From contig BQML01000008.1 in assembly GCA_022180565.1 (NCBI GenBank), positions 1 to 64,000 on the forward strand: DNA of 64,000 nt, written 5' to 3'. The DNA is from Bacteroidia bacterium. GTDB lineage: Bacteria; Bacteroidota; Ignavibacteria; UBA10030. Position numbers and translations under genes: made by a program. Positions 1 to 64,000 of this stretch are shown here, one piece after another. Positions within the stretch are counted from its first letter, which is position 1, and each line of letters opens with the position of its first letter. The notes under the pieces were generated by a model. It searched no databases. It saw nothing but the letters and a program-made list of their open reading frames with translations, and was not told the DNA's origin.

Positions 1-190
1 TCACCCAGGAAATCACTTCTGTCTTGACTTTCTCTTTGGCTATCTTATTGAGAGTCTTTTGGAAGGTTTCACTGACGTTGATCTGGCCAAGGGATGTAGA
101 AATAGACAGCAAGGTGAGAGCCAGTGATGAAGCGAGAGTCCTCTTGAAGGTTTCTCTGCTAGCAGGAACTTCTGATTTAGGATGACTCAT
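1..190 (-). CDS. partial hypothetical protein (N-terminal 63 residues)
   Basis: An open frame starts at an ATG at 188-190 and runs off the left edge without a stop, giving 63 residues. Residues 17-35 are hydrophobic and rich in Leu, Ser and Thr, which suggests a signal peptide or a membrane anchor. A helical-looking charged stretch follows. It begins 14 bases after the stop of the gene at 205-1488 on the same strand, so it is probably the last visible gene of the defence operon. There is no clear Shine-Dalgarno sequence. I do not recognise the family. Confidence 0.5.
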   Translation of the reverse strand, partial: MSHPKSEVPASRETFKRTLASSLALTLLSISTSLGQINVSETFQKTLNKIAKEKVKTEVISWV

Positions 191-204
191 GCGGAACGTG
201 TTCA

Positions 205-1488
205 TCAATCCGACTCCACAGCTTCGGCATAATCATCGAGAACACTATCCGACAAATGCTCCAAGTGCTTTTCTTTGGCCAGATCTCGGAGGCTATCGTA
301 TGATATGTACGAGCAAGTTTCCGCCAGGGGGCCGCTTTCCAAGAGGGAGAACACCGGGCGTCTGATTTCTTGGAACACTTTGTCGCGCTTTGCCGGTGGA
401 GCGACAATGTGAAGCTTGATTTTCATATTTGGCTGAAGAGCCAACAAATCGGCCATCCGCAGAATACCTGAGTAGACGGATGTGGTGTGCTCAATCTCAA
501 ACGCGCGAACAATGGATCTCTTGTTCAGCCATAAAACATCTATTTGCTCAATTGTCTTCAGTGTTGTTGTATCATAGTTGAGGGGGAGCCTCTCGAGGAG
601 GTTATCTTCCGATCCTTTCCAGAGCTTCAGAACAGAAGACCTATCGGCCTTAGGTATCCAGATTTTCATTCCCATGCGTGAGCCAATGTCGGCCAAGAGA
701 GCTTGAATGTGAAGCGATTCTCTAATCTCCTCCTGCAAGTCAACTTCCGGCTCTTCTGCCTCGGTATCCATCGGCACTGTCACTGCAACATCTTTATCCT
801 CCCTCTTCACCGTATGTTCCATTTTCCATAGAGCTTTCATTTCAGGGTAATAGCAGAATCGAGTAATTGTCCTTGCCGTCCCATCGATGCCAAGTGAACG
901 AAGACCCGCGAGGATGGCTTTATTGGACTTGACAACCTTTTCTCCAATGGAAGATGTTTCAAAATCGAAGCCGTGCGGAAAGCCAAACTGCTCGATCAGT
1001 TTTTGTCTATCTCCGAGCGAGATAATCGTGCCCGTGTGTACCGGATCGTAGGCAGCAAGAAACGCATTGATTGCATTCGCGCTTGGACCTGTGAGATTGT
1101 TCTTCCTACCCTGATTCATCTCGTAGAGTTGGTTGATGTACTTTGCCTTGATCTCTTCATCGTTTTCTTCAAAGATTCTCGTAATGATGCCAGAGAGTTC
1201 TTTGTCCGAGTGCAATTCGTTGAACATTCTTCTCCAGGCCCCCTGAGCAATCATTGCCCTTGCCACAGCCTCGCTATCCCTTGTGTTTCCCTTTGCATTC
1301 CTGTCAAGTATTCGGACGATTTCGTCGATCTCAGCTTCGGGAAGATCGCCAGACGGACCTGCTAAGACTCGCTCCTTCCAAAACCTACGGAATTTTTCGC
1401 TGTGTGAAGCCCAAATTGTATCTTTCTCCTCAGGATCATACTGCTTAAGGAATTCTGAGAATAGTCTTGGAATGTCCGATTTGTTCAT
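205..1488 (-). CDS. unrecognised defence-island protein with nuclease-like C-terminal domain
   Basis: A 427-residue protein encoded 27 bp after the helicase at 1516-6576 on the same strand. I do not recognise the N-terminal half (residues 1-240, mostly helical and charged). Residues 258-290 (HIQALLADIG, then IWIPKADRS) lead into residues 316-355, where Asp317 in IDVLW is followed by FEIEHT with Glu331 and Glu333, then SGILRMADLLAL. A hydrophobic strand with Asp, then Glu-x-Glu about 13 residues later, resembles the core of PD-(D/E)xK nucleases with the final Lys replaced. That reading is inference; no catalytic activity can be claimed. Its place directly behind a helicase and beside a methyltransferase fits an effector or DNA-targeting subunit of the defence system. 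Confidence 0.75.
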   Translation of the reverse strand: MNKSDIPRLFSEFLKQYDPEEKDTIWASHSEKFRRFWKERVLAGPSGDLPEAEIDEIVRILDRNAKGNTRDSEAVARAMIAQGAWRRMFNELHSDKELSGIITRIFEENDEEIKAKYINQLYEMNQGRKNNLTGPSANAINAFLAAYDPVHTGTIISLGDRQKLIEQFGFPHGFDFETSSIGEKVVKSNKAILAGLRSLGIDGTARTITRFCYYPEMKALWKMEHTVKREDKDVAVTVPMDTEAEEPEVDLQEEIRESLHIQALLADIGSRMGMKIWIPKADRSSVLKLWKGSEDNLLERLPLNYDTTTLKTIEQIDVLWLNKRSIVRAFEIEHTTSVYSGILRMADLLALQPNMKIKLHIVAPPAKRDKVFQEIRRPVFSLLESGPLAETCSYISYDSLRDLAKEKHLEHLSDSVLDDYAEAVESD

Positions 1489-1515
1489 ATGATACTCCGT
1501 CGTTCTTTTCTCAAA

Positions 1516-4500
1516 TCACGTTCTGCTAACGCGCCTGCCAAACACATCTGGATTTTCAGAAAGCTGCTCTTCGATATCGCGATCATAATGGATCACGATC
1601 ACTCGGTATCCCCGCTGAACAAGCTCATGCCTTATCGCTTGGTCCTGTGCCATCTGCTCCGGTTGATCATGAACTGAGCCATCGCAGAAAACACAGATAT
1701 TCGGGCTATAGAAAAAGTCGGGAATGCAACGAGGTTCTTGAATCGCTTTTTGAGCTTCATCAGGTAATCGTCGATGCGATTCTACCAATGCGTTCAAAAA
1801 CTTTCGTTCTAAATCTGACCTCGAATCAGTGAGGGAGCGCAGCCATTCGAGATGTGATGTCCAATCGCGGCCACCTATCCGAGGAAGAGTTTGGCTCGCA
1901 GCAAGGTCCAAGAGGATTTGCCGAATCCCTCGACGGTCAAGCAACAGAGCTTCAAACTGATTCCCATAGCTCATCAGACATTCGTAGCATGCTGCATGGC
2001 AATCAGGCTTTAGGTCATCGCCATTTTGGTTAAAGTGGCACCGCTCAAGCGCTTGTTGTGCTATTCGAGAAAAAGCATCTGCTTCTTCGACGAGTCTCTG
2101 GAGTACACCCGCACCGCCTTCCGTCGCTTCGTACATCAAGATGCTGCCGTGTTCTCCTTCTCCAATGCGTTCGGCAGCAAGCTCCGTCTCTTCAAGCTGA
2201 TACTCTTGTTCACAACCACGCTGAAAAGCGTATTGAAGAGTTGCCTGAACACTGGGGTTATCTCGCAATTCAGGAAGCAGGAACTTTATGAGGAGGATGT
2301 TATGAGTTCCAGCGACGCTAAGTCGGACATTCTCGATTCGTTGCTGTCGTGGTGGCCGTGGTCCTGCATTCGGCGCACTGTCAATGAGCTCTCCGGTTTC
2401 GAAATCGACAAGGAACCCTGGCTGACCGGCGGTTCGCCATCCGTGATTGACTCGTAGCAGAGTTGCTGCCGGTGCGTAAACCAGTCTGAAAATGGAAGAA
2501 CCGTTATGGACGACATCTGCCTCCTGGGTTCGAGGCTGCCCGCCCTCTTGTGCAAACTGAAAATAGGTCTGCACATCGTATCCCCGTCTCCGTCTTTCTT
2601 CTTCATCGCACGTGATTCGTTCCCGCCGTCGCACGCGAACATTCGGCATTTCCAACAAAAGAGGACGTAGGCTATTCTGGGCGTCAAAAAGAGAATTGCA
2701 AACTGGACAACGATCATCATTTGGATTCCAGAAGGCACCACAGGATAGACAAAGTCGCTTCTGGCTTCGACGTTCATCTAATCCACCAGGAGGTGATTGG
2801 AAGCTGGATACCTCCCACTTGGAGCCTTCATGATAGAGAATATTCGCCGGAGCAAATTCTCGAAGGGCAAGGAATCTCGGCCTCGGCACAAACTCACCCT
2901 CATCTCTCGGCACCCAGGCACGGACGGGCAGAGACGGGAAGTTGTAACCCGGCAAAAATCCTTCGCTGGCAAGGTAGCGATAGGGATAGAAATCGCCTTC
3001 CTCCCGACTTGTATTGATCTGGAGAAGCAGATTCCTCTGTCTCAGTGCTTCTTGTTGTCTGGCTTGGGCTCTCTGCTGGTCTTCCCGGGTCCTTGCGCGA
3101 AGTAGGGTGTTCTGCGCATCTAAGAGTTGGCGTGTAGCTGCACGATATAGCTCTCTCCACCTGTCGAACGCCTTGTCGAACTGGGCTGCGGCTTCTGAGA
3201 GAACTCGTTCAACCCATTCTGTGCTGAACCATTGAGAAGTAAAAAAGAATCCGCTGTCAGCTTTCAGCATACTCAGGATATGGTCTCGTAGGTTCGCTCG
3301 TGCAGATTCGCTTACCGTAAGTTCCGCTGCAACAGTTTGCCGCAAAGGAAGGCCTTCAAGCTCGGTTTCGAGGATGTTGTCAATTGATTGCCCGAGCGGA
3401 AGACGGAGATGAGCCAACCAAACGGCGTGGATGTGTGCGCGGAGAAGAGCTTCGTTTGTCAGATCAAGACGAGGCGGGCGGACAGTGCCAGCCACCATTT
3501 CTTCCTTTCGGCGGAAAAAATACTGATCGTGGCTGTTGAGTGCACCGCAATACGTGAAGATAAGCCCCGGCTGTCCCTGTCGCCCCGCGCGTCCGCTCCG
3601 CTGTGCATAGTTGGCAGGAGTTGGCGGAACGTTTCGCAAATGAACAAGATCTAGATCGGCAATGTCTATGCCCAACTCCATCGTGGGCGAGCACACTAGA
3701 TAGGGGAGCCTTCGCTCAACCGCATCCGATTCCTGGCTGAATCGCTTTTCTCTCCGCTCACGCTCGCCGGGCTTGACGACCTGTGCCGTGTGCTCGCGCG
3801 CCTCAAGACCTCGCAACTCAACCGGTTCACCCTTATAGAAGGCTTGAAAGAAGGCATTCACACTGGGGGCAACATTCTCGTACGATGGATGAGTTGCCCG
3901 CCGGCGATACAATGGGCCTGGACCCTGTGGGGTACCATCACCTAACTTCCAGACAATTCGAGCGGCATCTAATTGGAAAAACTGGTGGTCGTCAACAGGA
4001 TCCAGGCGTGCAAGGAAACCCTGACTCACAAGTAGACTCAGCAAACCATCAATGAATGTGTCGTATTGTTCTACGCTGAGACCCAATTCATCTCGAAGAT
4101 ATCTTCCAATTGCACTCCGTTCGCTAAGGCTAAATCCTTCAACGTATCGTTCTGATTGACCTAAACGCACAAAACGATTTGCTGTTCGCAGCTCATTGAT
4201 GTTCGGGTCGAGTCCCCAGAATTCATTCAGGTTCTGCACGGCGCGCTGGCGAATTTGTTGTTGCGTGTTTTCCCTCAGGCATGAGCTATTGATAGCAAGT
4301 TTTCTGCGGAACTGATTCAGAATGGCCCGGATGATGGTTGACCGTTCTTCGGGAGCGAGAGCGGCCATTGCTGGAAGCGACTGCCAGCGTTGATCGTCTG
4401 CGCACAAATCATCTAAACCCTGAAAGTCTATGCGTAAGAGTCCGACCTGCTCCAGATTGGGTTGAACAATACGCCAGCCACGGCGAAGATCTTCGTACAG

Positions 4501-6576
4501 GCGATACTCTGTCAGCTCTCGGAATGAGCGCCACACATCGGCCGCGGCGGAAGATTGAGGATCGAGCTCCGGGTTCTTTGCAATATCCCGAAGAGTCAAG
4601 CCGCTGGCGGACACTGTGGCATCGGCGACGCGATCGAACGTAAGTTCTTTTTCACGGCTTAAGGCCGAGTAAAGGGCTGAACGCAACAGGGAGACATGGA
4701 CAAAATCGTTGAAGTGGCCGGCTTGAAGAGAAGCATCCTGGCGATTGTCGGTGAAGGAGAGGAGCTTGTCCTTCGCAACCCGAGTTCGCACTGCGTTGCG
4801 AAGCATTGAAGTTGCCAGCACAGTGGTTGCGCTACTGCGCGCTTCGCTTGAGAGAGACGCTAACTTGGTAAACTCGAGTTCGCGGGCTGTATAGTACTCG
4901 CCGCAATTCAGGCAAAGAGAGAAAGATTCCTTCTGCCACCACATCTTGATTGCATGATCGCGGCGCTCCGGAGAAAACGTTCCGTCGGCGGATACCCATA
5001 CGGGCACAGGAACTCGATCGCGCCAGGTTCGAGTCAGTCTTCCTCTCGCATCATACCATTCTGCCGGGATCTGGTCTTCGGTCCAGTCATCCTCGTCGGG
5101 AGCAATCATCAAGTATCCGGCAATGCCATCACCGATGTCCTCTTGATTACCAAGGGGATGAGGGAAGAACCGATCGTCGCCCCGTACTACGTGATAGTAG
5201 TCCTGTCCGCAAGAACGGCAAAACTTGATCGGAACGAACAGCCGCCCTTCGCTTGCACGGAGTTGTCCCTCCGTGGAGAACTCCCTTGTGCTTGCAGCTT
5301 CAAACGTTGCGAAGAGGGCACGACCCTGTCCGATGAATTGATGAAGTTTGAACGCAAAGGCCCTGCCGCCGTCTTCACGTAACAGATTTCCGCCCCGGCT
5401 GAGAAGTTCTCTAAGATGCATTTCGCACTGCTCGGTAGAAGCGCCGGTTTCTTCTGCGAGGGTTTTTGCCGCCTGTGTGAGCGTACTTGGTTTGCGGCGC
5501 TTCAGTTTTCCGCCCTCCTCTGGCTCTACGCCGAACTTCCATTCCACCCAACGCGCCAACGGATGCCGTCGAAATGCTTCCAAGCTTGTGGGGATGGGTT
5601 GCGAAAGCGACGACGTCAGCTCGGCAGTTGTTGGTTCGCCGCCTTCTGTGAAGGGAACGAGCGTCTCTTCAATGACGTCCGATGGAACAAACGGATGTCC
5701 AAACAGGCGATGTGCAAAATCGGCGACGGCGGCGCGACGAGAAGCCGCAGTTGCGTCGGCACTGGCAACCATAGTAGCGCTGGTGCCGATGTGAATCAGG
5801 TGTGGCCCCGCGCTGCGCTCTTTCAGCCGGCGGATGAGCATTGCCACATCGGCGCCCTGACGACCGCGGTAGGTATGCAATTCGTCGAAGACAACATAGC
5901 GTAATCCACCCCCTGCTTTGTCCAGGAAGCGCTGATCTTCGGGCCGGACAAGCAGTAATTCCGCCATCACGTAGTTGGTCAGCATGATTTGGGGCGGATG
6001 AAGACGCATGCGCTCACGTTCTGCGTCCGGCGTCTCTCCCGTGTACTTTGCAAATGATACGGGAAACTTCTTGCCCGTTCGAGACTCGTAAGCCTTCGCC
6101 AGCGTCTCCAACGCCTTCTGCTGCGAGTTGACCAGCGCGTTCATCGGATAGACAATGAGGGCGGCCACCCGGTCACCGGTTTGCGGCTGACGAATGAGAT
6201 TGTCTATGATGGGAAGAAAGTAGGTTAGACTCTTACCGGAGCCTGTTCCGCTGGTGACAACATAGCTTTCACCTTTGACCGCCTTTTCCAGGGCCTCGAC
6301 CTGATGCTGATAGAGATAGAAGGGTGTACCATTTGCTGTTCTGAAAATTGCCGCCGCCTCTGCGGTAATCGTTCCTCTGGCTGCAAGTTCATCCACCGAA
6401 GCGGCACGGGCATACGAAGGGCTGAGTTGCAGCAGCGGTTCCGGCCACAACTCGGCTTCCTCGATCAGTGTACGGTCAACGAACTGCCGCGCCCGGTCAT
6501 CGGCAATCGTGACAAAGGAACGGACAAAGTTCTGATAATCTTCGAGGACGGATGTGTGAAGGTTGAAGATGCTCAT
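1516..6576 (-). CDS. large DEAD/DEAH helicase with DUF1998 and Vsr-like C-terminal domain (DruE/DrmA-DrmB-like)
   Basis: A 1686-residue superfamily 2 helicase. Walker A is TSGTGSGKS (residues 108-116) and the Walker B box is DELH (231-234). GTSATM follows, and the second RecA domain near 960-1005 contains [11 protein letters not shown] and [12 protein letters not shown] zinc ribbon ([10 protein letters not shown]...CPVC) lies near 1280. A DUF1998 module near 1420-1545 has EGGAGVL and the Cys-rich [15 protein letters not shown]. The last 110 residues contain PDFFY and VFCDGSVHD, similar to the Vsr endonuclease core. Helicase plus DUF1998 is the architecture of Druantia DruE, and of DISARM DrmA and DrmB if fused; those systems act against phage DNA. 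The ATG overlaps the Fic stop codon by 4 bases, so the two are translationally coupled. Assignment to one named system is uncertain. Confidence 0.88.
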
Positions 6577-7682
6577 ACCACCTTCTTCCCCTCAGCAGTG
6601 TTGATCAGTTCTGCGAGGACGAAAACCTGACCGCGACGTCCGCTCCCGCGCCGAAGCACCTCCACAATGCCGGCATCTTTGAGCTTTGAGATGAGAGTGT
6701 TCATCATTGGGCGGGTGGGCATGTTCTTCCAGGAAAGCTGGGAAATCTGAAACACCGGATGTGCGAACATCTTATCGAGTAACGGCACGGCAAATTGTGA
6801 GTGTGTCAATGTAATAACTTCTTCCTTCAGTCGGTCATAGAGAGCCATGATGTTTCGGGCTTTCTCTGCATTTGCCCTCGCTTGATGCTCTACACCCGTC
6901 AGAAAAAACTCTATCCAGGCATTCCATGCATCACTTGTCTGACCTAAACTGCGCAGATGGCTAACATAGGCCTCCCGATGTTCTTCCAGAAAAGCCGACA
7001 GATAAAACATCGGGCGCGAGAGCAGTCTTTTCTCATAGAGAAATAAGGGGATGATCATGCGTCCAAGTCGTCCGTTGCCGTCAAGAAAGGGGTGGATAAT
7101 CTCGAACTGCGCATGAACGATCGCCAGTTGAACCAGAGCATCCGGTCGTTGCATGTGATAGTACTTCTCCCAGTTGTCGAGATACTCTGGAACGAGTTCA
7201 GGTTCGGGCGGTATGAAATGTGCCTGTTCAATGGGAGTGTTCGGAAGCCCGATCCAGTTCTGAACCGTGCGAAATCTCCCCCTCGCCATATTCCTGCCCC
7301 GCACGCTGTCAAGTAATGTTGCGTGGAGATCCTTGAGCAGATTCAGGTTGAACGGCTTCTGTTTCAGTGCTTGTTCGGCCTGACGAAGCGCACGACGGTA
7401 GTTCATAATCTCACGGATGTCCTCTTGCCGCTGAACCTCGGATGGCTTCTCGCCGGCTTCGAACTTCAGCACATCACCTAATGTTGCCTGCGTACCCTCG
7501 ATGCGGGATGAGAGAACTGCTTCCTGAGTGGTGAGAGGAGAAAGCAGCAGCTCGGGATTAGAGATCCCTTGTAACACGCCATCGAAGAATGCGAGAGATC
7601 GGTTCGCGCTTGCGATCAGTGGGATGAGCGGCCCCCATTCAACCTGTTCCAACGGGAGCTTTTGTGGTACAAATGGCTTCAC
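6573..7682 (-). CDS. Fic family protein adenylyltransferase with winged-helix C-terminus
   Basis: A 369-residue Fic protein. The catalytic motif [12 protein letters not shown] is intact at 197-208, so the protein should transfer AMP (or a related group) from ATP to a hydroxyl side chain of a target. Residues 58-63 (SSRIEG) match the inhibitory [S/T]xxxE[G/N] helix of class II Fic proteins, where the Glu blocks ATP until released. The N-terminus is of the Fic_N type, and residues 295-369 look like a winged helix-turn-helix. The gene starts an operon: it overlaps the helicase by 4 bases (ATGA). It is preceded by a 333-bp gap with nested palindromes that may bind this wing domain. The target is unknown. 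Position between methyltransferase and helicase suggests regulation of the defence system or a guard toxin. Confidence 0.9.
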
Positions 7683-8015
7683 AGGGCTCTAAACTTGTTT
7701 TTGCTGCAATATACGCAAATCAATTTGCATAAAGCAATAACGCTAATACTTTATGCAAACAAGTTAGCAGTTACTGAATTAGACACAAAACACCTTTAGA
7801 ATAAAGGGGTTAGCGGACGTCTCAAAAATCCGCCGAAAGCGGACCTCCAAATTCGCTCGCAGTCAGCCAATGTGTCCTTTTATCAAAGACACCTTCTAAC
7901 CAACCTATCCCTGAATAAAGAACAGAATATATGGTGCGCCAAACTCTTGGATTCTCATCGGATTTCAATATCTATTGACCCTTCATCTCTCCGCCGCCTG
8001 CAGACTAAACCGCCC
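7683..8015 (-). promoter_or_regulatory. regulatory gap upstream of the fic-helicase operon with nested inverted repeats
   Basis: No gene is seen here. On the fic side the sequence is AT-rich and holds two nested perfect inverted repeats. The inner pair is TTTGCATAAAG at 7724-7734 with CTTTATGCAAA at 7749-7759. The outer pair is AACTTGTTT at 7692-7700 with AAACAAGTT at 7757-7765. They lie 10-85 bp upstream of the fic ATG, where an operator or promoter is expected. Autoregulation by the Fic winged helix is an inference. The middle part has a small TCCGC/GCGGA hairpin near 7833-7846. Confidence 0.55.
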
Positions 8016-8037
8016 TTAGGCGGGGTGGCCCGGCGGC
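7990..8037 (-). terminator. strong GC-rich hairpin at the methyltransferase 3' end
   Basis: On the minus strand the last codons and stop of the methyltransferase lie in a nested hairpin. Outer arms are CCGCCGCC and GGCGGCGG, with an inner CCGCC/GGGCGG stem. There is no T-run after it, so intrinsic termination is uncertain; it may be a palindromic repeat that now supplies the C-terminus. It separates the helicase-methyltransferase pair from the fic operon. Confidence 0.4.
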
Positions 8038-11000
8038 GGATTCAACGACGACTTGTACGGCTTCCCTGTTCTCTGTGCTTCTAACATTGCATCGTAAATC
8101 TCCAATATGCGCTCCTTCGTTCTGTACCTGCCGTATGCTTCCTCGTCTTTTCTCTTGACGATAGGGAACTGCTCGAGGATGTACGACACGGCATCGCGAG
8201 GCCGGGGGAAGTGTTCTTTCAATGCAGCAAGTTGCTCTGGCGTTTCATCCACCACCGCCCATTCTCTATTCGCCATTCGCCACTCACCATTTGCTTCGCA
8301 AGGAAGATACAAGTGAAAAAACGCCGCGTCCAACTCGCAACGGATCTCGAAGCGGCGGTCGGGGTCCCAACGGAAGGGTTCTCCTTGGAAACCAACATCA
8401 TGCGCCATAGCAACCATGTCGTGAGACGTGTAGACAAGTTCAAGCGTCCTTGAAACAATCCAGTCCTTGGTTACTTCTCTGTTTGAGAATGGCATCAGCC
8501 CACCAAAATTCTCCGGGACCAAAATGGAAAACTGCTTAAGGTAGAAGTAGTTTAGATTAGTTCCTCCGACTTTCTGCCGTGTAACATAGTCTGCTACTAC
8601 AGAACTCATGCATGCCGTTAGACACAGTCGCTCAGTGCCTGCAAGCGAGGTTGTGAACAGAAGCGGTAGACTGTTGCCAACTGGTGTCTTTGGAAAGGAG
8701 GTTGTGATCAATGTTCGTTCATTTGTTGTGTTCGTTATGTTCCTCCACCCCAGAAACCACTTCGGGCTGAAACGATCCACAAGCTCTGTCGCAATTGACT
8801 CAGGGGAGGAGAGTTCGTTCTCAATCCTGCGTGCATCCTCATCGGACAAAGGAAACTCCCGCTCCATCTGAGCAGCAAGCTCGTCAGTGGACAGTCCTGC
8901 AAGAAGGGTGGCAACCTCTTTGTTGGGGGAGTACGGTACGGCATTATCCATCACACGGTCCGCTTTGGGCTTGAGCTTGTGATTCAAGTAGTAGCCGGCG
9001 AGCCAGCACGAGAGTACCCGCTGGATGCTCGGCCTGTGTTTGAGCCGGAGAGCGGTTGCCAATGGCTCGGGATATTTCGGGATAACGGATTCTACGATCT
9101 CTTCCTTCACCCAGTACCTTGGCTGAACGACGAAGTTCGGGTCGGCTTTCTCTTCGTCGGTGACATCCCTCACCTCCACTTGCCATTCGCCATTCACCAT
9201 TCGCTCTTCATACGTTGCCCAGCGGTGATCGAACTGATGGATCATCTTCGCTTCGTAAAGCGGTAAGTAGCGAGTAGCGAATTGCGAATGATCCGCCGAT
9301 TCCATTTGCCCCTGACCATTCGCTATTCCCTTTACAAAGATATTCCCTTCCAGCTCAAATCCCTCTTCTCTCAACTCCTTCGCCGTGCGGAAGTGGTGGG
9401 AGTCGTTTGCCATGTGAAAGAGGGTCTTGAACGAGAGTCTCCACGGGTTTTCTTCCGGACGATCCTCGGTTCGTTCACGCCATAATACAGGCACACGGCG
9501 ATATATCGCCTTAGTCAACTCTGCATCCGCCTGGCTGCGAAAGATGGGACAGTTGCCCGTGTTGGGATTGAGAAGCTCGATCTCCTCCGCAGTGAGTGTG
9601 AACCGCTTTTCCGGGCGTTTGAGGTCATCGGTATCGAGCGCAAAGAAGACGAACGTGGCCGGCTCCGGCTTTCCGCTCCCACGGCAGGTGAGGAGACTGA
9701 ATTTCATCCGACTATCAATTGCAGGAAAAATTCCTTTCCTGTTCTCAAAATCGAAGAGATTCACCAATGCACCGGAGCGAGTCATATCCTGGAAGAAAAA
9801 CTTCGTGGTATCGTCTGTGGCAATTCCGGTGGGCACGATAATGCCGCAACGGCCATCTTTTGCAATCAAGCGGCGAGAAAGCTCCGCAAAAACGGCGTAT
9901 GTGTTGATATCACCGCGCCCGGTGAGCGGGTAGCGACCGCCGTGCCGTAAGAGCATGCTTGCCGCCTGCGAGGAGCGCTGAGCGGCCACATACTCCTCGT
10001 AGAGTCGCGGACTTGTTTTAGGCAGTTCTTCTATCATCCTCGCTCGCGCCGCCTTTGTCGGGGCATTCGCTATCCGAGCATCGCGCACGGCAAAGAATTC
10101 CTGCTCCTGCAACTTGATTCTTTCCCACGGGGGATTGGAGAGGACGACATGGAATCCGGAGTGAGATCCTTCAGACTCGGGATGTTCACCTGCGGCGAAC
10201 ACCTCCGGGAACTCCAAAGGCCAGTGAAAGAACGCCTGTTGGTGGGAGTAGAGCGTTGCCAGTCCCATAACACGGGCATCAATAGGCCGACCGTTGAGGT
10301 GATCCGCCAGCGCACCGGAGGTAATCGGCACTGAGTCAGGTTTGAGCGGTTGGAAAAAGGCAGCCGTCCACAAATCGCAGGCACGTTTGTAGCGTTGCCA
10401 GGCTGGGTCATCGTGACTCTTCTCGAAAAGTTGCTTCTTGCGGCGAATGGTGTCAGGACTATCGTCTGCAATCGCATCAATTTCATAGCTGTGGGCGCTG
10501 AATTCATTCAGTGGAAACTCAATGTTGCGGCCAAACAAGTCTTCCTGTCCTTTCCGCTCATCACGGTTTCGTTGTGCGAATGTTCTGGCGGCTGTTTTGT
10601 CATCTCCTTCAAGTGGCTCGAATGCTTTGTCGGGGATCCCCTCTTTAAGCACCTTCAGGTCGAACACTCCGATGAGCGAATCGCCACAACGGATGCGATG
10701 GTCGAGAAATGTCAGCGGCTTACCCCCGGTATGACTTTCGAGCCAGAGAGCCACGCGGCAGAGATCAACGGCAAGCGGGTTCTTGTCAACGCCATAGATG
10801 CAGTGCGAGATGACATCGCGGGTTGCTTCACGGACTCGTTCCGGGGCAGGCTCATCCTCACCTGTGCGAAGACGAGCAAGCTCTTTACCTAAACGACGTG
10901 CAGCAGCAAGCAGAAAATGTCCGGAACCGCAGGCGGGGTCGCAGACACGGATGGAAAGAAGCGCGTGTTGGGCAAGGAGCGAATAGCGAATGGTGAGTGG

Positions 11001-12890
11001 AGTTTTGGCCCATGCTATAGCGATTTCTTTCTGCGCTGGAGACTTCGTTCGAGACTGAGAAGCTGCTTGCCCAGGGTCTCCAGTTCCGTCAGTAGTGGCT
11101 GAGTTGCGTCCGGAGAGCAAAGATTCACCTCGGTGCTCAGGATCAAATGGGTTTCCAGTTCCACTCTGCTGCCGTTCGCCTGACGGAGGAACTGGATGAA
11201 CTCCGCCGTGTAACGCCTCCCCCAACCTTCCGCGATGTTGGTCGCTATCGAAACCGCTGCTCGGCGCATCTGGCTTGTCAGCCCGTAGAGTTCGCTCTGC
11301 GGAAAGTTGCTCGTCAGCTTGTACACGAGCTTGGTGATCTGTATCGCCCGCTGCCAAACCTCCAAGTCCCGATAGTCGTTGAAAGTCTTCATTGGTAAAC
11401 CTTTCTCTGATTTGTATCGGTACCCCTCCCCATTCGCCACTTGCCATTCGCTCAGCCTCTTCGAGTCGTTCTTTCATGACCGGCTCAAGTGCGCTTTGGA
11501 TCAACTCATTCACCAGTTGTGGCGGCGTGTAATATGAGCCGGTGGTCTTTCGCTCGGAGCCCGTGATGAGTTTGAACTCCGGATTACCAAAAGCGCCGAT
11601 ATCAACAGCAGGATGGAATTCGAGCAGGCTTTCGTACACCGATCCCAACTCTTCAACATCGAGCGCAGAATAGTTGACGCGTCGAGGTGGAGCCGATTGA
11701 CTTTCCTGATACCAGGCGAGATACCAGAACGCTTCTAACAGGTCACGATTGGAAATGAAACAAGCGTCCAGGTCTTGCCATTCGAAGAGTTCACCGTTGA
11801 GTGGCGGCAGTTCAAGTATTGAAGCGAGTTTCTCGTCAGCGAGCACCTTCCAGAGGACTTGCAAGCTTCGCCATACATCGTCGTGGTCGGTGAAGGAAGC
11901 TCGGTTCTCAATCAATCGCCTCAACCTGCCGATGCCATAGTGGTCGCGGTAGATGTGGCTGGGACTGAGCAACCCTCTGTCCTCTGATACCAAGAGAAAG
12001 AGGAAACGGTAGATCAAGCGAAGGAGTTGGCGGTAGAGATTTTCTGGAACGATGCGATCCGGCTCCACGCATTGTGGAGAGGTCTTTCGCCGCAGGTCAT
12101 CGTTCGACGGATGGCGGAGAAATCCGTTGGCCAGACGCTTGATGCATTCCTCCACGCCGTCACGGAGGTGCTCGCGCACGCGGCCGCCCTGCTCCACGGA
12201 GTGCTGGTAGTATTGTTCGAGCAGGCAATGGCGGGCATCGGGGAGAGCGTGAGGAAAACGTGTGCGATGAATGAGCCGGTACAGTGCCGCAAAGTCATTA
12301 AAGCGCTGTTCCACAATAATGCTTTGCAGATCGAACTCGATGTAGGCTTGCCGTCGTATGAATGTGCTGTCGCGCAGCAAGCGCAGCGTGGAGCCGTTGG
12401 TCACAATACTCCAAAGATGCTCGGTGCGGTTGAGATACTCCTGCACGAGTGAATGCGGGGCAAGGCGGGGCCTTCCCGAGATGGGCACACGACCCAACTC
12501 TTGTCGGGCCCCCACGATATGCACAGGGGGAGAATCCTCCGGTTCACCCATCCGATGCGAGATGGCGAAAGTCATTCCATCCACCTCATATGCGCGCTGG
12601 TTGTACCGTGCTTCGATACCCAACAAGCCGAAGAACGGGATCGCCCATGCATCGCGGGTCACGGTTGTCCCAACATCGTTTTCCGGAAGCCGTTGCAGGC
12701 GGTTCTGGAACACTTCCCACAACTTCCGACTATCGGCAAAGACTGCCGCGATTTCATCTATGAGATTTCGCCGACCGTCAACACCGAAATCTGCCGGTCT
12801 TTGTCCTGGCAGATCACCGTTGAGGAGGTGCTCGATCACATCTGGACCGAGCAGGCCGCCTTCGATGCGTATGGCAGGGAGAGAGATCAT
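8016..12890 (-). CDS. giant Eco57I-type N6-adenine DNA methyltransferase (DrmMI-like), with in-frame insertions
   Basis: A 1624-residue class I DNA methyltransferase. The SAM-binding motif VCDPACGSGHF lies near residue 650 and the adenine-methylase motif SNPPW near 917. Closely related Eco57I-type proteins of DISARM-like loci are, from memory, clearly shorter. The excess is explained in part by an insertion at residues 480-639 that encodes an S23 protein in another frame, and by smaller heptamer-repeat insertions (around residues 1190-1240 and 1530-1545). All of these keep the reading frame open. The start overlaps the end of the SNF2 helicase gene by 4 bases, so the pair is coupled. Its likely role is self-marking, and possibly part of restriction. 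No separate nuclease domain is evident. Whether the inserted protein folds is unknown. Confidence 0.88.
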   Translation of the reverse strand: MISLPAIRIEGGLLGPDVIEHLLNGDLPGQRPADFGVDGRRNLIDEIAAVFADSRKLWEVFQNRLQRLPENDVGTTVTRDAWAIPFFGLLGIEARYNQRAYEVDGMTFAISHRMGEPEDSPPVHIVGARQELGRVPISGRPRLAPHSLVQEYLNRTEHLWSIVTNGSTLRLLRDSTFIRRQAYIEFDLQSIIVEQRFNDFAALYRLIHRTRFPHALPDARHCLLEQYYQHSVEQGGRVREHLRDGVEECIKRLANGFLRHPSNDDLRRKTSPQCVEPDRIVPENLYRQLLRLIYRFLFLLVSEDRGLLSPSHIYRDHYGIGRLRRLIENRASFTDHDDVWRSLQVLWKVLADEKLASILELPPLNGELFEWQDLDACFISNRDLLEAFWYLAWYQESQSAPPRRVNYSALDVEELGSVYESLLEFHPAVDIGAFGNPEFKLITGSERKTTGSYYTPPQLVNELIQSALEPVMKERLEEAERMASGEWGGVPIQIRERFTNEDFQRLSGLGGLAAGDTDHQARVQADEQLSAERTLRADKPDAPSSGFDSDQHRGRLGEALHGGVHPVPPSGERQQSGTGNPFDPEHRGESLLSGRNSATTDGTGDPGQAASQSRTKSPAQKEIAIAWAKTPLTIRYSLLAQHALLSIRVCDPACGSGHFLLAAARRLGKELARLRTGEDEPAPERVREATRDVISHCIYGVDKNPLAVDLCRVALWLESHTGGKPLTFLDHRIRCGDSLIGVFDLKVLKEGIPDKAFEPLEGDDKTAARTFAQRNRDERKGQEDLFGRNIEFPLNEFSAHSYEIDAIADDSPDTIRRKKQLFEKSHDDPAWQRYKRACDLWTAAFFQPLKPDSVPITSGALADHLNGRPIDARVMGLATLYSHQQAFFHWPLEFPEVFAAGEHPESEGSHSGFHVVLSNPPWERIKLQEQEFFAVRDARIANAPTKAARARMIEELPKTSPRLYEEYVAAQRSSQAASMLLRHGGRYPLTGRGDINTYAVFAELSRRLIAKDGRCGIIVPTGIATDDTTKFFFQDMTRSGALVNLFDFENRKGIFPAIDSRMKFSLLTCRGSGKPEPATFVFFALDTDDLKRPEKRFTLTAEEIELLNPNTGNCPIFRSQADAELTKAIYRRVPVLWRERTEDRPEENPWRLSFKTLFHMANDSHHFRTAKELREEGFELEGNIFVKGIANGQGQMESADHSQFATRYLPLYEAKMIHQFDHRWATYEERMVNGEWQVEVRDVTDEEKADPNFVVQPRYWVKEEIVESVIPKYPEPLATALRLKHRPSIQRVLSCWLAGYYLNHKLKPKADRVMDNAVPYSPNKEVATLLAGLSTDELAAQMEREFPLSDEDARRIENELSSPESIATELVDRFSPKWFLGWRNITNTTNERTLITTSFPKTPVGNSLPLLFTTSLAGTERLCLTACMSSVVADYVTRQKVGGTNLNYFYLKQFSILVPENFGGLMPFSNREVTKDWIVSRTLELVYTSHDMVAMAHDVGFQGEPFRWDPDRRFEIRCELDAAFFHLYLPCEANGEWRMANREWAVVDETPEQLAALKEHFPRPRDAVSYILEQFPIVKRKDEEAYGRYRTKERILEIYDAMLEAQRTGKPYKSSLNPPPGHPA
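8260..8294. repeat. tandem 7-bp array (5 units, consensus CATTCGC)
   Basis: Five consecutive heptamers (CATTCTC, TATTCGC, CATTCGC, CACTCAC, CATTTGC) lie inside the methyltransferase gene. They encode NGEWRMANREW near its C-terminus without breaking the frame. The same unit makes up the ends of the S23 element at 10977-11453. Confidence 0.7.
9173..9209. repeat. tandem 7-bp array (4 units, consensus CATTCGC)
   Basis: Four heptamers (CACTTGC, CATTCGC, CATTCAC, CATTCGC) are followed by TC. They encode the stretch ERMVNGEWQVEV between two blocks that normally adjoin (FDHRWATYE and VRDVTDEEKADPN). This is a solo copy of the end repeat of the S23 element, in frame. Confidence 0.7.
9264..9335. repeat. 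miniature hairpin insertion made of heptamer repeats
   Basis: The left part contains GTAGCGAATTGCGAATG and the right part CCATTCGCTATTCCC, so the two ends can pair imperfectly over a loop of about 30 bases. It encodes GIANGQGQMESADHSQFAT between FVK and RYLPLYEAKM of the methyltransferase and keeps the frame. It resembles the S23 element with its gene removed. Confidence 0.6.
10977..11453 (-). mobile_element. S23/intervening-sequence-like element inserted in frame in the methyltransferase gene
   Basis: The ends at 10977-11002 and 11428-11453 are 26-bp imperfect inverted repeats built from the 7-bp unit GCGAATG/CATTCGC. Between them lies a complete four-helix-bundle gene. The element is 477 bp, exactly 159 codons, and has no stop in the host frame, so the methyltransferase frame reads straight through. 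The host residues on each side (ERLEEA and LAQHALLSI) could be contiguous. S23-type proteins are known from intervening sequences in 23S rRNA genes, where inverted ends form a stem. A copy inside a protein-coding gene is unusual. No target-site duplication is certain. Confidence 0.75.
11015..11392 (-). CDS. four-helix-bundle protein, S23/bacterial intervening-sequence family
   Basis: A 125-residue protein starting at MKTFNDYRDLEVWQRAI. The pattern DLEVWQRA...LTSQMRRAAVSIATNIAEGWGR...FLRQANGS is the signature of the 23S rRNA intervening-sequence protein family (S23, four-helix bundle), which is related to the Avd accessory protein of diversity-generating retroelements. The length is normal for the family. 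A longer start at 11440 (MANGEGYRY) would run through the end repeat of the element, so the internal ATG at 11390-11392 is preferred. It is read in a different frame of the same strand as the surrounding methyltransferase gene. Its function is unknown; binding to the RNA of its own element is a reasonable guess. Confidence 0.85.
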   Translation of the reverse strand: MKTFNDYRDLEVWQRAIQITKLVYKLTSNFPQSELYGLTSQMRRAAVSIATNIAEGWGRRYTAEFIQFLRQANGSRVELETHLILSTEVNLCSPDATQPLLTELETLGKQLLSLERSLQRRKKSL

Positions 12891-15748
12891 CCGGTTACCA
12901 TTGGCTGAAGTACCAAAACGCCGAGAAGGTCAACTGGAAACTGAGGCTTCACATTCAGCTCACGAACCCGCATCCCTACCGCTTGCCGAACACGTTTATG
13001 GCTGTTCTCAACCTCTTCAGCTCGAGTTTTGATGTGTGGCGTTAACGTAGCTTCGAGCGAGGGCCAGGCAGCAAGCGCATCGGCAACCAGCGTGCGCTTC
13101 TCGGTGATAGGAAGGTTTGCGTCTGCCTTCGCTTCAAGCAATAATCTAAGAGCTTCATTGTCCGGGACTTTCACCGGCTGGCCGTCTTTGTTTTGGAAAG
13201 CCGTCACAAGGACTTCTTCAGAAAGAAGAAGAGGGCGTTGCGGTTGCTCAACGAGGTAGCGTACACGGAGAAGCAGGGCGGTTGTAAGCCGTGAGACAGA
13301 ACGAGTCCGGATTGCACCACAGCGTGACGCGCGCGCATCGCCATGCTTTGTCAATGCCTCTTCCATGAGAAAGCGTGCAAGAGTCGCAACGAAACGATGA
13401 TTGCGGCCAAGATACTCTGCTCCCTCCGGAGTTGGGGAAACAAAGCTGATGGCCCATATGCCGCCCTTCGGTCGAGGGAGAACAAACTTGATAGCCTCTG
13501 GAACTGTGACAATAGAACTCGGATCCACCCTCACCAGGAAGACGTCCATTCTTCGCTTGTCACTCGTGATGTGTAATCCCAACCTTTGAGCTGCGTTAAG
13601 CACAAAGCTACGTACGGCGTCAGGATCACCGAGGACTGAATCGGTGGCTTCGAGTTCCTTCCGGACCTCGTCCGGCTTGATGGCGCGCTGAGCAAAGCGG
13701 GTGCGATTGATGCGCTCGCGTTCTGCATCACGCTCCCAACGTGTGTGCAATTCTTTTATCTGGTGAGCCTCAAGTCCAAGGTCGAGTTGAAACTGTTCGG
13801 TAACGGGTTTACGGGGACGGAGAAAGAGCGCGTTCAACACCGCTTCGGTAACCGTCTCGCTTTCTTCCGGTACAGGTACATGAGTGCCGAGTGTACGATG
13901 GATTTCACGCGCTTTGTTCAGCAGAACCTCAATTACAATTCCGTCAACCGGGCTATCGGGACTGAAGTATCGGATCGTCTTCACCACTTTCGCCGGCTGG
14001 CCATATCGGTCAACGCGGCCTTCACGCTGTTCGAGACGATTGGGATTCCAGGGTAGGTCGTAATGTAAAGCAGCGTTGAATTTTTCCTGAAGGTTCACGC
14101 CCTCCGACAGGCAATCCGTAGCGACAAGCACGCGAGGCATCAGCGCATCGATTTCGTCGATCTTCGCTCGGCGCTCGTCATCACCAAGGCGTCCGGTTAT
14201 CGTGACGACCTGCACTTCGCTGTTGGAACCGAGCGCATTCCGCAAATGCGTTCCAACATACTCGGCTGTCGCAACGTAACGACACCAGACGATTGGGTTG
14301 AAACCTTGCTTGACCAGACTCTTCACCAATTCGGCACAACGGATGACTTTGGTGTCGTCAGCAGTGTTCATGAGCGATTGGGCCAGGCGTCCCAGTTCTC
14401 TCAGACGACGACGATCACTTTCAGCCAACGTTGATTCAGTAGACTTTAGCGGCGATGTGGGTTGATCATCATCCGTTCGGTCGTTGGACGACTCGAATAC
14501 GGACACACGGAAATCCGGCTCGTCTTCTGTTTCTGGTAAGGCCTCATGTCGCGTTTCAAGTGCAGCGACTGCGGCCGCGGGACTGGACATGACACACCTC
14601 AGCAATGCCAGTGCGCCCCAGTAACGTACGCGCTGCCGTCGCCTATCAAGCTCCTGTCCGGTTCGGACCATCTCTGAGCAGAACTCGTACGTTCTGTCGA
14701 AGAGATCCTGGTAGGGCTTCGAAAGTCGGTAGGTTTCGTCCAGAAGTTCGCGTGCGGGGAAGCAGTGCTCGCCTTCCCAATCTTTCACAATGTCCGTCCG
14801 TGTACGCTGGACAAAGTGCCGCGCAAGCTCGATGCGTTGTGGCTCCGTAAGTGTGGCCATTTCCCATTCTCCGAACTCTGGCTTCAGGAGCGAGAGAAGC
14901 GAACGGAATGCGGCTTCGATGCCGCTGTGTGGAGTGGCAGTAAGAAGAACTAAGTGTCGTCGGGGGTCCTTTGCAATCTCCCTCAGCAGATCGTGTCGCT
15001 GGTGCTGGTTCTTGTTCATCGAATTGGCCGTTGCTGAACCGTGTGCTTCGTCCACAATGATAAACTCAGGCGGATTCAGCAAGAAGAGATGACGATTGCG
15101 GTCGCTTTTCACGAAATCAATACTGGTGACTTGGATTGGGTAATACTCATAGATACTTTGCTGGCGGTTTGTCTTGCGGCTCTCCAATTGACTTACAGTG
15201 CCCGACCTGATCACAACAGCGTCCATGTTGAATTTCTCGGAGAGCTCCTTCTGCCATTGGTCGCACAAGTAAGGTGGGCAAAGAACACAGAGGCGCTTGA
15301 TTTCTCCGCGATCGAGCATTTCGCGTGCGATCAACAACGCTTCGATAGTCTTGCCCACACCCACGTCGTCTGCAATCAGGATTCGGATCGTTTCCAATCT
15401 GAGCGCCATGAGAAGAGGGACAAACTGGTAGATTCGGGGCCGAATCGAGATTCGACCGAACGACCGGAACGGCGTCGCACCTTCACGAAGCGTCAGTCGC
15501 GCAGCGTGCCAAAGAAGCTCAGTGCTTCCAGCATCCGCAAGATCGCCCGCAGTTGGTAGTGGGAATGTTGCGGAACGAACTCGCTCACCCGGAAGGGTGT
15601 AGCCGACGATATCGCTCAACTGTTTGTGAACAGCCACAACCTCGTCGGTCGCTCCAGTAAGCGGACGAAGAAGGTAGATTCCGTCGTGATCGCTCGGGAG
15701 TAGTACCCAATCACGGTTACGGCAGCGGACAATGGAGCCTGGGTTCAT
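12887..15748 (-). CDS. drmD: SNF2-family helicase, DISARM DrmD-like
   Basis: A 953-residue superfamily 2 ATPase. Walker A is DDVGVGKT (127-134), the Walker B box DEAH (233-236), and LLTATPHSG follows. The second RecA domain near 545-580 contains ATDCLSEGVNLQ and EQREGRVDRYGQ. The accessory C-terminal 350 residues are not recognised. A SNF2 helicase directly followed by an Eco57I-type methyltransferase is the front half of a class 1 DISARM operon, so DrmD is the best name, although the rest of the operon departs from that scheme. It is expected to translocate on DNA and assist in distinguishing or blocking foreign DNA. The operon seems to start here: a minus-strand terminator lies about 60 bp upstream. 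Confidence 0.85.
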   Translation of the reverse strand: MNPGSIVRCRNRDWVLLPSDHDGIYLLRPLTGATDEVVAVHKQLSDIVGYTLPGERVRSATFPLPTAGDLADAGSTELLWHAARLTLREGATPFRSFGRISIRPRIYQFVPLLMALRLETIRILIADDVGVGKTIEALLIAREMLDRGEIKRLCVLCPPYLCDQWQKELSEKFNMDAVVIRSGTVSQLESRKTNRQQSIYEYYPIQVTSIDFVKSDRNRHLFLLNPPEFIIVDEAHGSATANSMNKNQHQRHDLLREIAKDPRRHLVLLTATPHSGIEAAFRSLLSLLKPEFGEWEMATLTEPQRIELARHFVQRTRTDIVKDWEGEHCFPARELLDETYRLSKPYQDLFDRTYEFCSEMVRTGQELDRRRQRVRYWGALALLRCVMSSPAAAVAALETRHEALPETEDEPDFRVSVFESSNDRTDDDQPTSPLKSTESTLAESDRRRLRELGRLAQSLMNTADDTKVIRCAELVKSLVKQGFNPIVWCRYVATAEYVGTHLRNALGSNSEVQVVTITGRLGDDERRAKIDEIDALMPRVLVATDCLSEGVNLQEKFNAALHYDLPWNPNRLEQREGRVDRYGQPAKVVKTIRYFSPDSPVDGIVIEVLLNKAREIHRTLGTHVPVPEESETVTEAVLNALFLRPRKPVTEQFQLDLGLEAHQIKELHTRWERDAERERINRTRFAQRAIKPDEVRKELEATDSVLGDPDAVRSFVLNAAQRLGLHITSDKRRMDVFLVRVDPSSIVTVPEAIKFVLPRPKGGIWAISFVSPTPEGAEYLGRNHRFVATLARFLMEEALTKHGDARASRCGAIRTRSVSRLTTALLLRVRYLVEQPQRPLLLSEEVLVTAFQNKDGQPVKVPDNEALRLLLEAKADANLPITEKRTLVADALAAWPSLEATLTPHIKTRAEEVENSHKRVRQAVGMRVRELNVKPQFPVDLLGVLVLQPMVTG

Positions 15749-15802
15749 AGGTGTTGATTAACTTTAGGTCAAAGAAAGACATGACGCCATCATCTCCAGT
15801 TA

Positions 15803-15850
15803 ATAAAAAACCCGTAGGGTGGGCTTGCTGAAAGTTTCTTCCCTACGGGT
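15803..15850 (-). terminator. rho-independent terminator of the AbiE/nuclease unit
   Basis: On the minus strand, ACCCGTAGGG (15841-15850) pairs perfectly with CCCTACGGGT (15810-15819) over a 21-base loop and is followed by TTTTTA. It lies between the nuclease gene ending at 15983 and the helicase gene starting at 15748, so it separates the two transcription units. Confidence 0.75.
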
Positions 15851-15857
15851 CGTTAGT

Positions 15858-15925
15858 CCATTCCTCAACCAGAGGTAATGGAACACTTGCGCCAGAGGCG
15901 CATCAGCCTTTGGCTGACAAAGTCA
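15858..15925. repeat. cluster of four short perfect hairpins
   Basis: In order: CCTC/GAGG extended to CCATT/AATGG (15858-15881); TGCGCC-AGA-GGCGCA (15888-15902); CAGCC-TTT-GGCTG (15904-15916); and TGAC-AAA-GTCA (15915-15925). Three have 3-base loops. Such runs are typical of REP-like palindromic repeats. No gene is seen here. Confidence 0.6.
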
Positions 15926-15982
15926 GTCTTGTTGCACTATTCTTTCAATCCTCAACTCTGATCAGCAAGCCCGGCCCGCGTA

Positions 15983-16609
15983 TCACTGAAATGTGCCTTG
16001 GCGGGCAGGTATAAAGGTATAACAATATTGAAAAAAATCAATTTGAAGACTTTGTTCGATCTCTCGTGATATTGATCCTCCTTTCCGTTCAGCTTTTGCC
16101 CGATAGGGCTCGGAATGTTCATTGTGGAGTTGCCAGTTCTCGACGTATTGTGACGCGAGTTCCTTGTCACGGACCACAAGAAGATTCTCTGCGTTACTCT
16201 CCTCAGCTGCCTTGGTGAAGTTAAATGAACCAGTAATCACGACTTCATTGTCTATGATCATCACCTTGTTGTGAGCGATGGCGTGTGCTGCATCGATTTT
16301 GGTCATGATGCCGGCATTGGCCAGAAAGTCGGCGGAAGAGTATTTCTCCGTTCTTTGGCTCTTGTCTAACAGAACCTGAACTTTGACTCCTCTCCGATGC
16401 GCTTTCACTAACGCCTCGGCAATCCGTGCAGAGGTGAACGAATAAGCCTGGACGAGCACGGATGATTTTGCGTTATCGAGTGCTTGCTTGATGGCGAATG
16501 TGGCTCCGCCGCGGGGAGAGAATCCGCCAAAAGGCAAAGCCCGGCGGACAGGGTAGACGTTGCAGGTGAGGGAAGCGCGATTCTCTTGGGCAGATGCAAT
16601 AGATGCCAA
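15983..16609 (-). pseudogene. PLD-superfamily nuclease (Nuc-like), 5' end lost
   Basis: The frame encodes a single-HKD phospholipase D-type nuclease: AHNKVMIIDNEVVITGSFNF with His113, Lys115 and Asp120, preceded by SSVLVQAYSFTSARIAEALVKAHRRGVKV. Family members (Nuc) are secreted, work as dimers on DNA, and begin with a signal peptide. Here only its end remains: the frame upstream of the nominal TTG start reads VLLASIASAQENR and then runs into the abiEii sequence, so the initiation region is gone. Residues 20-29 (PVRRALPFGG) are an extra hairpin-encoded insert between VY and FSPRGG. About 40 unusual residues follow the core at the C-terminus. DISARM DrmC is also a PLD protein, but this one matches secreted Nuc better. 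Expression would need the TTG or coupling to abiEii. Confidence 0.7.
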
Positions 16610-17139
16610 CAGGACAGTGCTCTCACTTTCCCGGCGAATAGCTCTTCCAAGGTGACTGAATCAAAATCGAACACATAGTCTTCATCCAACTTAAAGGGTC
16701 GCTTGCGATGAAGTCCCGATACAGGTATTCTCATTAAGTAGTTCAAATCAATCTCCAGCGTGAAATTTCCGCCAAAAGCGCTTGGAGCCCGGAGTCGCCA
16801 CTTACCGCCAGCGTGTTCATCAGCAGGTGCGTGTTCCACAGAGATACCACGAGATTCTGTCAGCTTCTTCAACTCCTTCTCAAGAACAGGTCGGTCTTTC
16901 AACATTGTGTTCCTATCGGCGCTGGCAACATAATTGAGGTCGATGTCGACCGAAAGACGTGGTAAAGAAAACCAGAAAAGATTGATTGCTGTTCCTCCTT
17001 TGAGCGCAAACTTTCTTCTGAGCAATGGATGACGGCTTATTTCCCGCAAGAGATCCAGAAGAGTCATCTGCTTCTGCAGAGTCTCTGCGGGGAAGCTCGT
17101 CCGTTGTGACATCTTTTCAAGGTATTCCCGTGAGAACAT
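16408..17139 (-). pseudogene. AbiEii nucleotidyltransferase toxin, 3' truncated and fused to foreign frame
   Basis: Residues 1-175 are AbiEii-like: KGGTAINLFW followed by LSVDIDLNY gives the GSx10DxD nucleotidyltransferase motif, and EELFAGKVRAL is the third conserved block. From about 16615 leftwards the frame enters the nuclease gene out of phase (SCWHLLHLPK...) and reads 68 meaningless residues to a stop at 16408. The C-terminal half of the toxin, with its remaining catalytic block, is missing, so the toxin is probably dead. The ATG overlaps the antitoxin stop by one base, as in intact abiE operons. The junction is sharp, as expected from a deletion that joined two genes. Confidence 0.8.
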
Positions 17140-17948
17140 CAGAGCTCCTCCCAGCTCCGTTCGAGGACCGCCTCCGGTACAACGAGGTTCCAGCGTTTGA
17201 CGTACTTGCCACCCTTCTTCGACCGATCCCAGTACACCGCTGCTGCAGGTTTGTTGCGTTCAAGATTCTGAAGGAGCGATTCCTCGACGTGAAAGGCCTC
17301 GCGGTGCTGTTCGAGAAAAAAGCCGACAGTGGCGTGGAGTTTTTTCTGCTCGCGGAGTTCAAGGTACTCCATCAGAACTTCGAATTGCAGGTATGGCATC
17401 TTTTCAAGGGAGCGGTACATCTCTTCGAAACCGCCACAGTATTGAGGCCGCTCTAAGCAGTCCACCAGTGTGCGCTCTTTTCCGGTAACGGTTATTTTCA
17501 GACCCACACGCTCTCCTTTTTCAGTTCCGAAGAACTGTTGTGATTTCTTCTGCAGTTTCTCCGGTGTTCTTACGGAACGAAAATGACTTCCACGGAAGCG
17601 AAGCGCTGGGCGAAAACGATTCGAGAAATAGTAGTACGTGTTGAAGAGGCTGTGTCCAAACCCCAAGAGATCAAGTGCAGTATGGAATCCGATCACCGCA
17701 TCATCTGAGAGTTTTGAGACTACCAAAAATGGATCGGGAGATGTTTGTTGGACATTACTACCAGGCCGAATGCTAAAGTAAAGACCCTCCTTGATCACTC
17801 CTATTCGTTGCATCTTTTTCTGGTAGAGTACGGTATCGTATGCCTTCCGATCTCCATTCTTGTATCCGAGGTAGTCTCGTAACTCCTCTAGTGTGAAGAC
17901 AGGATGGTTTTCAAGAAAGGCCAGCATGTTCTGGTCGCCATTTGCCAT
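17139..17948 (-). CDS. AbiEi-family antitoxin (type IV toxin-antitoxin system)
   Basis: A 269-residue protein beginning with a winged-helix segment (residues 8-60: FLENHPVFTLEELRDYLGYK...). The AbiEi core follows: DDAVIGFHTALDLLGFGHS, then KITVTGKERTLVDCLERPQYCGG. AbiEi proteins repress their own operon through the N-terminal domain and neutralise the AbiEii nucleotidyltransferase through the C-terminal part. Length and motifs look complete. Its toxin partner downstream is truncated, which leaves a solitary antitoxin. A palindrome at 18021-18044 is the likely operator. Confidence 0.85.
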   Translation of the reverse strand: MANGDQNMLAFLENHPVFTLEELRDYLGYKNGDRKAYDTVLYQKKMQRIGVIKEGLYFSIRPGSNVQQTSPDPFLVVSKLSDDAVIGFHTALDLLGFGHSLFNTYYYFSNRFRPALRFRGSHFRSVRTPEKLQKKSQQFFGTEKGERVGLKITVTGKERTLVDCLERPQYCGGFEEMYRSLEKMPYLQFEVLMEYLELREQKKLHATVGFFLEQHREAFHVEESLLQNLERNKPAAAVYWDRSKKGGKYVKRWNLVVPEAVLERSWEEL

Positions 17949-18020
17949 TTTGTTAGCTATCTCTTATTCTTGTGCGAGATTTTGAAGCGATGTGCAAATA
18001 CTGTTTGCTAAAAATTTTAT

Positions 18021-18044
18021 AATCTCGTGTAATTATACGAGATT
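18021..18044 (-). promoter_or_regulatory. palindromic operator upstream of abiEi
   Basis: AATCTCGT, 8 bases, ACGAGATT: a perfect inverted repeat about 75 bp upstream of the abiEi ATG in AT-rich DNA. A further half-site (GCGAGATT) lies at 17974-17981. AbiEi proteins are known to bind inverted repeats in their own promoter; the match to this palindrome is inferred. Confidence 0.55.
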
Positions 18045-18239
18045 GCAAAGAAAATAGCAAGAACAAAAAGCTAGTGTGGACTGTTGCAAGTTGGCGGAAT
18101 AGACGAACCTATTCTAAGTGGATTCCCCAGAAATTCGATGTAAAGGACTTGTGCCCGGGTAGAGGATGTGCCCCGCTACAAAACACAGTGGCCCGCGGGC
18201 CCAGGCCATTCTGATTTTTTGATAGGAGGGAAAAGTGTG

Positions 18240-18313
18240 CTTTATCCACAACTTCTTGTTTGATGATGCTGCCTTCGTAATCTCCTTTCGATCTGTTAGT
18301 TGCATGCTGCCGG
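18240..18313 (-). pseudogene. remnant of a doxX leader and first codons
   Basis: This stretch is clearly related to the start of the doxX gene at 19576-19648: ribosome-binding region (GATCGAAAGGAG) and about 15 codons match with roughly one base in five changed. The start codon ATG has become AAG, and the similarity ends after GTGGATAAA. It marks a second, lost doxX cassette. Confidence 0.6.
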
Positions 18314-18372
18314 ACGCCCGGCATCAGCGGCCGCGCGCTGGTGCCGCCCCCTGTATGCTGTTGTTAGCCGGC
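18309..18372 (-). other. attC-like integron recombination site (degenerate)
   Basis: Read on the minus strand it starts with GCCGGCTAACAAC directly at the stop of the NTF2-like gene. It continues through CAGGGGGCGGC, a short loop and GGCCGCTGATGCCGGG, and ends in CGTCCGGC. The arms pair imperfectly. The layout (R''-L''-loop-L'-R') and the size of 64 bp fit an attC site whose second core is mutated from GTTAGGC. Confidence 0.5.
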
Positions 18373-18789
18373 ATCGTCAACCGGGGCTGTTCCCTTATCG
18401 GTAATCTGCATTGTTCGCCACACCACCTTCCATTCTCCGTGTAAGCGCGAGAATACGAGGATGTCGTGTCCGCTCTCCCGATGTCGCTTATCGTGGACTT
18501 CATACACGACGTCGAACGGCGTGACCGCCACCGCCACATCCCCAACCACATCAACCTGCGGCTCGCCGGCCGCGAAGTTTAGAGTCCTTACGCCTTGGTC
18601 GTAGTCACGATACGACTGGACATAGGCGTCACGGCCGCGAACCCGCCGATCAAATCCCGGGGGAGCGATGATCGCATCGCCCGCCAGCCGTGCACCAATG
18701 CGGTCGTACTCCCCCGCCCGCCAGTGCTCGTTGATCTCGAGCACCGCGCTCCGGATGGCTTCCTCATCGTCCGATGTCTGCTTCGGCAT
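18364..18789 (-). CDS. NTF2-like / SnoaL-like DUF4440 protein
   Basis: A 141-residue protein of the NTF2-like cone fold: residues 7-40 (DEEAIRSAVLEINEHWRAGEYDRIGARLAGDAIIAPPG), RGRDAYVQSYRDYDQ and a C-terminal strand HGEWKVVWRTMQI. Members of this family are polyketide cyclase-like enzymes or binding proteins; the substrate cannot be told from the sequence. It is a typical cassette gene: a single short ORF followed immediately by an attC-like site and preceded by GTTATGC, the core of a cassette boundary, on the minus strand near 18830-18836. Confidence 0.8.
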   Translation of the reverse strand: MPKQTSDDEEAIRSAVLEINEHWRAGEYDRIGARLAGDAIIAPPGFDRRVRGRDAYVQSYRDYDQGVRTLNFAAGEPQVDVVGDVAVAVTPFDVVYEVHDKRHRESGHDILVFSRLHGEWKVVWRTMQITDKGTAPVDDAG

Positions 18790-19187
18790 ATTGTGTGTCC
18801 TTACGGTTAACTCTTGATGATCCGTTTCCGCATAACGGCTGACACCGCGCCGCGGAGCGGTGTTGACTGAATGAATTATTTGACACTACTTCTCTGCAGG
18901 AAAATAGTAAACGCGCCGGATCCGTTTCCCGGAAAATTCGTGAACAGACACGCCGCCCTGCGTTCGCGCCCGTTCTTGCCTTGCCGGCTCGACGTCTCAA
19001 TGGGGTGGTGACATGGCAAATGCCGAAAACGTCTTGAGCTGAAAGCCGAACCTTATGTGCCGCCAAGGAAGGGGTCCCACCAGGTTCCACGCCAGACCGT
19101 GGACGAACTCATGCGTGAGGAGCAGCATTTCTCAACACTTGCAATCTGAAGAGCGTGAACAATTGCAACGTCAGCTTGAGCGACCGG
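18790..19187. other. gap within the cassette array
   Basis: No convincing gene. GCATAAC at 18830-18836, beside a GC-rich stem (CACCGC/GCGGTG at 18843-18862), looks like the boundary of the NTF2-like cassette. It matches the GCATAAC core at the doxX stop in inverted orientation, but the 364-bp spacing is too long for one attC. Confidence 0.4.
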
Positions 19188-19193
19188 TTATGC
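19169..19193 (-). other. attC-like half-site at the doxX stop
   Basis: On the minus strand the doxX stop codon lies inside GCATAAC, followed by CGGTCGCTCAAGCTGACG. This matches the R''-L'' half of integron attC sites (core, TCG, TCAAG, GAC). A matching second half is not found nearby. Confidence 0.55.
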
Positions 19194-19610
19194 GGCATCC
19201 CCTTTTGGCGCGATCGGATATAACTTCCATCTGCCGTACGTAACACATGCAAGAGCCAACGTGAATAATCCTGTCATCGGGAGTACAAAGAATTCCCCCC
19301 GGGCAATATGAAATCCATCGGCCAGGATCATGATCACGGTCAAGCCCGCCGCTGCCAGGGTTGTCAACTGAGGTTGAATCCTCAGCAGGGCCGGCAGGAT
19401 AAGACCCGCTCCGCCAAGGAGTTCAGAGATGCCTATGAAACGCAATAAGGCTTCGGGGACCGATGGAGCCCAGAAGATTGTTGGAGCGATTTCATCGACC
19501 GAAAGAAACGTCTTCATGTAGCCGGCATTCAAATACGCCAAAGCCAGGAATACTTGCAGAATCCACAATGCGACATTTATCCACGGTTTCTTTTTTGATG
19601 ATTCTTCCAT
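19188..19610 (-). CDS. DoxX family membrane protein
   Basis: A 140-residue protein with four predicted membrane helices: residues about 10-28 (NVALWILQVFLALAYLNAG), 50-75, 80-98 and 104-125. LAYLNAGYMK and RFIGISELLGGAGLILP are DoxX/DoxD family marks. These proteins are linked to redox balance in the membrane; the exact role is unknown. The start MEESSKKKPW is chosen because AAAGGAGG lies at the proper distance; an upstream start at 19697 lacks this. A TTAGGC cassette-like boundary lies upstream near 19660 and an attC half-site overlaps the stop. Confidence 0.85.
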   Translation of the reverse strand: MEESSKKKPWINVALWILQVFLALAYLNAGYMKTFLSVDEIAPTIFWAPSVPEALLRFIGISELLGGAGLILPALLRIQPQLTTLAAAGLTVIMILADGFHIARGEFFVLPMTGLFTLALACVTYGRWKLYPIAPKGDAA

Positions 19611-19747
19611 CGTAACCTCCTTTCGATCTGTTCGTTGCCTGCCGCCGAACAGAAGGCGCCTAAGGTGCAGCTCATGAAAAAAGAATCCATTCCGCAATCT
19701 ACACGCGCCGTCGGGTTCAAGCGCAGGGCGGGCTTCACTCGGCTGAA

Positions 19748-20203
19748 CTAAGCATCCTCAGAGTAGACGGTCTCCTCGGCCTCATCTGTGGGGCTTTCGA
19801 AAAAAAGATCATAACCGTCCGGGTCCCGAACCTGCGTAACCCACATACGATTCCCAACAAAGGGCCTCCTCGCCTGAACACCGCGTGAAGAAATGTCTCG
19901 ATAGACCGCGAGGGCATCGTCACAGAGGAAATAGATCGCCACTCCGATGCCGACCTTCCCTTCGGGTACAGGACCATGCTGTCCATCATCTCGGCGCCCC
20001 TGCAACATGAGTGCGGCCCCGCCCAGCTCAAGCCAACACCACCGAAGGTCGCCCTCGCCAATCCACTTGTGTGTAATCGCGAATCCGAGACCATCGACAT
20101 AAAATCGAATGGATGCGTTGATGTCCTGAACCAAGAAGAAAGGCACTGCTTGCCTGACGTTCGGCCGGATCTGAGCCGTCGAAGTCGAAGGCGGTCGGCT
20201 CAT
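19748..20203 (-). CDS. VOC (glyoxalase/bleomycin resistance) family protein, second of pair
   Basis: A 151-residue single VOC module pair: residues 18-45 (QAVPFFLVQDINASIRFYVDGLGF), WCWLELGGAALML and a C-terminal VRDPDGYDLFFESP. The family covers metal-dependent lyases, dioxygenases and antibiotic-binding proteins. Metal ligands cannot be assigned with certainty, though the Glu of LFFES is in place. It overlaps the preceding VOC gene by 4 bases, so both are made together. The small size and neighbourhood fit a mobile cassette. Confidence 0.85.
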   Translation of the reverse strand: MSRPPSTSTAQIRPNVRQAVPFFLVQDINASIRFYVDGLGFAITHKWIGEGDLRWCWLELGGAALMLQGRRDDGQHGPVPEGKVGIGVAIYFLCDDALAVYRDISSRGVQARRPFVGNRMWVTQVRDPDGYDLFFESPTDEAEETVYSEDA

Positions 20204-20580
20204 TTTCTTTCCTCCATGAGCCCTACGAGATTGCCGTCAGGGTCGCGCAAGAATCCCGTCCACAATTCGTGGTCGGGCATCTTTGCAGTGAGTTGCGGGG
20301 CCCGCTCGTTCGTCGCTCCCCGGGCAACAAGCGAAGAATGGACCGAAGTAATGTCCGAAACTGCGAAGTAGAGGATCGAGTTCTTGCCCACTTCACCGGC
20401 CCCCTGCTGCGTGCTGAGCATCAACCGAATCCCTCCGGCGTTCAGAAAGGCCAGGTTCGGTCCGGCTCTGAATACGAACGCAAGACCAAGCACATCGCGA
20501 TAGAACTTCAGCGCGACATCAACGTCGCTAACGGTGATTGCGATTTGTCGGATGGTCGAGAGTCTTGTGTTCATGTCCAT
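20200..20580 (-). CDS. VOC (glyoxalase/bleomycin resistance) family protein, first of pair
   Basis: A 126-residue protein with the VOC fold: IRQIAITVSDVDVALKFYRDVLGLAF at 10-35, a middle strand ILYFAVSDI and a C-terminal FLRDPDGNLVGLMEE. It could be a lyase or binding protein for an electrophilic or antibiotic-like compound. The start may be Met1 or Met3. The downstream VOC gene overlaps its stop by ATGA. Confidence 0.85.
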   Translation of the reverse strand: MDMNTRLSTIRQIAITVSDVDVALKFYRDVLGLAFVFRAGPNLAFLNAGGIRLMLSTQQGAGEVGKNSILYFAVSDITSVHSSLVARGATNERAPQLTAKMPDHELWTGFLRDPDGNLVGLMEERK

Positions 20581-20748
20581 GGTTGTCTACGTTCCTGATG
20601 CTTGTGATGGCTACCGCCTGACAATGGGTTGCCCGGCCTGCGCTCACTTCGGATCCTTGTCTAGAAGGGCCCAAGCCCTCCATAGATGTTGCGATCTCCT
20701 TTTGTCTGTTCAGGGCTCCGTCGGCTTCCTTGACCGCCACGTTTTTTT

Positions 20749-20767
20749 AGCGACCGGTTAGGTGGCC
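20749..20767 (-). other. attC-like half-site after the lipoprotein gene
   Basis: On the minus strand CCACCTAACCGGTCGCT follows the lipoprotein stop within 10 bases. Core ACCTAAC fits RYYYAAC. The continuation contains TCAAGGAAGCCGAC about 25 bases farther on, as in a diverged L'' box. Confidence 0.45.
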
Positions 20768-20772
20768 GCTCA

Positions 20773-21387
20773 TTACTCGAAAGCTCCATATGGTAGATGT
20801 TGTACGGAATCGCGCATTATGTCATAAACATAGTGGCCACTTACATCGAATCCGCCAACGGAGAGAAAAAGAAATCTACTCTTGGAAATCCATGCATAGA
20901 AATGCTGATTCCAATCCGTTGGTTGGATTTCCCGAATGACACGACGTGTTGGGATGTCGATAACCAATATTGAATGGATCCGCTCGTCTGGTGGATCTTC
21001 GCCGGGTTCATACTCTCCAGGCATGTCAACAATTTCGACCATCTTGAGGCATGCAACATAATGTCGAGTGGGGGATAGAAAAAAAGTGTCGATGTTACCC
21101 CCTGTGGCCGTCAATTGACTGGATTGCAGGGACAGAGAGTCATATAGAATCAATTCCCCTTCCGATCGGAAGACGCTGATGGCTAGAGGGGCGGTAGCAA
21201 GTGTGTCAAGTTCAGGCAAAGAAAATGGACCATCGTCGTTCTTCTCGACTGGTCTTGTCCCTTGGATCTCTTGAATGTCGCGATGCGTGGTATCACCATC
21301 CGCGGAATTATCCTGTGGTCTTGGCCTCTCATGGCAGGAAGTTGTACCCAGAAAGAAGAGAAGCAGGATGGAGTATTTTGTATTCAC
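20773..21387 (-). CDS. putative lipoprotein of unknown function
   Basis: A 204-residue protein. Residues 1-18 form a lipoprotein signal with lipobox LGTTSC (Cys18), so the mature protein should be anchored in the cell envelope. The rest has alternating strands (LAISVFRSEGELILYDSL, HYVACLKMVEIVDM, SILVIDIPTRRVIREI, FYAWISKSRFLFLSVGG), which suggests a beta-propeller-like or beta-sandwich fold that reads out values. I do not recognise a family. A perfect 22-bp palindrome precedes it and an attC-like half-site follows its stop, so it too may be a cassette gene. Confidence 0.7.
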   Translation of the reverse strand: MNTKYSILLLFFLGTTSCHERPRPQDNSADGDTTHRDIQEIQGTRPVEKNDDGPFSLPELDTLATAPLAISVFRSEGELILYDSLSLQSSQLTATGGNIDTFFLSPTRHYVACLKMVEIVDMPGEYEPGEDPPDERIHSILVIDIPTRRVIREIQPTDWNQHFYAWISKSRFLFLSVGGFDVSGHYVYDIMRDSVQHLPYGAFE

Positions 21388-21440
21388 AAATCCTCGAAGG
21401 ACGGACAGACGCGAGCGGCCACCGAACGGTTGGGAGCTAA

Positions 21441-21462
21441 TCCCGAAGGGATCCCTTCGGGA
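21441..21462. repeat. perfect 22-bp palindrome
   Basis: TCCCGAAGG-GATC-CCTTCGGGA is self-complementary throughout and lies 54 bp upstream of the lipoprotein start. It has no T-run, so it is more likely a mobile palindromic repeat or an operator than a terminator. Confidence 0.6.
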
Positions 21463-21580
21463 GCCGCGGCGGTAGTACCTTAAATTAACGTACTCTGGAC
21501 CGCTGAATCTATATTCAAACCTTTTTCATTTGTACTTACAAAAAATCCCTTAGCCCTGATTTTCGTACTCCGGAGGTTCC

Positions 21581-21604
21581 GTCAGCTTGAGCGACCGGTT
21601 AGGT
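21581..21604 (-). other. attC-like half-site after ynfA
   Basis: On the minus strand, 14 bases after the ynfA stop, ACCTAAC is followed by CGGTCGCTCAAGCTGAC. It is the same R''-L'' word as at 19169-19193. The sequence is preceded by a second CTAAC. The complementary half is not seen before the next gene. Confidence 0.55.
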
Positions 21605-21618
21605 TGCGCCTGTTAGTA

Positions 21619-21948
21619 TTAGGTGCGAGGTGCGTAGAACATGATCCCAACTCCGATAAGGGCAACAGATGCTCCTATAATATCGTACCGATCGGGAGCG
21701 ATATTATCGATTTGCCAACCCCAGAGAAGCGACATAACAATGAAGACACCGCCGTAGGTGGCATAGACCCTGCCAAAATTCGCTGGTTGAAGTGTTGCAA
21801 CGACACCGTACAATGCCAGAATTATCCCTCCAGCTAGGCCAAACCAAAGAGGCTTGCTCTGTTTGAGCCACAACCAAATAAGATAGCCCCCTCCGATTTC
21901 ACAAAGACCCGCAAGGATGAAAACTCCGACCGACTTGAATATTGGCAT
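21619..21948 (-). CDS. ynfA: YnfA/UPF0060 family small membrane protein
   Basis: A 109-residue protein with four membrane helices: residues 5-24, 32-54, 62-80 and 86-106. [17 protein letters not shown] and the [20 protein letters not shown] block identify the UPF0060 family, relatives of small multidrug resistance pumps. It may export small cationic compounds, but this is not established for all members. Start and length agree with the family. Such genes are common as integron cassettes. Confidence 0.9.
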
Positions 21949-22106
21949 TGGGACCCTTTGTTATTTGTTCAAACGAGCCTCATCTGGAACGATTTCACTT
22001 GCTGGCGCAACCTAACTATTGAATATATGGTTTCCCGATAATACTGCAATCTGGCGCAGGTTCCTGAAAATATGCAAAAAAGAGAATTTGTCAATAACAG
22101 ATTATC

Positions 22107-22212
22107 CAATAACGCGTTGCAGTCTGAGCCGGAGGGGGTATTATGCGTGGCGAGCTGCAGACTCACCGCCATCGGCCAACCGCAACCTTTGAGCGACCTG
22201 CGCCAGTTATTG
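22107..22212 (-). other. attC-like site with matching cores CAATAAC/GTTATTG
   Basis: The 106-bp segment starts with CAATAAC and ends with GTTATTG, a perfect inverted pair of the form expected for attC cores. On the minus strand the first core is followed by GGTCGCTCAAAGGTTGC, like the R''-L'' words at the other sites. The arms inside pair only in part. It sits upstream of ynfA, next to broken lycopene cyclase genes. Confidence 0.45.
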
Positions 22213-22223
22213 TTCTGATGTGA

Positions 22224-22349
22224 ATGTTAGGATTTCCCTCCTCAGGGCATCTTGGGTTGCCGCTGGAAGAATTTCTGTTTTTCCCCATCGTCGTGTTCGT
22301 CTCGATCTTTGTGTGGGAATCGGTGAACTATTTTCTGCGCGTGAAGTGA
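22224..22349 (+). pseudogene. lycopene cyclase subunit fragment (crtYc-like), 5' truncated
   Basis: The frame reads LPLEEFLFFPIVVFVSIFVWESVNYFLRVK and stops at 22347-22349. The PLEEFLFF and FVWESVNYF pattern is the last part of the first half of heterodimeric lycopene cyclases (CrtYc). Everything upstream is missing, cut off at the attC-like site ending at 22212. The stop overlaps the start of the following subunit, as in intact gene pairs. Confidence 0.65.
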
Positions 22350-22652
22350 TGGAATACACGGTCGGCGCTTTTGCATCAATTGTCATAGTCGTGGGACTGG
22401 ATGTTCTCTTGAACACCAGGATTCTGCGTCAGTCCCGATTCTGGATCTTTCTGCTCATCATGTGCGCGTTCATGACGCTGGTGAATGGTTATCTCACCTG
22501 GCGTCCCATTGTACTGTACGGGAATGAGCACATCATAGTGCGTCCGTCTCTTCACGATCCCGATCGAAGACTACGCTTATGGATTCGGGTTGATCACCAC
22601 CAGCATCGTCGTGTGGGAGCGGATCAAAAGGAGACTGTCCAGAACGACCTAG
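22349..22652 (+). pseudogene. lycopene cyclase subunit (crtYd-like) with frameshift
   Basis: From the ATG at 22349 the frame reads MEYTVGAFASIVIVVG... with YLTWRPIVLYGNEHII, typical of CrtYd. Near 22535-22545 it shifts: the expected continuation RLFTIPIEDYAYGFG...IVVWERIKRR is present in another frame and ends at TAG 22650-22652. One base too many (or two too few) lies at CATAGTGCGTCC. The conserved motif PIEDYAYG confirms the family. The pair would have cyclised lycopene in the membrane; here it is broken at both ends. Confidence 0.7.
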
Positions 22653-22679
22653 GATTGCAGGTCGGAATACGGTTACGAC

Positions 22680-24905
<2,226 letters not shown>

Positions 24906-24936
24906 TCAATCTACGCTCGGGGATTTTATCAATCCA

Positions 24937-24972
24937 ATTGATAATCTTGATACCATGATAGATAACAACTAT
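24937..24972 (+). promoter_or_regulatory. OxyR-binding site between katG and oxyR
   Basis: ATAG-ATAACAA-CTAT at 24958-24972 is a perfect ATAG-N7-CTAT element of the OxyR consensus. A weaker related element (ATTG-N7-TGAT) lies at 24937-24951. The strong element is 12 bp upstream of the oxyR start and about 95 bp from katG, fitting control of katG and autoregulation of oxyR. Confidence 0.7.
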
Positions 24973-24984
24973 CTTTGAGAAGGT

Positions 24985-25971
24985 ATGACCCTCGTACAGC
25001 TCCGGTACATCATCGCCGTTGACACGTGGCGGCACTTTGCGACTGCGGCGGAGAAGTGTTTCGTCACCCAGCCGACCCTCAGTATGCAGATTCAGAAGCT
25101 CGAAGACGAACTCGGGCTGCGCATCTTCGACCGGAGCAAGACCCCGGTCGTTCCAACAGCGGAAGGCGAATCCATCATTGCGCAGGCGAGAGAGATTCTC
25201 CGAGAAGCCGAGAGACTGACGGAGCTTGTGCGCGAGAAGAAAGGCGAATTGGTGGGCGAACTCAAGGTGGGCATTATCCCAACCCTCGCACCGTATCTCG
25301 TTCCTCTGTTCCTGAAGAATTTTCTGAAGCGATTCCCCGGTATCCGTCTGACACTCACGGAACTCACAACGGACGTCATCGTGGAGAAACTGAAGAAGAA
25401 CCTGCTCGACGCAGGCCTGCTCGTGACACCGTTAGATGAGAACGGAATTACCGAACGGCCGTTGTTCTATGAAGAATTCGTTGTCTATGTTTCCCCGGAC
25501 GAGGCGGCATACAAAAAGCGATATGTCTTGGCAGACGATATCGACGTCCGCCACTTGTGGCTGCTCGAGGAAGGGCATTGCCTGCGCTCCCAGATCATGC
25601 ATTTGTGCGAATTGAAGACGCGTGCCGTCGGGGGACAGAATGTTCAGTATGAGGCAGGAAGTGTGGAGACGCTGAAAAAGTTAGTCGAAACGCGCAACGG
25701 CGTTACGATCCTGCCTACATTAGCGGTGCGCGACCTGACGGCGCGCCAGATGAAAATGGTGCGGCACTTCAAACCGCCGGTACCGGTGCGGGAGGTCAGT
25801 CTGGTCACCCACCGTAACTTCGTCAAGAAGAAATTCCTCGATGCTTTACGCGATGCCATCCTGCAATCCATCCCCGACCACATGAAGCACAAGAAGCGAC
25901 GAGACGTGGTGGAGATTGACAAATCGGCGGACAAATCCGAAAACAGGAGAGCAAAGGCGGCATCACGTTGA
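24985..25971 (+). CDS. oxyR: OxyR, peroxide-sensing LysR-type regulator, with altered C-terminus
   Basis: A 328-residue LysR-family activator. Helix-turn-helix residues 18-45 ([27 protein letters not shown]); the sensor domain carries [11 protein letters not shown], where the two Cys match Cys199 and Cys208 of E. coli OxyR, which form a disulphide with peroxide. It is divergent from katG. The end is unusual: from about residue 316 the frame leaves OxyR-like sequence and runs into the integrase remnant ([10 protein letters not shown] is read from integrase DNA in another frame), so the natural C-terminus may be replaced. The core is complete and the protein is likely active. Confidence 0.93.
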
Positions 25972-26180
25972 TGAGTCCATCGTGCAGACGGCGGTAGCGC
26001 GAGCGGTCAGGAAGGCCGAATTAACCAAGCGGGCGGCCTGTTCTTCCTTCGCCACGTATCTGCTGGCCGACGGGTACGGCATCCGCACGGTGCAGGAGTT
26101 GTTGGGGCATAAGGATGTGAAAACGACGATGATTTATACCCACATGCTGAACCGGGGTGGGAGAGGCGTTCGCAGTTCAA
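25931..26180 (+). pseudogene. integron integrase (IntI) C-terminal remnant
   Basis: The frame reads [15 protein letters not shown]...AVARAVRKA, then [29 protein letters not shown], the C-terminal catalytic half of IntI-type tyrosine recombinases. The His of LGHKD and the nucleophile Tyr of MIYTH are present. The block that should read CHTFRHSFAT is CSSFAT: four residues, including the first conserved Arg of the HxxR box region, are deleted. The 5' two thirds are missing, replaced by oxyR. After RGVRS the frame continues into unrelated sequence. It cannot be active. It points away from the leftward cassette array, as in an integron. Confidence 0.75.
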
Positions 26181-26433
26181 CAGGAACACACGTTGATGCG
26201 CTTCATCGACTCTCGCTCGGTCAATCGTCGTGGTTGATTTTCTTTAGGATAAAATCCAAGGCAGGAGAACCCATGATTCAATACATTGCAGACGAAAGCA
26301 GAAAAAGGCCAACCCCTTAACGCGAACGAATTGAACCTGTCAGTTTCGTAAATTGGTCAACGGAGAGATCAGCAAACGGACAAGAACCCTGCAATTCCCT
26401 CAGAACGATAAGCCCCGCCCTTGCCGTTCCTCG

Positions 26434-28707
26434 CTATTGTCCGTCCAGAACAGCCCTCACCTTCGTCAGCACTTCGGAGGCGTTGTACGGCTTTTGGATG
26501 ATGTCCTTTACCCCGGCCTGGAACATGGCACTCTTCTTTGCCGGTTCGATGTACCCACTGGCCAGAATAATCTTCGCCTGAGCATTGAGCGTCTTGATCG
26601 TCGTCACGACGGTCAGACCATCGCGGAGAGGCAATCCGACATCGGTCAAAACGAGATCGATTTGATCCTTGCGGGCTCGATAAACGTTTATCGCCTCTTC
26701 CCCGTCCGCGGCAATAAGCACCTGATACCCCATGGTCCCAAGCAGAACAACCACTAACTCCCGCAGGAGAGGTTCATCCTCCACGACCAGAATCGTTTCC
26801 GTGCCGCCCACGGGTTCCGCCGAACCCCGATCGTTCCGATCCTCCGCCGACGCCGGGATCTCCGTAACCGGAAAATACAGTCTGAACGTTGTTCCGTGGC
26901 CGATGGCGCTCGTTAGATCAATAAATCCCTGGTGTGCCCGCACAACACCGTAGACTACCGACATTCCCAGCCCTGTTCCCTTGCCGAATTCCTTCGTGGT
27001 AAAAAACGGATCGAAAATGCGGCCCTGGATGCTTTCCTCAATTCCCATCCCGTTGTCCGCCACCTCGATACAGACATACCGGAGATCCTGGGCATCGGGA
27101 AACTTAGGCTTCAGATCCGCGCCGTTCCGGACCGACGTCCGGAACTCGAGGATACCCCCATCCGGCATAGCATCGCGGGCATTGACGGCAAGATTCAAGA
27201 AGGCCTGATGCATCTGATTGGGATCGGCCTGTAACAAAGGAACACTCCGGTCCAACGCGGTCTCGAGCGTTATCGTCCGGGGAAAGGCCTGCTTCAACAT
27301 CTTTATTAACTCTTCAATGATCGCGTTGACGGCCACGGCCTGCGTTTCCGCGTCCGTTTTTCGGGCAAACGTCATTAGTTGCCTCACGAGACCTGCTCCA
27401 CGTTCCACGGCACGGTTGATGGCATCCAGGCTCGGCTGCAATTCCGGTGGTGCGGATTTGATGCGCTCGAGAACGCCCGCATGACCCATGATAATCCCCA
27501 GAAGGTTATTGAAATCGTGCGCAATGCCGCCCGCGAGCGCTCCGATGGTCTCCATCTTCTGGACCTGAATCAATTGCGCCTCAAGCGCCCTTCGCTCCTC
27601 GACCTCAGCCTTCAGTTTGATCGTCCGCTCGTGCACCAAAAACTCCAGATGCTCGTGGATCCTGCAACGCTCCAGCGCGGCGCCGATCTGATTACCGATG
27701 CCGTTGAGAACTGTGAGATCATTCCGATCGAAAAGCACTTCTTCGGTTCCTACCAGATTGAGAATTCCCAACAGCCTGCCCGCGGTTCTCAGCGGAATGG
27801 TCGCATGGGAACGAAGGTTGAGTTTCGCATCCACGATACGCTGCAATCGCTCACACTCACTGATATTCGCGGCCCGTTCAATCTCGCCGGCAAGCACTTT
27901 CCGACGACACGTACAATCGCCATCCAGGAATCCCGGACCTTCGAAAGCAGGAGGCAATCCCCGTGCGGCGGCCAGACGAAACCCTGATTTGTCGTCCCAG
28001 AGAGAAAGCCACCCCGCCCGCACATCCGGCATCTCGAGCACGCGATCAAGAACGAGGGCGATCACTTCTTGCTGTGTCGTCGCTGAGTTCAGCCCTTTTG
28101 CAATTCTGTAAATGCCGTCCAGAATCTTGTTGGCACGCTCGAGTCGTTGTTCACGAACCTGCAGATCCGCGCACAATTGGACCGCCTGCTCATACGTCGA
28201 AATCAGCAGGTCCAGGATCTGCTGTTTCTCTGCCGTGATGAAATGCCGCTGACCGGCGAGCTGAAGCTCAACCCCTACTTTGACCGTACTGGCCTCGCGG
28301 AGCTTTCTGGTGGTGAGGATGTTGTCGATGCGTATGAGGAGGTGACGTTCATCGTAGGGCTTACGAATGAAATTGTCAGCACCGCTCTTCAGCGCTTCAA
28401 TGACTTCCCTGGGTCCGGTGAGGGAGGTCATGAGAACAATGGGCACGTTCTTGATCAATTCTTCGCTGCGCACGGCTCGACACAAAGCATAGCCGTCCAT
28501 CTCCGGCATGACAATATCGCTGATAATGATGGCGGGAGGCCGCTGCAGTGCCTCGGCAAGAGCTTCCTTTCCATTTGCCGCGGTCCTCACCGAGTAACCG
28601 TTGTCTTCCAGCAAGTGCCGCAGTTGTTCAAGCTGCGTCGGGCTGTCCTCGACAACGAGAACATCATGGTGATTGAAGCGGTCGCGCTTTTCCATGGCAA
28701 GCGTCAT
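26434..28707 (-). CDS. hybrid sensor kinase REC-GAF-HisKA-HATPase-REC, output of the Wsp-like operon
   Basis: A 757-residue protein. The N-terminal receiver (about 10-125, phospho-acceptor Asp in IIISDIVMPEMDG) is followed by a coiled coil and a GAF domain (about 215-360). HisKA follows with the phospho-His in GGIAHDFNNLLG, then a HATPase (DNGMGIEES, GKGTGLGMSVVYG) and a second receiver (LVLTDVGLPLRDG). The start at 28707 is chosen because its ATG overlaps the cheB stop (ATGA). It is the last gene of a chemosensory operon, where Wsp systems have the diguanylate cyclase WspR. The CheA partner may therefore phosphorylate its N-terminal receiver and control its kinase activity, an inference from position. 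Confidence 0.9.
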   Translation of the reverse strand: MTLAMEKRDRFNHHDVLVVEDSPTQLEQLRHLLEDNGYSVRTAANGKEALAEALQRPPAIIISDIVMPEMDGYALCRAVRSEELIKNVPIVLMTSLTGPREVIEALKSGADNFIRKPYDERHLLIRIDNILTTRKLREASTVKVGVELQLAGQRHFITAEKQQILDLLISTYEQAVQLCADLQVREQRLERANKILDGIYRIAKGLNSATTQQEVIALVLDRVLEMPDVRAGWLSLWDDKSGFRLAAARGLPPAFEGPGFLDGDCTCRRKVLAGEIERAANISECERLQRIVDAKLNLRSHATIPLRTAGRLLGILNLVGTEEVLFDRNDLTVLNGIGNQIGAALERCRIHEHLEFLVHERTIKLKAEVEERRALEAQLIQVQKMETIGALAGGIAHDFNNLLGIIMGHAGVLERIKSAPPELQPSLDAINRAVERGAGLVRQLMTFARKTDAETQAVAVNAIIEELIKMLKQAFPRTITLETALDRSVPLLQADPNQMHQAFLNLAVNARDAMPDGGILEFRTSVRNGADLKPKFPDAQDLRYVCIEVADNGMGIEESIQGRIFDPFFTTKEFGKGTGLGMSVVYGVVRAHQGFIDLTSAIGHGTTFRLYFPVTEIPASAEDRNDRGSAEPVGGTETILVVEDEPLLRELVVVLLGTMGYQVLIAADGEEAINVYRARKDQIDLVLTDVGLPLRDGLTVVTTIKTLNAQAKIILASGYIEPAKKSAMFQAGVKDIIQKPYNASEVLTKVRAVLDGQ

Positions 28708-29756
28708 CCTTTCCCGGGTGAATTTCCTTTCACAAGGGCGGCCATTGCTTCGGCAATTCCCTCCGGTGAAAGGACATAGACAGCTGCCCCGCGCCGTACG
28801 GCTTCTCCCGGCATCCCCGCAACAACGCATGTCTCCGGCTTCTGCACAAGGGTTGTCGCCCCCCGGTCCTTCAAAAGGGCCAGTTCCTCCGATCCGTCTT
28901 TTCCCATTCCCGTCAAGAGAACGCCGATGGCACGCGGGCCAAAAGCCTCCGCCACTGACCGGAACAACACCGCCACGGCAGGGCGATGACCTCCTTCGTG
29001 TTCACCCTTGTCAAGGAGGACCCGACCAGTTCCTGAGACCCGCGTGTGATGTCCGTCTGGCGCAATATAGACATGACCCGGAAGAAGAACCTCCCCGTGA
29101 GAGGCCACGGAAACCCGGAGCTTCGTGGAATGCTGAAGCCACTCCGCGAAGCCGTGGACAAAACCCTGCGCCATATGCTGAACGATGAGAATCGGGGCTT
29201 GGAACTGCCTGGGAAGTCGCGAGAGGATCGTTTGAATCGCTATAGGTCCGCCCGTGGATGCGCCGATAGCCACAATGCCGACTTCCGCGGGTTTTAGGAG
29301 CGAAACCCCTTCCATGCCTGCCGGTCTCTGACCGGTCTGCGGCCAACGACGGACAACTTTAACTTCAGACATCAGTTTCACCGTCTGAATCAGTTCTCTT
29401 GCCATTCCTTCGTGATGAGGATGCGCAATTCCCACGGGTCTACGGACGACAGCCAGTGCGCCGGATTCAAGAGCATGAAACGTCGTGGAAAGCTCCTCCG
29501 CCGTGGAGCTCCCGCTCACGATCACAATAGGAACAGGATTTGTTTCCATGATCCTCCGCGTGGACTCGAATCCATTAAGCTTGGGCATATGGATATCCAT
29601 GGTAATCACGTCCGGCCTCTTTGCACGTGCCGCTTCAACCGCTTCTTCGCCATTGCGGGCAACTGCGATCACCCTCAGTTCAGGATCATACCCGAGGATA
29701 TGCACGAGGAAATCCCGGATAACAGGAGAATCCTCAACAACAAGGATCTTGATCAT
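28704..29756 (-). CDS. cheB: CheB-type chemoreceptor methylesterase (WspF-like)
   Basis: A 350-residue protein. The receiver domain (1-120) has Asp in VITMDIHMPKLNGFE. The C-terminal CheB methylesterase (about 160-345) has the catalytic Ser in GASTGGP, His in IVQHMAQGF and Asp in LLTGMGKDG. It removes methyl groups from receptor glutamates, or deamidates them, when phosphorylated by CheA. It lies between cheA and the hybrid kinase, in the position of wspF, and overlaps the kinase gene by 4 bases. Confidence 0.95.
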   Translation of the reverse strand: MIKILVVEDSPVIRDFLVHILGYDPELRVIAVARNGEEAVEAARAKRPDVITMDIHMPKLNGFESTRRIMETNPVPIVIVSGSSTAEELSTTFHALESGALAVVRRPVGIAHPHHEGMARELIQTVKLMSEVKVVRRWPQTGQRPAGMEGVSLLKPAEVGIVAIGASTGGPIAIQTILSRLPRQFQAPILIVQHMAQGFVHGFAEWLQHSTKLRVSVASHGEVLLPGHVYIAPDGHHTRVSGTGRVLLDKGEHEGGHRPAVAVLFRSVAEAFGPRAIGVLLTGMGKDGSEELALLKDRGATTLVQKPETCVVAGMPGEAVRRGAAVYVLSPEGIAEAMAALVKGNSPGKG

Positions 29757-29797
29757 CGTACGGTTTCATGCAGTGTGAGGAGTAGGCCCATCGATGT

Positions 29798-32089
29798 TCA
29801 AACCAGTCTCTTAATGGCTTCCAGGAGGTTACTCTGATCAAAACTACTTTTGACAATGTACGCGTTTGCACCGGCCTCGATACCGCGCTCGCGATCTTCT
29901 CTCGACTCCAGAGCAGTGACCAGGATAATCGGGAGTTCTGACAGCCTCTTGTCACTGCGAATTTTTGCAGTCAGGTCAAAACCGTTCAGTCGCGGCATAT
30001 CGACGTCGGATATAACGATGTCGAATTCGGACGTTCGAAGACGCGTCAAGGCATCAACACCATCGGTCGCCGTAGTCACGGCATACCCTGCCGCGGTCAG
30101 GATGCTCTTGACCAGCGTGCGAGCCGTGATGGAATCTTCCACAACGAGGACCGATACTTCCCCCCTGGCGTCTCTCATCTCCTGGACGCGCGGCGCCGGT
30201 CGTACACCACCGGCAAGCCGAACGGCGGATCTGATCAGGTCCGGAACATTGAGAATCGGCACGACCTTTCCCGACGGGAGTACGGTTGCTCCGCCGATAT
30301 TGCGAACCCGTGCCAATTGTGGCCCGAGACCTTTCACGAGGATTTCCTGCTCCTTCAGCACAGCATCGGCCAGAAAAACCAACCGCTTGTTCAGAGCATT
30401 CAGAACCAGGCCGGGGAATCTGCCCTCGCCGTCATCGGTCTCCGGCCGCTGGACCAACCCGAGAACCTCGTCAAACCGCGCGAGAGACAATATTTCGCCA
30501 TCGATCGTCACTGCCTCCCTGTTCTCCAGAGTCCGGATATCCCTCTTGTGCACATTAACCACGCGCTCGACCGATGCCGAAGGAACGGCGAAGATGCACT
30601 CCTGAACTGAAATGAGAACGGCGCGATACGTGGCCATCGTGAGCGGAACACGAAGAAAAAACGTACTCCCGCGGCCCGGCTGGGAATCCACCGACACACT
30701 CCCACCGAAGCCCTCAACACGTTCCCGAACGATCGCGAGCCCCAAACCCCTTCCGGAGACATCGGTGATGATTGGGCTTGTTGAAACGCCGGATTCGAAG
30801 ATCAATCCGAGGGCCTCGCTGTCCGTCAACGCACCGGCTTCACTTTCAGTGACGATTCCGCTTCGAACGGCCGCTGACCGAACCGCCGCCGGATCGATTC
30901 CGCCACCGTCGTCGAAGACGGCAATCTCGATTTTGCTTCCGTCTTTTTGTGAGACGGACACTCCAATCGTTCCACGCGGCGGCTTCCCCTTTCGCCGGCG
31001 TTCGTCCGGCAAGCCCATCCCGTGGTCTACACAGTTTCTGATGAGATGGATGAGAGGATCTTTCAATGCCTCCAACACCCGCCGGTCGATTTCAATGTCC
31101 CCACCCTGCACGGCAAAATCCACCTCCTTATTCTGATCCCGTGCAAGGTCCCGGACAAGTTTTGGAAACGGGTCGAGCAGTGATGAGAAAGGAAACATCA
31201 GCGCTTGTTTGGCGTTCTCAAGCAGACTATCGACCATCGAAGAAAGCAACCGATGGTCGCTAAACGAAGAGCTGACGGCGCTCACAAGGCTCTCTTCAAG
31301 CTTATTCATGGCCAGGTCGCTTGCCGCCATGCGATCGAGGACCTCCTGGAACGAGACGTTTCCGCCGACCCGGATTCTTCCGCCGTTCTGTTCGGTCGAA
31401 TGTTGCAGTCCGCGGAGCTGCCCCGCGGTATCCGCCCATATGTTCTTCCATGACCGCAATTCTTCAAGGATCGACTGCAGATCGGTCGACCGTTGAACTC
31501 CGGCAAGTTTCATGGAGAGAAGCTGTTCCGCCTGGCGCATGAGCAAATCGAGTTTCTCCGTCGCAATTCTGACCGTCTCCGGGGGCTTTGGAGGGCTCGC
31601 GCTTGCCGGCGGACGAGGGTGGGGAGGTTGTCCCTGGGTGGCGGCCGGCGATGCCGCTCGGGACCCTGATTCGCTGACACCCGACGAGAGGTCTTCGAGG
31701 CGTTGTGCGAGGGTGGAAAGATCATCGGTGGTATTGATCTCTCGTTGCAGGGCGTAGCCTGGGAGAAGGAGCCCAAGCCGGTCGACTGCGCGATGAAGAA
31801 TATCGATAAGGTCGGCAGTCTTCGCTGTTTGACCCTGTTTGAGGGAAGAAAAGACGTTTTCGAGCGACTGGCAGAGTCTCTCAATTTCGGAGCTGCTCAC
31901 GGCCCTCGCCGCTCCTTTCAAACTATGCGTTTCGCGAAAGAGAGATTCCACGATCTTGGCCTGTTCAGCCGGATCGGCGCTCTTTTCCAGGCGAAGCAAG
32001 TCATTGGTGAGCCTCCCTACGCGTTCGGTCGCCTCGATGCGAAACGTGTCGATCAGTTTTTTCTGAAAATCGTTGTTCTTTTGCCTCAT
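29798..32089 (-). CDS. cheA: CheA-type histidine kinase with C-terminal receiver (WspE-like)
   Basis: A 763-residue protein. The Hpt domain has the phospho-acceptor His55 in [13 protein letters not shown] Pro-rich linker (150-175) follows, then dimerisation and HATPase regions ([34 protein letters not shown]), a CheW-like domain (about 490-620) and a receiver (about 640-763, Asp in [16 protein letters not shown]). The fused receiver is typical of WspE and FrzE, not of flagellar CheA. It should autophosphorylate under control of the MCP and pass phosphate to CheB, its own receiver and the operon's other receivers. The start overlaps the MCP stop by 4 bases. Confidence 0.93.
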
Positions 32090-33744
32090 CGCCGTTCTTG
32101 GGAGGACCCATCTCTTGTTTGCCGGCCAACGAGCAGCTCAAACTTACTGCCCAATTCATGGAGGTTTTGGGCGGCGGATTCGGCCTGTTTGGTGCCGGCG
32201 ACATTTTGTGTGCTGGCCTGCTTGATGTTCTCCATCGCCTGCGCCACCTGGTCCATCCCCACCAACTGCTGTTGACTCGATGCCGCAATCTGCGTCGCCG
32301 CCTGCGCCGCCTCTGTAATACTCTCTGCCAGCATCCGGATCGCCTCCCCGGCTTCCACGGTCTGTTTCACCCCCGCCTCCACTGCCTTGCTCCCCTGCTC
32401 CGTCGCCATCACCGCCGCACTCGTCGCCTTCTGAATGTCCGTCAAAATCGTCCGCACCTGGAATGTCGCCTGCTTCGACTGCTCCGCCAAACTCCGCACC
32501 TCCTGCGCCACCACCGCAAAACCCTTCCCCTGCTCCCCCGCCTTCGCCGCTTCAATCGCCGCATTCACCGCCAACAAATTCGACTGCTCCGCCAAATCGT
32601 TCACCGTCGCTATAATCTCTCCGATCGCCTGACTCTGTTCGCTCAACCGAACAACCGTCTCCGCCACCGACTCCATCTGCTGCCTCACCTGATTCATCCC
32701 CTCAATCGATTGCTCCACCGCCTTCCGCCCAGCCTGTGACGTCTGCGCCGCCCTCTGCGAACTCTCCGACACATACTTCGCCTTCTGACTCGATACCTGC
32801 GCCGTCTGCTTCACCTCCTCCACCGTCGTCGTCGTCTCGCTTACCGCCGTCGCCGTCTCCGTCGCACCCGCTGCTACCTGCGTGGTTCCGGCGAGGATTT
32901 CGCTGGCGGCAGAGCCAAGAACGTTGACGCCTTCGAGAATTTCTCTCGTGGAACTCCGCAGATTCTCAACCATTCTGCCGAAGGTGGCGGTCAGCAGACC
33001 GACCTCGTCATTCCTGCCGTCGCTGGAAACTACAACCGTCAAGTCCCCGGATGCAATTTGCCCGGCAACGTGCGCGATGTGCCTGAGGGGCGAAGCGATG
33101 ACGCGAGTAAAGAGCATGACGATGAGGCCGCCGACAACAAAAGCGGACCCGCCAATGACAACGAATCTCGTGATGACCGACTCCATAGTCTTCGTGCTTT
33201 CATCCATGGAAAGCCTCGCATCCCGGTTTGCTTCATCTACAAGCTCCTGAGAGATGGTTCTGATCCGTTCAAAACGTTCAGACTGAATTCCGAGCGCGAT
33301 TCGCTGCGCTTCCTGAATGTTCCCGGAAAACAGGAGCGGCATGATCTCCCTCTCACGGGTTTCACGAAAGGCGTTGAACTCATTTTTCAGTTCCTGGAGC
33401 TTGGATTTCGCCCCTTCGGTGTTCTGAAAAAAGGTCTCAAGCCTGTTCAGCGTTTCTTCTATCTCACCCGCTCTCGTCTCGAGTTGCTTGTGGATCATTG
33501 TCTGCTCGGCTCGTCGAGGTGCCAGCATCATTTCCAGAAGCTGTGCGCGTTGCGTGTTGCGGTCAGCGCGGAGTTCAAGTAAGTCCACGACCACAGAGTT
33601 GATCTCGAACAGGCGACGCTGACGCTCCCGAATCGACTGCAAATCTGAGAAAGATGTGGCCATCACGATCGCGAGAAAGAGAATCATCAGGCCGAAGGCG
33701 GAAAGGAGCTTTGCCCGTGTTGAAAGATTAAGAAACCACTTCAT
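32086..33744 (-). CDS. methyl-accepting chemotaxis protein (WspA-like)
   Basis: A 552-residue receptor. Membrane helix 1 is at about 11-31 and a helical periplasmic domain of about 155 residues (4HB_MCP type) follows. Helix 2 lies at about 188-210 and a HAMP domain at 211-263. The signalling domain has the hairpin tip [20 protein letters not shown] followed by [15 protein letters not shown]. The periplasmic part has two coiled stretches and no obvious ligand pocket, consistent with sensing of envelope state as in WspA. The signalling region (about 32200-32890) has a marked strand asymmetry: nearly all third positions on the coding strand are G, unlike the flanks. The gene overlaps cheA. Confidence 0.94.
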
Positions 33745-33785
33745 AGTCTAACCTCCCCTCGTGTCTTGGAAGATGTCCTTCATGA

Positions 33786-34406
33786 TCACTCCGGTGCATC
33801 ACGGATCACCATTCGATGGTCGTCGAGGAGCCTGCCGGCATCGAGGAGCACTGTTCCGTCTGGCGTTAATCCTTTGAGGTATTCTTCCCGTATCCCTGTG
33901 AGGGTCGGCAGGGCAGGCCGAAGGTCGCGGGGGGAGATTGTGTTCACGCCGAGGATCGTGTCGGCCAGAATTGCAAACTCCATCGCCGGTGAATGGAGCA
34001 CAATCGCTTTGTTGAGGTCGGTGAGCCCATGATGGGGAAGATCGAAAAATGTCTTCAGGTCGATCACGGAAAGTATTTCGCCGCGCACATTGATAATCCC
34101 GAGAACGAAGGAGGGCGCTCCGGGAAGGGGGGTGAGATCCCTGAGCGGGTAGACTTCACGGACAAACGGGGTCTCGACACCGTAGCGCTCAGCCGCCAGC
34201 GTGAACTCCACGAACTCTGCGGCTTCTTCGTCTCGTCGCACCTGAGCCGATTCCTGCGAGAGCGCCCTTGCCCGAGCGTGCAGAATCTCCTTCACCTTCC
34301 CCTCTCCGCCCGGCGAACCACCCGACTGCAGGGAAACCTCGAGGCGGTGACGAATCTCGGCCCAATCGAAACGATGGTCGCGTGAGGATGGAGAGGTCTT
34401 TCTCAT
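33786..34406 (-). CDS. cheW: CheW-like scaffold with N-terminal extension (WspD-like)
   Basis: A 206-residue protein. Residues 1-60 are a charged extension (FDWAEIRHRLEVSL...ILHARARALSQE). Residues 63-200 are a CheW domain (EFTLAAERYGVETPFVREVYPLRDLTPLPGAPSFVLGIINVRGEILSVIDL). CheW couples receptors to CheA. A longer CheW next to a CheR-TPR gene is the WspD pattern. Its start overlaps the cheR stop by 4 bases; the MCP follows 41 bp later. Confidence 0.92.
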   Translation of the reverse strand: MRKTSPSSRDHRFDWAEIRHRLEVSLQSGGSPGGEGKVKEILHARARALSQESAQVRRDEEAAEFVEFTLAAERYGVETPFVREVYPLRDLTPLPGAPSFVLGIINVRGEILSVIDLKTFFDLPHHGLTDLNKAIVLHSPAMEFAILADTILGVNTISPRDLRPALPTLTGIREEYLKGLTPDGTVLLDAGRLLDDHRMVIRDAPE

Positions 34407-35911
34407 GATGCTCGCCGCTGTTCGAGAATCGACACGATGACCTCCCGTAACCGTCCGGCGGACATGCCTTCGGATTCGGGAACAAGCTCATCATACCGAT
34501 ATGGAGCAAGAAGGTGAAGCGCACGACGATAATGCTTCTCCGCTTCCTGCCGCTTTCCCTTCCGATCTGCAAGATGGCCGAGCAGAAAGGAGGGTAGAGG
34601 AAACTTCGGGTCGGCGTACAGAGCCGCCTGGAGCGCAATGATCGCGTCGTCATCGCGACCTTGCTCACAGAGAATCACCGCATGGAAATACCGGTGAGCC
34701 GCGTTGAGTTTGTCGGATGCAATCGCTTTGCGGCATTGTTCTTCAGCCTCGTTCAGATTGCCGCTGCCGGCCAGGATACGGGCGGAGAGGGCCAGAAGCG
34801 CCGCGTGATCGGGTTGAGTCGACAACACAGCGCGAACGCGCTTCATCGCCTCCCCGGAGTCACCGCGTTCATAGAGCCGGAGAATGTGATCATAGGCCTC
34901 CTCCGGCGTGCCTTGTTCCTCTTGAGGCTGACGATCGGAATCTTTCGGTGGGAGTTCTTCCTTCGGAAAGGGAATCGTTGGTACATCGGATTCTCCTGTG
35001 ATTCTCCGATCAAGCGGCGGCACAGTCAACGGGTCCGGGGACTCTCGCAAGGCAGTCTCCGCCTCCTTCGCGATTTTCCGATAGCATAATGCCCCCGATA
35101 GCTCCACGGGCTCGAAATCCGGGAACAGCTCGCGAGACATCTCGCTGGGACTCACCAAGAGCCATCCGGAAGAAACGAGGGAGCGGAAGAGTTTGCGGAC
35201 GACGTTCTTTGCGTGCGCTGGGGAGAAATACATCAGAACATTTCTGCAGAGAATAAGATCCATGGCGTTCGTATTGGTGACAAACGACGGATAAGAATCA
35301 TCGACGAGATTCATGGGCGCGAATGTCACCATCGACCGGAGAGAGTCGCCGATTTGGTATCGGCCATCTTCGCGCCTCGCGAAGAACCGTTGCCTCACCC
35401 ACGCCGGCGTATTCCGGAAAGACCATTCGCTATAGATTCCTTCGGTTGCCTTGCGAAGGAAACGATGGTTGATATCGGTTGCGAGCAGGGTAATCCTCCA
35501 TTCCCGGATGTCGGGAAGAAGCGACTGCAGGAGAATCGCAAGGGAATACGGCTCCTCTCCCGTACAGCACCCGGCGCTCCAGATCCGCAGTCGCTTTTCG
35601 GGCCGACGGGATGCAATCAGCGCCGGAAAGATGTGGTGTTCCAGGGCCAAGAAGCTCTTCGCATCGCGAAAGAAGCAGGTTTCACCGACCGTCAAATGGC
35701 CGGCAAGAATCTCATGAGCTTTCGGAGGGGGATCCGCCGAAAGGAACCACTCCACGACGTCTTCGGGACTGCGAAAGCCGAAGTCGCCGGCCGCCGAAGC
35801 AAGACCGCGCTCCAGATCCTTCCACCGCTCCCGGGGAAAAGCAAGACCGGTTCGTTCCGAAACGACCATACTGAAGCGTGCAAGGAGATCGGGGGAAATA
35901 GTCGGCATCAT
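34403..35911 (-). CDS. cheR: CheR methyltransferase with TPR tail (WspC-like)
   Basis: A 502-residue protein. Residues 1-270 form a CheR SAM-dependent methyltransferase: IWSAGCCTGEEPYSLAIL binds SAM, ITLLATDIN and MDLILCRNVLMYFSP follow. A Pro/Glu-rich linker spans about 275-330. Residues 335-490 hold tetratricopeptide repeats (AALLALSARILAGSGNLNEAEEQCRKAI, AIIALQAALYADPKFPLPSFLLGHLADRKGKRQEAEKHYRRAL). It methylates receptor glutamates; the TPR tail of WspC-type enzymes is for protein contact. It overlaps both neighbours by 4 bases. Confidence 0.93.
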   Translation of the reverse strand: MMPTISPDLLARFSMVVSERTGLAFPRERWKDLERGLASAAGDFGFRSPEDVVEWFLSADPPPKAHEILAGHLTVGETCFFRDAKSFLALEHHIFPALIASRRPEKRLRIWSAGCCTGEEPYSLAILLQSLLPDIREWRITLLATDINHRFLRKATEGIYSEWSFRNTPAWVRQRFFARREDGRYQIGDSLRSMVTFAPMNLVDDSYPSFVTNTNAMDLILCRNVLMYFSPAHAKNVVRKLFRSLVSSGWLLVSPSEMSRELFPDFEPVELSGALCYRKIAKEAETALRESPDPLTVPPLDRRITGESDVPTIPFPKEELPPKDSDRQPQEEQGTPEEAYDHILRLYERGDSGEAMKRVRAVLSTQPDHAALLALSARILAGSGNLNEAEEQCRKAIASDKLNAAHRYFHAVILCEQGRDDDAIIALQAALYADPKFPLPSFLLGHLADRKGKRQEAEKHYRRALHLLAPYRYDELVPESEGMSAGRLREVIVSILEQRRAS

Positions 35912-36411
35912 AGGCTCGAACCGGGCTCTTCGCCCCTCGCGGTCGGCTTGGTCCTGTAGGCTTCTATCGCTCGGGCAAGGGTAGTTTCCTCGTTGAGCGA
36001 AAAGAACGTGTCGGGATCATGAATGAGGATCAGGCCATCCTTGAGCCTCACAATCCCGCTCACGTATTCAAGTTTCGGTGCAACGGCGGCAGAAGCCAGA
36101 ATCTCGTCCTCCGGATAATCCAATACGCCGAGGGCGGCATCGACGGGGAAAATGACGGCCCGTCGTGATGTTCTGGCAATCACAAAGTGATCATGCGGAG
36201 AAAGAGGCCGATCCGGAAGCCTGAAGCGCCGACGGATTTTCACGGCGGGAATGATTTCACCCCGAACATTGAGAAGTCCGAGGATGATCTCGGGAGATCC
36301 CGGAAGAGGCGTGAGCGCGGCTGAACGAACTATGCGCTCGACACAGGTCAGAGGAAGGGCGTACCGTTGGTCATCGAGCCGGAATGGAACGAGCTGCCGG
36401 TAAGTACCCAC
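35908..36411 (-). CDS. cheW: CheW-like scaffold (WspB-like)
   Basis: A 167-residue protein consisting of one CheW domain: LVPFRLDDQRYALPLTCVERIVRSAALTPLPGSPEIILGLLNVRGEIIPAVKI. Two CheW genes flank cheR, as in wsp operons (wspB and wspD). It should link the receptor tip to the CheA P5 domain. The cheR start overlaps its stop. Confidence 0.93.
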   Translation of the reverse strand: MGTYRQLVPFRLDDQRYALPLTCVERIVRSAALTPLPGSPEIILGLLNVRGEIIPAVKIRRRFRLPDRPLSPHDHFVIARTSRRAVIFPVDAALGVLDYPEDEILASAAVAPKLEYVSGIVRLKDGLILIHDPDTFFSLNEETTLARAIEAYRTKPTARGEEPGSSL

Positions 36412-36429
36412 GTCACCTCCTCTTCAATG

Positions 36430-36849
36430 TCAGGATGATGTTCTTTGCGTGCTTTTATGTTTCTCCCGCGCAAGCCATCGGAGAACATCCATGAGCAATG
36501 TAAAGCCCTGTGCTTTTTCCAAAAACAAGTCGGCTCCCGCCTCAAGACAGAACCTTCGGTATCCTGAGGCCGGGAGATTTGTATACATGACAACGGCGGT
36601 CTCCATGCCCTGTCTTCTGATTTCCTTTAATACCTCAAATCCTGTTCCGTCGGCAAGCTTGATATCGAGGACCACAACTTGGGGGACACGATCATTCACC
36701 CTCCTGAGCGCTTCCATTACCGTGCCCGCCTGATCCGCCTCGGAGAACTCCGGAATTGTCCTTAACTGGCCGGCCAGTTTCTCTCGTATCAGTTCCGAAT
36801 CATCAACAATCAGAACCGAGAGTGAGTCATGGCAATGGGAGGAGATCAC
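36430..36849 (-). CDS. stand-alone receiver domain protein
   Basis: A 139-residue CheY-like protein with only a receiver: LIVDDSELIRE at 13-23, phospho-acceptor Asp in VVVLDIKLADGTGFE, Thr/Lys positions in VVMYTN and LFLEKAQGF. It lies 18 bp upstream of the first cheW gene and seems to be the first gene of the operon. It probably accepts phosphate from CheA, either as an output or a phosphate sink. Confidence 0.88.
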   Translation of the reverse strand: MISSHCHDSLSVLIVDDSELIREKLAGQLRTIPEFSEADQAGTVMEALRRVNDRVPQVVVLDIKLADGTGFEVLKEIRRQGMETAVVMYTNLPASGYRRFCLEAGADLFLEKAQGFTLLMDVLRWLAREKHKSTQRTSS

Positions 36850-36974
36850 GCGATGGATGTACGATTTTCTTCCGGGATGGTCAATGAGCCTTCTCCGGAA
36901 CCGCTCGTAGTCTCCGGACTACAATCCGAAGTGTAAGGTGGGTTTTGCCGGCTTTGGGCGGAGGGAGGTCAACA

Positions 36975-37619
36975 CTACCGGGGAGGGGAAGGAAGGAAAC
37001 CGTGCTTTGATGCATAGTGGGCCAACTCAACGTCGTTCCGGACGTTCAACTTCTTGAGCACCCGTTCGCGAAACGTTCGGATGGTCTTCACGCTCAGGGT
37101 CAATCGATCCGCGATCTCCTTGACCGAGAGGCCGGAAGCAAGCAGCAGAAACACCTGAAATTCGCGTTCCGAGAGGTTCTCATGACGATGAGCCGACGCC
37201 GGTTCTCGTACGGCCCGGAGCAGTTCATCGGAAACTCCTGCGGGCAGATACTCGTGCCCCGCGTAGATAGTCCGGATCGCTTTCTCCAGCTCCGTGGGAA
37301 TCGTCCCTTTATTGATAAACCCGTTGGCACCCATCCGAAGGACGCGAAGGGCAACCTGTGTTTCCGGATGAATACTCAGAACGAGGATTCGAAGCGAAGG
37401 GTGGGTACGTCGAAGAGTATGGAGTACTTCGAAGCCGTCGCGACCGGGCATGTTCAGGTCAAGAACAACGAGATCCACCTGCGATGGATCTACCCGATCC
37501 ACAACTTCCTGACCGCTTCCGGCTTCTCCCACGATCTGAATATCGGGAAATCGCGCCATGATTTGCTTCAGACCTTCGCGGACAACAGGATGATCGTCTG
37601 CGACGAAGACACGTATCAT
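36975..37619 (-). CDS. NarL/FixJ-type response regulator
   Basis: A 214-residue protein: receiver (1-120, Asp in LVVLDLNMPGRDGFE) and a LuxR-type helix-turn-helix (about 148-205, LSEREFQVFLLLASGLSVKEIADRLTLSVKTIRTFRERVLKKL). A DNA-binding transcription factor, activated by the kinase encoded just upstream, whose stop overlaps its ATG by 4 bases. Confidence 0.93.
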   Translation of the reverse strand: MIRVFVADDHPVVREGLKQIMARFPDIQIVGEAGSGQEVVDRVDPSQVDLVVLDLNMPGRDGFEVLHTLRRTHPSLRILVLSIHPETQVALRVLRMGANGFINKGTIPTELEKAIRTIYAGHEYLPAGVSDELLRAVREPASAHRHENLSEREFQVFLLLASGLSVKEIADRLTLSVKTIRTFRERVLKKLNVRNDVELAHYASKHGFLPSPPR

Positions 37620-38830
37620 GGTTCCTGAGATTCGACCGATATAGGTTTCAGTTCCCCGAAAGGAATCATGGCTCGGACATGCGTGCCTTTGTCCTGTCCT
37701 CGCTGGATCTCCACAACTCCCCCAAACGCCGCCGCCCGCTCTTTCATTCCAAGAATCCCCAGAGAACGGTTCGTCAACGGATCCGATTCACGCACTCCAA
37801 TCCCATCATCAAACACATCGAGCACGACGTGTTCCCCCTCCAGGCCCAGACGTACCAGAACGCGATTCGCCCGCGCATGACGAGCAACATTGACAAGACA
37901 CTCCTGAAGGATCCGAAACAGCGCTGTGGAGCGGTCACGATCGAGGCGGATGGGATGTTGGGGTTGCCCGAAGTCGTATGGAATGCCGAATTTGGTTCCA
38001 AACTCAGAGAGTTGCCATTCAATGGCCGCGCTGAGTCCCAGACTGTCAAGAATGACCGGTCTCAGTTCCGAAGATATTTCTCTGACGACCTTTGATGCGG
38101 AGTCCAGCACCTCATTGATGGATTCTATCCTCTTCATCAGAAAGCCGAACTGGCGGTCGTCTTTCGCATCGTGCAAATCATCCGCCAACAAGGCGACGTC
38201 CATTTTTAACACAGTCAACGCCTGGCCAATGGAGTCGTGAATTTCTCTCGCGATGCGTGCACGCTCCTCTTCACGTCGCCGCTGAAGGTTGGCATACAGT
38301 AATCGTAGCTGTTCCCGGGACCGGTGAAGTTCTCCATTCATCTTTTTCCGCACACTAATGTCCTGCACGACGCTGATCAAATGCTGATGCCCATCCCCGG
38401 CTGAAAGAAAAGTCGTTCGTACATCCGCCCAGAAAAGCTCACCATTCTTTCGAACGAGGCGAAGCTCAGCATGGACATCCTCCCTCCCCCCTTCCAGAGC
38501 GCTTTGTACCTTGCGGCCATACTCTTCGTACTGCGAATCGTCAGGGTAAAGCATCCGTGTCGTGCGGCCAATCATGTCAACAGCCGAATACCCGAAACAT
38601 TCCTCTGCTCCATGGTTTACGAAGGATATGGTCCGACCAGGAAAGGAGACGCTGAAGATCGCTATTCCGATCGCGTCCGTGAGTTTCCGCAGATATTCCT
38701 CGCGGTCACGGAGCTTTTGTTCAACCTGGACCTGCTGTGTAACGTCGTTCAAAGAGAAGACGAGTACGTCAACATTCTTGTTGTCGTCAAGAACCGGGGT
38801 GAGCGTCCAATCCCAATACGTTACCCCCAT
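37616..38830 (-). CDS. PAS-HisKA_3 sensor kinase, C-terminal part of a probably split gene
   Basis: A 404-residue frame. It starts inside a PAS domain (MGVTYWDWTLTPV), followed by a full PAS domain (about 45-165), and a NarX/DegS-type kinase: phospho-His in RIAREIHDSIGQALTVL, dimerisation helix, HATPase with LVNVARHARANRV, DGIGVRESD, LGILGMKERAAAFGG. The first PAS domain is cut at the start codon; its front half is in the frame at 38821-39870. One base missing from the G-run at 38826-38830 explains the split. The intact kinase would be about 750 residues and pair with the NarL-type regulator downstream. A genuine coupled start (ATGGGGGTAA) is possible. Confidence 0.8.
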   Translation of the reverse strand: MGVTYWDWTLTPVLDDNKNVDVLVFSLNDVTQQVQVEQKLRDREEYLRKLTDAIGIAIFSVSFPGRTISFVNHGAEECFGYSAVDMIGRTTRMLYPDDSQYEEYGRKVQSALEGGREDVHAELRLVRKNGELFWADVRTTFLSAGDGHQHLISVVQDISVRKKMNGELHRSREQLRLLYANLQRRREEERARIAREIHDSIGQALTVLKMDVALLADDLHDAKDDRQFGFLMKRIESINEVLDSASKVVREISSELRPVILDSLGLSAAIEWQLSEFGTKFGIPYDFGQPQHPIRLDRDRSTALFRILQECLVNVARHARANRVLVRLGLEGEHVVLDVFDDGIGVRESDPLTNRSLGILGMKERAAAFGGVVEIQRGQDKGTHVRAMIPFGELKPISVESQEP

Positions 38831-39870
38831 TCGGGATGATCGGGAAACACAAACGGCCTTCGGACAAATCGAACAGGCCGTTTCGTCTCAACCACCTTTT
38901 CAAACTCCGCTTTGGCATCGGAAGGATAAAGATCGAAATGATTGCGTCCAAGAAGATCCTTCCGCCCTTTCCCACACGCCCTGGCATATGCTTCGTTGAC
39001 ATCGATAAAGTTGAATTTGTTATCCAGAAGAACCATGGGGGAAATGGAGGAATCGAAGAACGTCCGGATAATTTTCGACCGCTGCTCAAGCCTCCGCATC
39101 AATTCCAACCGCCCCGTCACATCCCTGCCGGTGGAAGCAAATGCAACAATCTGCCCGGAAGCGCTTCTCACGGGAGTTATCGTCCTCTCATCGATGTAGA
39201 TCTCACCGTTTTTTTTGCGGTTCAGAAACCTCGCGCGAAATGTCCCCCCCGAAAGGACCGTTTGCCACAGCGATTCATAGAAAGAGCGTGAATGGGCGCC
39301 TGACTTGAGAATCCGCGGATTTTTTCCGAGAACCTCCTCCCGTTGATATCCCGTAACCTGTTCGAACGATGCATTGACATAACAGATGGTCCCGTCTACA
39401 TCCGTGATAAACACAAGATCCTCAGCCTGCTCGATTGCCGCCGTAATCTTTTGCGTATGCTCTTCCGCCTGCTTCCGTTCTGTGATGTCGCGATAGCTGA
39501 CCAGCATTCCCCCAACAGCCGGTTCTTCGAGCAGATTCGTGGTCAATCCCTCAAGCCACCGCCAGGAACCATCCTTGTGACGTACACGGGCTTCGACTCT
39601 CGCCGCGGATCCCGGCACTTCCACAAGCTGGGAAAACTGTTGACGGACAAAATGCTGATCAAAGGGGTGAACAAGTTCCGTCATTTGTTTCCCCCTGCGT
39701 TCCTCGGGACTCCACCCAAGAATGCTTTCCAAAGCCGGGGAATGATAGAGCACCGTTCCTTGCCGGCTCAAGAGCACAATGCCGTCAGAAACCTTCTCGA
39801 CTAAGGCGCGAAAAAGGGCACCCGCCCCTCGATCCCCCAAGACCTCGACAAAAGTTTGGGTTTTTCCCAT
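38821..39870 (-). CDS. PAS-domain protein, N-terminal part of the split sensor kinase
   Basis: A 349-residue frame from MGKTQTFVEV with three PAS regions: about 20-135 (LVEKVSDGIVLLSRQGTVLYHSPALESILGW), 145-265 (AIEQAEDLVFITDVDGTICYVNASFEQVTGY) and 270-349 (FFDSSISPMVLLDNKFNFIDVNEAYARA). It ends in DHPEWG inside the third PAS domain, which continues in the overlapping frame. No kinase domain is present in this frame. The longer start at 39957 adds residues that are not PAS-like and is less likely. Confidence 0.78.
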   Translation of the reverse strand: MGKTQTFVEVLGDRGAGALFRALVEKVSDGIVLLSRQGTVLYHSPALESILGWSPEERRGKQMTELVHPFDQHFVRQQFSQLVEVPGSAARVEARVRHKDGSWRWLEGLTTNLLEEPAVGGMLVSYRDITERKQAEEHTQKITAAIEQAEDLVFITDVDGTICYVNASFEQVTGYQREEVLGKNPRILKSGAHSRSFYESLWQTVLSGGTFRARFLNRKKNGEIYIDERTITPVRSASGQIVAFASTGRDVTGRLELMRRLEQRSKIIRTFFDSSISPMVLLDNKFNFIDVNEAYARACGKGRKDLLGRNHFDLYPSDAKAEFEKVVETKRPVRFVRRPFVFPDHPEWG

Positions 39871-40204
39871 TGTCCTCAAATTCCTGCGACCAAAATATGC
39901 ACTTCGAAACTGATGTTCAACGGCCATCAAACCCGGTCGGGAGACAAGAGCCAGCAAAAACTTACGAATTCAACATGCGAAATTCAATCAGAAATGAATC
40001 TCCTTCGCCAATGTTTGCCGGATTGTCAACCGGGAAAATGGCGGACTTGGTAAGCTTTGCGACCCGTTCTAGCAGATGGATACCCCGCCATCGGGGGATT
40101 GGCCATTATGTCGAGAGTATTCGTCCCATGACACAGAATCCCCCCGCTCAAGTATGGACAAAGACGCGTGACTTGGCGGGAACCCCCGCCTCCTATCACG
40201 GCCA

Positions 40205-40274
40205 CGTCTTCGAGCTTCTGAATCAGCATACTGAGGGTCGGCTGAATGACGAAACACTTCTCCGCCGCAGTCGC
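40205..40274 (-). pseudogene. fragment of an oxyR gene
   Basis: The 70 bases match 25039-25108 of oxyR with only about three changes. They encode [21 protein letters not shown], the helix-turn-helix of OxyR. Sequence on both sides is unrelated to oxyR. It is either a recent duplication or what remains of a second oxyR. Confidence 0.75.
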
Positions 40275-40372
40275 TTCTCTCGCCCCCTGTCGAATTAACC
40301 CCCCGCAAAACGATTATTTGGTAGAAAGCAGGATTCGATGCATATTCCCACGTTCACAAAGGAGAATAACCC

Positions 40373-40402
40373 ATGCGAACAAAGAAGGAGGTAAAAAAAT
40401 AA
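40373..40402 (+). CDS. nine-codon leader peptide (possible)
   Basis: AAAGGAG lies 8 bases before an ATG that opens the reading frame MRTKKEVKK and a stop. The AAGAAGGAGG inside it is a further ribosome-binding site ahead of the gene at 40413. This may couple translation, but the peptide itself may be meaningless. Confidence 0.3.
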   Translation: MRTKKEVKK

Positions 40403-40412
40403 GAGCAGACAT

Positions 40413-40622
40413 ATGCGCAACAGTACGGACAAGAAACAATGGCGTGAGGTGATTGAATCATGGGCGGCATCCATACGCGCTGGAGATATGGTAGGCATAC
40501 TGGCTAATCACACAAAAGATATTTTGATCTTTGATGTGCCAGAGCCGCTCCAATCAAAAGGGCTTGCGGCATACAAAAAGACCTGGAATTTATTTTTCAA
40601 TCTGGCCTTCGAAGGACTCTGA
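40413..40622 (+). pseudogene. truncated NTF2-like (DUF4440/SnoaL) protein
   Basis: Sixty-nine residues: QWREVIESWAASIRAGDMVGILANHTKDILIFDVPEPLQSKGLAAYKKTWNLFF is the front half of an NTF2-like protein of the YybH/SnoaL type, which normally has 130-150 residues. After TWNLFF the sequence diverges (NLAFEGL) and stops, so the back half is lost. A strong AAGGAGG is 20-25 bases upstream. It precedes a RibD-like gene in a cassette-like arrangement. Confidence 0.6.
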
Positions 40623-40660
40623 AAATTTGTCCACAAAGAAAAAACTGATAAAATGAATCC

Positions 40661-41323
40661 ATGACAAACGAATCTGAGAAAACAACAGACATGAGCAAAG
40701 TTTTCGTCAATATCGCCCTCAGCCTCGACGGCTACATGGCCCCAGCTGGCATGACCATGGAGAATTGGGACAGGTCCGAGCTCTGGGCCGCCGAATGGGG
40801 TGCCCTGATGGCGTGGGCTTTGAATCAGCAATACCTGCGCGAGAAGTTGAAGTTCGGCCCCGGTGGCGAGACAGGTCCTGTCAACGACATGGTTCGCCAC
40901 ACTTTCGAGCGCACCGGTGCCCACATCATGGGCAAGCGGATGTTCGAAGGGGGTGAGCGAGGCTGGCCAGAGGAGGCGCCGTTCCACACACCAGTGTTCG
41001 TGCTCACGCACGAAAAGCGGGAGCCATGGACGCGACCCGGCAGGACCACATTTTATTTCATCAATGACGGAGCTCAGCGGACGCTGGAGCTGGCGCGCGA
41101 AGCAGCCGGCGCCAGAGATATCCGCATCTCAGGCGGTGCGGATGTGATTCAGCAGTATCTGAATCTCGGCGAAGTGGACGAGCTCGAGATCGCGCTGGCT
41201 CCCGTGCTGTTTGGGGGTGGTCGGCGCTTGTTTGAGAATTTGCGTGAGCCAGTGCCGCAGTTTCGTATCGACAGAGTTCTCGACACCCCTGCCGCCACGC
41301 ACTTGCGATACGTGCGCCGGTGA
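40661..41323 (+). CDS. dihydrofolate reductase-fold (RibD C-terminal domain) protein
   Basis: A 220-residue protein of the RibD_C/DHFR-like family: SKVFVNIALSLDGYMAP at 11-27, IMGKRMFEGGE, PVFVLTHEKREPW, IRISGGADVIQQYLNLGEVDELEIALAPVLFGGGRRLFENL. Members bind NADPH and reduce pterin- or flavin-related compounds; the substrate is unknown. The family start fits Met11 (40691) as well as Met1 (40661); neither has a strong Shine-Dalgarno sequence. An attC-like site follows the stop within 5 bases, which suggests a former integron cassette. Confidence 0.85.
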   Translation: MTNESEKTTDMSKVFVNIALSLDGYMAPAGMTMENWDRSELWAAEWGALMAWALNQQYLREKLKFGPGGETGPVNDMVRHTFERTGAHIMGKRMFEGGERGWPEEAPFHTPVFVLTHEKREPWTRPGRTTFYFINDGAQRTLELAREAAGARDIRISGGADVIQQYLNLGEVDELEIALAPVLFGGGRRLFENLREPVPQFRIDRVLDTPAATHLRYVRR

Positions 41324-41327
41324 ACGG

Positions 41328-41394
41328 GGGCCTAACAACCGATTGCAGCGGACGATCTGTTACGCGCCCCGCCGCTGAACCGGGTCGCTAGCCC
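41328..41394 (+). other. attC-like integron site (degenerate) after the RibD-like gene
   Basis: GGCCTAACAACCGATTGC with AGCGGAC on the left can pair imperfectly with CCGCCGCTGAACCGGG...CTAGCC on the right. The left core GCCTAAC is canonical; the right core is CTAGCC where GTTAGGC is expected. Length and layout fit an inactive attC site. Confidence 0.5.
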
Positions 41395-41687
41395 ACACGA
41401 ACGCAGCGCGGAAAAATCAAGGTACAATCCGTCGCAGTATCACGTGCCTTCGCCATATTGGCCGTGGCGCATTCTGTTGTTCCGCCGGCCCGGCGTTCGA
41501 CCAGCGTATGGTTCAGCAAATTCACGTGTAGTGCTCATGTTTCGGACACATTCAGGATCATTGCAACCCTCCCCATGTCATCCGTTCGCAATTCGAGGCT
41601 TGGAAAAATTTTTTCTTTTCCTTATTTTTCATCACAATCAGGGCAGTTCAATCCGCCGAACGCCCTACAGGCTCACGTTGTGATCAC
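41395..41687. other. gap before the tRNA gene
   Basis: No coding signal, repeat or regulatory site is recognised here; only short overlapping open frames of low quality. Confidence 0.4.
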
Positions 41688-41761
41688 GCGCCAGTAGCTC
41701 AATTGGATAGAGCATCAGCCTACGGAGCTGAGGGTTAGGGGTTCGACTCCCTTCTGGCGCA
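41688..41761 (+). tRNA. tRNA-Arg (anticodon ACG)
   Basis: Acceptor arms GCGCCAG and CTGGCGC pair fully and are followed by A. The D arm is AGCTCAATTGGATAGAGC. The anticodon stem TCAGC/GCTGA encloses the loop CTACGGA with anticodon ACG, and the T arm contains GGTTCGACTCC. No CCA is encoded. It reads the CGN codons for arginine. tRNA genes are frequent attachment sites for islands, but no repeated 3' end was found in the window. Confidence 0.96.
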
Positions 41762-41762
41762 C

Positions 41763-41789
41763 AAAGCCCATCCATACCGGATGGGCTTT
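41763..41789 (+). terminator. hairpin after tRNA-Arg
   Basis: AAAGCCCATCC and GGATGGGCTTT form a perfect 11-bp stem with a 5-base loop directly after the tRNA. The stem ends in CTTT followed by CCGTTTCC. It is a likely terminator. Confidence 0.7.
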
Positions 41790-41838
41790 CCGTTTCCTCT
41801 CCTCCCTCTCTCTTCTCTCATCCTCAGATTTTTCACGA

Positions 41839-41877
41839 GTACAACATTCGTTACAACCGAAGTACAATTTTCGTGAT
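41839..41877. repeat. 39-bp direct repeat, copy 1
   Basis: 37 of 39 bases match the copy at 45153-45191 in the same orientation. Read on the minus strand it contains ACGAAAATTGTAC, a 10-base spacer with TTCGGTTGTA, and ACGAATGTTGTAC, so it is itself a tandem of 13-bp words with a 23-bp period, as expected for a protein-binding site. Confidence 0.75.
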
Positions 41878-42167
41878 GGACAATCTCGCCCCAAGGGCCG
41901 ACATTGAGACCGGGTAAACCTCCGGGGAAACCATCCGCGAGCCTTTTCGAACAACGTCTTGTCAGGGGAATGTGATGCCGAAAGTGTGGTGTTGTGGGCG
42001 ATATCCCCTTATCTTGGCTATGCATTGCTCCGGAAGACGCAAGTGCCTCCGGGCAGAGCCGGCCTCCGTACCCGGACCGATTGGAGCCCAGCGCGAGATC
42101 CCCTCCGCCCGAGAACAGACGTGATCACGCAGTACATTTACCAACTGTTCTCACAAGGAGAAAAGCC
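41878..42167. other. gap before secreted protein gene
   Basis: No gene is recognised. It must hold the promoter of the gene at 42168; a strong Shine-Dalgarno AAGGAG lies at 42155-42160. Confidence 0.4.
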
Positions 42168-42614
42168 ATGACAACGAATCAGAAACATCTCGTCCGCTTC
42201 TTTGTCCTGTTTGTCCTCGGCTTCACGTTTCTGGCCGGCACTATCATCACGAGCGAACGCAACGCTCCGGTGAAAGCGGTTTTCACCGGCAGTGAACACC
42301 ATCGTATCTCGACCGAGAAAGCAATGAGATACATCGCGAATTTCCAGGCCGCCACGAACGAACCGTTTGCCGCGGGATATATGGGACGAGGGATCTTTGA
42401 CGAGATCCTCTCGCAGAAAGATGTCGTCGGAATACGGATCTACAGCGCCCGTCTTGACAATGGAACGCCGACGTATGTTCTGGTGGGAGTGGACGCGAAC
42501 GGAAATGACCTCGTAGACGGCGTCATCGGGGAAGACGCAATCCCATGCCCTCCGGTTTGTGCCGATGGAGCGATGCGGCTCTGGCCGGATCCGGGAGTGG
42601 TGGCTTTCCGGTAA
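42168..42614 (+). CDS. secreted or membrane-anchored hypothetical protein
   Basis: A 148-residue protein with an N-terminal hydrophobic segment (residues 9-26, VRFFVLFVLGFTFLAGTI) that can serve as signal peptide or anchor. The remainder (STEKAMRYIANFQAATNEPFAAGYMGRGIFDEILSQKDVVGIRIYSA, then PTYVLVGVDANGNDLVDGVIGE) is probably extracytoplasmic. The DANGNDL stretch resembles a calcium-binding loop, without proof. I do not recognise a family. The start is fixed by AAGGAG 8 bases upstream. A hairpin terminator follows. Confidence 0.75.
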   Translation: MTTNQKHLVRFFVLFVLGFTFLAGTIITSERNAPVKAVFTGSEHHRISTEKAMRYIANFQAATNEPFAAGYMGRGIFDEILSQKDVVGIRIYSARLDNGTPTYVLVGVDANGNDLVDGVIGEDAIPCPPVCADGAMRLWPDPGVVAFR

Positions 42615-42626
42615 CGTAGGATTCCT

Positions 42627-42651
42627 CGCGGGGTGCGCACGGCACCCCGCG
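42627..42651 (+). terminator. GC-rich hairpin after the secreted protein gene
   Basis: CGCGGGGTGC and GCACCCCGCG pair perfectly over a 5-base loop, 13 bases after the stop codon. It is followed by CTTGTTC, a weak T-tract. Confidence 0.6.
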
Positions 42652-42702
42652 CTTGTTCATTGAGAATCTGTCCAAAAAGAACGATATTCGAGGACGCTGA
42701 TC

Positions 42703-43371
42703 ATGGGTATCCCGTTCCTCGCATATCTTGCCGGCGGCGCTACGATTGCCCCGTTCTTCATGGGTCTCTGTGTGTATCGACGCTTGGAGAGACAGATCAA
42801 GCCCCTCTTCATTCTGTTCGGCATCCACGCAGCATTGACCTTCGTACAAGCCTATCTCGCTCTCCGGCAGACAAATAACCTTTGGACCTCACATGTCTAC
42901 TATCTGGTCGAGGTGGTGATTCTCCTCCGGGTATATTCACTCTGGACGGCGTCTGCTCATGCACGAGGAATCTTCTACGGAATGGGCATCCTCTATTCCC
43001 TTTTTTGGGCGGCGTCGAAATTGCTGTTCGAACAGTTTACGACGTCGGCGCTCTACACTCCGACGGTCTCCCGGATCATTCTGCTGGGATCGACACTCTA
43101 CATTCTCCTGATGATCTCGTCCACCACCACGCGTATGCTGTATTCGGAACCAAAGTTCTGGTTCGCTGCCGGATTTCTCGTGATCTTCGCGGGAAGTCTC
43201 ATGTTCTATGGGTTCAGAAACCTCTTTCTGGATTTGTCCGTCGAAGCGGTCAAGACGCTGTGGTCCATCCACTGGAGTGTGACGATTGTGTCGAACCTTC
43301 TTCATGTCATCGGTTTTCTATGCATTCTCCGGTTCCCGAATACTGGTGGGCAATTGGAATTGGCACGGTAG
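42703..43371 (+). CDS. polytopic membrane protein of unknown function
   Basis: A 222-residue protein with six or seven predicted membrane helices (about 5-22, 33-53, 66-82, 90-107, 122-142, 155-173 and 190-210). I see no catalytic motif. The following histidine kinase gene starts 52 bp inside its end, so it is probably the input module or a partner of that kinase, which itself has only one membrane helix and a PAS domain. Related seven-helix proteins next to kinases act as sensors; this is inference. Confidence 0.75.
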   Translation: MGIPFLAYLAGGATIAPFFMGLCVYRRLERQIKPLFILFGIHAALTFVQAYLALRQTNNLWTSHVYYLVEVVILLRVYSLWTASAHARGIFYGMGILYSLFWAASKLLFEQFTTSALYTPTVSRIILLGSTLYILLMISSTTTRMLYSEPKFWFAAGFLVIFAGSLMFYGFRNLFLDLSVEAVKTLWSIHWSVTIVSNLLHVIGFLCILRFPNTGGQLELAR

Positions 43372-44477
43372 GGCTGGTTCTCCTGACCGCTGCTTTTCTG
43401 GCCACGTTGGTTCTCGGCCAAAAGCGGCTCCGGGCACAGCTTGAGGCGACCGAAAAGAGCGAGAAGAAATATCGCAGCCTTTTCGAGAACTCTCTGGTGG
43501 GCATGTTCCGCTGCACCGTTCCCGATTTCCGGATAATCGACTGCAATCGGACCTTCCGAACGATCCTCGGCAGGGAAGCCGGCGAGAACCTTTCTCTCTT
43601 CTTTGAAGAACTGCCGGCGGAGGTCCGAGGGGCCTTGCGGGAGACGCTCTTGAGGGAGGGAGGCATTGAGAATGCCGAAATCAAGCTGACCGGAGAGGAC
43701 AGCCATTCATTGTGGATTTCCCTTACGTGTCGGATGCATCCGGCGGAAGGATATGCGGAGGGCGTTGTGCTGGATATCACCGAGCGCAGGCTTGCAGAGG
43801 AACGTGTGCTGGAGTTCCACACTCAGCTTCGCACGCTGTCGGCCCGGCTGGAGTCGGTACGCGAGGAGGAACGCGTGCGGCTTGCCCGGCAGGTGCATGA
43901 CGACCTCGGCCAAATCCTCACAGCGGCCAAGATCCACCTGACCGTGTTGATGGACGATGCCTCGAAGGTCGCCGTGCGCGCAAAGGCCGACCTTGCGCGG
44001 AAATTTGAGTCCCTCATCGCCGTGATCGATCAGGCCATCGATCTGGTCAAGAACATTTCCTACGATCTTCGTCCGGTTGCCCTCGACGAGCTTGGTTTAA
44101 AGGAAGCTGTGGAGTGGGAAGCGGAGCAGTTCGGGCGAAAAACCGGGATTCGATGCCGGGTGCAAAGCGAGGGAGAAGTTGAGCTGGAGAGAGAACAGGC
44201 GACGGCGGTGTTCCGGATTCTTCAGGAGGCGTTGACCAACGTAGCACGCCATGCAGAAGCAAGAACCGTGGAAATCGAATTGCGCGCGGTGGACGGCACG
44301 TTCAGATTAAGAGTAGCCGATGACGGAAAGGGAATCGCAGAGCGCAAAGCAAACGATCCCCGGTCGCTGGGAATCCTCGGCATGCGTGAAAGGGCGACGT
44401 TCCTGGGGGGCGAAGTACAGGTGTTCCGCAATAACGGCCGCGGGACAGTCGTGAACTTGACCGTTCCTCTGAAATAA
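43320..44477 (+). CDS. PAS-HisKA_3 membrane sensor kinase
   Basis: A 385-residue kinase. A membrane helix at about 8-32 (WWAIGIGTVGLVLLTAAFLATLVLG), a coiled coil, a PAS domain (50-165, SLFENSLVGMFRCTVPDFRIIDCNRTFRTILG) and a NarX-type kinase: RLARQVHDDLGQILTAAKIH, EALTNVARHAEAR, DDGKGIAERKA, LGILGMRERATFLGG. The start MHSPVPEYWW is chosen because the frame upstream of it is an out-of-phase reading of the membrane-protein gene. It ends 5 bases before a NarL-type regulator, its evident partner. Confidence 0.9.
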   Translation: MHSPVPEYWWAIGIGTVGLVLLTAAFLATLVLGQKRLRAQLEATEKSEKKYRSLFENSLVGMFRCTVPDFRIIDCNRTFRTILGREAGENLSLFFEELPAEVRGALRETLLREGGIENAEIKLTGEDSHSLWISLTCRMHPAEGYAEGVVLDITERRLAEERVLEFHTQLRTLSARLESVREEERVRLARQVHDDLGQILTAAKIHLTVLMDDASKVAVRAKADLARKFESLIAVIDQAIDLVKNISYDLRPVALDELGLKEAVEWEAEQFGRKTGIRCRVQSEGEVELEREQATAVFRILQEALTNVARHAEARTVEIELRAVDGTFRLRVADDGKGIAERKANDPRSLGILGMRERATFLGGEVQVFRNNGRGTVVNLTVPLK

Positions 44478-44482
44478 CGACC

Positions 44483-45118
44483 ATGGCCACGAGCGTCTTC
44501 ATCGTTGACGATCACGAACTGATGAGGCAGGGTCTGAGGAGCGTTCTGACTCACCACGGCGGATTCCGGATCGCCGGCGAGGCCGGGAGCTTTCAGGAGT
44601 TTCTATCGGCGTTCCGAAGAAACAGCGCTGAGGTGCTCGTTCTGGACATCAGTTTGCCCGACCGCAATGGCCTTGAGGTGTTGAAATATGTGCGGGATAA
44701 CCATCCCTCGACGCGTGTGTTAATTCTGAGCATGCACCCCGAGGAGCGATTCGCGATCAGGGCCCTGAAGGGGGGTGCCCTGGGATACTTGAACAAGCAG
44801 ACAGCGGCTCAAGAGCTGGTTGCGGCCATTGAGCGCGTGAAACGCGGGCAGATTTATGTTAGCCGGGAGATGAGCGGGGAGTTGATCCGCGAACTTGAAG
44901 GCACCCGGAGCAAACCTCCTCACGAGAACCTCAAGGACACGGAATTCGAGATTCTTCGCCTCATTGCCGGTGGCAAGACCTCGAAGGAAGTTGCGAAGGA
45001 GATGGGATTGAGTGTCCACACCGTCACCACCTATCGCGGCAGAATCTTGGACAAGCTGAACCTCAAGACTACCGCCGACCTTGTCCGCTACGCCATGGAT
45101 CACCATTTGATCGATTAG
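44483..45118 (+). CDS. NarL/FixJ-type response regulator
   Basis: A 211-residue regulator: receiver (Asp in VLVLDISLPDRNGLE) and LuxR-type DNA-binding domain (about 145-205, LKDTEFEILRLIAGGKTSKEVAKEMGLSVHTVTTYRGRILDKL). It forms a pair with the kinase just upstream and resembles the pair at 36975-39870. One copy of the 39-bp repeat starts 35 bases after its stop and another lies upstream of the first gene of the unit; it could be the protein that binds them. Confidence 0.93.
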   Translation: MATSVFIVDDHELMRQGLRSVLTHHGGFRIAGEAGSFQEFLSAFRRNSAEVLVLDISLPDRNGLEVLKYVRDNHPSTRVLILSMHPEERFAIRALKGGALGYLNKQTAAQELVAAIERVKRGQIYVSREMSGELIRELEGTRSKPPHENLKDTEFEILRLIAGGKTSKEVAKEMGLSVHTVTTYRGRILDKLNLKTTADLVRYAMDHHLID

Positions 45119-45152
45119 CCCCCCCCTGGTCCGGAAAGCCCGGCACCCCCCT

Positions 45153-45191
45153 GTACAATTTTCGTTACAACCGAAGTACAATTTTCGTGAT
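45153..45191. repeat. 39-bp direct repeat, copy 2
   Basis: Nearly identical to 41839-41877, and internally more regular: on the minus strand ACGAAAATTGTAC occurs twice exactly, separated by TTCGGTTGTA. It lies between the response regulator and the small ORF at 45278. The two copies bracket the 42.1-45.1 kb module. Confidence 0.75.
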
Positions 45192-45277
45192 TGCGCCTCC
45201 GGTGGTATTTTCTCACTTTTTTCGGCGTGACAAAACAGCGTTCAGGGGAGGCAAACCGGGAACGGGGGGGAGAATCT

Positions 45278-45514
45278 GTGGATTGGGAGGAAACCGTCCG
45301 ATTTCTCCTTCGACCGCCCGGTTTGCAGTATGTGCGGGAGCTCAGCGACATCCTTGATCGTGATCCCGACTATCTTCTATTCCATGCGGGCAGTGTCGCG
45401 ATTCGGATCAACGAGCTTCTGTCAAGATCCCGGTCAAAATTGCCCGGGATTTCCGAAGATACCGTAGGGATAATCGTCCGCGCAGCAATTCAAAAACTGC
45501 GGACTGTGCGGTAA
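45278..45514 (+). CDS. small hypothetical protein
   Basis: From a GTG preceded by GGGGGAG the frame encodes 78 residues: VDWEETVRFLLRPPGLQYVRELSDILDRDPDYLLFHAGSVAIRINELL and a helical end. It looks like a compact helical protein with normal codon use, but I do not recognise it. A longer start at 45191 would run through the 39-bp repeat region and is less likely. Confidence 0.4.
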   Translation: MDWEETVRFLLRPPGLQYVRELSDILDRDPDYLLFHAGSVAIRINELLSRSRSKLPGISEDTVGIIVRAAIQKLRTVR

Positions 45515-45598
45515 GTCGCCGGTTGGGGGAAGAACGGGGTTGCCCAAACTTGGCCGGAGGGTGAACCAGCCCCCCGGCTATGAGGGCTTTGCGCGGGT

Positions 45599-46155
45599 AT
45601 GAAAGACCTGAGGAAACTCTCGAGGAACGGACTTGCTATTATTGTTGGAACTTTCTTTTTCCTAGGAGGCATAGGAAAGTTGATATCTCCCGATGTCGCC
45701 GCAACGTTCTTGTCGGATGCCACTGATCTGTCGCTGGCACTTGCTGTCGCCATCATGTACGCACTCGCGACAGTGGAATTGGTAATCGCCGTGCTCATCA
45801 TCTTTATTCCACCTTATCGCGCGTTGGCACATTAATAGCTTGTGTTCTTCTCACTCTTTTCTCCGTAGGATCAGTCTTGGCCGAGTCAGAGCGTGAATGT
45901 GGCTGTTTCGGAGGTCTCATTGAATCGCCCCAACTGTGGGATTTGAACTCAGCTATGACTTCTATTATTGCTGTTTCCTTGAGTGAGCAGGCGAAGTTGG
46001 GAGATTTCCTGAAGCGAGTCCCTGTATCCTTGCCAATTGCTCTTCCCTCCGATATGGAGGAGTTCAAACGCCAAAATAATCTAAGCTTTGTTCCCCTCAC
46101 ATTTTTAGTCGACCAGAGGTTCTTCCCCTCGGCGGTGTTAACCCTTGAATACTAG
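45599..46155 (+). pseudogene. MauE/DoxX-like protein with redoxin-like tail, frameshifted
   Basis: The first frame (45599-45835) encodes MKDLRKLSRNGLAIIVGTFFFLGGIGKLISPD and two more helices of a MauE-type membrane protein, ending in PYRALAH. Directly after, another frame continues GTLIACVLLTLFSVGSVLAESERECGCFGGLIESP, the expected next helix and CGCFG motif. One missing base near 45825-45830 joins them. The tail (LPIALPSDMEEFKRQNNLSFVPLTFLVDQRFF) resembles the end of a thioredoxin-like domain, but its Cys-x-x-Cys part is absent. MauE proteins serve in disulphide or electron transfer. Both a frameshift and an internal loss speak for a pseudogene. Confidence 0.6.
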
Positions 46156-46226
46156 AGCAACTCATCCCGCCAGTTCTGAAGTATCCTTGCTGTGAGGGTG
46201 TCATTGGAGAGATGATCACGAAAGTT

Positions 46227-46952
46227 CTATTCCACTTCCTCTTCAATCCTTCCTTTCCACCACGTCCCGTCCGAGAACTCCAGATAATGAATATCCACCT
46301 TGGCCTTTCGGGTTCTGGGGTGGTTACGAAGCGTGAGGATTGTCGTAAAATCCTCGCCCGGGCCGATGGGAACGCGTGACGTCGCATCAAAGACGTGGTT
46401 GCGGCCTCGGGTGCCGGATTGCGGCCGACCCTGGGCGTCAAAGCAGTGCACGCGCGTGCGAAGCAGGGAAATCTTCTTCTCCGTCAGGTTCAGGATCGTG
46501 AGAGCGATCTGAGGCGACTCGCCCGAGGGCCGTTCGAGGTTCGCCGAAAGCACCGTGAAGGGCAGACGGTCGAGTTCGGATTTTTTCCGTTTCCCGGCGG
46601 CCACGTCGGCCTTCAGCTTCTCCCTCCGCAGCAGAGCAGCCCGCTTTCCGAGCTCTATTTTCAGCGCATCGCGATCGATGTACCGGTCCGTCACATCCCT
46701 CCCCGAAGCCCTGTGGACGATGCGGTCGATCGACGCATTGTCCAGAGCCAGGCTGTCGCCCGTTTCTGAAAGGGCGCGGAGAACAAGAATTTCCCCGCGC
46801 ACAAGCTTCACGGAGAGCGAGTCACCGTCATCCAGATACACGATATGGTCCGGCTCGACGGTCTTCATGGTGGCTGAGGGCGAACAGCCGAGAAGGATCA
46901 TGGCGCACACCGTGAAGAAGAAAGCGGGCAAGATTCTGGCAACGTTCATCAT
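46227..46952 (-). CDS. putative lipoprotein of unknown function
   Basis: A 241-residue protein with a lipoprotein signal (FFFTVCAMILLGC, Cys23). The mature part is rich in beta strands: a first segment (HIVYLDDGDSLSVKLVRGEILVLRAL) and a second half (SPQIALTILNLTEKKISLLRTRVHCFDAQGRP...VPIGPGEDFTTILTLRN) like an FxLYD-type or immunoglobulin-like domain for extracytoplasmic binding. No family name is certain. Its ATG overlaps the stop of the amidotransferase gene by one base. Confidence 0.75.
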   Translation of the reverse strand: MMNVARILPAFFFTVCAMILLGCSPSATMKTVEPDHIVYLDDGDSLSVKLVRGEILVLRALSETGDSLALDNASIDRIVHRASGRDVTDRYIDRDALKIELGKRAALLRREKLKADVAAGKRKKSELDRLPFTVLSANLERPSGESPQIALTILNLTEKKISLLRTRVHCFDAQGRPQSGTRGRNHVFDATSRVPIGPGEDFTTILTLRNHPRTRKAKVDIHYLEFSDGTWWKGRIEEEVE

Positions 46953-47818
46953 CAGAGTGTCGGAACAGGTTCGAGAGAAACCGAAAGATTATGGTCAATG
47001 AGCGCCATGGAGTTGGGCGGAATCTCCTTCCAATCCATAGCCCGCTCGGTCATTTGTTCGGAGCTGACAATGATGCCCCGGTCGCTGGAAACCGTGTCAA
47101 TCAGCTCAGGCCGGCCGGCGGAATCTACGACATACTTTCCCTCCTGCGACCAGTGCAATGAGTGAGGCTTCTCTGCGGGGTCCGACACATAGCGAAGAGC
47201 GAGGAGATCCGTTCCGTTGGTCACGCAGAAATTCAAATAGGATGTCTCCGTAATCCTGTTGTCCACAGCGAGCTTCTTGAGCGTTGCCAATGTTTCCAGA
47301 AGCGCCGCTTTCATCTCGAAGGGATGAGCCCCTTTGGTGGGATCGGACAGGCGATCGAGAAACAGAGCGAACACATACTCGGTATCGGTGTTTCCCTGAA
47401 TTCCCATGAACCTCTCTTCGCTCAGGAGGTTGATGATCTTGCGTTTGAGGAACGGGAAACCGCCGACATGCCCATTGTGCATCCAGAGGAATGCGCCGTA
47501 TGTGAAGGGATGGCAATTCACTTCGAGAACGGGGCTGTTGTGTGTTGCCGCGCGGACATGGGCGAAGAAACAGCCTGATCGCGTTTTCTTCGCGATGTTC
47601 TGTAGATTCAGATTGCTCCACGCCGGTGTGACGCTCCGGAAGACCACCGGCTCGTTGTCCAGGTCGGGAGCATACCATCCTACGCCGAACCCGTCTCCAT
47701 TCAAGGGTTCACTGCGCTCCCTGGCCTTGAAGCTTTGCAGGATCAGCGAATTCCTCGGCCGGTAGAGAAGCTCGTCGAGAACGATCGGCTCACCAAGATA
47801 AGCGGCAAATCGACACAT
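46952..47818 (-). CDS. class II glutamine amidotransferase (YafJ/EgtC-like)
   Basis: A 288-residue protein starting MCRFAAYLG; after removal of Met the Cys2 is the N-terminal nucleophile of Ntn-type glutamine amidotransferases. Conserved blocks follow: GDGFGVGWYAPD, FAHVRAATHNSPV, NCHPFTYGAFLWMHNGHVGGF, GNTDTEYVFALFL. These proteins hydrolyse glutamine or a gamma-glutamyl bond; EgtC and DUF1933-type relatives differ in substrate, so the role is open. The upstream start at 47866 would bury the Cys and is rejected. It is coupled to the following lipoprotein gene. Confidence 0.88.
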   Translation of the reverse strand: MCRFAAYLGEPIVLDELLYRPRNSLILQSFKARERSEPLNGDGFGVGWYAPDLDNEPVVFRSVTPAWSNLNLQNIAKKTRSGCFFAHVRAATHNSPVLEVNCHPFTYGAFLWMHNGHVGGFPFLKRKIINLLSEERFMGIQGNTDTEYVFALFLDRLSDPTKGAHPFEMKAALLETLATLKKLAVDNRITETSYLNFCVTNGTDLLALRYVSDPAEKPHSLHWSQEGKYVVDSAGRPELIDTVSSDRGIIVSSEQMTERAMDWKEIPPNSMALIDHNLSVSLEPVPTL

Positions 47819-48047
47819 GAGATGTCCTATCTGAAGTCTGGAAGATACGGCGGGAGGGCCGAACATGCAATGTTCAAGGCATCGTTCCGCATGTTCCGGC
47901 TAAGTCTCAATTTCACGATACCTGTTCCTTTGCTGTGGCTTGATAGCGCGGGTGTCGGAGCGGTTAGCCGGGGGGGCGGGAGAAACTGAACAGAAACCTT
48001 TGCTTGATTCTTGTTCTTGCTCTTGCGTTCTTGTGGTACGTTTTCGC

Positions 48048-50030
48048 ATGATGAACAATCTGTCAAGTATCGCATTTCTGATTCTCGCTGTGAGTTTCTG
48101 GCAGGTGTCTGCGCAGACCCCGCACGTGTCCCTTCGTGTGTGCACCGGACCAACGCTGGATTTGCTCCTGCACGACGAAGACACGGACCAGGACGCAAAG
48201 ATCACGATCGACGACCCGCACCTCGCGGGAAGCTCCAGGGGCGACAAGCGCTTCTGGGTAAAGGATGTCACGGGCCGGCACTGGGAAATCACCGGAACCT
48301 TCTATCTCTCCAATCTTCTCCAAGAGCTCACGCTTGCCCGACAGGCTGGACTCGATACTGCCGTTATCTCGGCTCAAACCATCTACGAACCGCCCACACA
48401 ACGTATTTCGAGGTTTATCCGTGAGTATTACTGGGAAGGGCTCACTCGGCGCGTGGATGAGCAAAGCTTGCCGGTCATTCTATCGGATGAAAAAGCGGTT
48501 TCACGCGACGGTTCCCGGTACCTCTATGTTCCTGCCACCGACCGAACGGCTTTCGACTCCTTCTCCGCCGCCGCGGCACGTCATCCCTCCCCCAAGCTCC
48601 GGGTAGTGAAACTTCCCCCGACAATCACTCCGGATTACGTTCGTTCCCTTGACGGCCGTCACGGAATTCTCGCACTGGCGCTCAGGCGCGAGGGGTCGTC
48701 GGTCAGAGGCGTACCATTCGTTGTTCCGGGGGGACGGTTCAACGAGATGTACGGATGGGACAGTTATTTCATCACCTTGGGATTGATTCATGATGGGCGA
48801 ATCGATCTGGCGCAATCTATGGTCGATAATCATGTCTATCAGATCGAGCATTACGGAAAAATCCTCAACGCAAATCGGACGTACTACCTCACCCGCTCGC
48901 AACCGCCGTTCCTCACGTCGATGATTCGTGCCGTCTACGAGGCGCTTCCGAAAAATCAGGAGACGCGCGCGTGGCTGAAGAAGTCGCTGGAAATGGCCAT
49001 CAAAGAATACCGCGAAGTCTGGATGAGCCCCCAGCGCATGACGGAGACCGGGCTTCAGCGATACTTCGATTCCGGAATCGGTCCGCCCCCCGAAGTCGAG
49101 CCCGGCCATTTCGATCCCGTGTTCCGGCTCTTTGCAGAGCGTCATGGAATGGATGCGCGGGAATTTGAACGCCGGTATCGTGCTGGAACGATTCAGGATG
49201 AAGAACTCGACAGGTACTTCGTGCATGACCGGTGCATGAGGGAATCGGGACATGACACGAGTTACAGACTGGACAACTGCTGCGCGGATCTCGTGACGGT
49301 TGATCTGAACAGCCTGCTGTACAAAATTGAGACCGATTGTGCAGGCATTTTGGAGGAGGAGTTTGGGGGGATGATGATCACGAGGGACGGAGCGGTACAA
49401 AAGGCAGAGGAGTGGTCGGCGCTTGCACGGAAGAGAAAGAGTTTGATAGATCGATACCTCTGGGATGAGCGGCGGGGAATGTTCTTCGACTATGATGTCC
49501 GGCAAAAACGGCGGCAGGAATATGTTTCTGCCACGATTCTCTATCCGCTTTGGGCGGGAGCGGCGAGCGAGGAACAGGCGGCGAGGCTCGTTCGAAACGC
49601 GCTGCCCTTGCTTGAAGAGCGTGGAGGAATTGTCAGCACGACGGAGTCCTCACGCGGACCTGTGTCGGAAGACCGGCCACAGCGGCAGTGGGATTATCCG
49701 AACGGTTGGGCGCCGCATCAAATGCTGGCCTGGGAAGGATTACGAAGGTACGGATACGAAGGAGAAGTCGTTCGGCTGGCTTATCGGTGGCTCTATACGA
49801 TCACGGTGAATGCCGTGTACTACAACGGTACGGTGACGGAGAAATACGACGTTGTGAAACGGTCGCACCGCGTGTTTGCAGAATACGGCAATGTCGGCGC
49901 TGCTTTTTCCTACATCACCCGCGAGGGATTTGGGTGGACAAATGCCTCGTATCAGGTCGGGCTCTCGCTCCTCTCACCACAACACCGAGCCGCCCTCGAT
50001 CAGCTCACCCCGCCGGAATGGATCTTCTGA
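48048..50030 (+). CDS. treA: periplasmic alpha,alpha-trehalase (GH37)
   Basis: A 660-residue glycoside hydrolase family 37 enzyme that splits trehalose into two glucose units. A signal peptide occupies residues 1-23 (cleavage after VSA or SAQ). Both trehalase signatures are present: PGGRFNEMYGWDSYF and QWDYPNGWAP. The catalytic acids expected for the family lie in DNCCADLVTVD and in the C-terminal TEKYDVV region. The start is taken at MMNNLSSIAFL, which gives a proper signal peptide. An unusual internal segment (about residues 345-400) lengthens the enzyme a little. It may feed the glycogen phosphorylase encoded 8 kb away. Confidence 0.93.
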   Translation: MMNNLSSIAFLILAVSFWQVSAQTPHVSLRVCTGPTLDLLLHDEDTDQDAKITIDDPHLAGSSRGDKRFWVKDVTGRHWEITGTFYLSNLLQELTLARQAGLDTAVISAQTIYEPPTQRISRFIREYYWEGLTRRVDEQSLPVILSDEKAVSRDGSRYLYVPATDRTAFDSFSAAAARHPSPKLRVVKLPPTITPDYVRSLDGRHGILALALRREGSSVRGVPFVVPGGRFNEMYGWDSYFITLGLIHDGRIDLAQSMVDNHVYQIEHYGKILNANRTYYLTRSQPPFLTSMIRAVYEALPKNQETRAWLKKSLEMAIKEYREVWMSPQRMTETGLQRYFDSGIGPPPEVEPGHFDPVFRLFAERHGMDAREFERRYRAGTIQDEELDRYFVHDRCMRESGHDTSYRLDNCCADLVTVDLNSLLYKIETDCAGILEEEFGGMMITRDGAVQKAEEWSALARKRKSLIDRYLWDERRGMFFDYDVRQKRRQEYVSATILYPLWAGAASEEQAARLVRNALPLLEERGGIVSTTESSRGPVSEDRPQRQWDYPNGWAPHQMLAWEGLRRYGYEGEVVRLAYRWLYTITVNAVYYNGTVTEKYDVVKRSHRVFAEYGNVGAAFSYITREGFGWTNASYQVGLSLLSPQHRAALDQLTPPEWIF

Positions 50031-50143
50031 GCCCCCGTTAACCCCCTCCCGGTCGTCCTTCCCGCAACACGTGACCTCGGGGGCATTCGGCATACTTTCG
50101 TCGACGAGACCCTGCTTCCTATCCCTGTCCTCCCAATGCCCTT

Positions 50144-50608
50144 TCATTTCGGCATCATGCCCGCGAAGCGCATGAGGGCACGATGAACACGGTGAAGCAT
50201 TCCCGCATTCTTGAAGAACATGAACGGACAATAGCCGGGAATAATGCTGATGCCCTGTTCGGCTCCGATGGTTAGGACAGGCGGAGGAACGCCGCGCGGG
50301 CCCATGATGCCGTAGATCCAAATCAACGTTACCCCTGCCTCAGCACATTGAAGAATGAGTCTGGTGAGCGATTGTCGGGGAAGCATGAGGAGCGCGGATG
50401 TGACACGTGGAGTGACGTCCTGAATCGAGCCGAAACACTTGCGCCCTTCGATCTCGACAGTGCCAGGATTGACCGGGGCGATGTCGTACCCCGACGAAAG
50501 GAAGGCATGAAAGAGGATTCTGCTGAAGTCTCGCTCGTCGCGCGAAACACCGATGAAGGCAAATCGCTTCTGACGAAGGAATTCCTGAATATGTGTCTGG
50601 GAGGTCAT
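50144..50608 (-). CDS. CoA-binding domain protein (YccU-like)
   Basis: A 154-residue protein of the CoA_binding_2 family: a Rossmann fold with FAFIGVSRDERDFSRILFHAFLSSGYDIAPVNPG at 19-52, CFGSIQDVTPRVTSALLMLP, and IWIYGIMGP. Family members bind CoA or a nucleotide, function unknown. The start at MTSQTHIQ is preferred to an upstream Met at 50644 because the family begins near the first strand. It runs convergently to the trehalase gene. Confidence 0.85.
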   Translation of the reverse strand: MTSQTHIQEFLRQKRFAFIGVSRDERDFSRILFHAFLSSGYDIAPVNPGTVEIEGRKCFGSIQDVTPRVTSALLMLPRQSLTRLILQCAEAGVTLIWIYGIMGPRGVPPPVLTIGAEQGISIIPGYCPFMFFKNAGMLHRVHRALMRFAGMMPK

Positions 50609-50732
50609 CGCGGTGAGGTCGTCTCGATGGATTGATCGTGCCATAGTGCGGTCAAGGAACGATAGAGTGTTGGATAATGGGAAGATGGATGCCTGGGAGC
50701 TTCAAAGAGTCCAAACAAGTGAGGTCCCCTCC

Positions 50733-51200
50733 TCAGGGAATTCCGAGCCTTTTCTTGAGGAGGTCGTGCACCTCTTTCCCGTGAGTCATCTCGTTTCGCA
50801 TCTTGACGGCTAATTCCCGGATCACACGGCGGTCCGGCTTGGCCACGGAAAACTCCTTCTCCATGGTCTCTATGAGATCCTTAACGGTGGAACACACCCG
50901 TTCAAGGGCCTTGTGTTCGGTGTCGAAAGTGTTCTGCTGAGCCGGGGTCAGGAGCTCCCGTGCCGCTTTCAGATGTTCTTCCATCTTCTCCTGATAACGT
51001 GCGACCTGGCCCAAGTGAGCGCGTGCCACATCGACGTTGAATTGGGATTCGCTCGCTTCGGCAACAATCCGCGCCGCATGTCCCCGAATGCTCTTACAAT
51101 CGGTGGTCAAACTGCTGTGCAAACCGGCAAGATCGGATGATTGGGCGAAAACGAGGCTGGAGGTCACCCCGCAAACGAAGAACAGGGAGAAAAGCTTCAT
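50733..51200 (-). CDS. secreted helical protein of unknown function
   Basis: A 155-residue protein. Signal peptide at 1-19 (LFSLFFVCGVTSSLVFA), then an almost all-helical body rich in Glu, Lys and Ala (RIVAEASESQFNVDVARAHLGQVARYQEKMEEHLKAAREL), similar in character to periplasmic metal or stress sensors of the CpxP type, with no matching motif. A very strong ribosome-binding site (AAAGGAGGTG) fixes the start. It is divergent from a PAS kinase gene. Confidence 0.75.
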   Translation of the reverse strand: MKLFSLFFVCGVTSSLVFAQSSDLAGLHSSLTTDCKSIRGHAARIVAEASESQFNVDVARAHLGQVARYQEKMEEHLKAARELLTPAQQNTFDTEHKALERVCSTVKDLIETMEKEFSVAKPDRRVIRELAVKMRNEMTHGKEVHDLLKKRLGIP

Positions 51201-51505
51201 GAGAAAGCACCTCCTTTCTCCGCAAAACCGCGCGAAGTATCCGCGGAAACCGGCCGCAATTGGCGTTCCACAACGAACCGGCCACAAACTCGCGGAATTT
51301 GCCTTGAAACCGTATCCCCTCAGCCGCCTTTTGGCAAACCTGGGAATGCTCCGGCCATGCGTTTCCCATTCTTGGAAACTATTCCCGTCAAAAAGCTCAA
51401 ATGCGGAATTGTTGAACACGGCATGAATGTTGAACTCCTCAACAGAATGCAACCCTGTTCTTCAATCGCCTTTCAGCTACTCCGGGGAGCCCGGAACGGA
51501 TCGAT
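51201..51505. other. divergent promoter region
   Basis: No gene is seen. It must hold the promoters of the helical secreted protein (minus) and the PAS kinase (plus). No clear palindrome or repeat is recognised. Confidence 0.4.
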
Positions 51506-54169
51506 ATGAAACCGCCGCACAACACACGATTGGAAAAATCTCTCTGGGAGAGCGAAGAGCGCTACCGGATTCTCGCGGAATCCTCTCTGACGGGCGTTTA
51601 TCTGATTCAGCGGGGAAAGTTCGTTTATGTCAATCCGGCCCTGGCCGGTATCTTTGGATACACGGTGGACGAAATCGTCAATCAACTTGGACCGCTGGAT
51701 CTGACGTTCCCTGAAGATCGGGGTATGGCTGAGGGACACATCCGCAGAAGGATCCAGGGAGAGGTTGCGGAGGTCCGATACAGTTTCCGGGGGTTGAGGA
51801 AGAACGGCGAGGTGATCCATGCCGAGGTGCACGGCAAGAGGCTGAACTACAGGGGAGAACCGGCCGTGATGGGCACGCTCATCGACATCACGGAAAGAAA
51901 ACGGGCCGAAGAGACAATGAGGTTGCAGAGTACGGCCCTGGAAGCGGCCGCCAATGCCATTGTCATTACCGACAGAAATGCCGCGATCGAATACGTCAAC
52001 CCGGCGTTTAGCCGGCTCACGGGATATACGTTCTCTGAAGCACGAGGCCGCAATCCACGGCATCTGGTGAAGTCGGGAGTCCACGATCGGGCATTCTATC
52101 AGGCAATGTGGGAAACCCTTCTGGCCAAACGTGTCTGGACAGGGGAAATGGTCAATCGCACGAAGGATGGCCGGTTGTACACGGAAGAACAAACGATAAC
52201 GCCAGTTATGGCAGATGACGGCACCATCTCTCATTTTGTTGCTGTGAAACAAGATGTCACGGAAAGGAAAAGAGCTGAACAGAATCTGAAGGAAAGTGAG
52301 GCACGACTCTCCGCCTTCATTGAAGCGACGCTGGACGGCGTCATCGTGGAGCAGGATGATCGGGTCGAGTTTGCGAACAAGGCGGGGGCAGCGATCTTCG
52401 GATATGATGACCCCACGCAGCTTGTAGGAATGCCGATGGCTGAACTTCAGGCCGAAGAGGAACGGGAGAGATTGAGAGGATACTCGCGGGCACGGGAACG
52501 AGGCGCGGATGCACCGACGCGGTACGAGTTCAAAGGAAGGAAGAAAGATGGGAGCCTCGTGGATCTCGAGCTGGCCGTTTCGATGTTTCAGATCGGGGGA
52601 AAACCTCACATCATCTCCATCGTCCGAGACATCACCGAACGCAGGATCGCCGAACAGCAGATTCGCGAGCAAGCCGCGCTGCTGGATAATGCATCGGACG
52701 GCATCGTCGTACGCGATCTGGAAAACCATATTCTTTTTTGGAATAAGGGCGCCGAGCGGATCTATGGATGGACCAGAGAGGAGGTTCTGGGACGCCCTGC
52801 CCGCGATTTCCTCTACACCGACGGCATCGATTCGTTCCCGGATATCAGCGCAACGGTTCTTGAAACCGGTGAGTGGGAAGGTGAGTTTGAACATAAGACA
52901 AAGGCGGGCAGGACCATCATCGTCCGAAGTCATTGGACGCTTATGAAAGACAAAGCCGGCACACCGAAATCAATCCTTTCGGTGAATACCGATATCACCG
53001 AACGAAAAGCCCTTGAAGCACAAAGTCTCCGCACGCAGAGACTGGAAAGCCTCGGAACACTGGCGGGAGGTATCGCTCACGACCTCAACAATGTTCTCTC
53101 TCCGATTCTTCTCTCCTTTGAAGCCATCCGCAGAGCAATCACGGGAAACGAGAAGGTTACGCAGCTGCTCTCGATTGCGGAATCAAGCGCAAAGAGGGCA
53201 AAAAACATCATTAGCCAGGTGCTGACTTTCGCCCGCGGAATGGAGGGAACGCGTGGACAGATCCAGATCCGTCATCTGATCAAAGAATGCGAAGAAATCA
53301 TCAAGGAAACCTTTCCCCGAACGATTGCCCTCGAAACGTCGGTCCCTAAAGATCTCTGGCCGGTTTCGGCCGACCCGACGCAAATCCATCAGGTCTGTAT
53401 GAACCTGGTCGTCAACGCGCGGGATGCCATGCCCCAGGGCGGAATACTGAGGATCCGCGCGTCCAACCTGCGGCTCGATAAGGAATTTGCCAGCATGCGC
53501 ATCGGCGCGCATGAGGGACCCTATGTTGTTGTTGAAGTCAGCGACACAGGGGTCGGAATTCCCAAAGAACATCTCGACAGGATTTTCGACCCCTTCTTTA
53601 CCACGAAAGAGGTCGGAAAAGGAACGGGTCTGGGTCTCTCCACAGTCCATTCAATTATCACTGCACACAATGGGTTTATCGAGGTTTCCTCCAAACCCGG
53701 CCATGGTTCCACGTTCAAGGTTTATCTTCCTGCGTTGGAGGTTGCTGAGAGGAGAGGGGTGGGTCAGGACGAGAGTGCATTCCCCAAAGGAAACAATGAG
53801 ACAATTCTGCTCGTGGACGACGAGGCTTCCGTTCGCGAAATTACCGCTGAGACTCTGCAGATGTTTCAGTATCGCGTTCTTGTTGCCGAAAACGGCGTTG
53901 AGGCCGTCGCGCAATTTGCGAGGCATGCGGAGGAGATCGACGTGATTCTCATGGATCTGATGATGCCCGTCATGGACGGACCTTCTGCCATTAGGGCGAT
54001 CAGAAAATTACGGCCTGATGCCCTCGTGATCGCTTCCTCAGGTCTGGTCCCAGGGGAGGGGCACGGACCACTCGATGGGCTTCAAGTACAGGCGGTTCTT
54101 CAGAAGCCCTATACGGCAGAACACCTGCTGAAGACAATTCATGCTGTTCTCGCAAAGAGGGTGAGATAG
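51506..54169 (+). CDS. soluble hybrid sensor kinase with four PAS domains
   Basis: An 887-residue protein without membrane helices. PAS domains at about 15-135, 135-260, 260-385 and 385-510 are separated by ITERKRAE-type linkers. HisKA carries the phospho-His in GGIAHDLNNVLSPIL (about 529), then a HATPase (DTGVGIPKEHLDRIFDPFFTTKEVGKGTGLGLSTVHS) and a C-terminal receiver (Asp in VILMDLMMPVMDG). It senses small ligands, redox state or oxygen in the cytoplasm through its PAS set; no haem or flavin site can be told. It is not next to a regulator gene. Confidence 0.93.
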   Translation: MKPPHNTRLEKSLWESEERYRILAESSLTGVYLIQRGKFVYVNPALAGIFGYTVDEIVNQLGPLDLTFPEDRGMAEGHIRRRIQGEVAEVRYSFRGLRKNGEVIHAEVHGKRLNYRGEPAVMGTLIDITERKRAEETMRLQSTALEAAANAIVITDRNAAIEYVNPAFSRLTGYTFSEARGRNPRHLVKSGVHDRAFYQAMWETLLAKRVWTGEMVNRTKDGRLYTEEQTITPVMADDGTISHFVAVKQDVTERKRAEQNLKESEARLSAFIEATLDGVIVEQDDRVEFANKAGAAIFGYDDPTQLVGMPMAELQAEEERERLRGYSRARERGADAPTRYEFKGRKKDGSLVDLELAVSMFQIGGKPHIISIVRDITERRIAEQQIREQAALLDNASDGIVVRDLENHILFWNKGAERIYGWTREEVLGRPARDFLYTDGIDSFPDISATVLETGEWEGEFEHKTKAGRTIIVRSHWTLMKDKAGTPKSILSVNTDITERKALEAQSLRTQRLESLGTLAGGIAHDLNNVLSPILLSFEAIRRAITGNEKVTQLLSIAESSAKRAKNIISQVLTFARGMEGTRGQIQIRHLIKECEEIIKETFPRTIALETSVPKDLWPVSADPTQIHQVCMNLVVNARDAMPQGGILRIRASNLRLDKEFASMRIGAHEGPYVVVEVSDTGVGIPKEHLDRIFDPFFTTKEVGKGTGLGLSTVHSIITAHNGFIEVSSKPGHGSTFKVYLPALEVAERRGVGQDESAFPKGNNETILLVDDEASVREITAETLQMFQYRVLVAENGVEAVAQFARHAEEIDVILMDLMMPVMDGPSAIRAIRKLRPDALVIASSGLVPGEGHGPLDGLQVQAVLQKPYTAEHLLKTIHAVLAKRVR

Positions 54170-54201
54170 AGGGAAGCAACAATGCTTCTGGAGGATCCCC
54201 A

Positions 54202-55332
54202 CTACAGATAGTTCCCGATAAGCCAGCCTGCCAACGCTGAACCGCCCACGATCCATCCCGCGTTGAGGTTCCATACGAGGACAGTATACACCGCCAGCCC
54301 AAACAGCCCCCAGGTCAAAGGCTCCGTCAGCGTAGATCCCGCCAGCACCATGGTCACTGCCAGCATCAGCCCGATCGACGCCGCGTTTACTCCATCCAGA
54401 AATCCGGCTGTCGACGAAGAGTTGCGAAGTCGCGGAATGAATCGGCTGATGATCAGGACGAAAATAAAGGAAGGGAGAAATATCCCGGCGGTTGCGGTCA
54501 AAGCGCCCGGGATTCCCAGAATGACATAGCCAATGAAGGTGGCCGCCGACAGCACGGGTCCGGGGGTGAACTGACCGACCGCCACAGCGTCGAGAAGCTG
54601 TGCCTGGGTCAGCCAATGCCGGGTCTCCACAAGCCCGCCCTCCAGAAACGCCACCAGAACATAGCCACTTCCGTACAACACCGAGCCGATTTTCAAGAAG
54701 AACAACCCAAGGGCCATCAACGTCGCGGTATCGCGTGCAGTCGGGCTCGTGAGCACCATGGTCCACGGTGCCGCTGCGCAGAGTGCGAGTGCATTTAAGC
54801 CGGAAGGCCAAAACTTGCCGCGGGAATTCCAGAGCAGACCTGTGGTGCCCGAGAGGATCAGAAGAAAGATTTCGTTGAGTCCCATGAGGTTCAGCACCAT
54901 GGCCATGAGGCCCGTTCCCACCATGAACGGTTTCCGGATGATCGGACGAGACAGCCGGAAAACCGCGGCGAAGATCACCGCGAGGATGGCGGGACGAACA
55001 CCCTCGATCAGCGGCTGAAACCGCGGAAGCCTACCGTAGGCAACATAGACGTGCGCAAGGAGGAGAGTGATAACAACGGCGGGACCGATGAAACACACAC
55101 CGGCAAGGATGAGCCCCTTCCATCCCCCGCGCAGCAGGCCGATATGAATGGCCATTTCGGTGGAATTCGGACCGGGGATGAGGTTCGTGGCGCCGAGCAG
55201 GTCCAGAAAATGCTCATGCGTCATCCACTTCTTCCGATGGACGACCTCATCTTCCATCATGGCAATGTGGGCCGCAGGGCCGCCAAAGGCCGTCATGCCC
55301 AACTTGAGAAAGAGAAAAGCCAGTTCGGTCAC
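54202..55332 (-). CDS. chrA: chromate transporter ChrA
   Basis: A 376-residue membrane protein of the CHR family with two homologous halves. FLKLGMTAFGGPAAHIAMMEDEVV and LLGATNLIPGPNSTEMAIHIG are in the first half. FFLKIGSVLYGSGYVLVAFLEGGLV and AVGQFTPGPVLSAATFIGYV are in the second. About ten to twelve membrane helices are predicted. It exports chromate (with sulphate as a likely competitor), giving resistance. It runs convergently to the PAS kinase; no chrB-type regulator lies beside it. Confidence 0.93.
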   Translation of the reverse strand: MTELAFLFLKLGMTAFGGPAAHIAMMEDEVVHRKKWMTHEHFLDLLGATNLIPGPNSTEMAIHIGLLRGGWKGLILAGVCFIGPAVVITLLLAHVYVAYGRLPRFQPLIEGVRPAILAVIFAAVFRLSRPIIRKPFMVGTGLMAMVLNLMGLNEIFLLILSGTTGLLWNSRGKFWPSGLNALALCAAAPWTMVLTSPTARDTATLMALGLFFLKIGSVLYGSGYVLVAFLEGGLVETRHWLTQAQLLDAVAVGQFTPGPVLSAATFIGYVILGIPGALTATAGIFLPSFIFVLIISRFIPRLRNSSSTAGFLDGVNAASIGLMLAVTMVLAGSTLTEPLTWGLFGLAVYTVLVWNLNAGWIVGGSALAGWLIGNYL

Positions 55333-55708
55333 AAGGCTGCTGAACGTTCAGGGAGCGTGATGCTGTTATGAGTTGCCCGGTTCGTCGGGTGGCCAACGAA
55401 GGTAGGAATTGATTCTCACTTGGGCAAGCGACCGAGGAGGAACAACAACGCGGTGAATCAGAACGCGGCGGCGGTGCAGGATGGAAAAGTGCGGGGGGAA
55501 GACAAAGCGGACGGGGCAATGCTTTCCGCTGTCGGAGATGTTCCGGCAGGGCACGCCCCACACAACGGTCGATACACTGAACCGTTGTGCGAGGGTGCTG
55601 GTACCGTGCAAAACCGATTCCTCATTGAACCTTTTTTTCCGGCTTCGATTGCGCGTTTGTCTCCGACTTCATTTCCGCCTGTTTCTTGGAACTCTTCTTC
55701 GCTTTCTT
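55333..55708. other. gap upstream of chrA with inverted repeat
   Basis: No gene is seen. A perfect 9-bp inverted repeat with an 11-base spacer lies at 55561-55589. Confidence 0.45.
55561..55589. repeat. perfect 9-bp inverted repeat, possible operator
   Basis: CACAACGGT, 11 bases, ACCGTTGTG. The 20-bp centre spacing suits a dimeric repressor site. It lies 229 bp upstream of chrA and 120 bp downstream of the small secreted protein gene, so the controlled gene is unclear. Confidence 0.5.
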
Positions 55709-55894
55709 TCAGCTCTTCTTCACCGTGCCCTTCTTGGCTGTTTCCTTTTTCTGCTCAGATTTTGTTTCTTTCGTCATCTGAGTTTCCTGCGACATCTTTT
55801 TTTCCTGTGTCGCGGCCTGTTTCTGTTGTGCAGGCCCGAAAGAGGCCAGTACGAACAGGGCCAGGACAGGCAGTGCGAAAAATCTTGTTTTCAT
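55709..55894 (-). CDS. small secreted Lys/Gln-rich protein
   Basis: A 61-residue protein with a signal peptide (MKTRFFALPVLALFVLASFGPA) and a highly charged tail (QQKQAATQEKKMSQETQMTKETKSEQKKETAKK), probably unstructured. AAGGAG is 9 bases upstream, supporting the start. Low-complexity tails of this kind occur in envelope proteins; the function is unknown. Confidence 0.65.
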   Translation of the reverse strand: MKTRFFALPVLALFVLASFGPAQQKQAATQEKKMSQETQMTKETKSEQKKETAKKGTVKKS

Positions 55895-55920
55895 GTTGAT
55901 GCTCCTTATGGATGAATTGA

Positions 55921-55950
55921 TGAAAAGAAACCCATCGGGCTTCCCGATGG
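55921..55950 (-). terminator. hairpin with T-rich tail after the small membrane peptide
   Basis: On the minus strand CCATCGGG-AAG-CCCGATGG is a perfect 8-bp stem followed by GTTTCTTTTC. It lies 128 bp after the end of the small ORF at 56078 and just before the start of the gene at 55894. It likely ends the regulator-kinase operon. Confidence 0.6.
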
Positions 55951-56077
55951 CGTGTGAAGTTGCTCTTTATCCACGGTTTGGGGGCCCTCTTTTCGGTCTC
56001 CGATGAAGGATGCCACACAGGCGCCGGGATCCCTTCAATTCCGTGGATCTACCTCCCGCGAGGGGTGAACCCGTCTC

Positions 56078-56191
56078 TCACAGAAACACGATGCGAATGA
56101 ACACGAGCAGAAGTATCATGATTCCGAAAATGACGAGGAGGCCTAAGGCCATCTGCCTGCTGTCCAGCATCGCTCTTTTCGGCTTCTCCAT
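56078..56191 (-). CDS. 37-residue single-span membrane peptide
   Basis: A short frame: MEKPKRAMLDSRQ, then a helix MALGLLVIFGIMILLLVFIRIVFL and a stop. The charge pattern (positive N-terminus, then about 22 hydrophobic residues) is that of a small inner-membrane protein. It follows the kinase gene by 87 bp on the same strand and could be part of that operon. No Shine-Dalgarno sequence is obvious. Confidence 0.45.
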   Translation of the reverse strand: MEKPKRAMLDSRQMALGLLVIFGIMILLLVFIRIVFL

Positions 56192-56278
56192 AGCAGTTAC
56201 CCTGGGCCTTAAGATACGTCGGCAAGATGAAGATGGGATGAATGGAGGATGACAATTCTGTCATCTTCCAGGGGGTCT

Positions 56279-57700
56279 CTATGGCAGGTGGGGTGGGCGA
56301 ACCGGCAGGACTACCGTGAAAGTACTGCCGCCGGGCTGGGTTGACGCAACGAGAATGGTTCCCCCATGGGCGTGTGCGATCCATTGGGAGATGGCGAGGC
56401 CAAGGCCTGAGCCGCCCATCGCGTGGTGGTGCGCCCTTTCCGATCTGTAGAATGGCTGAAAAATGTACGGAAGGTCCGTCGGAGCGATGCCGATCCCCGT
56501 ATCCCGGACGCTGATTTCAACGCTGTCTCCGTTCAGGACGGATGAAATCCCGATCGATCCTCCCGGAGGAGTGTACTGAATGGCGTTGATGACGAGGTTC
56601 CTGAGCAGTTGGCGCAATCGCGCCGAATCGCCGGTCAGGATCACCGGATCGTTGTGGTTCAGTGCCACCGATAGTTCTCTCCAAGACGAGAGCAGTTGGG
56701 CATCTTCAAAGACTTCGTGGACCAGCTTGTCCCATTCAAGAGGTTCGTGCTGAATTTTTATTTGACCCGCCTCTGTCTTGGCCAACGTCAGAAGGTCATC
56801 GACAATGCGCGAGAGCCTTACCGTCTCTTCCAGATAAATGCCTGCGAGCTGGCGCGTTTCGTCATTCGACTCCTGTTTCTGGAGGGCCAGTTCCGATTCT
56901 CCCTTCAGAATCGTCAACGGTGTGCGGAGCTCATGAGCGATGTTGAGGGAGAATTGTCGTATCTGTGTGAAGGATTGCTGGAGGCGTCCGATCATATTGT
57001 TAATCGTCCGTATCAACCTGCCGATCTCGTCGGGTACGTCCCTTCCCGGAATGCGTTCCGCAAGATTATGGGCGGTAATGCGGTTGGCCATGTCGGTGAT
57101 CGAATCGATCGGACGGAGCGCGAGCTTTGCAAGCAGCCATCCTCCGGACGCGGAGAAGACGATGACCAGCGGTGCAAGAATAGCGAAAATGGTCGATAAG
57201 TGATCGAGAGCGAGGTCGACCGGACGTTCCGGATAAGCGATCTGCACGATGTAGGGGTCCTGCCAGTTGACGCAGGTGCGCACGCCGCCCTGGGGGGAGT
57301 TTCTCGAGGAGAATGCAGGTCGGTGGCGGAGAGTGTCTGCCGGCGGCGGGCCGAGGTTCGCCCAGTCTTCGGATTGATAGAGAATTGTGCCGTTTCGTAA
57401 AGCGATCATCACGATATAGTTGCGCGGGTTGGCAATGAAGTGATCGTCCAGAAGAGACTGGATGGCTTCCGGAAGAATGCCCCTCCGGAGCGAATCTGCG
57501 GCCGTGTCGCGACGCGGTGCGAGCGTCTTCAGCACCCATTCCGTTTCTCCCGTGAGATCGTCGTCAAGGGTTTGGAGCAGGAGGCTTTGGAGGTAAAAAT
57601 AGGTGCTGATGGCAAACAGGGTGAAAGCGACGACGAGAAGCGTTGTGTACCAAGCGGTAAGAACGACCCGTACGGAACGCAGGGAGGGAGAAATGGGCAT
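56279..57700 (-). CDS. OmpR-partner sensor histidine kinase (two membrane helices, HAMP)
   Basis: A 473-residue kinase. Membrane helices at about 12-34 and 165-187 enclose a periplasmic sensor of 130 residues. HAMP (about 188-242), HisKA with the phospho-His in LNIAHELRTPLTIL, HATPase with RDTGIGIAPTDLP and GGSGLGLAISQWIAH. The architecture is that of CusS/QseC-type kinases, which sense metals or envelope stress. It follows the regulator gene by 3 bases, so the two form one operon. Confidence 0.92.
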   Translation of the reverse strand: MPISPSLRSVRVVLTAWYTTLLVVAFTLFAISTYFYLQSLLLQTLDDDLTGETEWVLKTLAPRRDTAADSLRRGILPEAIQSLLDDHFIANPRNYIVMIALRNGTILYQSEDWANLGPPPADTLRHRPAFSSRNSPQGGVRTCVNWQDPYIVQIAYPERPVDLALDHLSTIFAILAPLVIVFSASGGWLLAKLALRPIDSITDMANRITAHNLAERIPGRDVPDEIGRLIRTINNMIGRLQQSFTQIRQFSLNIAHELRTPLTILKGESELALQKQESNDETRQLAGIYLEETVRLSRIVDDLLTLAKTEAGQIKIQHEPLEWDKLVHEVFEDAQLLSSWRELSVALNHNDPVILTGDSARLRQLLRNLVINAIQYTPPGGSIGISSVLNGDSVEISVRDTGIGIAPTDLPYIFQPFYRSERAHHHAMGGSGLGLAISQWIAHAHGGTILVASTQPGGSTFTVVLPVRPPHLP

Positions 57701-57703
57701 GGA

Positions 57704-58378
57704 TCACGATTCTTTCATCATGTATCCGGCTCCGCGCACGGTATGGATCAATTTCTCGGAAAACGGGTCGTCGATCTTGCGGCGGAGCCGGTTGATCACC
57801 ACGTCGACGATGTTCGTCTCAGAATCGAAATTCATGTCCCACACATGCTCGGTGAGAATGACCCTCGAGATCACCCTCCCTTTGTTGCGCAGAAGATACT
57901 CCAATACCTCGAATTCTTTTGTTGTCAGCGGGATTTCCTGTCCGGCCCGGCTCACGCGGCGACGGAGGAGATCCATCTCGAGATCGCCGACCGACAGAAT
58001 GGAGCCGAGTTCTGAGCCGCTCGTGCGTCGAACCAGGGCCCGGACGCGAGCGAGCGCCTCCGAAAACGCAAACGGCTTGGGAAGATAGTCATCCGCCCCC
58101 GCATTCAACCCGTCCAGCCGATCTTCAAGATCGCTTTTTGCGGACAGGATAAGGATAGGTGTTGAAACCTTTGCCTGACGAATGGATCGAAGAACCTCGA
58201 TGCCCCCCATTCTGGGAAGCATGAGATCAAGGATAATCGCATCGTACCGTTCGGTTCGTGCAAGCCAGGAACCTCGCTCTCCATCGGACGCGATATCGAC
58301 AACAAACCCTTCGGCCGAAAAGCCCTTTCGCAGAAACTGGGCAACGCGCTTCTCGTCTTCGATAATCAGAATTCTCAT
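57704..58378 (-). CDS. OmpR/PhoB-type response regulator
   Basis: A 224-residue regulator: receiver (Asp51 in AIILDLMLPRMGGIE, Lys in LPKPF) and a winged-helix DNA-binding domain (about 128-222, ITTKEFEVLEYLLRNKGRVISR...VVINRLRRKID). It is the first gene of the two-component operon and is divergent from glycogen phosphorylase. The similarity to CusR/CopR regulators suggests control by metal or envelope stress, without proof. Confidence 0.93.
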   Translation of the reverse strand: MRILIIEDEKRVAQFLRKGFSAEGFVVDIASDGERGSWLARTERYDAIILDLMLPRMGGIEVLRSIRQAKVSTPILILSAKSDLEDRLDGLNAGADDYLPKPFAFSEALARVRALVRRTSGSELGSILSVGDLEMDLLRRRVSRAGQEIPLTTKEFEVLEYLLRNKGRVISRVILTEHVWDMNFDSETNIVDVVINRLRRKIDDPFSEKLIHTVRGAGYMMKES

Positions 58379-58615
58379 GGCGCTTGAGCGCGAATATACG
58401 AAAGGAAAAGGCGGAATTCACACAGTCGGGCCAAAGCGACACCCGTTGTTTCTTTGCTCATCTCCACCTACCTTAGCGACAGTGCCGCCGTCGGTGTCGT
58501 GATGTTGAAAAGACCGATGGCTCAACGGTTTGACTGCCCGATCTTGTCAACCGCCAGATTCCTCCGGGCCATTCGCCTTGCCGGAAGGAATCACTGCTCA
58601 GTCCGGAGCCTCCCT

Positions 58616-61114
58616 ATGAAGAAAGGCCGCACGCGACCGAACTCGCTGCTTTCGCGTCGATCCAAGACCCCATTGCGGGCCGGCCTCACTCCCGAAGCTC
58701 TTGCTGATTCCATCATCCACAATCTCCACATCGCTCAGGGGCGCATTGCAAAAACTGCAACGCGCAACGACTGGTACATGGCCGTCGCGCTCACGGTGCG
58801 GGACAGGATCATGGAGCGATGGATGCGGACCATTGAGCTGTACATGGGAAGCCGGCAGAAGTCCGTCAGCTATCTCTCGGCGGAGTTTCTCATCGGCCCT
58901 CAGCTTGAAAGCAATCTCTACAACCTCGGGATCTACGACGAAATGGTTGCGGCGGTCGAATCTCTGGGACAGGAATTCGATTTTGTGCTGGACCAGGAAC
59001 GCGAGCCGGGTCTGGGAAACGGGGGGCTCGGCCGGCTGGCGGCATGTTACATTGAATCCATGGCTTCTCTCCGGTACCTGGGAGTGGGGTACGGTATACG
59101 GTACGAGTTCGGGATCTTTCGTCAAATGATGAATGATGGATGGCAGGTGGAGACCCCCGACAAGTGGCTTCGCCTTGGAAATCCCTGGGAGATCACGAGG
59201 CCGGAGATCTCGTTCACCGTGCCGTTCGGCGGACATACCGAACACACGACGGATCGCCGCGGCGACTTTACGGTTGTGTGGCATCCGGAATACTCGGTCC
59301 GAGGTGTGGCCTGCGACATTCCTGTTCCCGGTTACCGCGTCAACACGGTCAACCTCCTGCGGCTGTGGAAAGCCGAAGCCGCCGAATCGTTCGACCTCCA
59401 GGCATTCAATGAGGGCAACTACTATGGGGCGGTTGAGAACAAGGTTGCTTCGGAAAACATCACGAAGGTTCTCTATCCCAACGATCAGATCACCGCGGGA
59501 AAACTCCTTAGGCTTCAACAGCAGTATTTTTTTGTGTCCTGTTCCCTTCAGGACCTCTTCAGGGTGCATTTCACGAGGGGGTGCAAGATCGAGGAATTCC
59601 ATCGACTGAACGCCATTCAGTTGAACGACACGCATCCCTCGATCGCGGTGGCGGAGCTGATGCGCCTTCTGGTCGATGTGAACCGGGTCGACTGGGACAC
59701 GGCATGGGAGATTACCCGGAACACGTTCGCCTACACCAATCACACGCTGTTGCCCGAAGCGCTCGAGAAATGGCCGCTTCCCCTGTTTGCCCGGCTTCTC
59801 CCGCGCCATCTCGAGATTATATTCGAAATCAACCGCCGTTTTCTGGAGCGCGTGCGGGTACAGACAGCCGCCGATGGCCCCGCGCTTGAGCGTCTTTCGA
59901 TCATCGACGAGTCCGGCGAGCGGTCCGTGCGCATGGCCAACCTGGCCTGCGTCGGCAGTCACGCGGTGAACGGTGTCGCCAAGCTTCACACCGAACTTCT
60001 GAAGACCGAGGTGCTTGGGGATTTCTACCGCCTGTCCCCGGAGAAATTTGTGAACGTCACGAACGGTGTTACTCAGCGCCGCTGGATTCTGCAGAGCAAT
60101 CCAAAGCTCGCGGCGCTGATCTCGAGCAGAATAGGCGATCGCTGGGTGACGGATATGGAGGGTGGATTACCCGCGCTGGAGCCGTTTGCCGATGACGCGC
60201 AATTCCGGAAAGAATGGCGGCAGATCAAGTTCGAAAACAAAGTGAAGCTCGCCCTCCTTGTCCTCCAGCGCTGTGCCGTCGACGTGAACGCCGATTCCCT
60301 GTTCGACGTTCAGGTAAAGCGCATCCACGAATACAAGCGGCAACATCTGAACCTCCTGCACGTCATCCGCCTGTACAACAAGCTCAAACAGAACCCCGCG
60401 GCTTCGGTCGTGCCGAGAACCGTCCTTGTCGCCGGAAAAGCCGCTCCGGGATACGCGATGGCCAAACTCATCATCAAGCTCATCAACACCGTGGCCGATT
60501 GTATCAACAGCGACCGCGACACCGGACACCTGCTCACGATGGCCTTTATTCCGGACTTTAACGTCAAGATCGCACAAATCATCTATCCGGGAGCAGACTT
60601 GTCCGAGCAGATCTCCACCGCCGGCAAGGAAGCTTCCGGCACGGGGAACATGAAATTTGCCATGAATGGTGCGCTGACCATCGGAACACTCGATGGAGCC
60701 AACATTGAAATACGCGAAGCGGTCGGTCCGGAGAACTTCTTTCTGTTCGGCCTGACGGCCGATGAAGTGGTACGAACGAGGAAGAACGGCTATGATCCGA
60801 TGGAGTATGTGAGGCAGAACGACGAGCTTCGTCAGATCATTGAACAACTTCGCGACGGATACTTCTGCAACGGGGACAAGGATCTCTTCAAGCCCATTGT
60901 GGACAACATCACCGGGCCCGACCCTTACATGATCATGGCAGACTTCGATTCTTATGTCAAGTGTCAGGAAGCGGTGGAAGACGCCTACAGAGATGAAGAG
61001 GAGTGGACGAAAAGAGCTATTCTCAACGTTGCGAGAATGGCTCCTTTCTCATCCGACCGCTCTGTCCGGGAGTATGCGAAGAAGATCTGGCAGATCGAGC
61101 CGGTCAGGATCTGA
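58616..61114 (+). CDS. glgP: glycogen/starch phosphorylase
   Basis: An 832-residue family GT35 enzyme that releases glucose-1-phosphate from alpha-1,4-glucans. The pyridoxal phosphate Lys is in EASGTGNMKFAMNGALTIGTLDGANIEI; other marks are SYLSAEFLIG, GLGNGGLGRLAAC, YGIRYEFG, LNDTHPSIAVAELMR and RIHEYKRQHLN. The start MKKGRTRPN is preferred; an upstream frame from 58454 lacks similarity to the family. It is the only gene of its unit in the window, divergent from the OmpR-type regulator. Confidence 0.96.
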   Translation: MKKGRTRPNSLLSRRSKTPLRAGLTPEALADSIIHNLHIAQGRIAKTATRNDWYMAVALTVRDRIMERWMRTIELYMGSRQKSVSYLSAEFLIGPQLESNLYNLGIYDEMVAAVESLGQEFDFVLDQEREPGLGNGGLGRLAACYIESMASLRYLGVGYGIRYEFGIFRQMMNDGWQVETPDKWLRLGNPWEITRPEISFTVPFGGHTEHTTDRRGDFTVVWHPEYSVRGVACDIPVPGYRVNTVNLLRLWKAEAAESFDLQAFNEGNYYGAVENKVASENITKVLYPNDQITAGKLLRLQQQYFFVSCSLQDLFRVHFTRGCKIEEFHRLNAIQLNDTHPSIAVAELMRLLVDVNRVDWDTAWEITRNTFAYTNHTLLPEALEKWPLPLFARLLPRHLEIIFEINRRFLERVRVQTAADGPALERLSIIDESGERSVRMANLACVGSHAVNGVAKLHTELLKTEVLGDFYRLSPEKFVNVTNGVTQRRWILQSNPKLAALISSRIGDRWVTDMEGGLPALEPFADDAQFRKEWRQIKFENKVKLALLVLQRCAVDVNADSLFDVQVKRIHEYKRQHLNLLHVIRLYNKLKQNPAASVVPRTVLVAGKAAPGYAMAKLIIKLINTVADCINSDRDTGHLLTMAFIPDFNVKIAQIIYPGADLSEQISTAGKEASGTGNMKFAMNGALTIGTLDGANIEIREAVGPENFFLFGLTADEVVRTRKNGYDPMEYVRQNDELRQIIEQLRDGYFCNGDKDLFKPIVDNITGPDPYMIMADFDSYVKCQEAVEDAYRDEEEWTKRAILNVARMAPFSSDRSVREYAKKIWQIEPVRI

Positions 61115-61140
61115 AGAACGGCAGAGCCGGCCTCGCGGTC

Positions 61141-63111
61141 CTATTTTCCCAACACCATCCGTAGGTTTTTCTCCAGCGAATCGAAAGTCACCGGCTTGGC
61201 AAGGACGGCGGAAGCTCCGGACAGCGTCAACGCGTCGCGGCTCGAGCCCGAGTCATCCCCGGTGATGACGACAACGGGAATCCGTTTGGTCTCGGCATAT
61301 CGCTTCAGTTCGGTGAGGGCCTCGTATCCATCCATGACAGGCATCGAGTAGTCCGTGAGAATCAGATCGGGGCGTAATCTCAGGGCTTGTTCCGTGGCCT
61401 CACGACCGTTGGAGGCAAAGATAATATGCGCGTCGGGATAGATTTTCCTGACGTATCGCGAGTGGAGGACACGGGCTCCCTCTTCGTCGTCGGCGATGAG
61501 AATGGCGAGTCCGTCCCGGCGCGAGTTGCTCACAAACTTCAGCGTAAAGGTCGTTCCCTGCCCGACGGTACTTTGGACGGTGATGTCGCCTCCGTGTTTT
61601 TTCATGATTTCCTGACAAACCGATAATCCCAGTCCTGTTCCGCGCTCGCCGTCCAGACCATTTCGCGTATACTTCTCCTCGGCCTTGAAGAGCTTTGGAA
61701 GGTCCTCGGCAGGTATACCGACTCCGGTATCCGTGATGGTTACGGCAATGAATCCATCCCCGGTTTCTTCGGCTTCAACGGTAACCGCTCCGCCGGCGGG
61801 CGTGAACTTCAGCGCGTTGCCGATGATGTTGTCAAAAACCTGTCTCAGAAACTGCTCGTCACCCTGGACGTGAAGGCCTTTCGATACTCTGGACACGAGG
61901 GAAATGGATTTCTTCCGGGCGAGGCCGGTAAGACCATCCACGCTTCCCTTTGCCAGAGTCGAGAGGTCCAGGGTTCGCATATCCATCCGAACGCGCCCGG
62001 TTTCAAACCGTGACCAATCGAGGAGTTTGTTCACGAGCGATAACTGATCCTGGGCGGCTTCGCGGATGTACCGAATAAACTCGTTTCGCTCTTCGGCAGG
62101 CATGGTATCCCCCTCGGTGGCGAGGATCTCGCAGAATCCGAGAATGCTTCCAAACGGGGAACGGAGATCGTGGGACAGAATGGAAAACAGTTTGTCTTTT
62201 TCGCTGTTGAGTCGGGCAAGCTCCTTTTGAGACGCCTCCAGGGCCTCGACATACTGTTTCAGTTTCTGTTCAAGCGCTTTCCTGGCCGTGATGTCTTCGA
62301 GGATTCCTTCGAATCCGACAAGCCGTCCGTTCGCATCTTTCAGGGCTCTCGAATACTCCAGAACGGTTATCACGCCGCCGTTTTTTCTCTTCAGTTCGAT
62401 CTCAAGGCCGATCAACGATCCTTTGGAATCAACGGCTTCTTTGATCTGATTTCTCAGTTCCGGTTTGACGTAGAGGTCGGCCATGTTGATGCGCGCCAGC
62501 TCTTCAACATCCTTGTATCCCAGGAGCCGCAGAAGGGCCGCGTTCGCATCAAGCAGTGTTCCGTCCACGGAAGTGCGAAACATGGGCTGGACGGCGTTGC
62601 GGAAGAGGTCCCGGTACTTGGCTTGCTCTTCACGTATCCGCTGTTCGGATTCCTTGCGGTCCGTGATGTCACGGACAATCCCGAGGATCGCTTCAATCCG
62701 ATCGGCCTTTATTTGCGGGGCCCATGAGAAATCGCCTGTGAGGTACCTTCCCTCGCGGGTTTTGACGCGCAGTTCGACGGTTTGCGGACGATTGCTTGTG
62801 AGCTGACGTCGGAAGCTATTCCACGCGGGAGTGATATCGTCAGGATGAAGCAATTGGCCGAAGTGTCGTCCCAGCCATTCCTCCCGCTTCCAACCCGTCC
62901 GGCGCTCGAACTCAGGATTCGCCATCAGCATCGTGCCATGTCGGTCAATGACGAACAGGACATCTCTGGCAGTTTCAAAAAGAGCGCGGAACAGATCATC
63001 CCCCCTCATAGCCAGTTGCGTGTCTGGAGAGGATTTGGGAGTAAACCTCAGGACTTGTCCTTGTGGTTTTGTTGCGGAATCTCGATGGGTTATTCGGCGT
63101 GCAGGGTTCAT
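61141..63111 (-). CDS. hybrid sensor kinase PAS-PAS-HisKA-HATPase-REC
   Basis: A 656-residue soluble protein. PAS domains at about 40-165 (FRALFETARDVLFVIDRHGTMLMANPEFERRTGW) and 170-290. HisKA with the phospho-His in LFSILSHDLRSPFGSILGF, HATPase (DTGVGIPAEDLPKLF, GERGTGLGLSVCQEIMKKHGG) and a receiver (Asp in LILTDYSMPVMDGYEAL). The start MNPARRITH has GGAG upstream; the frame extends to 63348 but the extra 79 residues are not domain-like. It is convergent to glycogen phosphorylase. Confidence 0.9.
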   Translation of the reverse strand: MNPARRITHRDSATKPQGQVLRFTPKSSPDTQLAMRGDDLFRALFETARDVLFVIDRHGTMLMANPEFERRTGWKREEWLGRHFGQLLHPDDITPAWNSFRRQLTSNRPQTVELRVKTREGRYLTGDFSWAPQIKADRIEAILGIVRDITDRKESEQRIREEQAKYRDLFRNAVQPMFRTSVDGTLLDANAALLRLLGYKDVEELARINMADLYVKPELRNQIKEAVDSKGSLIGLEIELKRKNGGVITVLEYSRALKDANGRLVGFEGILEDITARKALEQKLKQYVEALEASQKELARLNSEKDKLFSILSHDLRSPFGSILGFCEILATEGDTMPAEERNEFIRYIREAAQDQLSLVNKLLDWSRFETGRVRMDMRTLDLSTLAKGSVDGLTGLARKKSISLVSRVSKGLHVQGDEQFLRQVFDNIIGNALKFTPAGGAVTVEAEETGDGFIAVTITDTGVGIPAEDLPKLFKAEEKYTRNGLDGERGTGLGLSVCQEIMKKHGGDITVQSTVGQGTTFTLKFVSNSRRDGLAILIADDEEGARVLHSRYVRKIYPDAHIIFASNGREATEQALRLRPDLILTDYSMPVMDGYEALTELKRYAETKRIPVVVITGDDSGSSRDALTLSGASAVLAKPVTFDSLEKNLRMVLGK

Positions 63112-63570
63112 TATTGACGCTCCGTGTGAAAAACCTTTGTCATGGGCATCAACGTGCATACCATTCCGGTCCTTTTGGGACATCGAGGGATTACCAAGAA
63201 AAAAACGTGCGTGAGGTTCTGTTTCGAAGGCTCTTTTTGAAAATTCTACAATAGTAGAGAAGGTTTTTATCACTGGCGGGATGGTGACTTTTTTGCGAAT
63301 CCCGGGGTGATCCGCGGCAGGATGCTCATCGTGCCTTGCGGGCGTCATTTCCCCCTGGCGCCGGGGAATCGAATCGGGCCGTGGACGACAGCATATGCAC
63401 GCCTGCTGGAAATCGCAACCGATAGTGGTGGATGAACGCCTGCAGTGCCCGGGGGCTCCTCTGGTCTCTTCCTGCGCCGTGAATGAGCGGTTATCTATGC
63501 GGGGACAGTCATCTGGAACCGGTTGGTAGGCCGTATCGCGCGGCCACTCGATTGTCCCGGTCCATCTCGA
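63112..63570. other. gap between hybrid kinase and TauE-like gene
   Basis: No gene is recognised. TCTAC-AATA-GTAGA near 63243-63256 is a short inverted repeat about 140 bp upstream of the kinase start and may be part of its promoter. Confidence 0.4.
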
Positions 63571-64000
63571 TCAGCGTCCTCGAATGAGAAACAGTAGCCC
63601 AGCCGCCGTCATCGTCAACTCGACGAGAAAGACAAATGCATGTTCCGGGAGTCGATCAACGATCCGTTTCCCTGTCCAAGACCCGACAATCATAAGTGGA
63701 CCGATTGCGAGACCCGTGAGAATGCTCTCCATTGGGAGCACGTCTGCACCGCGGTAGGCCACAAGCTTCGTAACGTGCATTACGACCGTGGAGAGCGCCT
63801 CGGTGCCGATATAGGCGCCTTTCACCAATCCGTAGGCGAGGAAAAATGGTGCCATGAGCGGGCCCACGCTTCCAAGCAGCGCCGAGAGGAAGCTTCCTCC
63901 GGCTCCAATGAGTGCGAAGGACTGCAGAGTGGGTCGGACGGAGGTTCGGGTCCCCAGCCTCCGCCAAGCCACGATGAGTAGCAGAAAGAGGCCAAGTAGC
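63571..64000 (-). CDS. TauE/SafE family anion permease, C-terminal part
   Basis: The frame is open at the right edge, so only the last 143 residues are visible: IGAGGSFLSALLGSVGPLMAPFFLAYGLVKGAYIGTEALSTVVMHVTKLVAY and LTGLAIGPLMIVGSWTGKRIVDRLPEHAFVFLVELTMTAAGLLFLI. The G-x-G-x-F-x-S-A and the SWTGKRI-x-D-R-L-P-x-x-x-F patterns mark the TauE/SafE (DUF81) family, exporters of sulphite or related sulphonates. Four membrane helices are visible. Confidence 0.88.
   Translation of the reverse strand, partial: LLGLFLLLIVAWRRLGTRTSVRPTLQSFALIGAGGSFLSALLGSVGPLMAPFFLAYGLVKGAYIGTEALSTVVMHVTKLVAYRGADVLPMESILTGLAIGPLMIVGSWTGKRIVDRLPEHAFVFLVELTMTAAGLLFLIRGR

Follow-up and report, generated by a model that had tools for sequence, protein, structure and literature searches.

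A probable deletion joins the abiEii toxin gene to a Nuc-type nuclease gene in an AbiE operon of the Ignavibacteria

The abiE locus and its junction

The locus described here lies in the window, by which we mean the whole stretch of 64,000 nucleotides that was analysed. It consists of a complete abiEi antitoxin gene, the first half of an abiEii toxin gene and a Nuc-type nuclease gene, all read from right to left. Judging from a promoter-like site at one end and a terminator hairpin at the other, the limits of the operon would be about 18060 and 15805. The features are as follows.

18021..18060, minus strand: promoter-like site TTGCTA-17-TATAAT (18060..18032), the best of 6 sites in a promoter scan, with inverted repeat AATCTCGT-N8-ACGAGATT (18021..18044)
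17139..17948, minus strand: abiEi antitoxin gene, complete, 269 aa (PADLOC AbiEi, positions 5-264 of 265, E 6e-86)
16615..17139, minus strand: remnant of the abiEii toxin gene, residues 1-175 (Pfam and PADLOC matches, alignment)
16603..16618, minus strand: proposed deletion junction (alignments)
16408..16614, minus strand: out-of-frame tail of the toxin ORF, 68 aa (16614..16411) plus stop, without homology
15983..16615, minus strand: nuc, Nuc-type PLD nuclease gene, 5' truncated, HKD domain intact (PLDc_2, 1byr, intact N-termini of relatives)
16523..16552, minus strand: 30-nt REP-like palindromic element CCTGTCCGCC..GGCGGA, in frame in nuc (family pattern, empty site in a relative)
15805..15850, minus strand: candidate intrinsic operon terminator, hairpin CCCGTAGGG..CCCTACGGG TTTTTT after nuc (sequence and terminator scan)

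The antitoxin gene had been predicted to be intact together with its operator, and we find the gene and an operator-like repeat intact. A full-length abiEi adjoins the toxin remnant, its end overlapping the start of abiEii, and the relatives of its product are colinear and 56-67% identical. The inverted repeat surrounds the second hexamer of the promoter, and similar AATCTCGTA..CGAGA repeats occur upstream of abiEi, at about the same distance, in three related loci (L194, L195, L196), so that a role as the AbiEi operator is likely. By analogy with a published AbiE system, AbiEi may repress its own synthesis from this promoter (PMC3985639). In two relatives (L004, L006), ORFs resembling integrases or recombinases, recognised by eye, are found immediately 5' of abiEi, which suggests that mobile islands carry these AbiE pairs.

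The toxin ORF (17139..16408, minus strand, 243 aa) is similar to AbiEii only within residues 1-176 in profile searches, where it covers positions 2-150 of 238 in the Pfam AbiEii profile (E 1.4e-18) and positions 3-175 of 306 in the PADLOC AbiEii model PDLC02305 (E 5.9e-54). When aligned with four intact relatives, the similarity ends at FAGKVRAL, residue 175 (bases 16617..16615), beyond which the relatives continue with (L/F)(E/D)RSxxRDLYDV and then approximately 145 more residues. Full-length copies in relatives are mostly ∼320-350 aa, in line with the original prediction that the toxin had lost its 3' half. From ∼16615 the DNA reads, in the other frame and as had also been predicted, as a PLD nuclease (PLDc_2, E 3.7e-29; Salmonella Nuc, 1byr, E 8e-32). 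The ORF thus ends in 68 residues that are nuclease DNA in the wrong frame rather than toxin, and a genuine toxin-nuclease chimeric protein was rejected since this tail has no homology. The exact base of the junction is ambiguous, with CTGTTGGCA at 16612..16604 also resembling the continuation of the toxin in G104, a genome from another family of the class.

The remaining part of AbiEii retains motifs I and II and the lysine of motif III (K171); the arginine of motif III and the whole of motif IV (+DxxD, here RDLYD) are absent, leaving the four-motif set (I-IV) of an AbiEii incomplete. In the AbiE system that was studied experimentally, the R180A and D192A substitutions abolish AbiEii toxicity, and D192A strongly lowers GTP binding (PMC3985639). 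In MenT toxins, the Asp equivalent to D192 is essential too (PMC10435456). Because the motif III and IV residues that were required in these published mutants are gone, the toxin fragment in the window is predicted to be inactive. A search for solved structures matching intact AbiEii by sequence gave no usable match. In another genome (L058, G037:C51), an abiEii gene from this subfamily breaks off near residue 139 next to an intact abiEi, representing an independent loss of toxin.

The nuclease gene and its palindromic insert

The first nuclease residues after the junction are VLLASIASAQENRASLTCNVY, and further on there is a full Nuc-type PLD domain (PLDc_2) with the HKD motif HNKVMIIDNEVVITGSFN. 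An N-terminal signal peptide with its start codon, which is part of a complete nuclease of this type, is not present in the window. In G104, 40 residues precede FSPRGG, and in a second relative, G004, about 42, compared with 21 plus a 10-residue insert in the window. The window gene is accordingly short of ∼19-21 N-terminal codons, including the start and about half of the signal peptide (∼19 codons when set against G104), so that the predicted loss of the nuclease start is confirmed. Alignments with intact abiEii and nuc genes, proposed earlier as a check on the junction, hence display both truncations. The joined DNA has no in-frame ATG 5' of nuc, and the first candidate start is a TTG at 16609.

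The core of the nuclease has neither a stop nor a frameshift and keeps the HKD motif. Its comparison with G104 gave a dN of 0.08 and a dS of 1.49, the latter being near saturation and hence approximate. The nuc genes of the window, G104, G004 and a third relative, G017, form one clade (support 0.989) in which the protein branch of the window is very short. Strong purifying selection acted on the nuclease through most of its history; with such a constrained core, the junction would have to be young unless the truncated gene has stayed in use.

Two other identities for nuc were considered and rejected. Its matches to DISARM DrmC are weak PLD-domain matches (1e-14), and the helicase and methylase genes nearby form no canonical drm set. 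A tRNA-linked mobile unit was also rejected, as a tRNA-Arg(tct) lies near nuc at two loci of the same genus (L046, L051) and not at the window. On the minus strand, positions 205-15748 of the window hold a run of defence-like genes, encoding REase_II-like, DruE-like DEAD helicase (with an MZB domain), SoFic-like Fic, DrmMI-like methylase (1624 aa) and DpdE/DrmD-like SNF2 helicase proteins, which do not amount to a canonical named system. G025, G027 and G009 (L044-L054) each contain several nuc paralogues, many of which are truncated or interrupted by stops, and three of these copies have ∼200 nt of upstream sequence in common.

The palindromic insert (CCTGTCCGCCGGGCTTTGCCTTTTGGCGGA) adds PVRRALPFGG between NVY and FSPRGG. 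In G104 the nuc gene is uninterrupted at this position, between GATATCCAC and TTCTCTCCCCG, and provides an empty site, while in G017 and G004 this position is occupied by an element of the same kind, with further nested inserts. In 31 genomes of the family, the pattern TCCGCC-N6-26-GGCGGACAGG was found at 67 sites among the matches listed, versus 2 for a reversed-pattern control, and copies elsewhere in the family lie mostly outside long ORFs. As a single strand the element folds into a hairpin (z -3.9), and with pattern and hairpin both present the insert belongs to this TCCGCC..GGCGGACAGG family; the one in nuc is the single canonical copy in its genome. Because the insert-free G104 is nested within the insert-bearing group of the nuc tree (support 0.87), one has to suppose a single clean loss of the element, two separate gains, or an error at this weak node. 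Several palindromic elements, TCCGCCTTCCGCAAGCGTGCGGCGGACAGG among them, break up the nuc gene of G004 (L061/L043), and some recur nearby, in the manner of a hot spot.

Gene order in relatives and the origin of the junction

Searching the class with the toxin half led to 15 other genomes. The undeleted arrangement that the original prediction had suggested looking for, abiEi-abiEii-nuc, was found in G104 and G017. In G104 (contig 77) the ATG of nuc overlaps the stop of the toxin gene as ATGA (GGTATATGATC). The AbiEii there matches the same PADLOC model as that of the window (1.5e-91), the two nuc genes share 78% DNA identity across 450 nt, and the G104 nuc carries a frameshift of its own. In G017, a different AbiE pair is followed by nuc after a gap of ∼20 bp. 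The undeleted form of the exact operon of the window was not seen among the relatives searched. G104 excepted, most other members of the AbiEii subfamily lack a nuc gene after the toxin gene in the flanks fetched, so that nuc would have been acquired by the lineage of the window operon before the deletion, or else by the same recombination.

Upstream of the AbiE pair that precedes nuc, G017 also has an AbiEi remnant (L042, 3889-3286), residues 16-137 of which correspond to positions 10-131 of a 198-position model and which is followed by a 76-bp nuc remnant; it is a second AbiE locus beside nuc, with the toxin lost. A general AbiE-nuc pairing across other phyla was rejected, since among the nuc loci from the contig scan AbiE occurred in the fetched flanks only at that of G017. 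The association is restricted rather than general, and is represented by three genomes, that of the window included. No empty site was obtained from related genomes: in one of the same genus (G001), neither gene was found, a result that its 72% completeness makes uninformative, and the flanking DoxX gene, searched in the family, had no match outside its own genome.

We consider it probable that the ancestor of the window had a three-gene operon, abiEi-abiEii-nuc, in a G104-like order, with a promoter at ∼18040 and a terminator at ∼15810. According to this model, a deletion of ∼0.5 kb took toxin codons 176 to the end together with the first ∼19 codons of nuc, and joined the two genes out of frame. 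Consistent with this, toxin similarity gives way to nuclease similarity in the few bases around 16615, and 497 nt are missing relative to G104. The C-terminal half of AbiEii was not recovered from any other part of the genome (best E 1.49), which fits a deletion better than an inversion or an insertion. A deletion leaving a solitary antitoxin, as was originally proposed, is well supported by this absence and by the undeleted order in relatives. Counted against the model are the missing nuc in other relatives of this AbiEii, the identity of only 33% between the AbiEii of G104 and that of the window, and the draft state of the assembly, which is in 111 contigs.

Some of these points also lend themselves to other explanations. 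An illegitimate recombination may have joined a nuc fragment from elsewhere into abiEii, breaking both genes at once with no previous trio, as might be expected where nuc is missing from most of the subfamily and where its copies in genomes of the same family are scattered and often broken. However, in two relatives nuc directly follows abiEii and is read in the same direction, so that a simple deletion is the cheaper account, and neither a donor nor the displaced toxin half has left a trace; we thus regard such an event as unlikely. The fragmented assembly could also mean that the junction is a chimera of reads or contigs from separate places in the genome. This is very unlikely, because single-copy sequence lies on both sides, no repeat is present at the junction, and the partners are genes that adjoin in relatives, which is not expected of a random chimera.

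Fate of the locus and comparison with known systems

If the deletion model is correct, AbiEi would now be an antitoxin that represses its own synthesis and has no partner, and the toxin piece, having lost the residues needed for nucleotide binding, would be inactive. The nuclease domain, complete and devoid of a normal start or signal peptide, might be silent, or might be made as a low-level intracellular protein from a non-ATG start. One may speculate further that, as an addition to the deletion and not an alternative to it, nuc is translated through coupling or from the TTG at 16609, giving a cytoplasmic nuclease under AbiEi control and a new two-gene module. The open core, the retained HKD motif, the low dN relative to dS and the short protein branch would all fit a locus still in use. 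A recent deletion, however, would produce the same pattern, there is no in-frame ATG start, many relatives' copies of nuc decay and that of G104 is frameshifted, so we hold this addition to be rather improbable. Equally doubtful is the broader idea that a Nuc-type secreted nuclease is a recurrent third AbiE gene across the class, coupled to the toxin in translation and found on unrelated AbiE subtypes, with the window representing a maintained, antitoxin-controlled, start-less intracellular nuclease.

The locus is an AbiE operon that has decayed in part and whose partner gene is less usual. The junction itself is mostly an ordinary broken operon, and the AbiE-nuc association is somewhat more interesting: this decay product led to the AbiE-nuclease trio in G104 and G017 and to the second remnant in G017. 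In the texts covered by a full-text literature search, a HEPN survey left aside, no earlier report of such a trio was found. Should nuc be a working partner of AbiE, abortive infection by this system might be linked to the breakdown of extracellular or periplasmic DNA. The window also shows, in a natural setting, an antitoxin kept after its toxin was lost, and its nuc is an example of a protein tolerating a palindromic repeat in frame.

With the AbiE type IV toxin-antitoxin system (PADLOC AbiEii PDLC02305, AbiEi PDLC02270), the window shares the gene order, the antitoxin and the N-terminal half of the nucleotidyltransferase toxin, and its promoter-like site has an inverted repeat that may correspond to the repeats bound by AbiEi; it differs in that the toxin is cut before motif IV and a nuclease forms a third gene. 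Its nuclease has the complete single HKD-motif PLD domain of the Nuc-type secreted PLD endonucleases (Salmonella/plasmid Nuc, 1byr, PF13091), with the C-terminal half intact, but it is without a start and part of the signal peptide and contains the 10-residue in-frame insert from a palindromic element. A further parallel is offered by palindromes within genes such as the Rickettsia palindromic elements. The likeness lies in a short hairpin-forming element placed in frame in a coding gene, whereas the family in the window is defined by TCCGCC..GGCGGACAGG and, in this bacterial family, stands mostly outside long ORFs.
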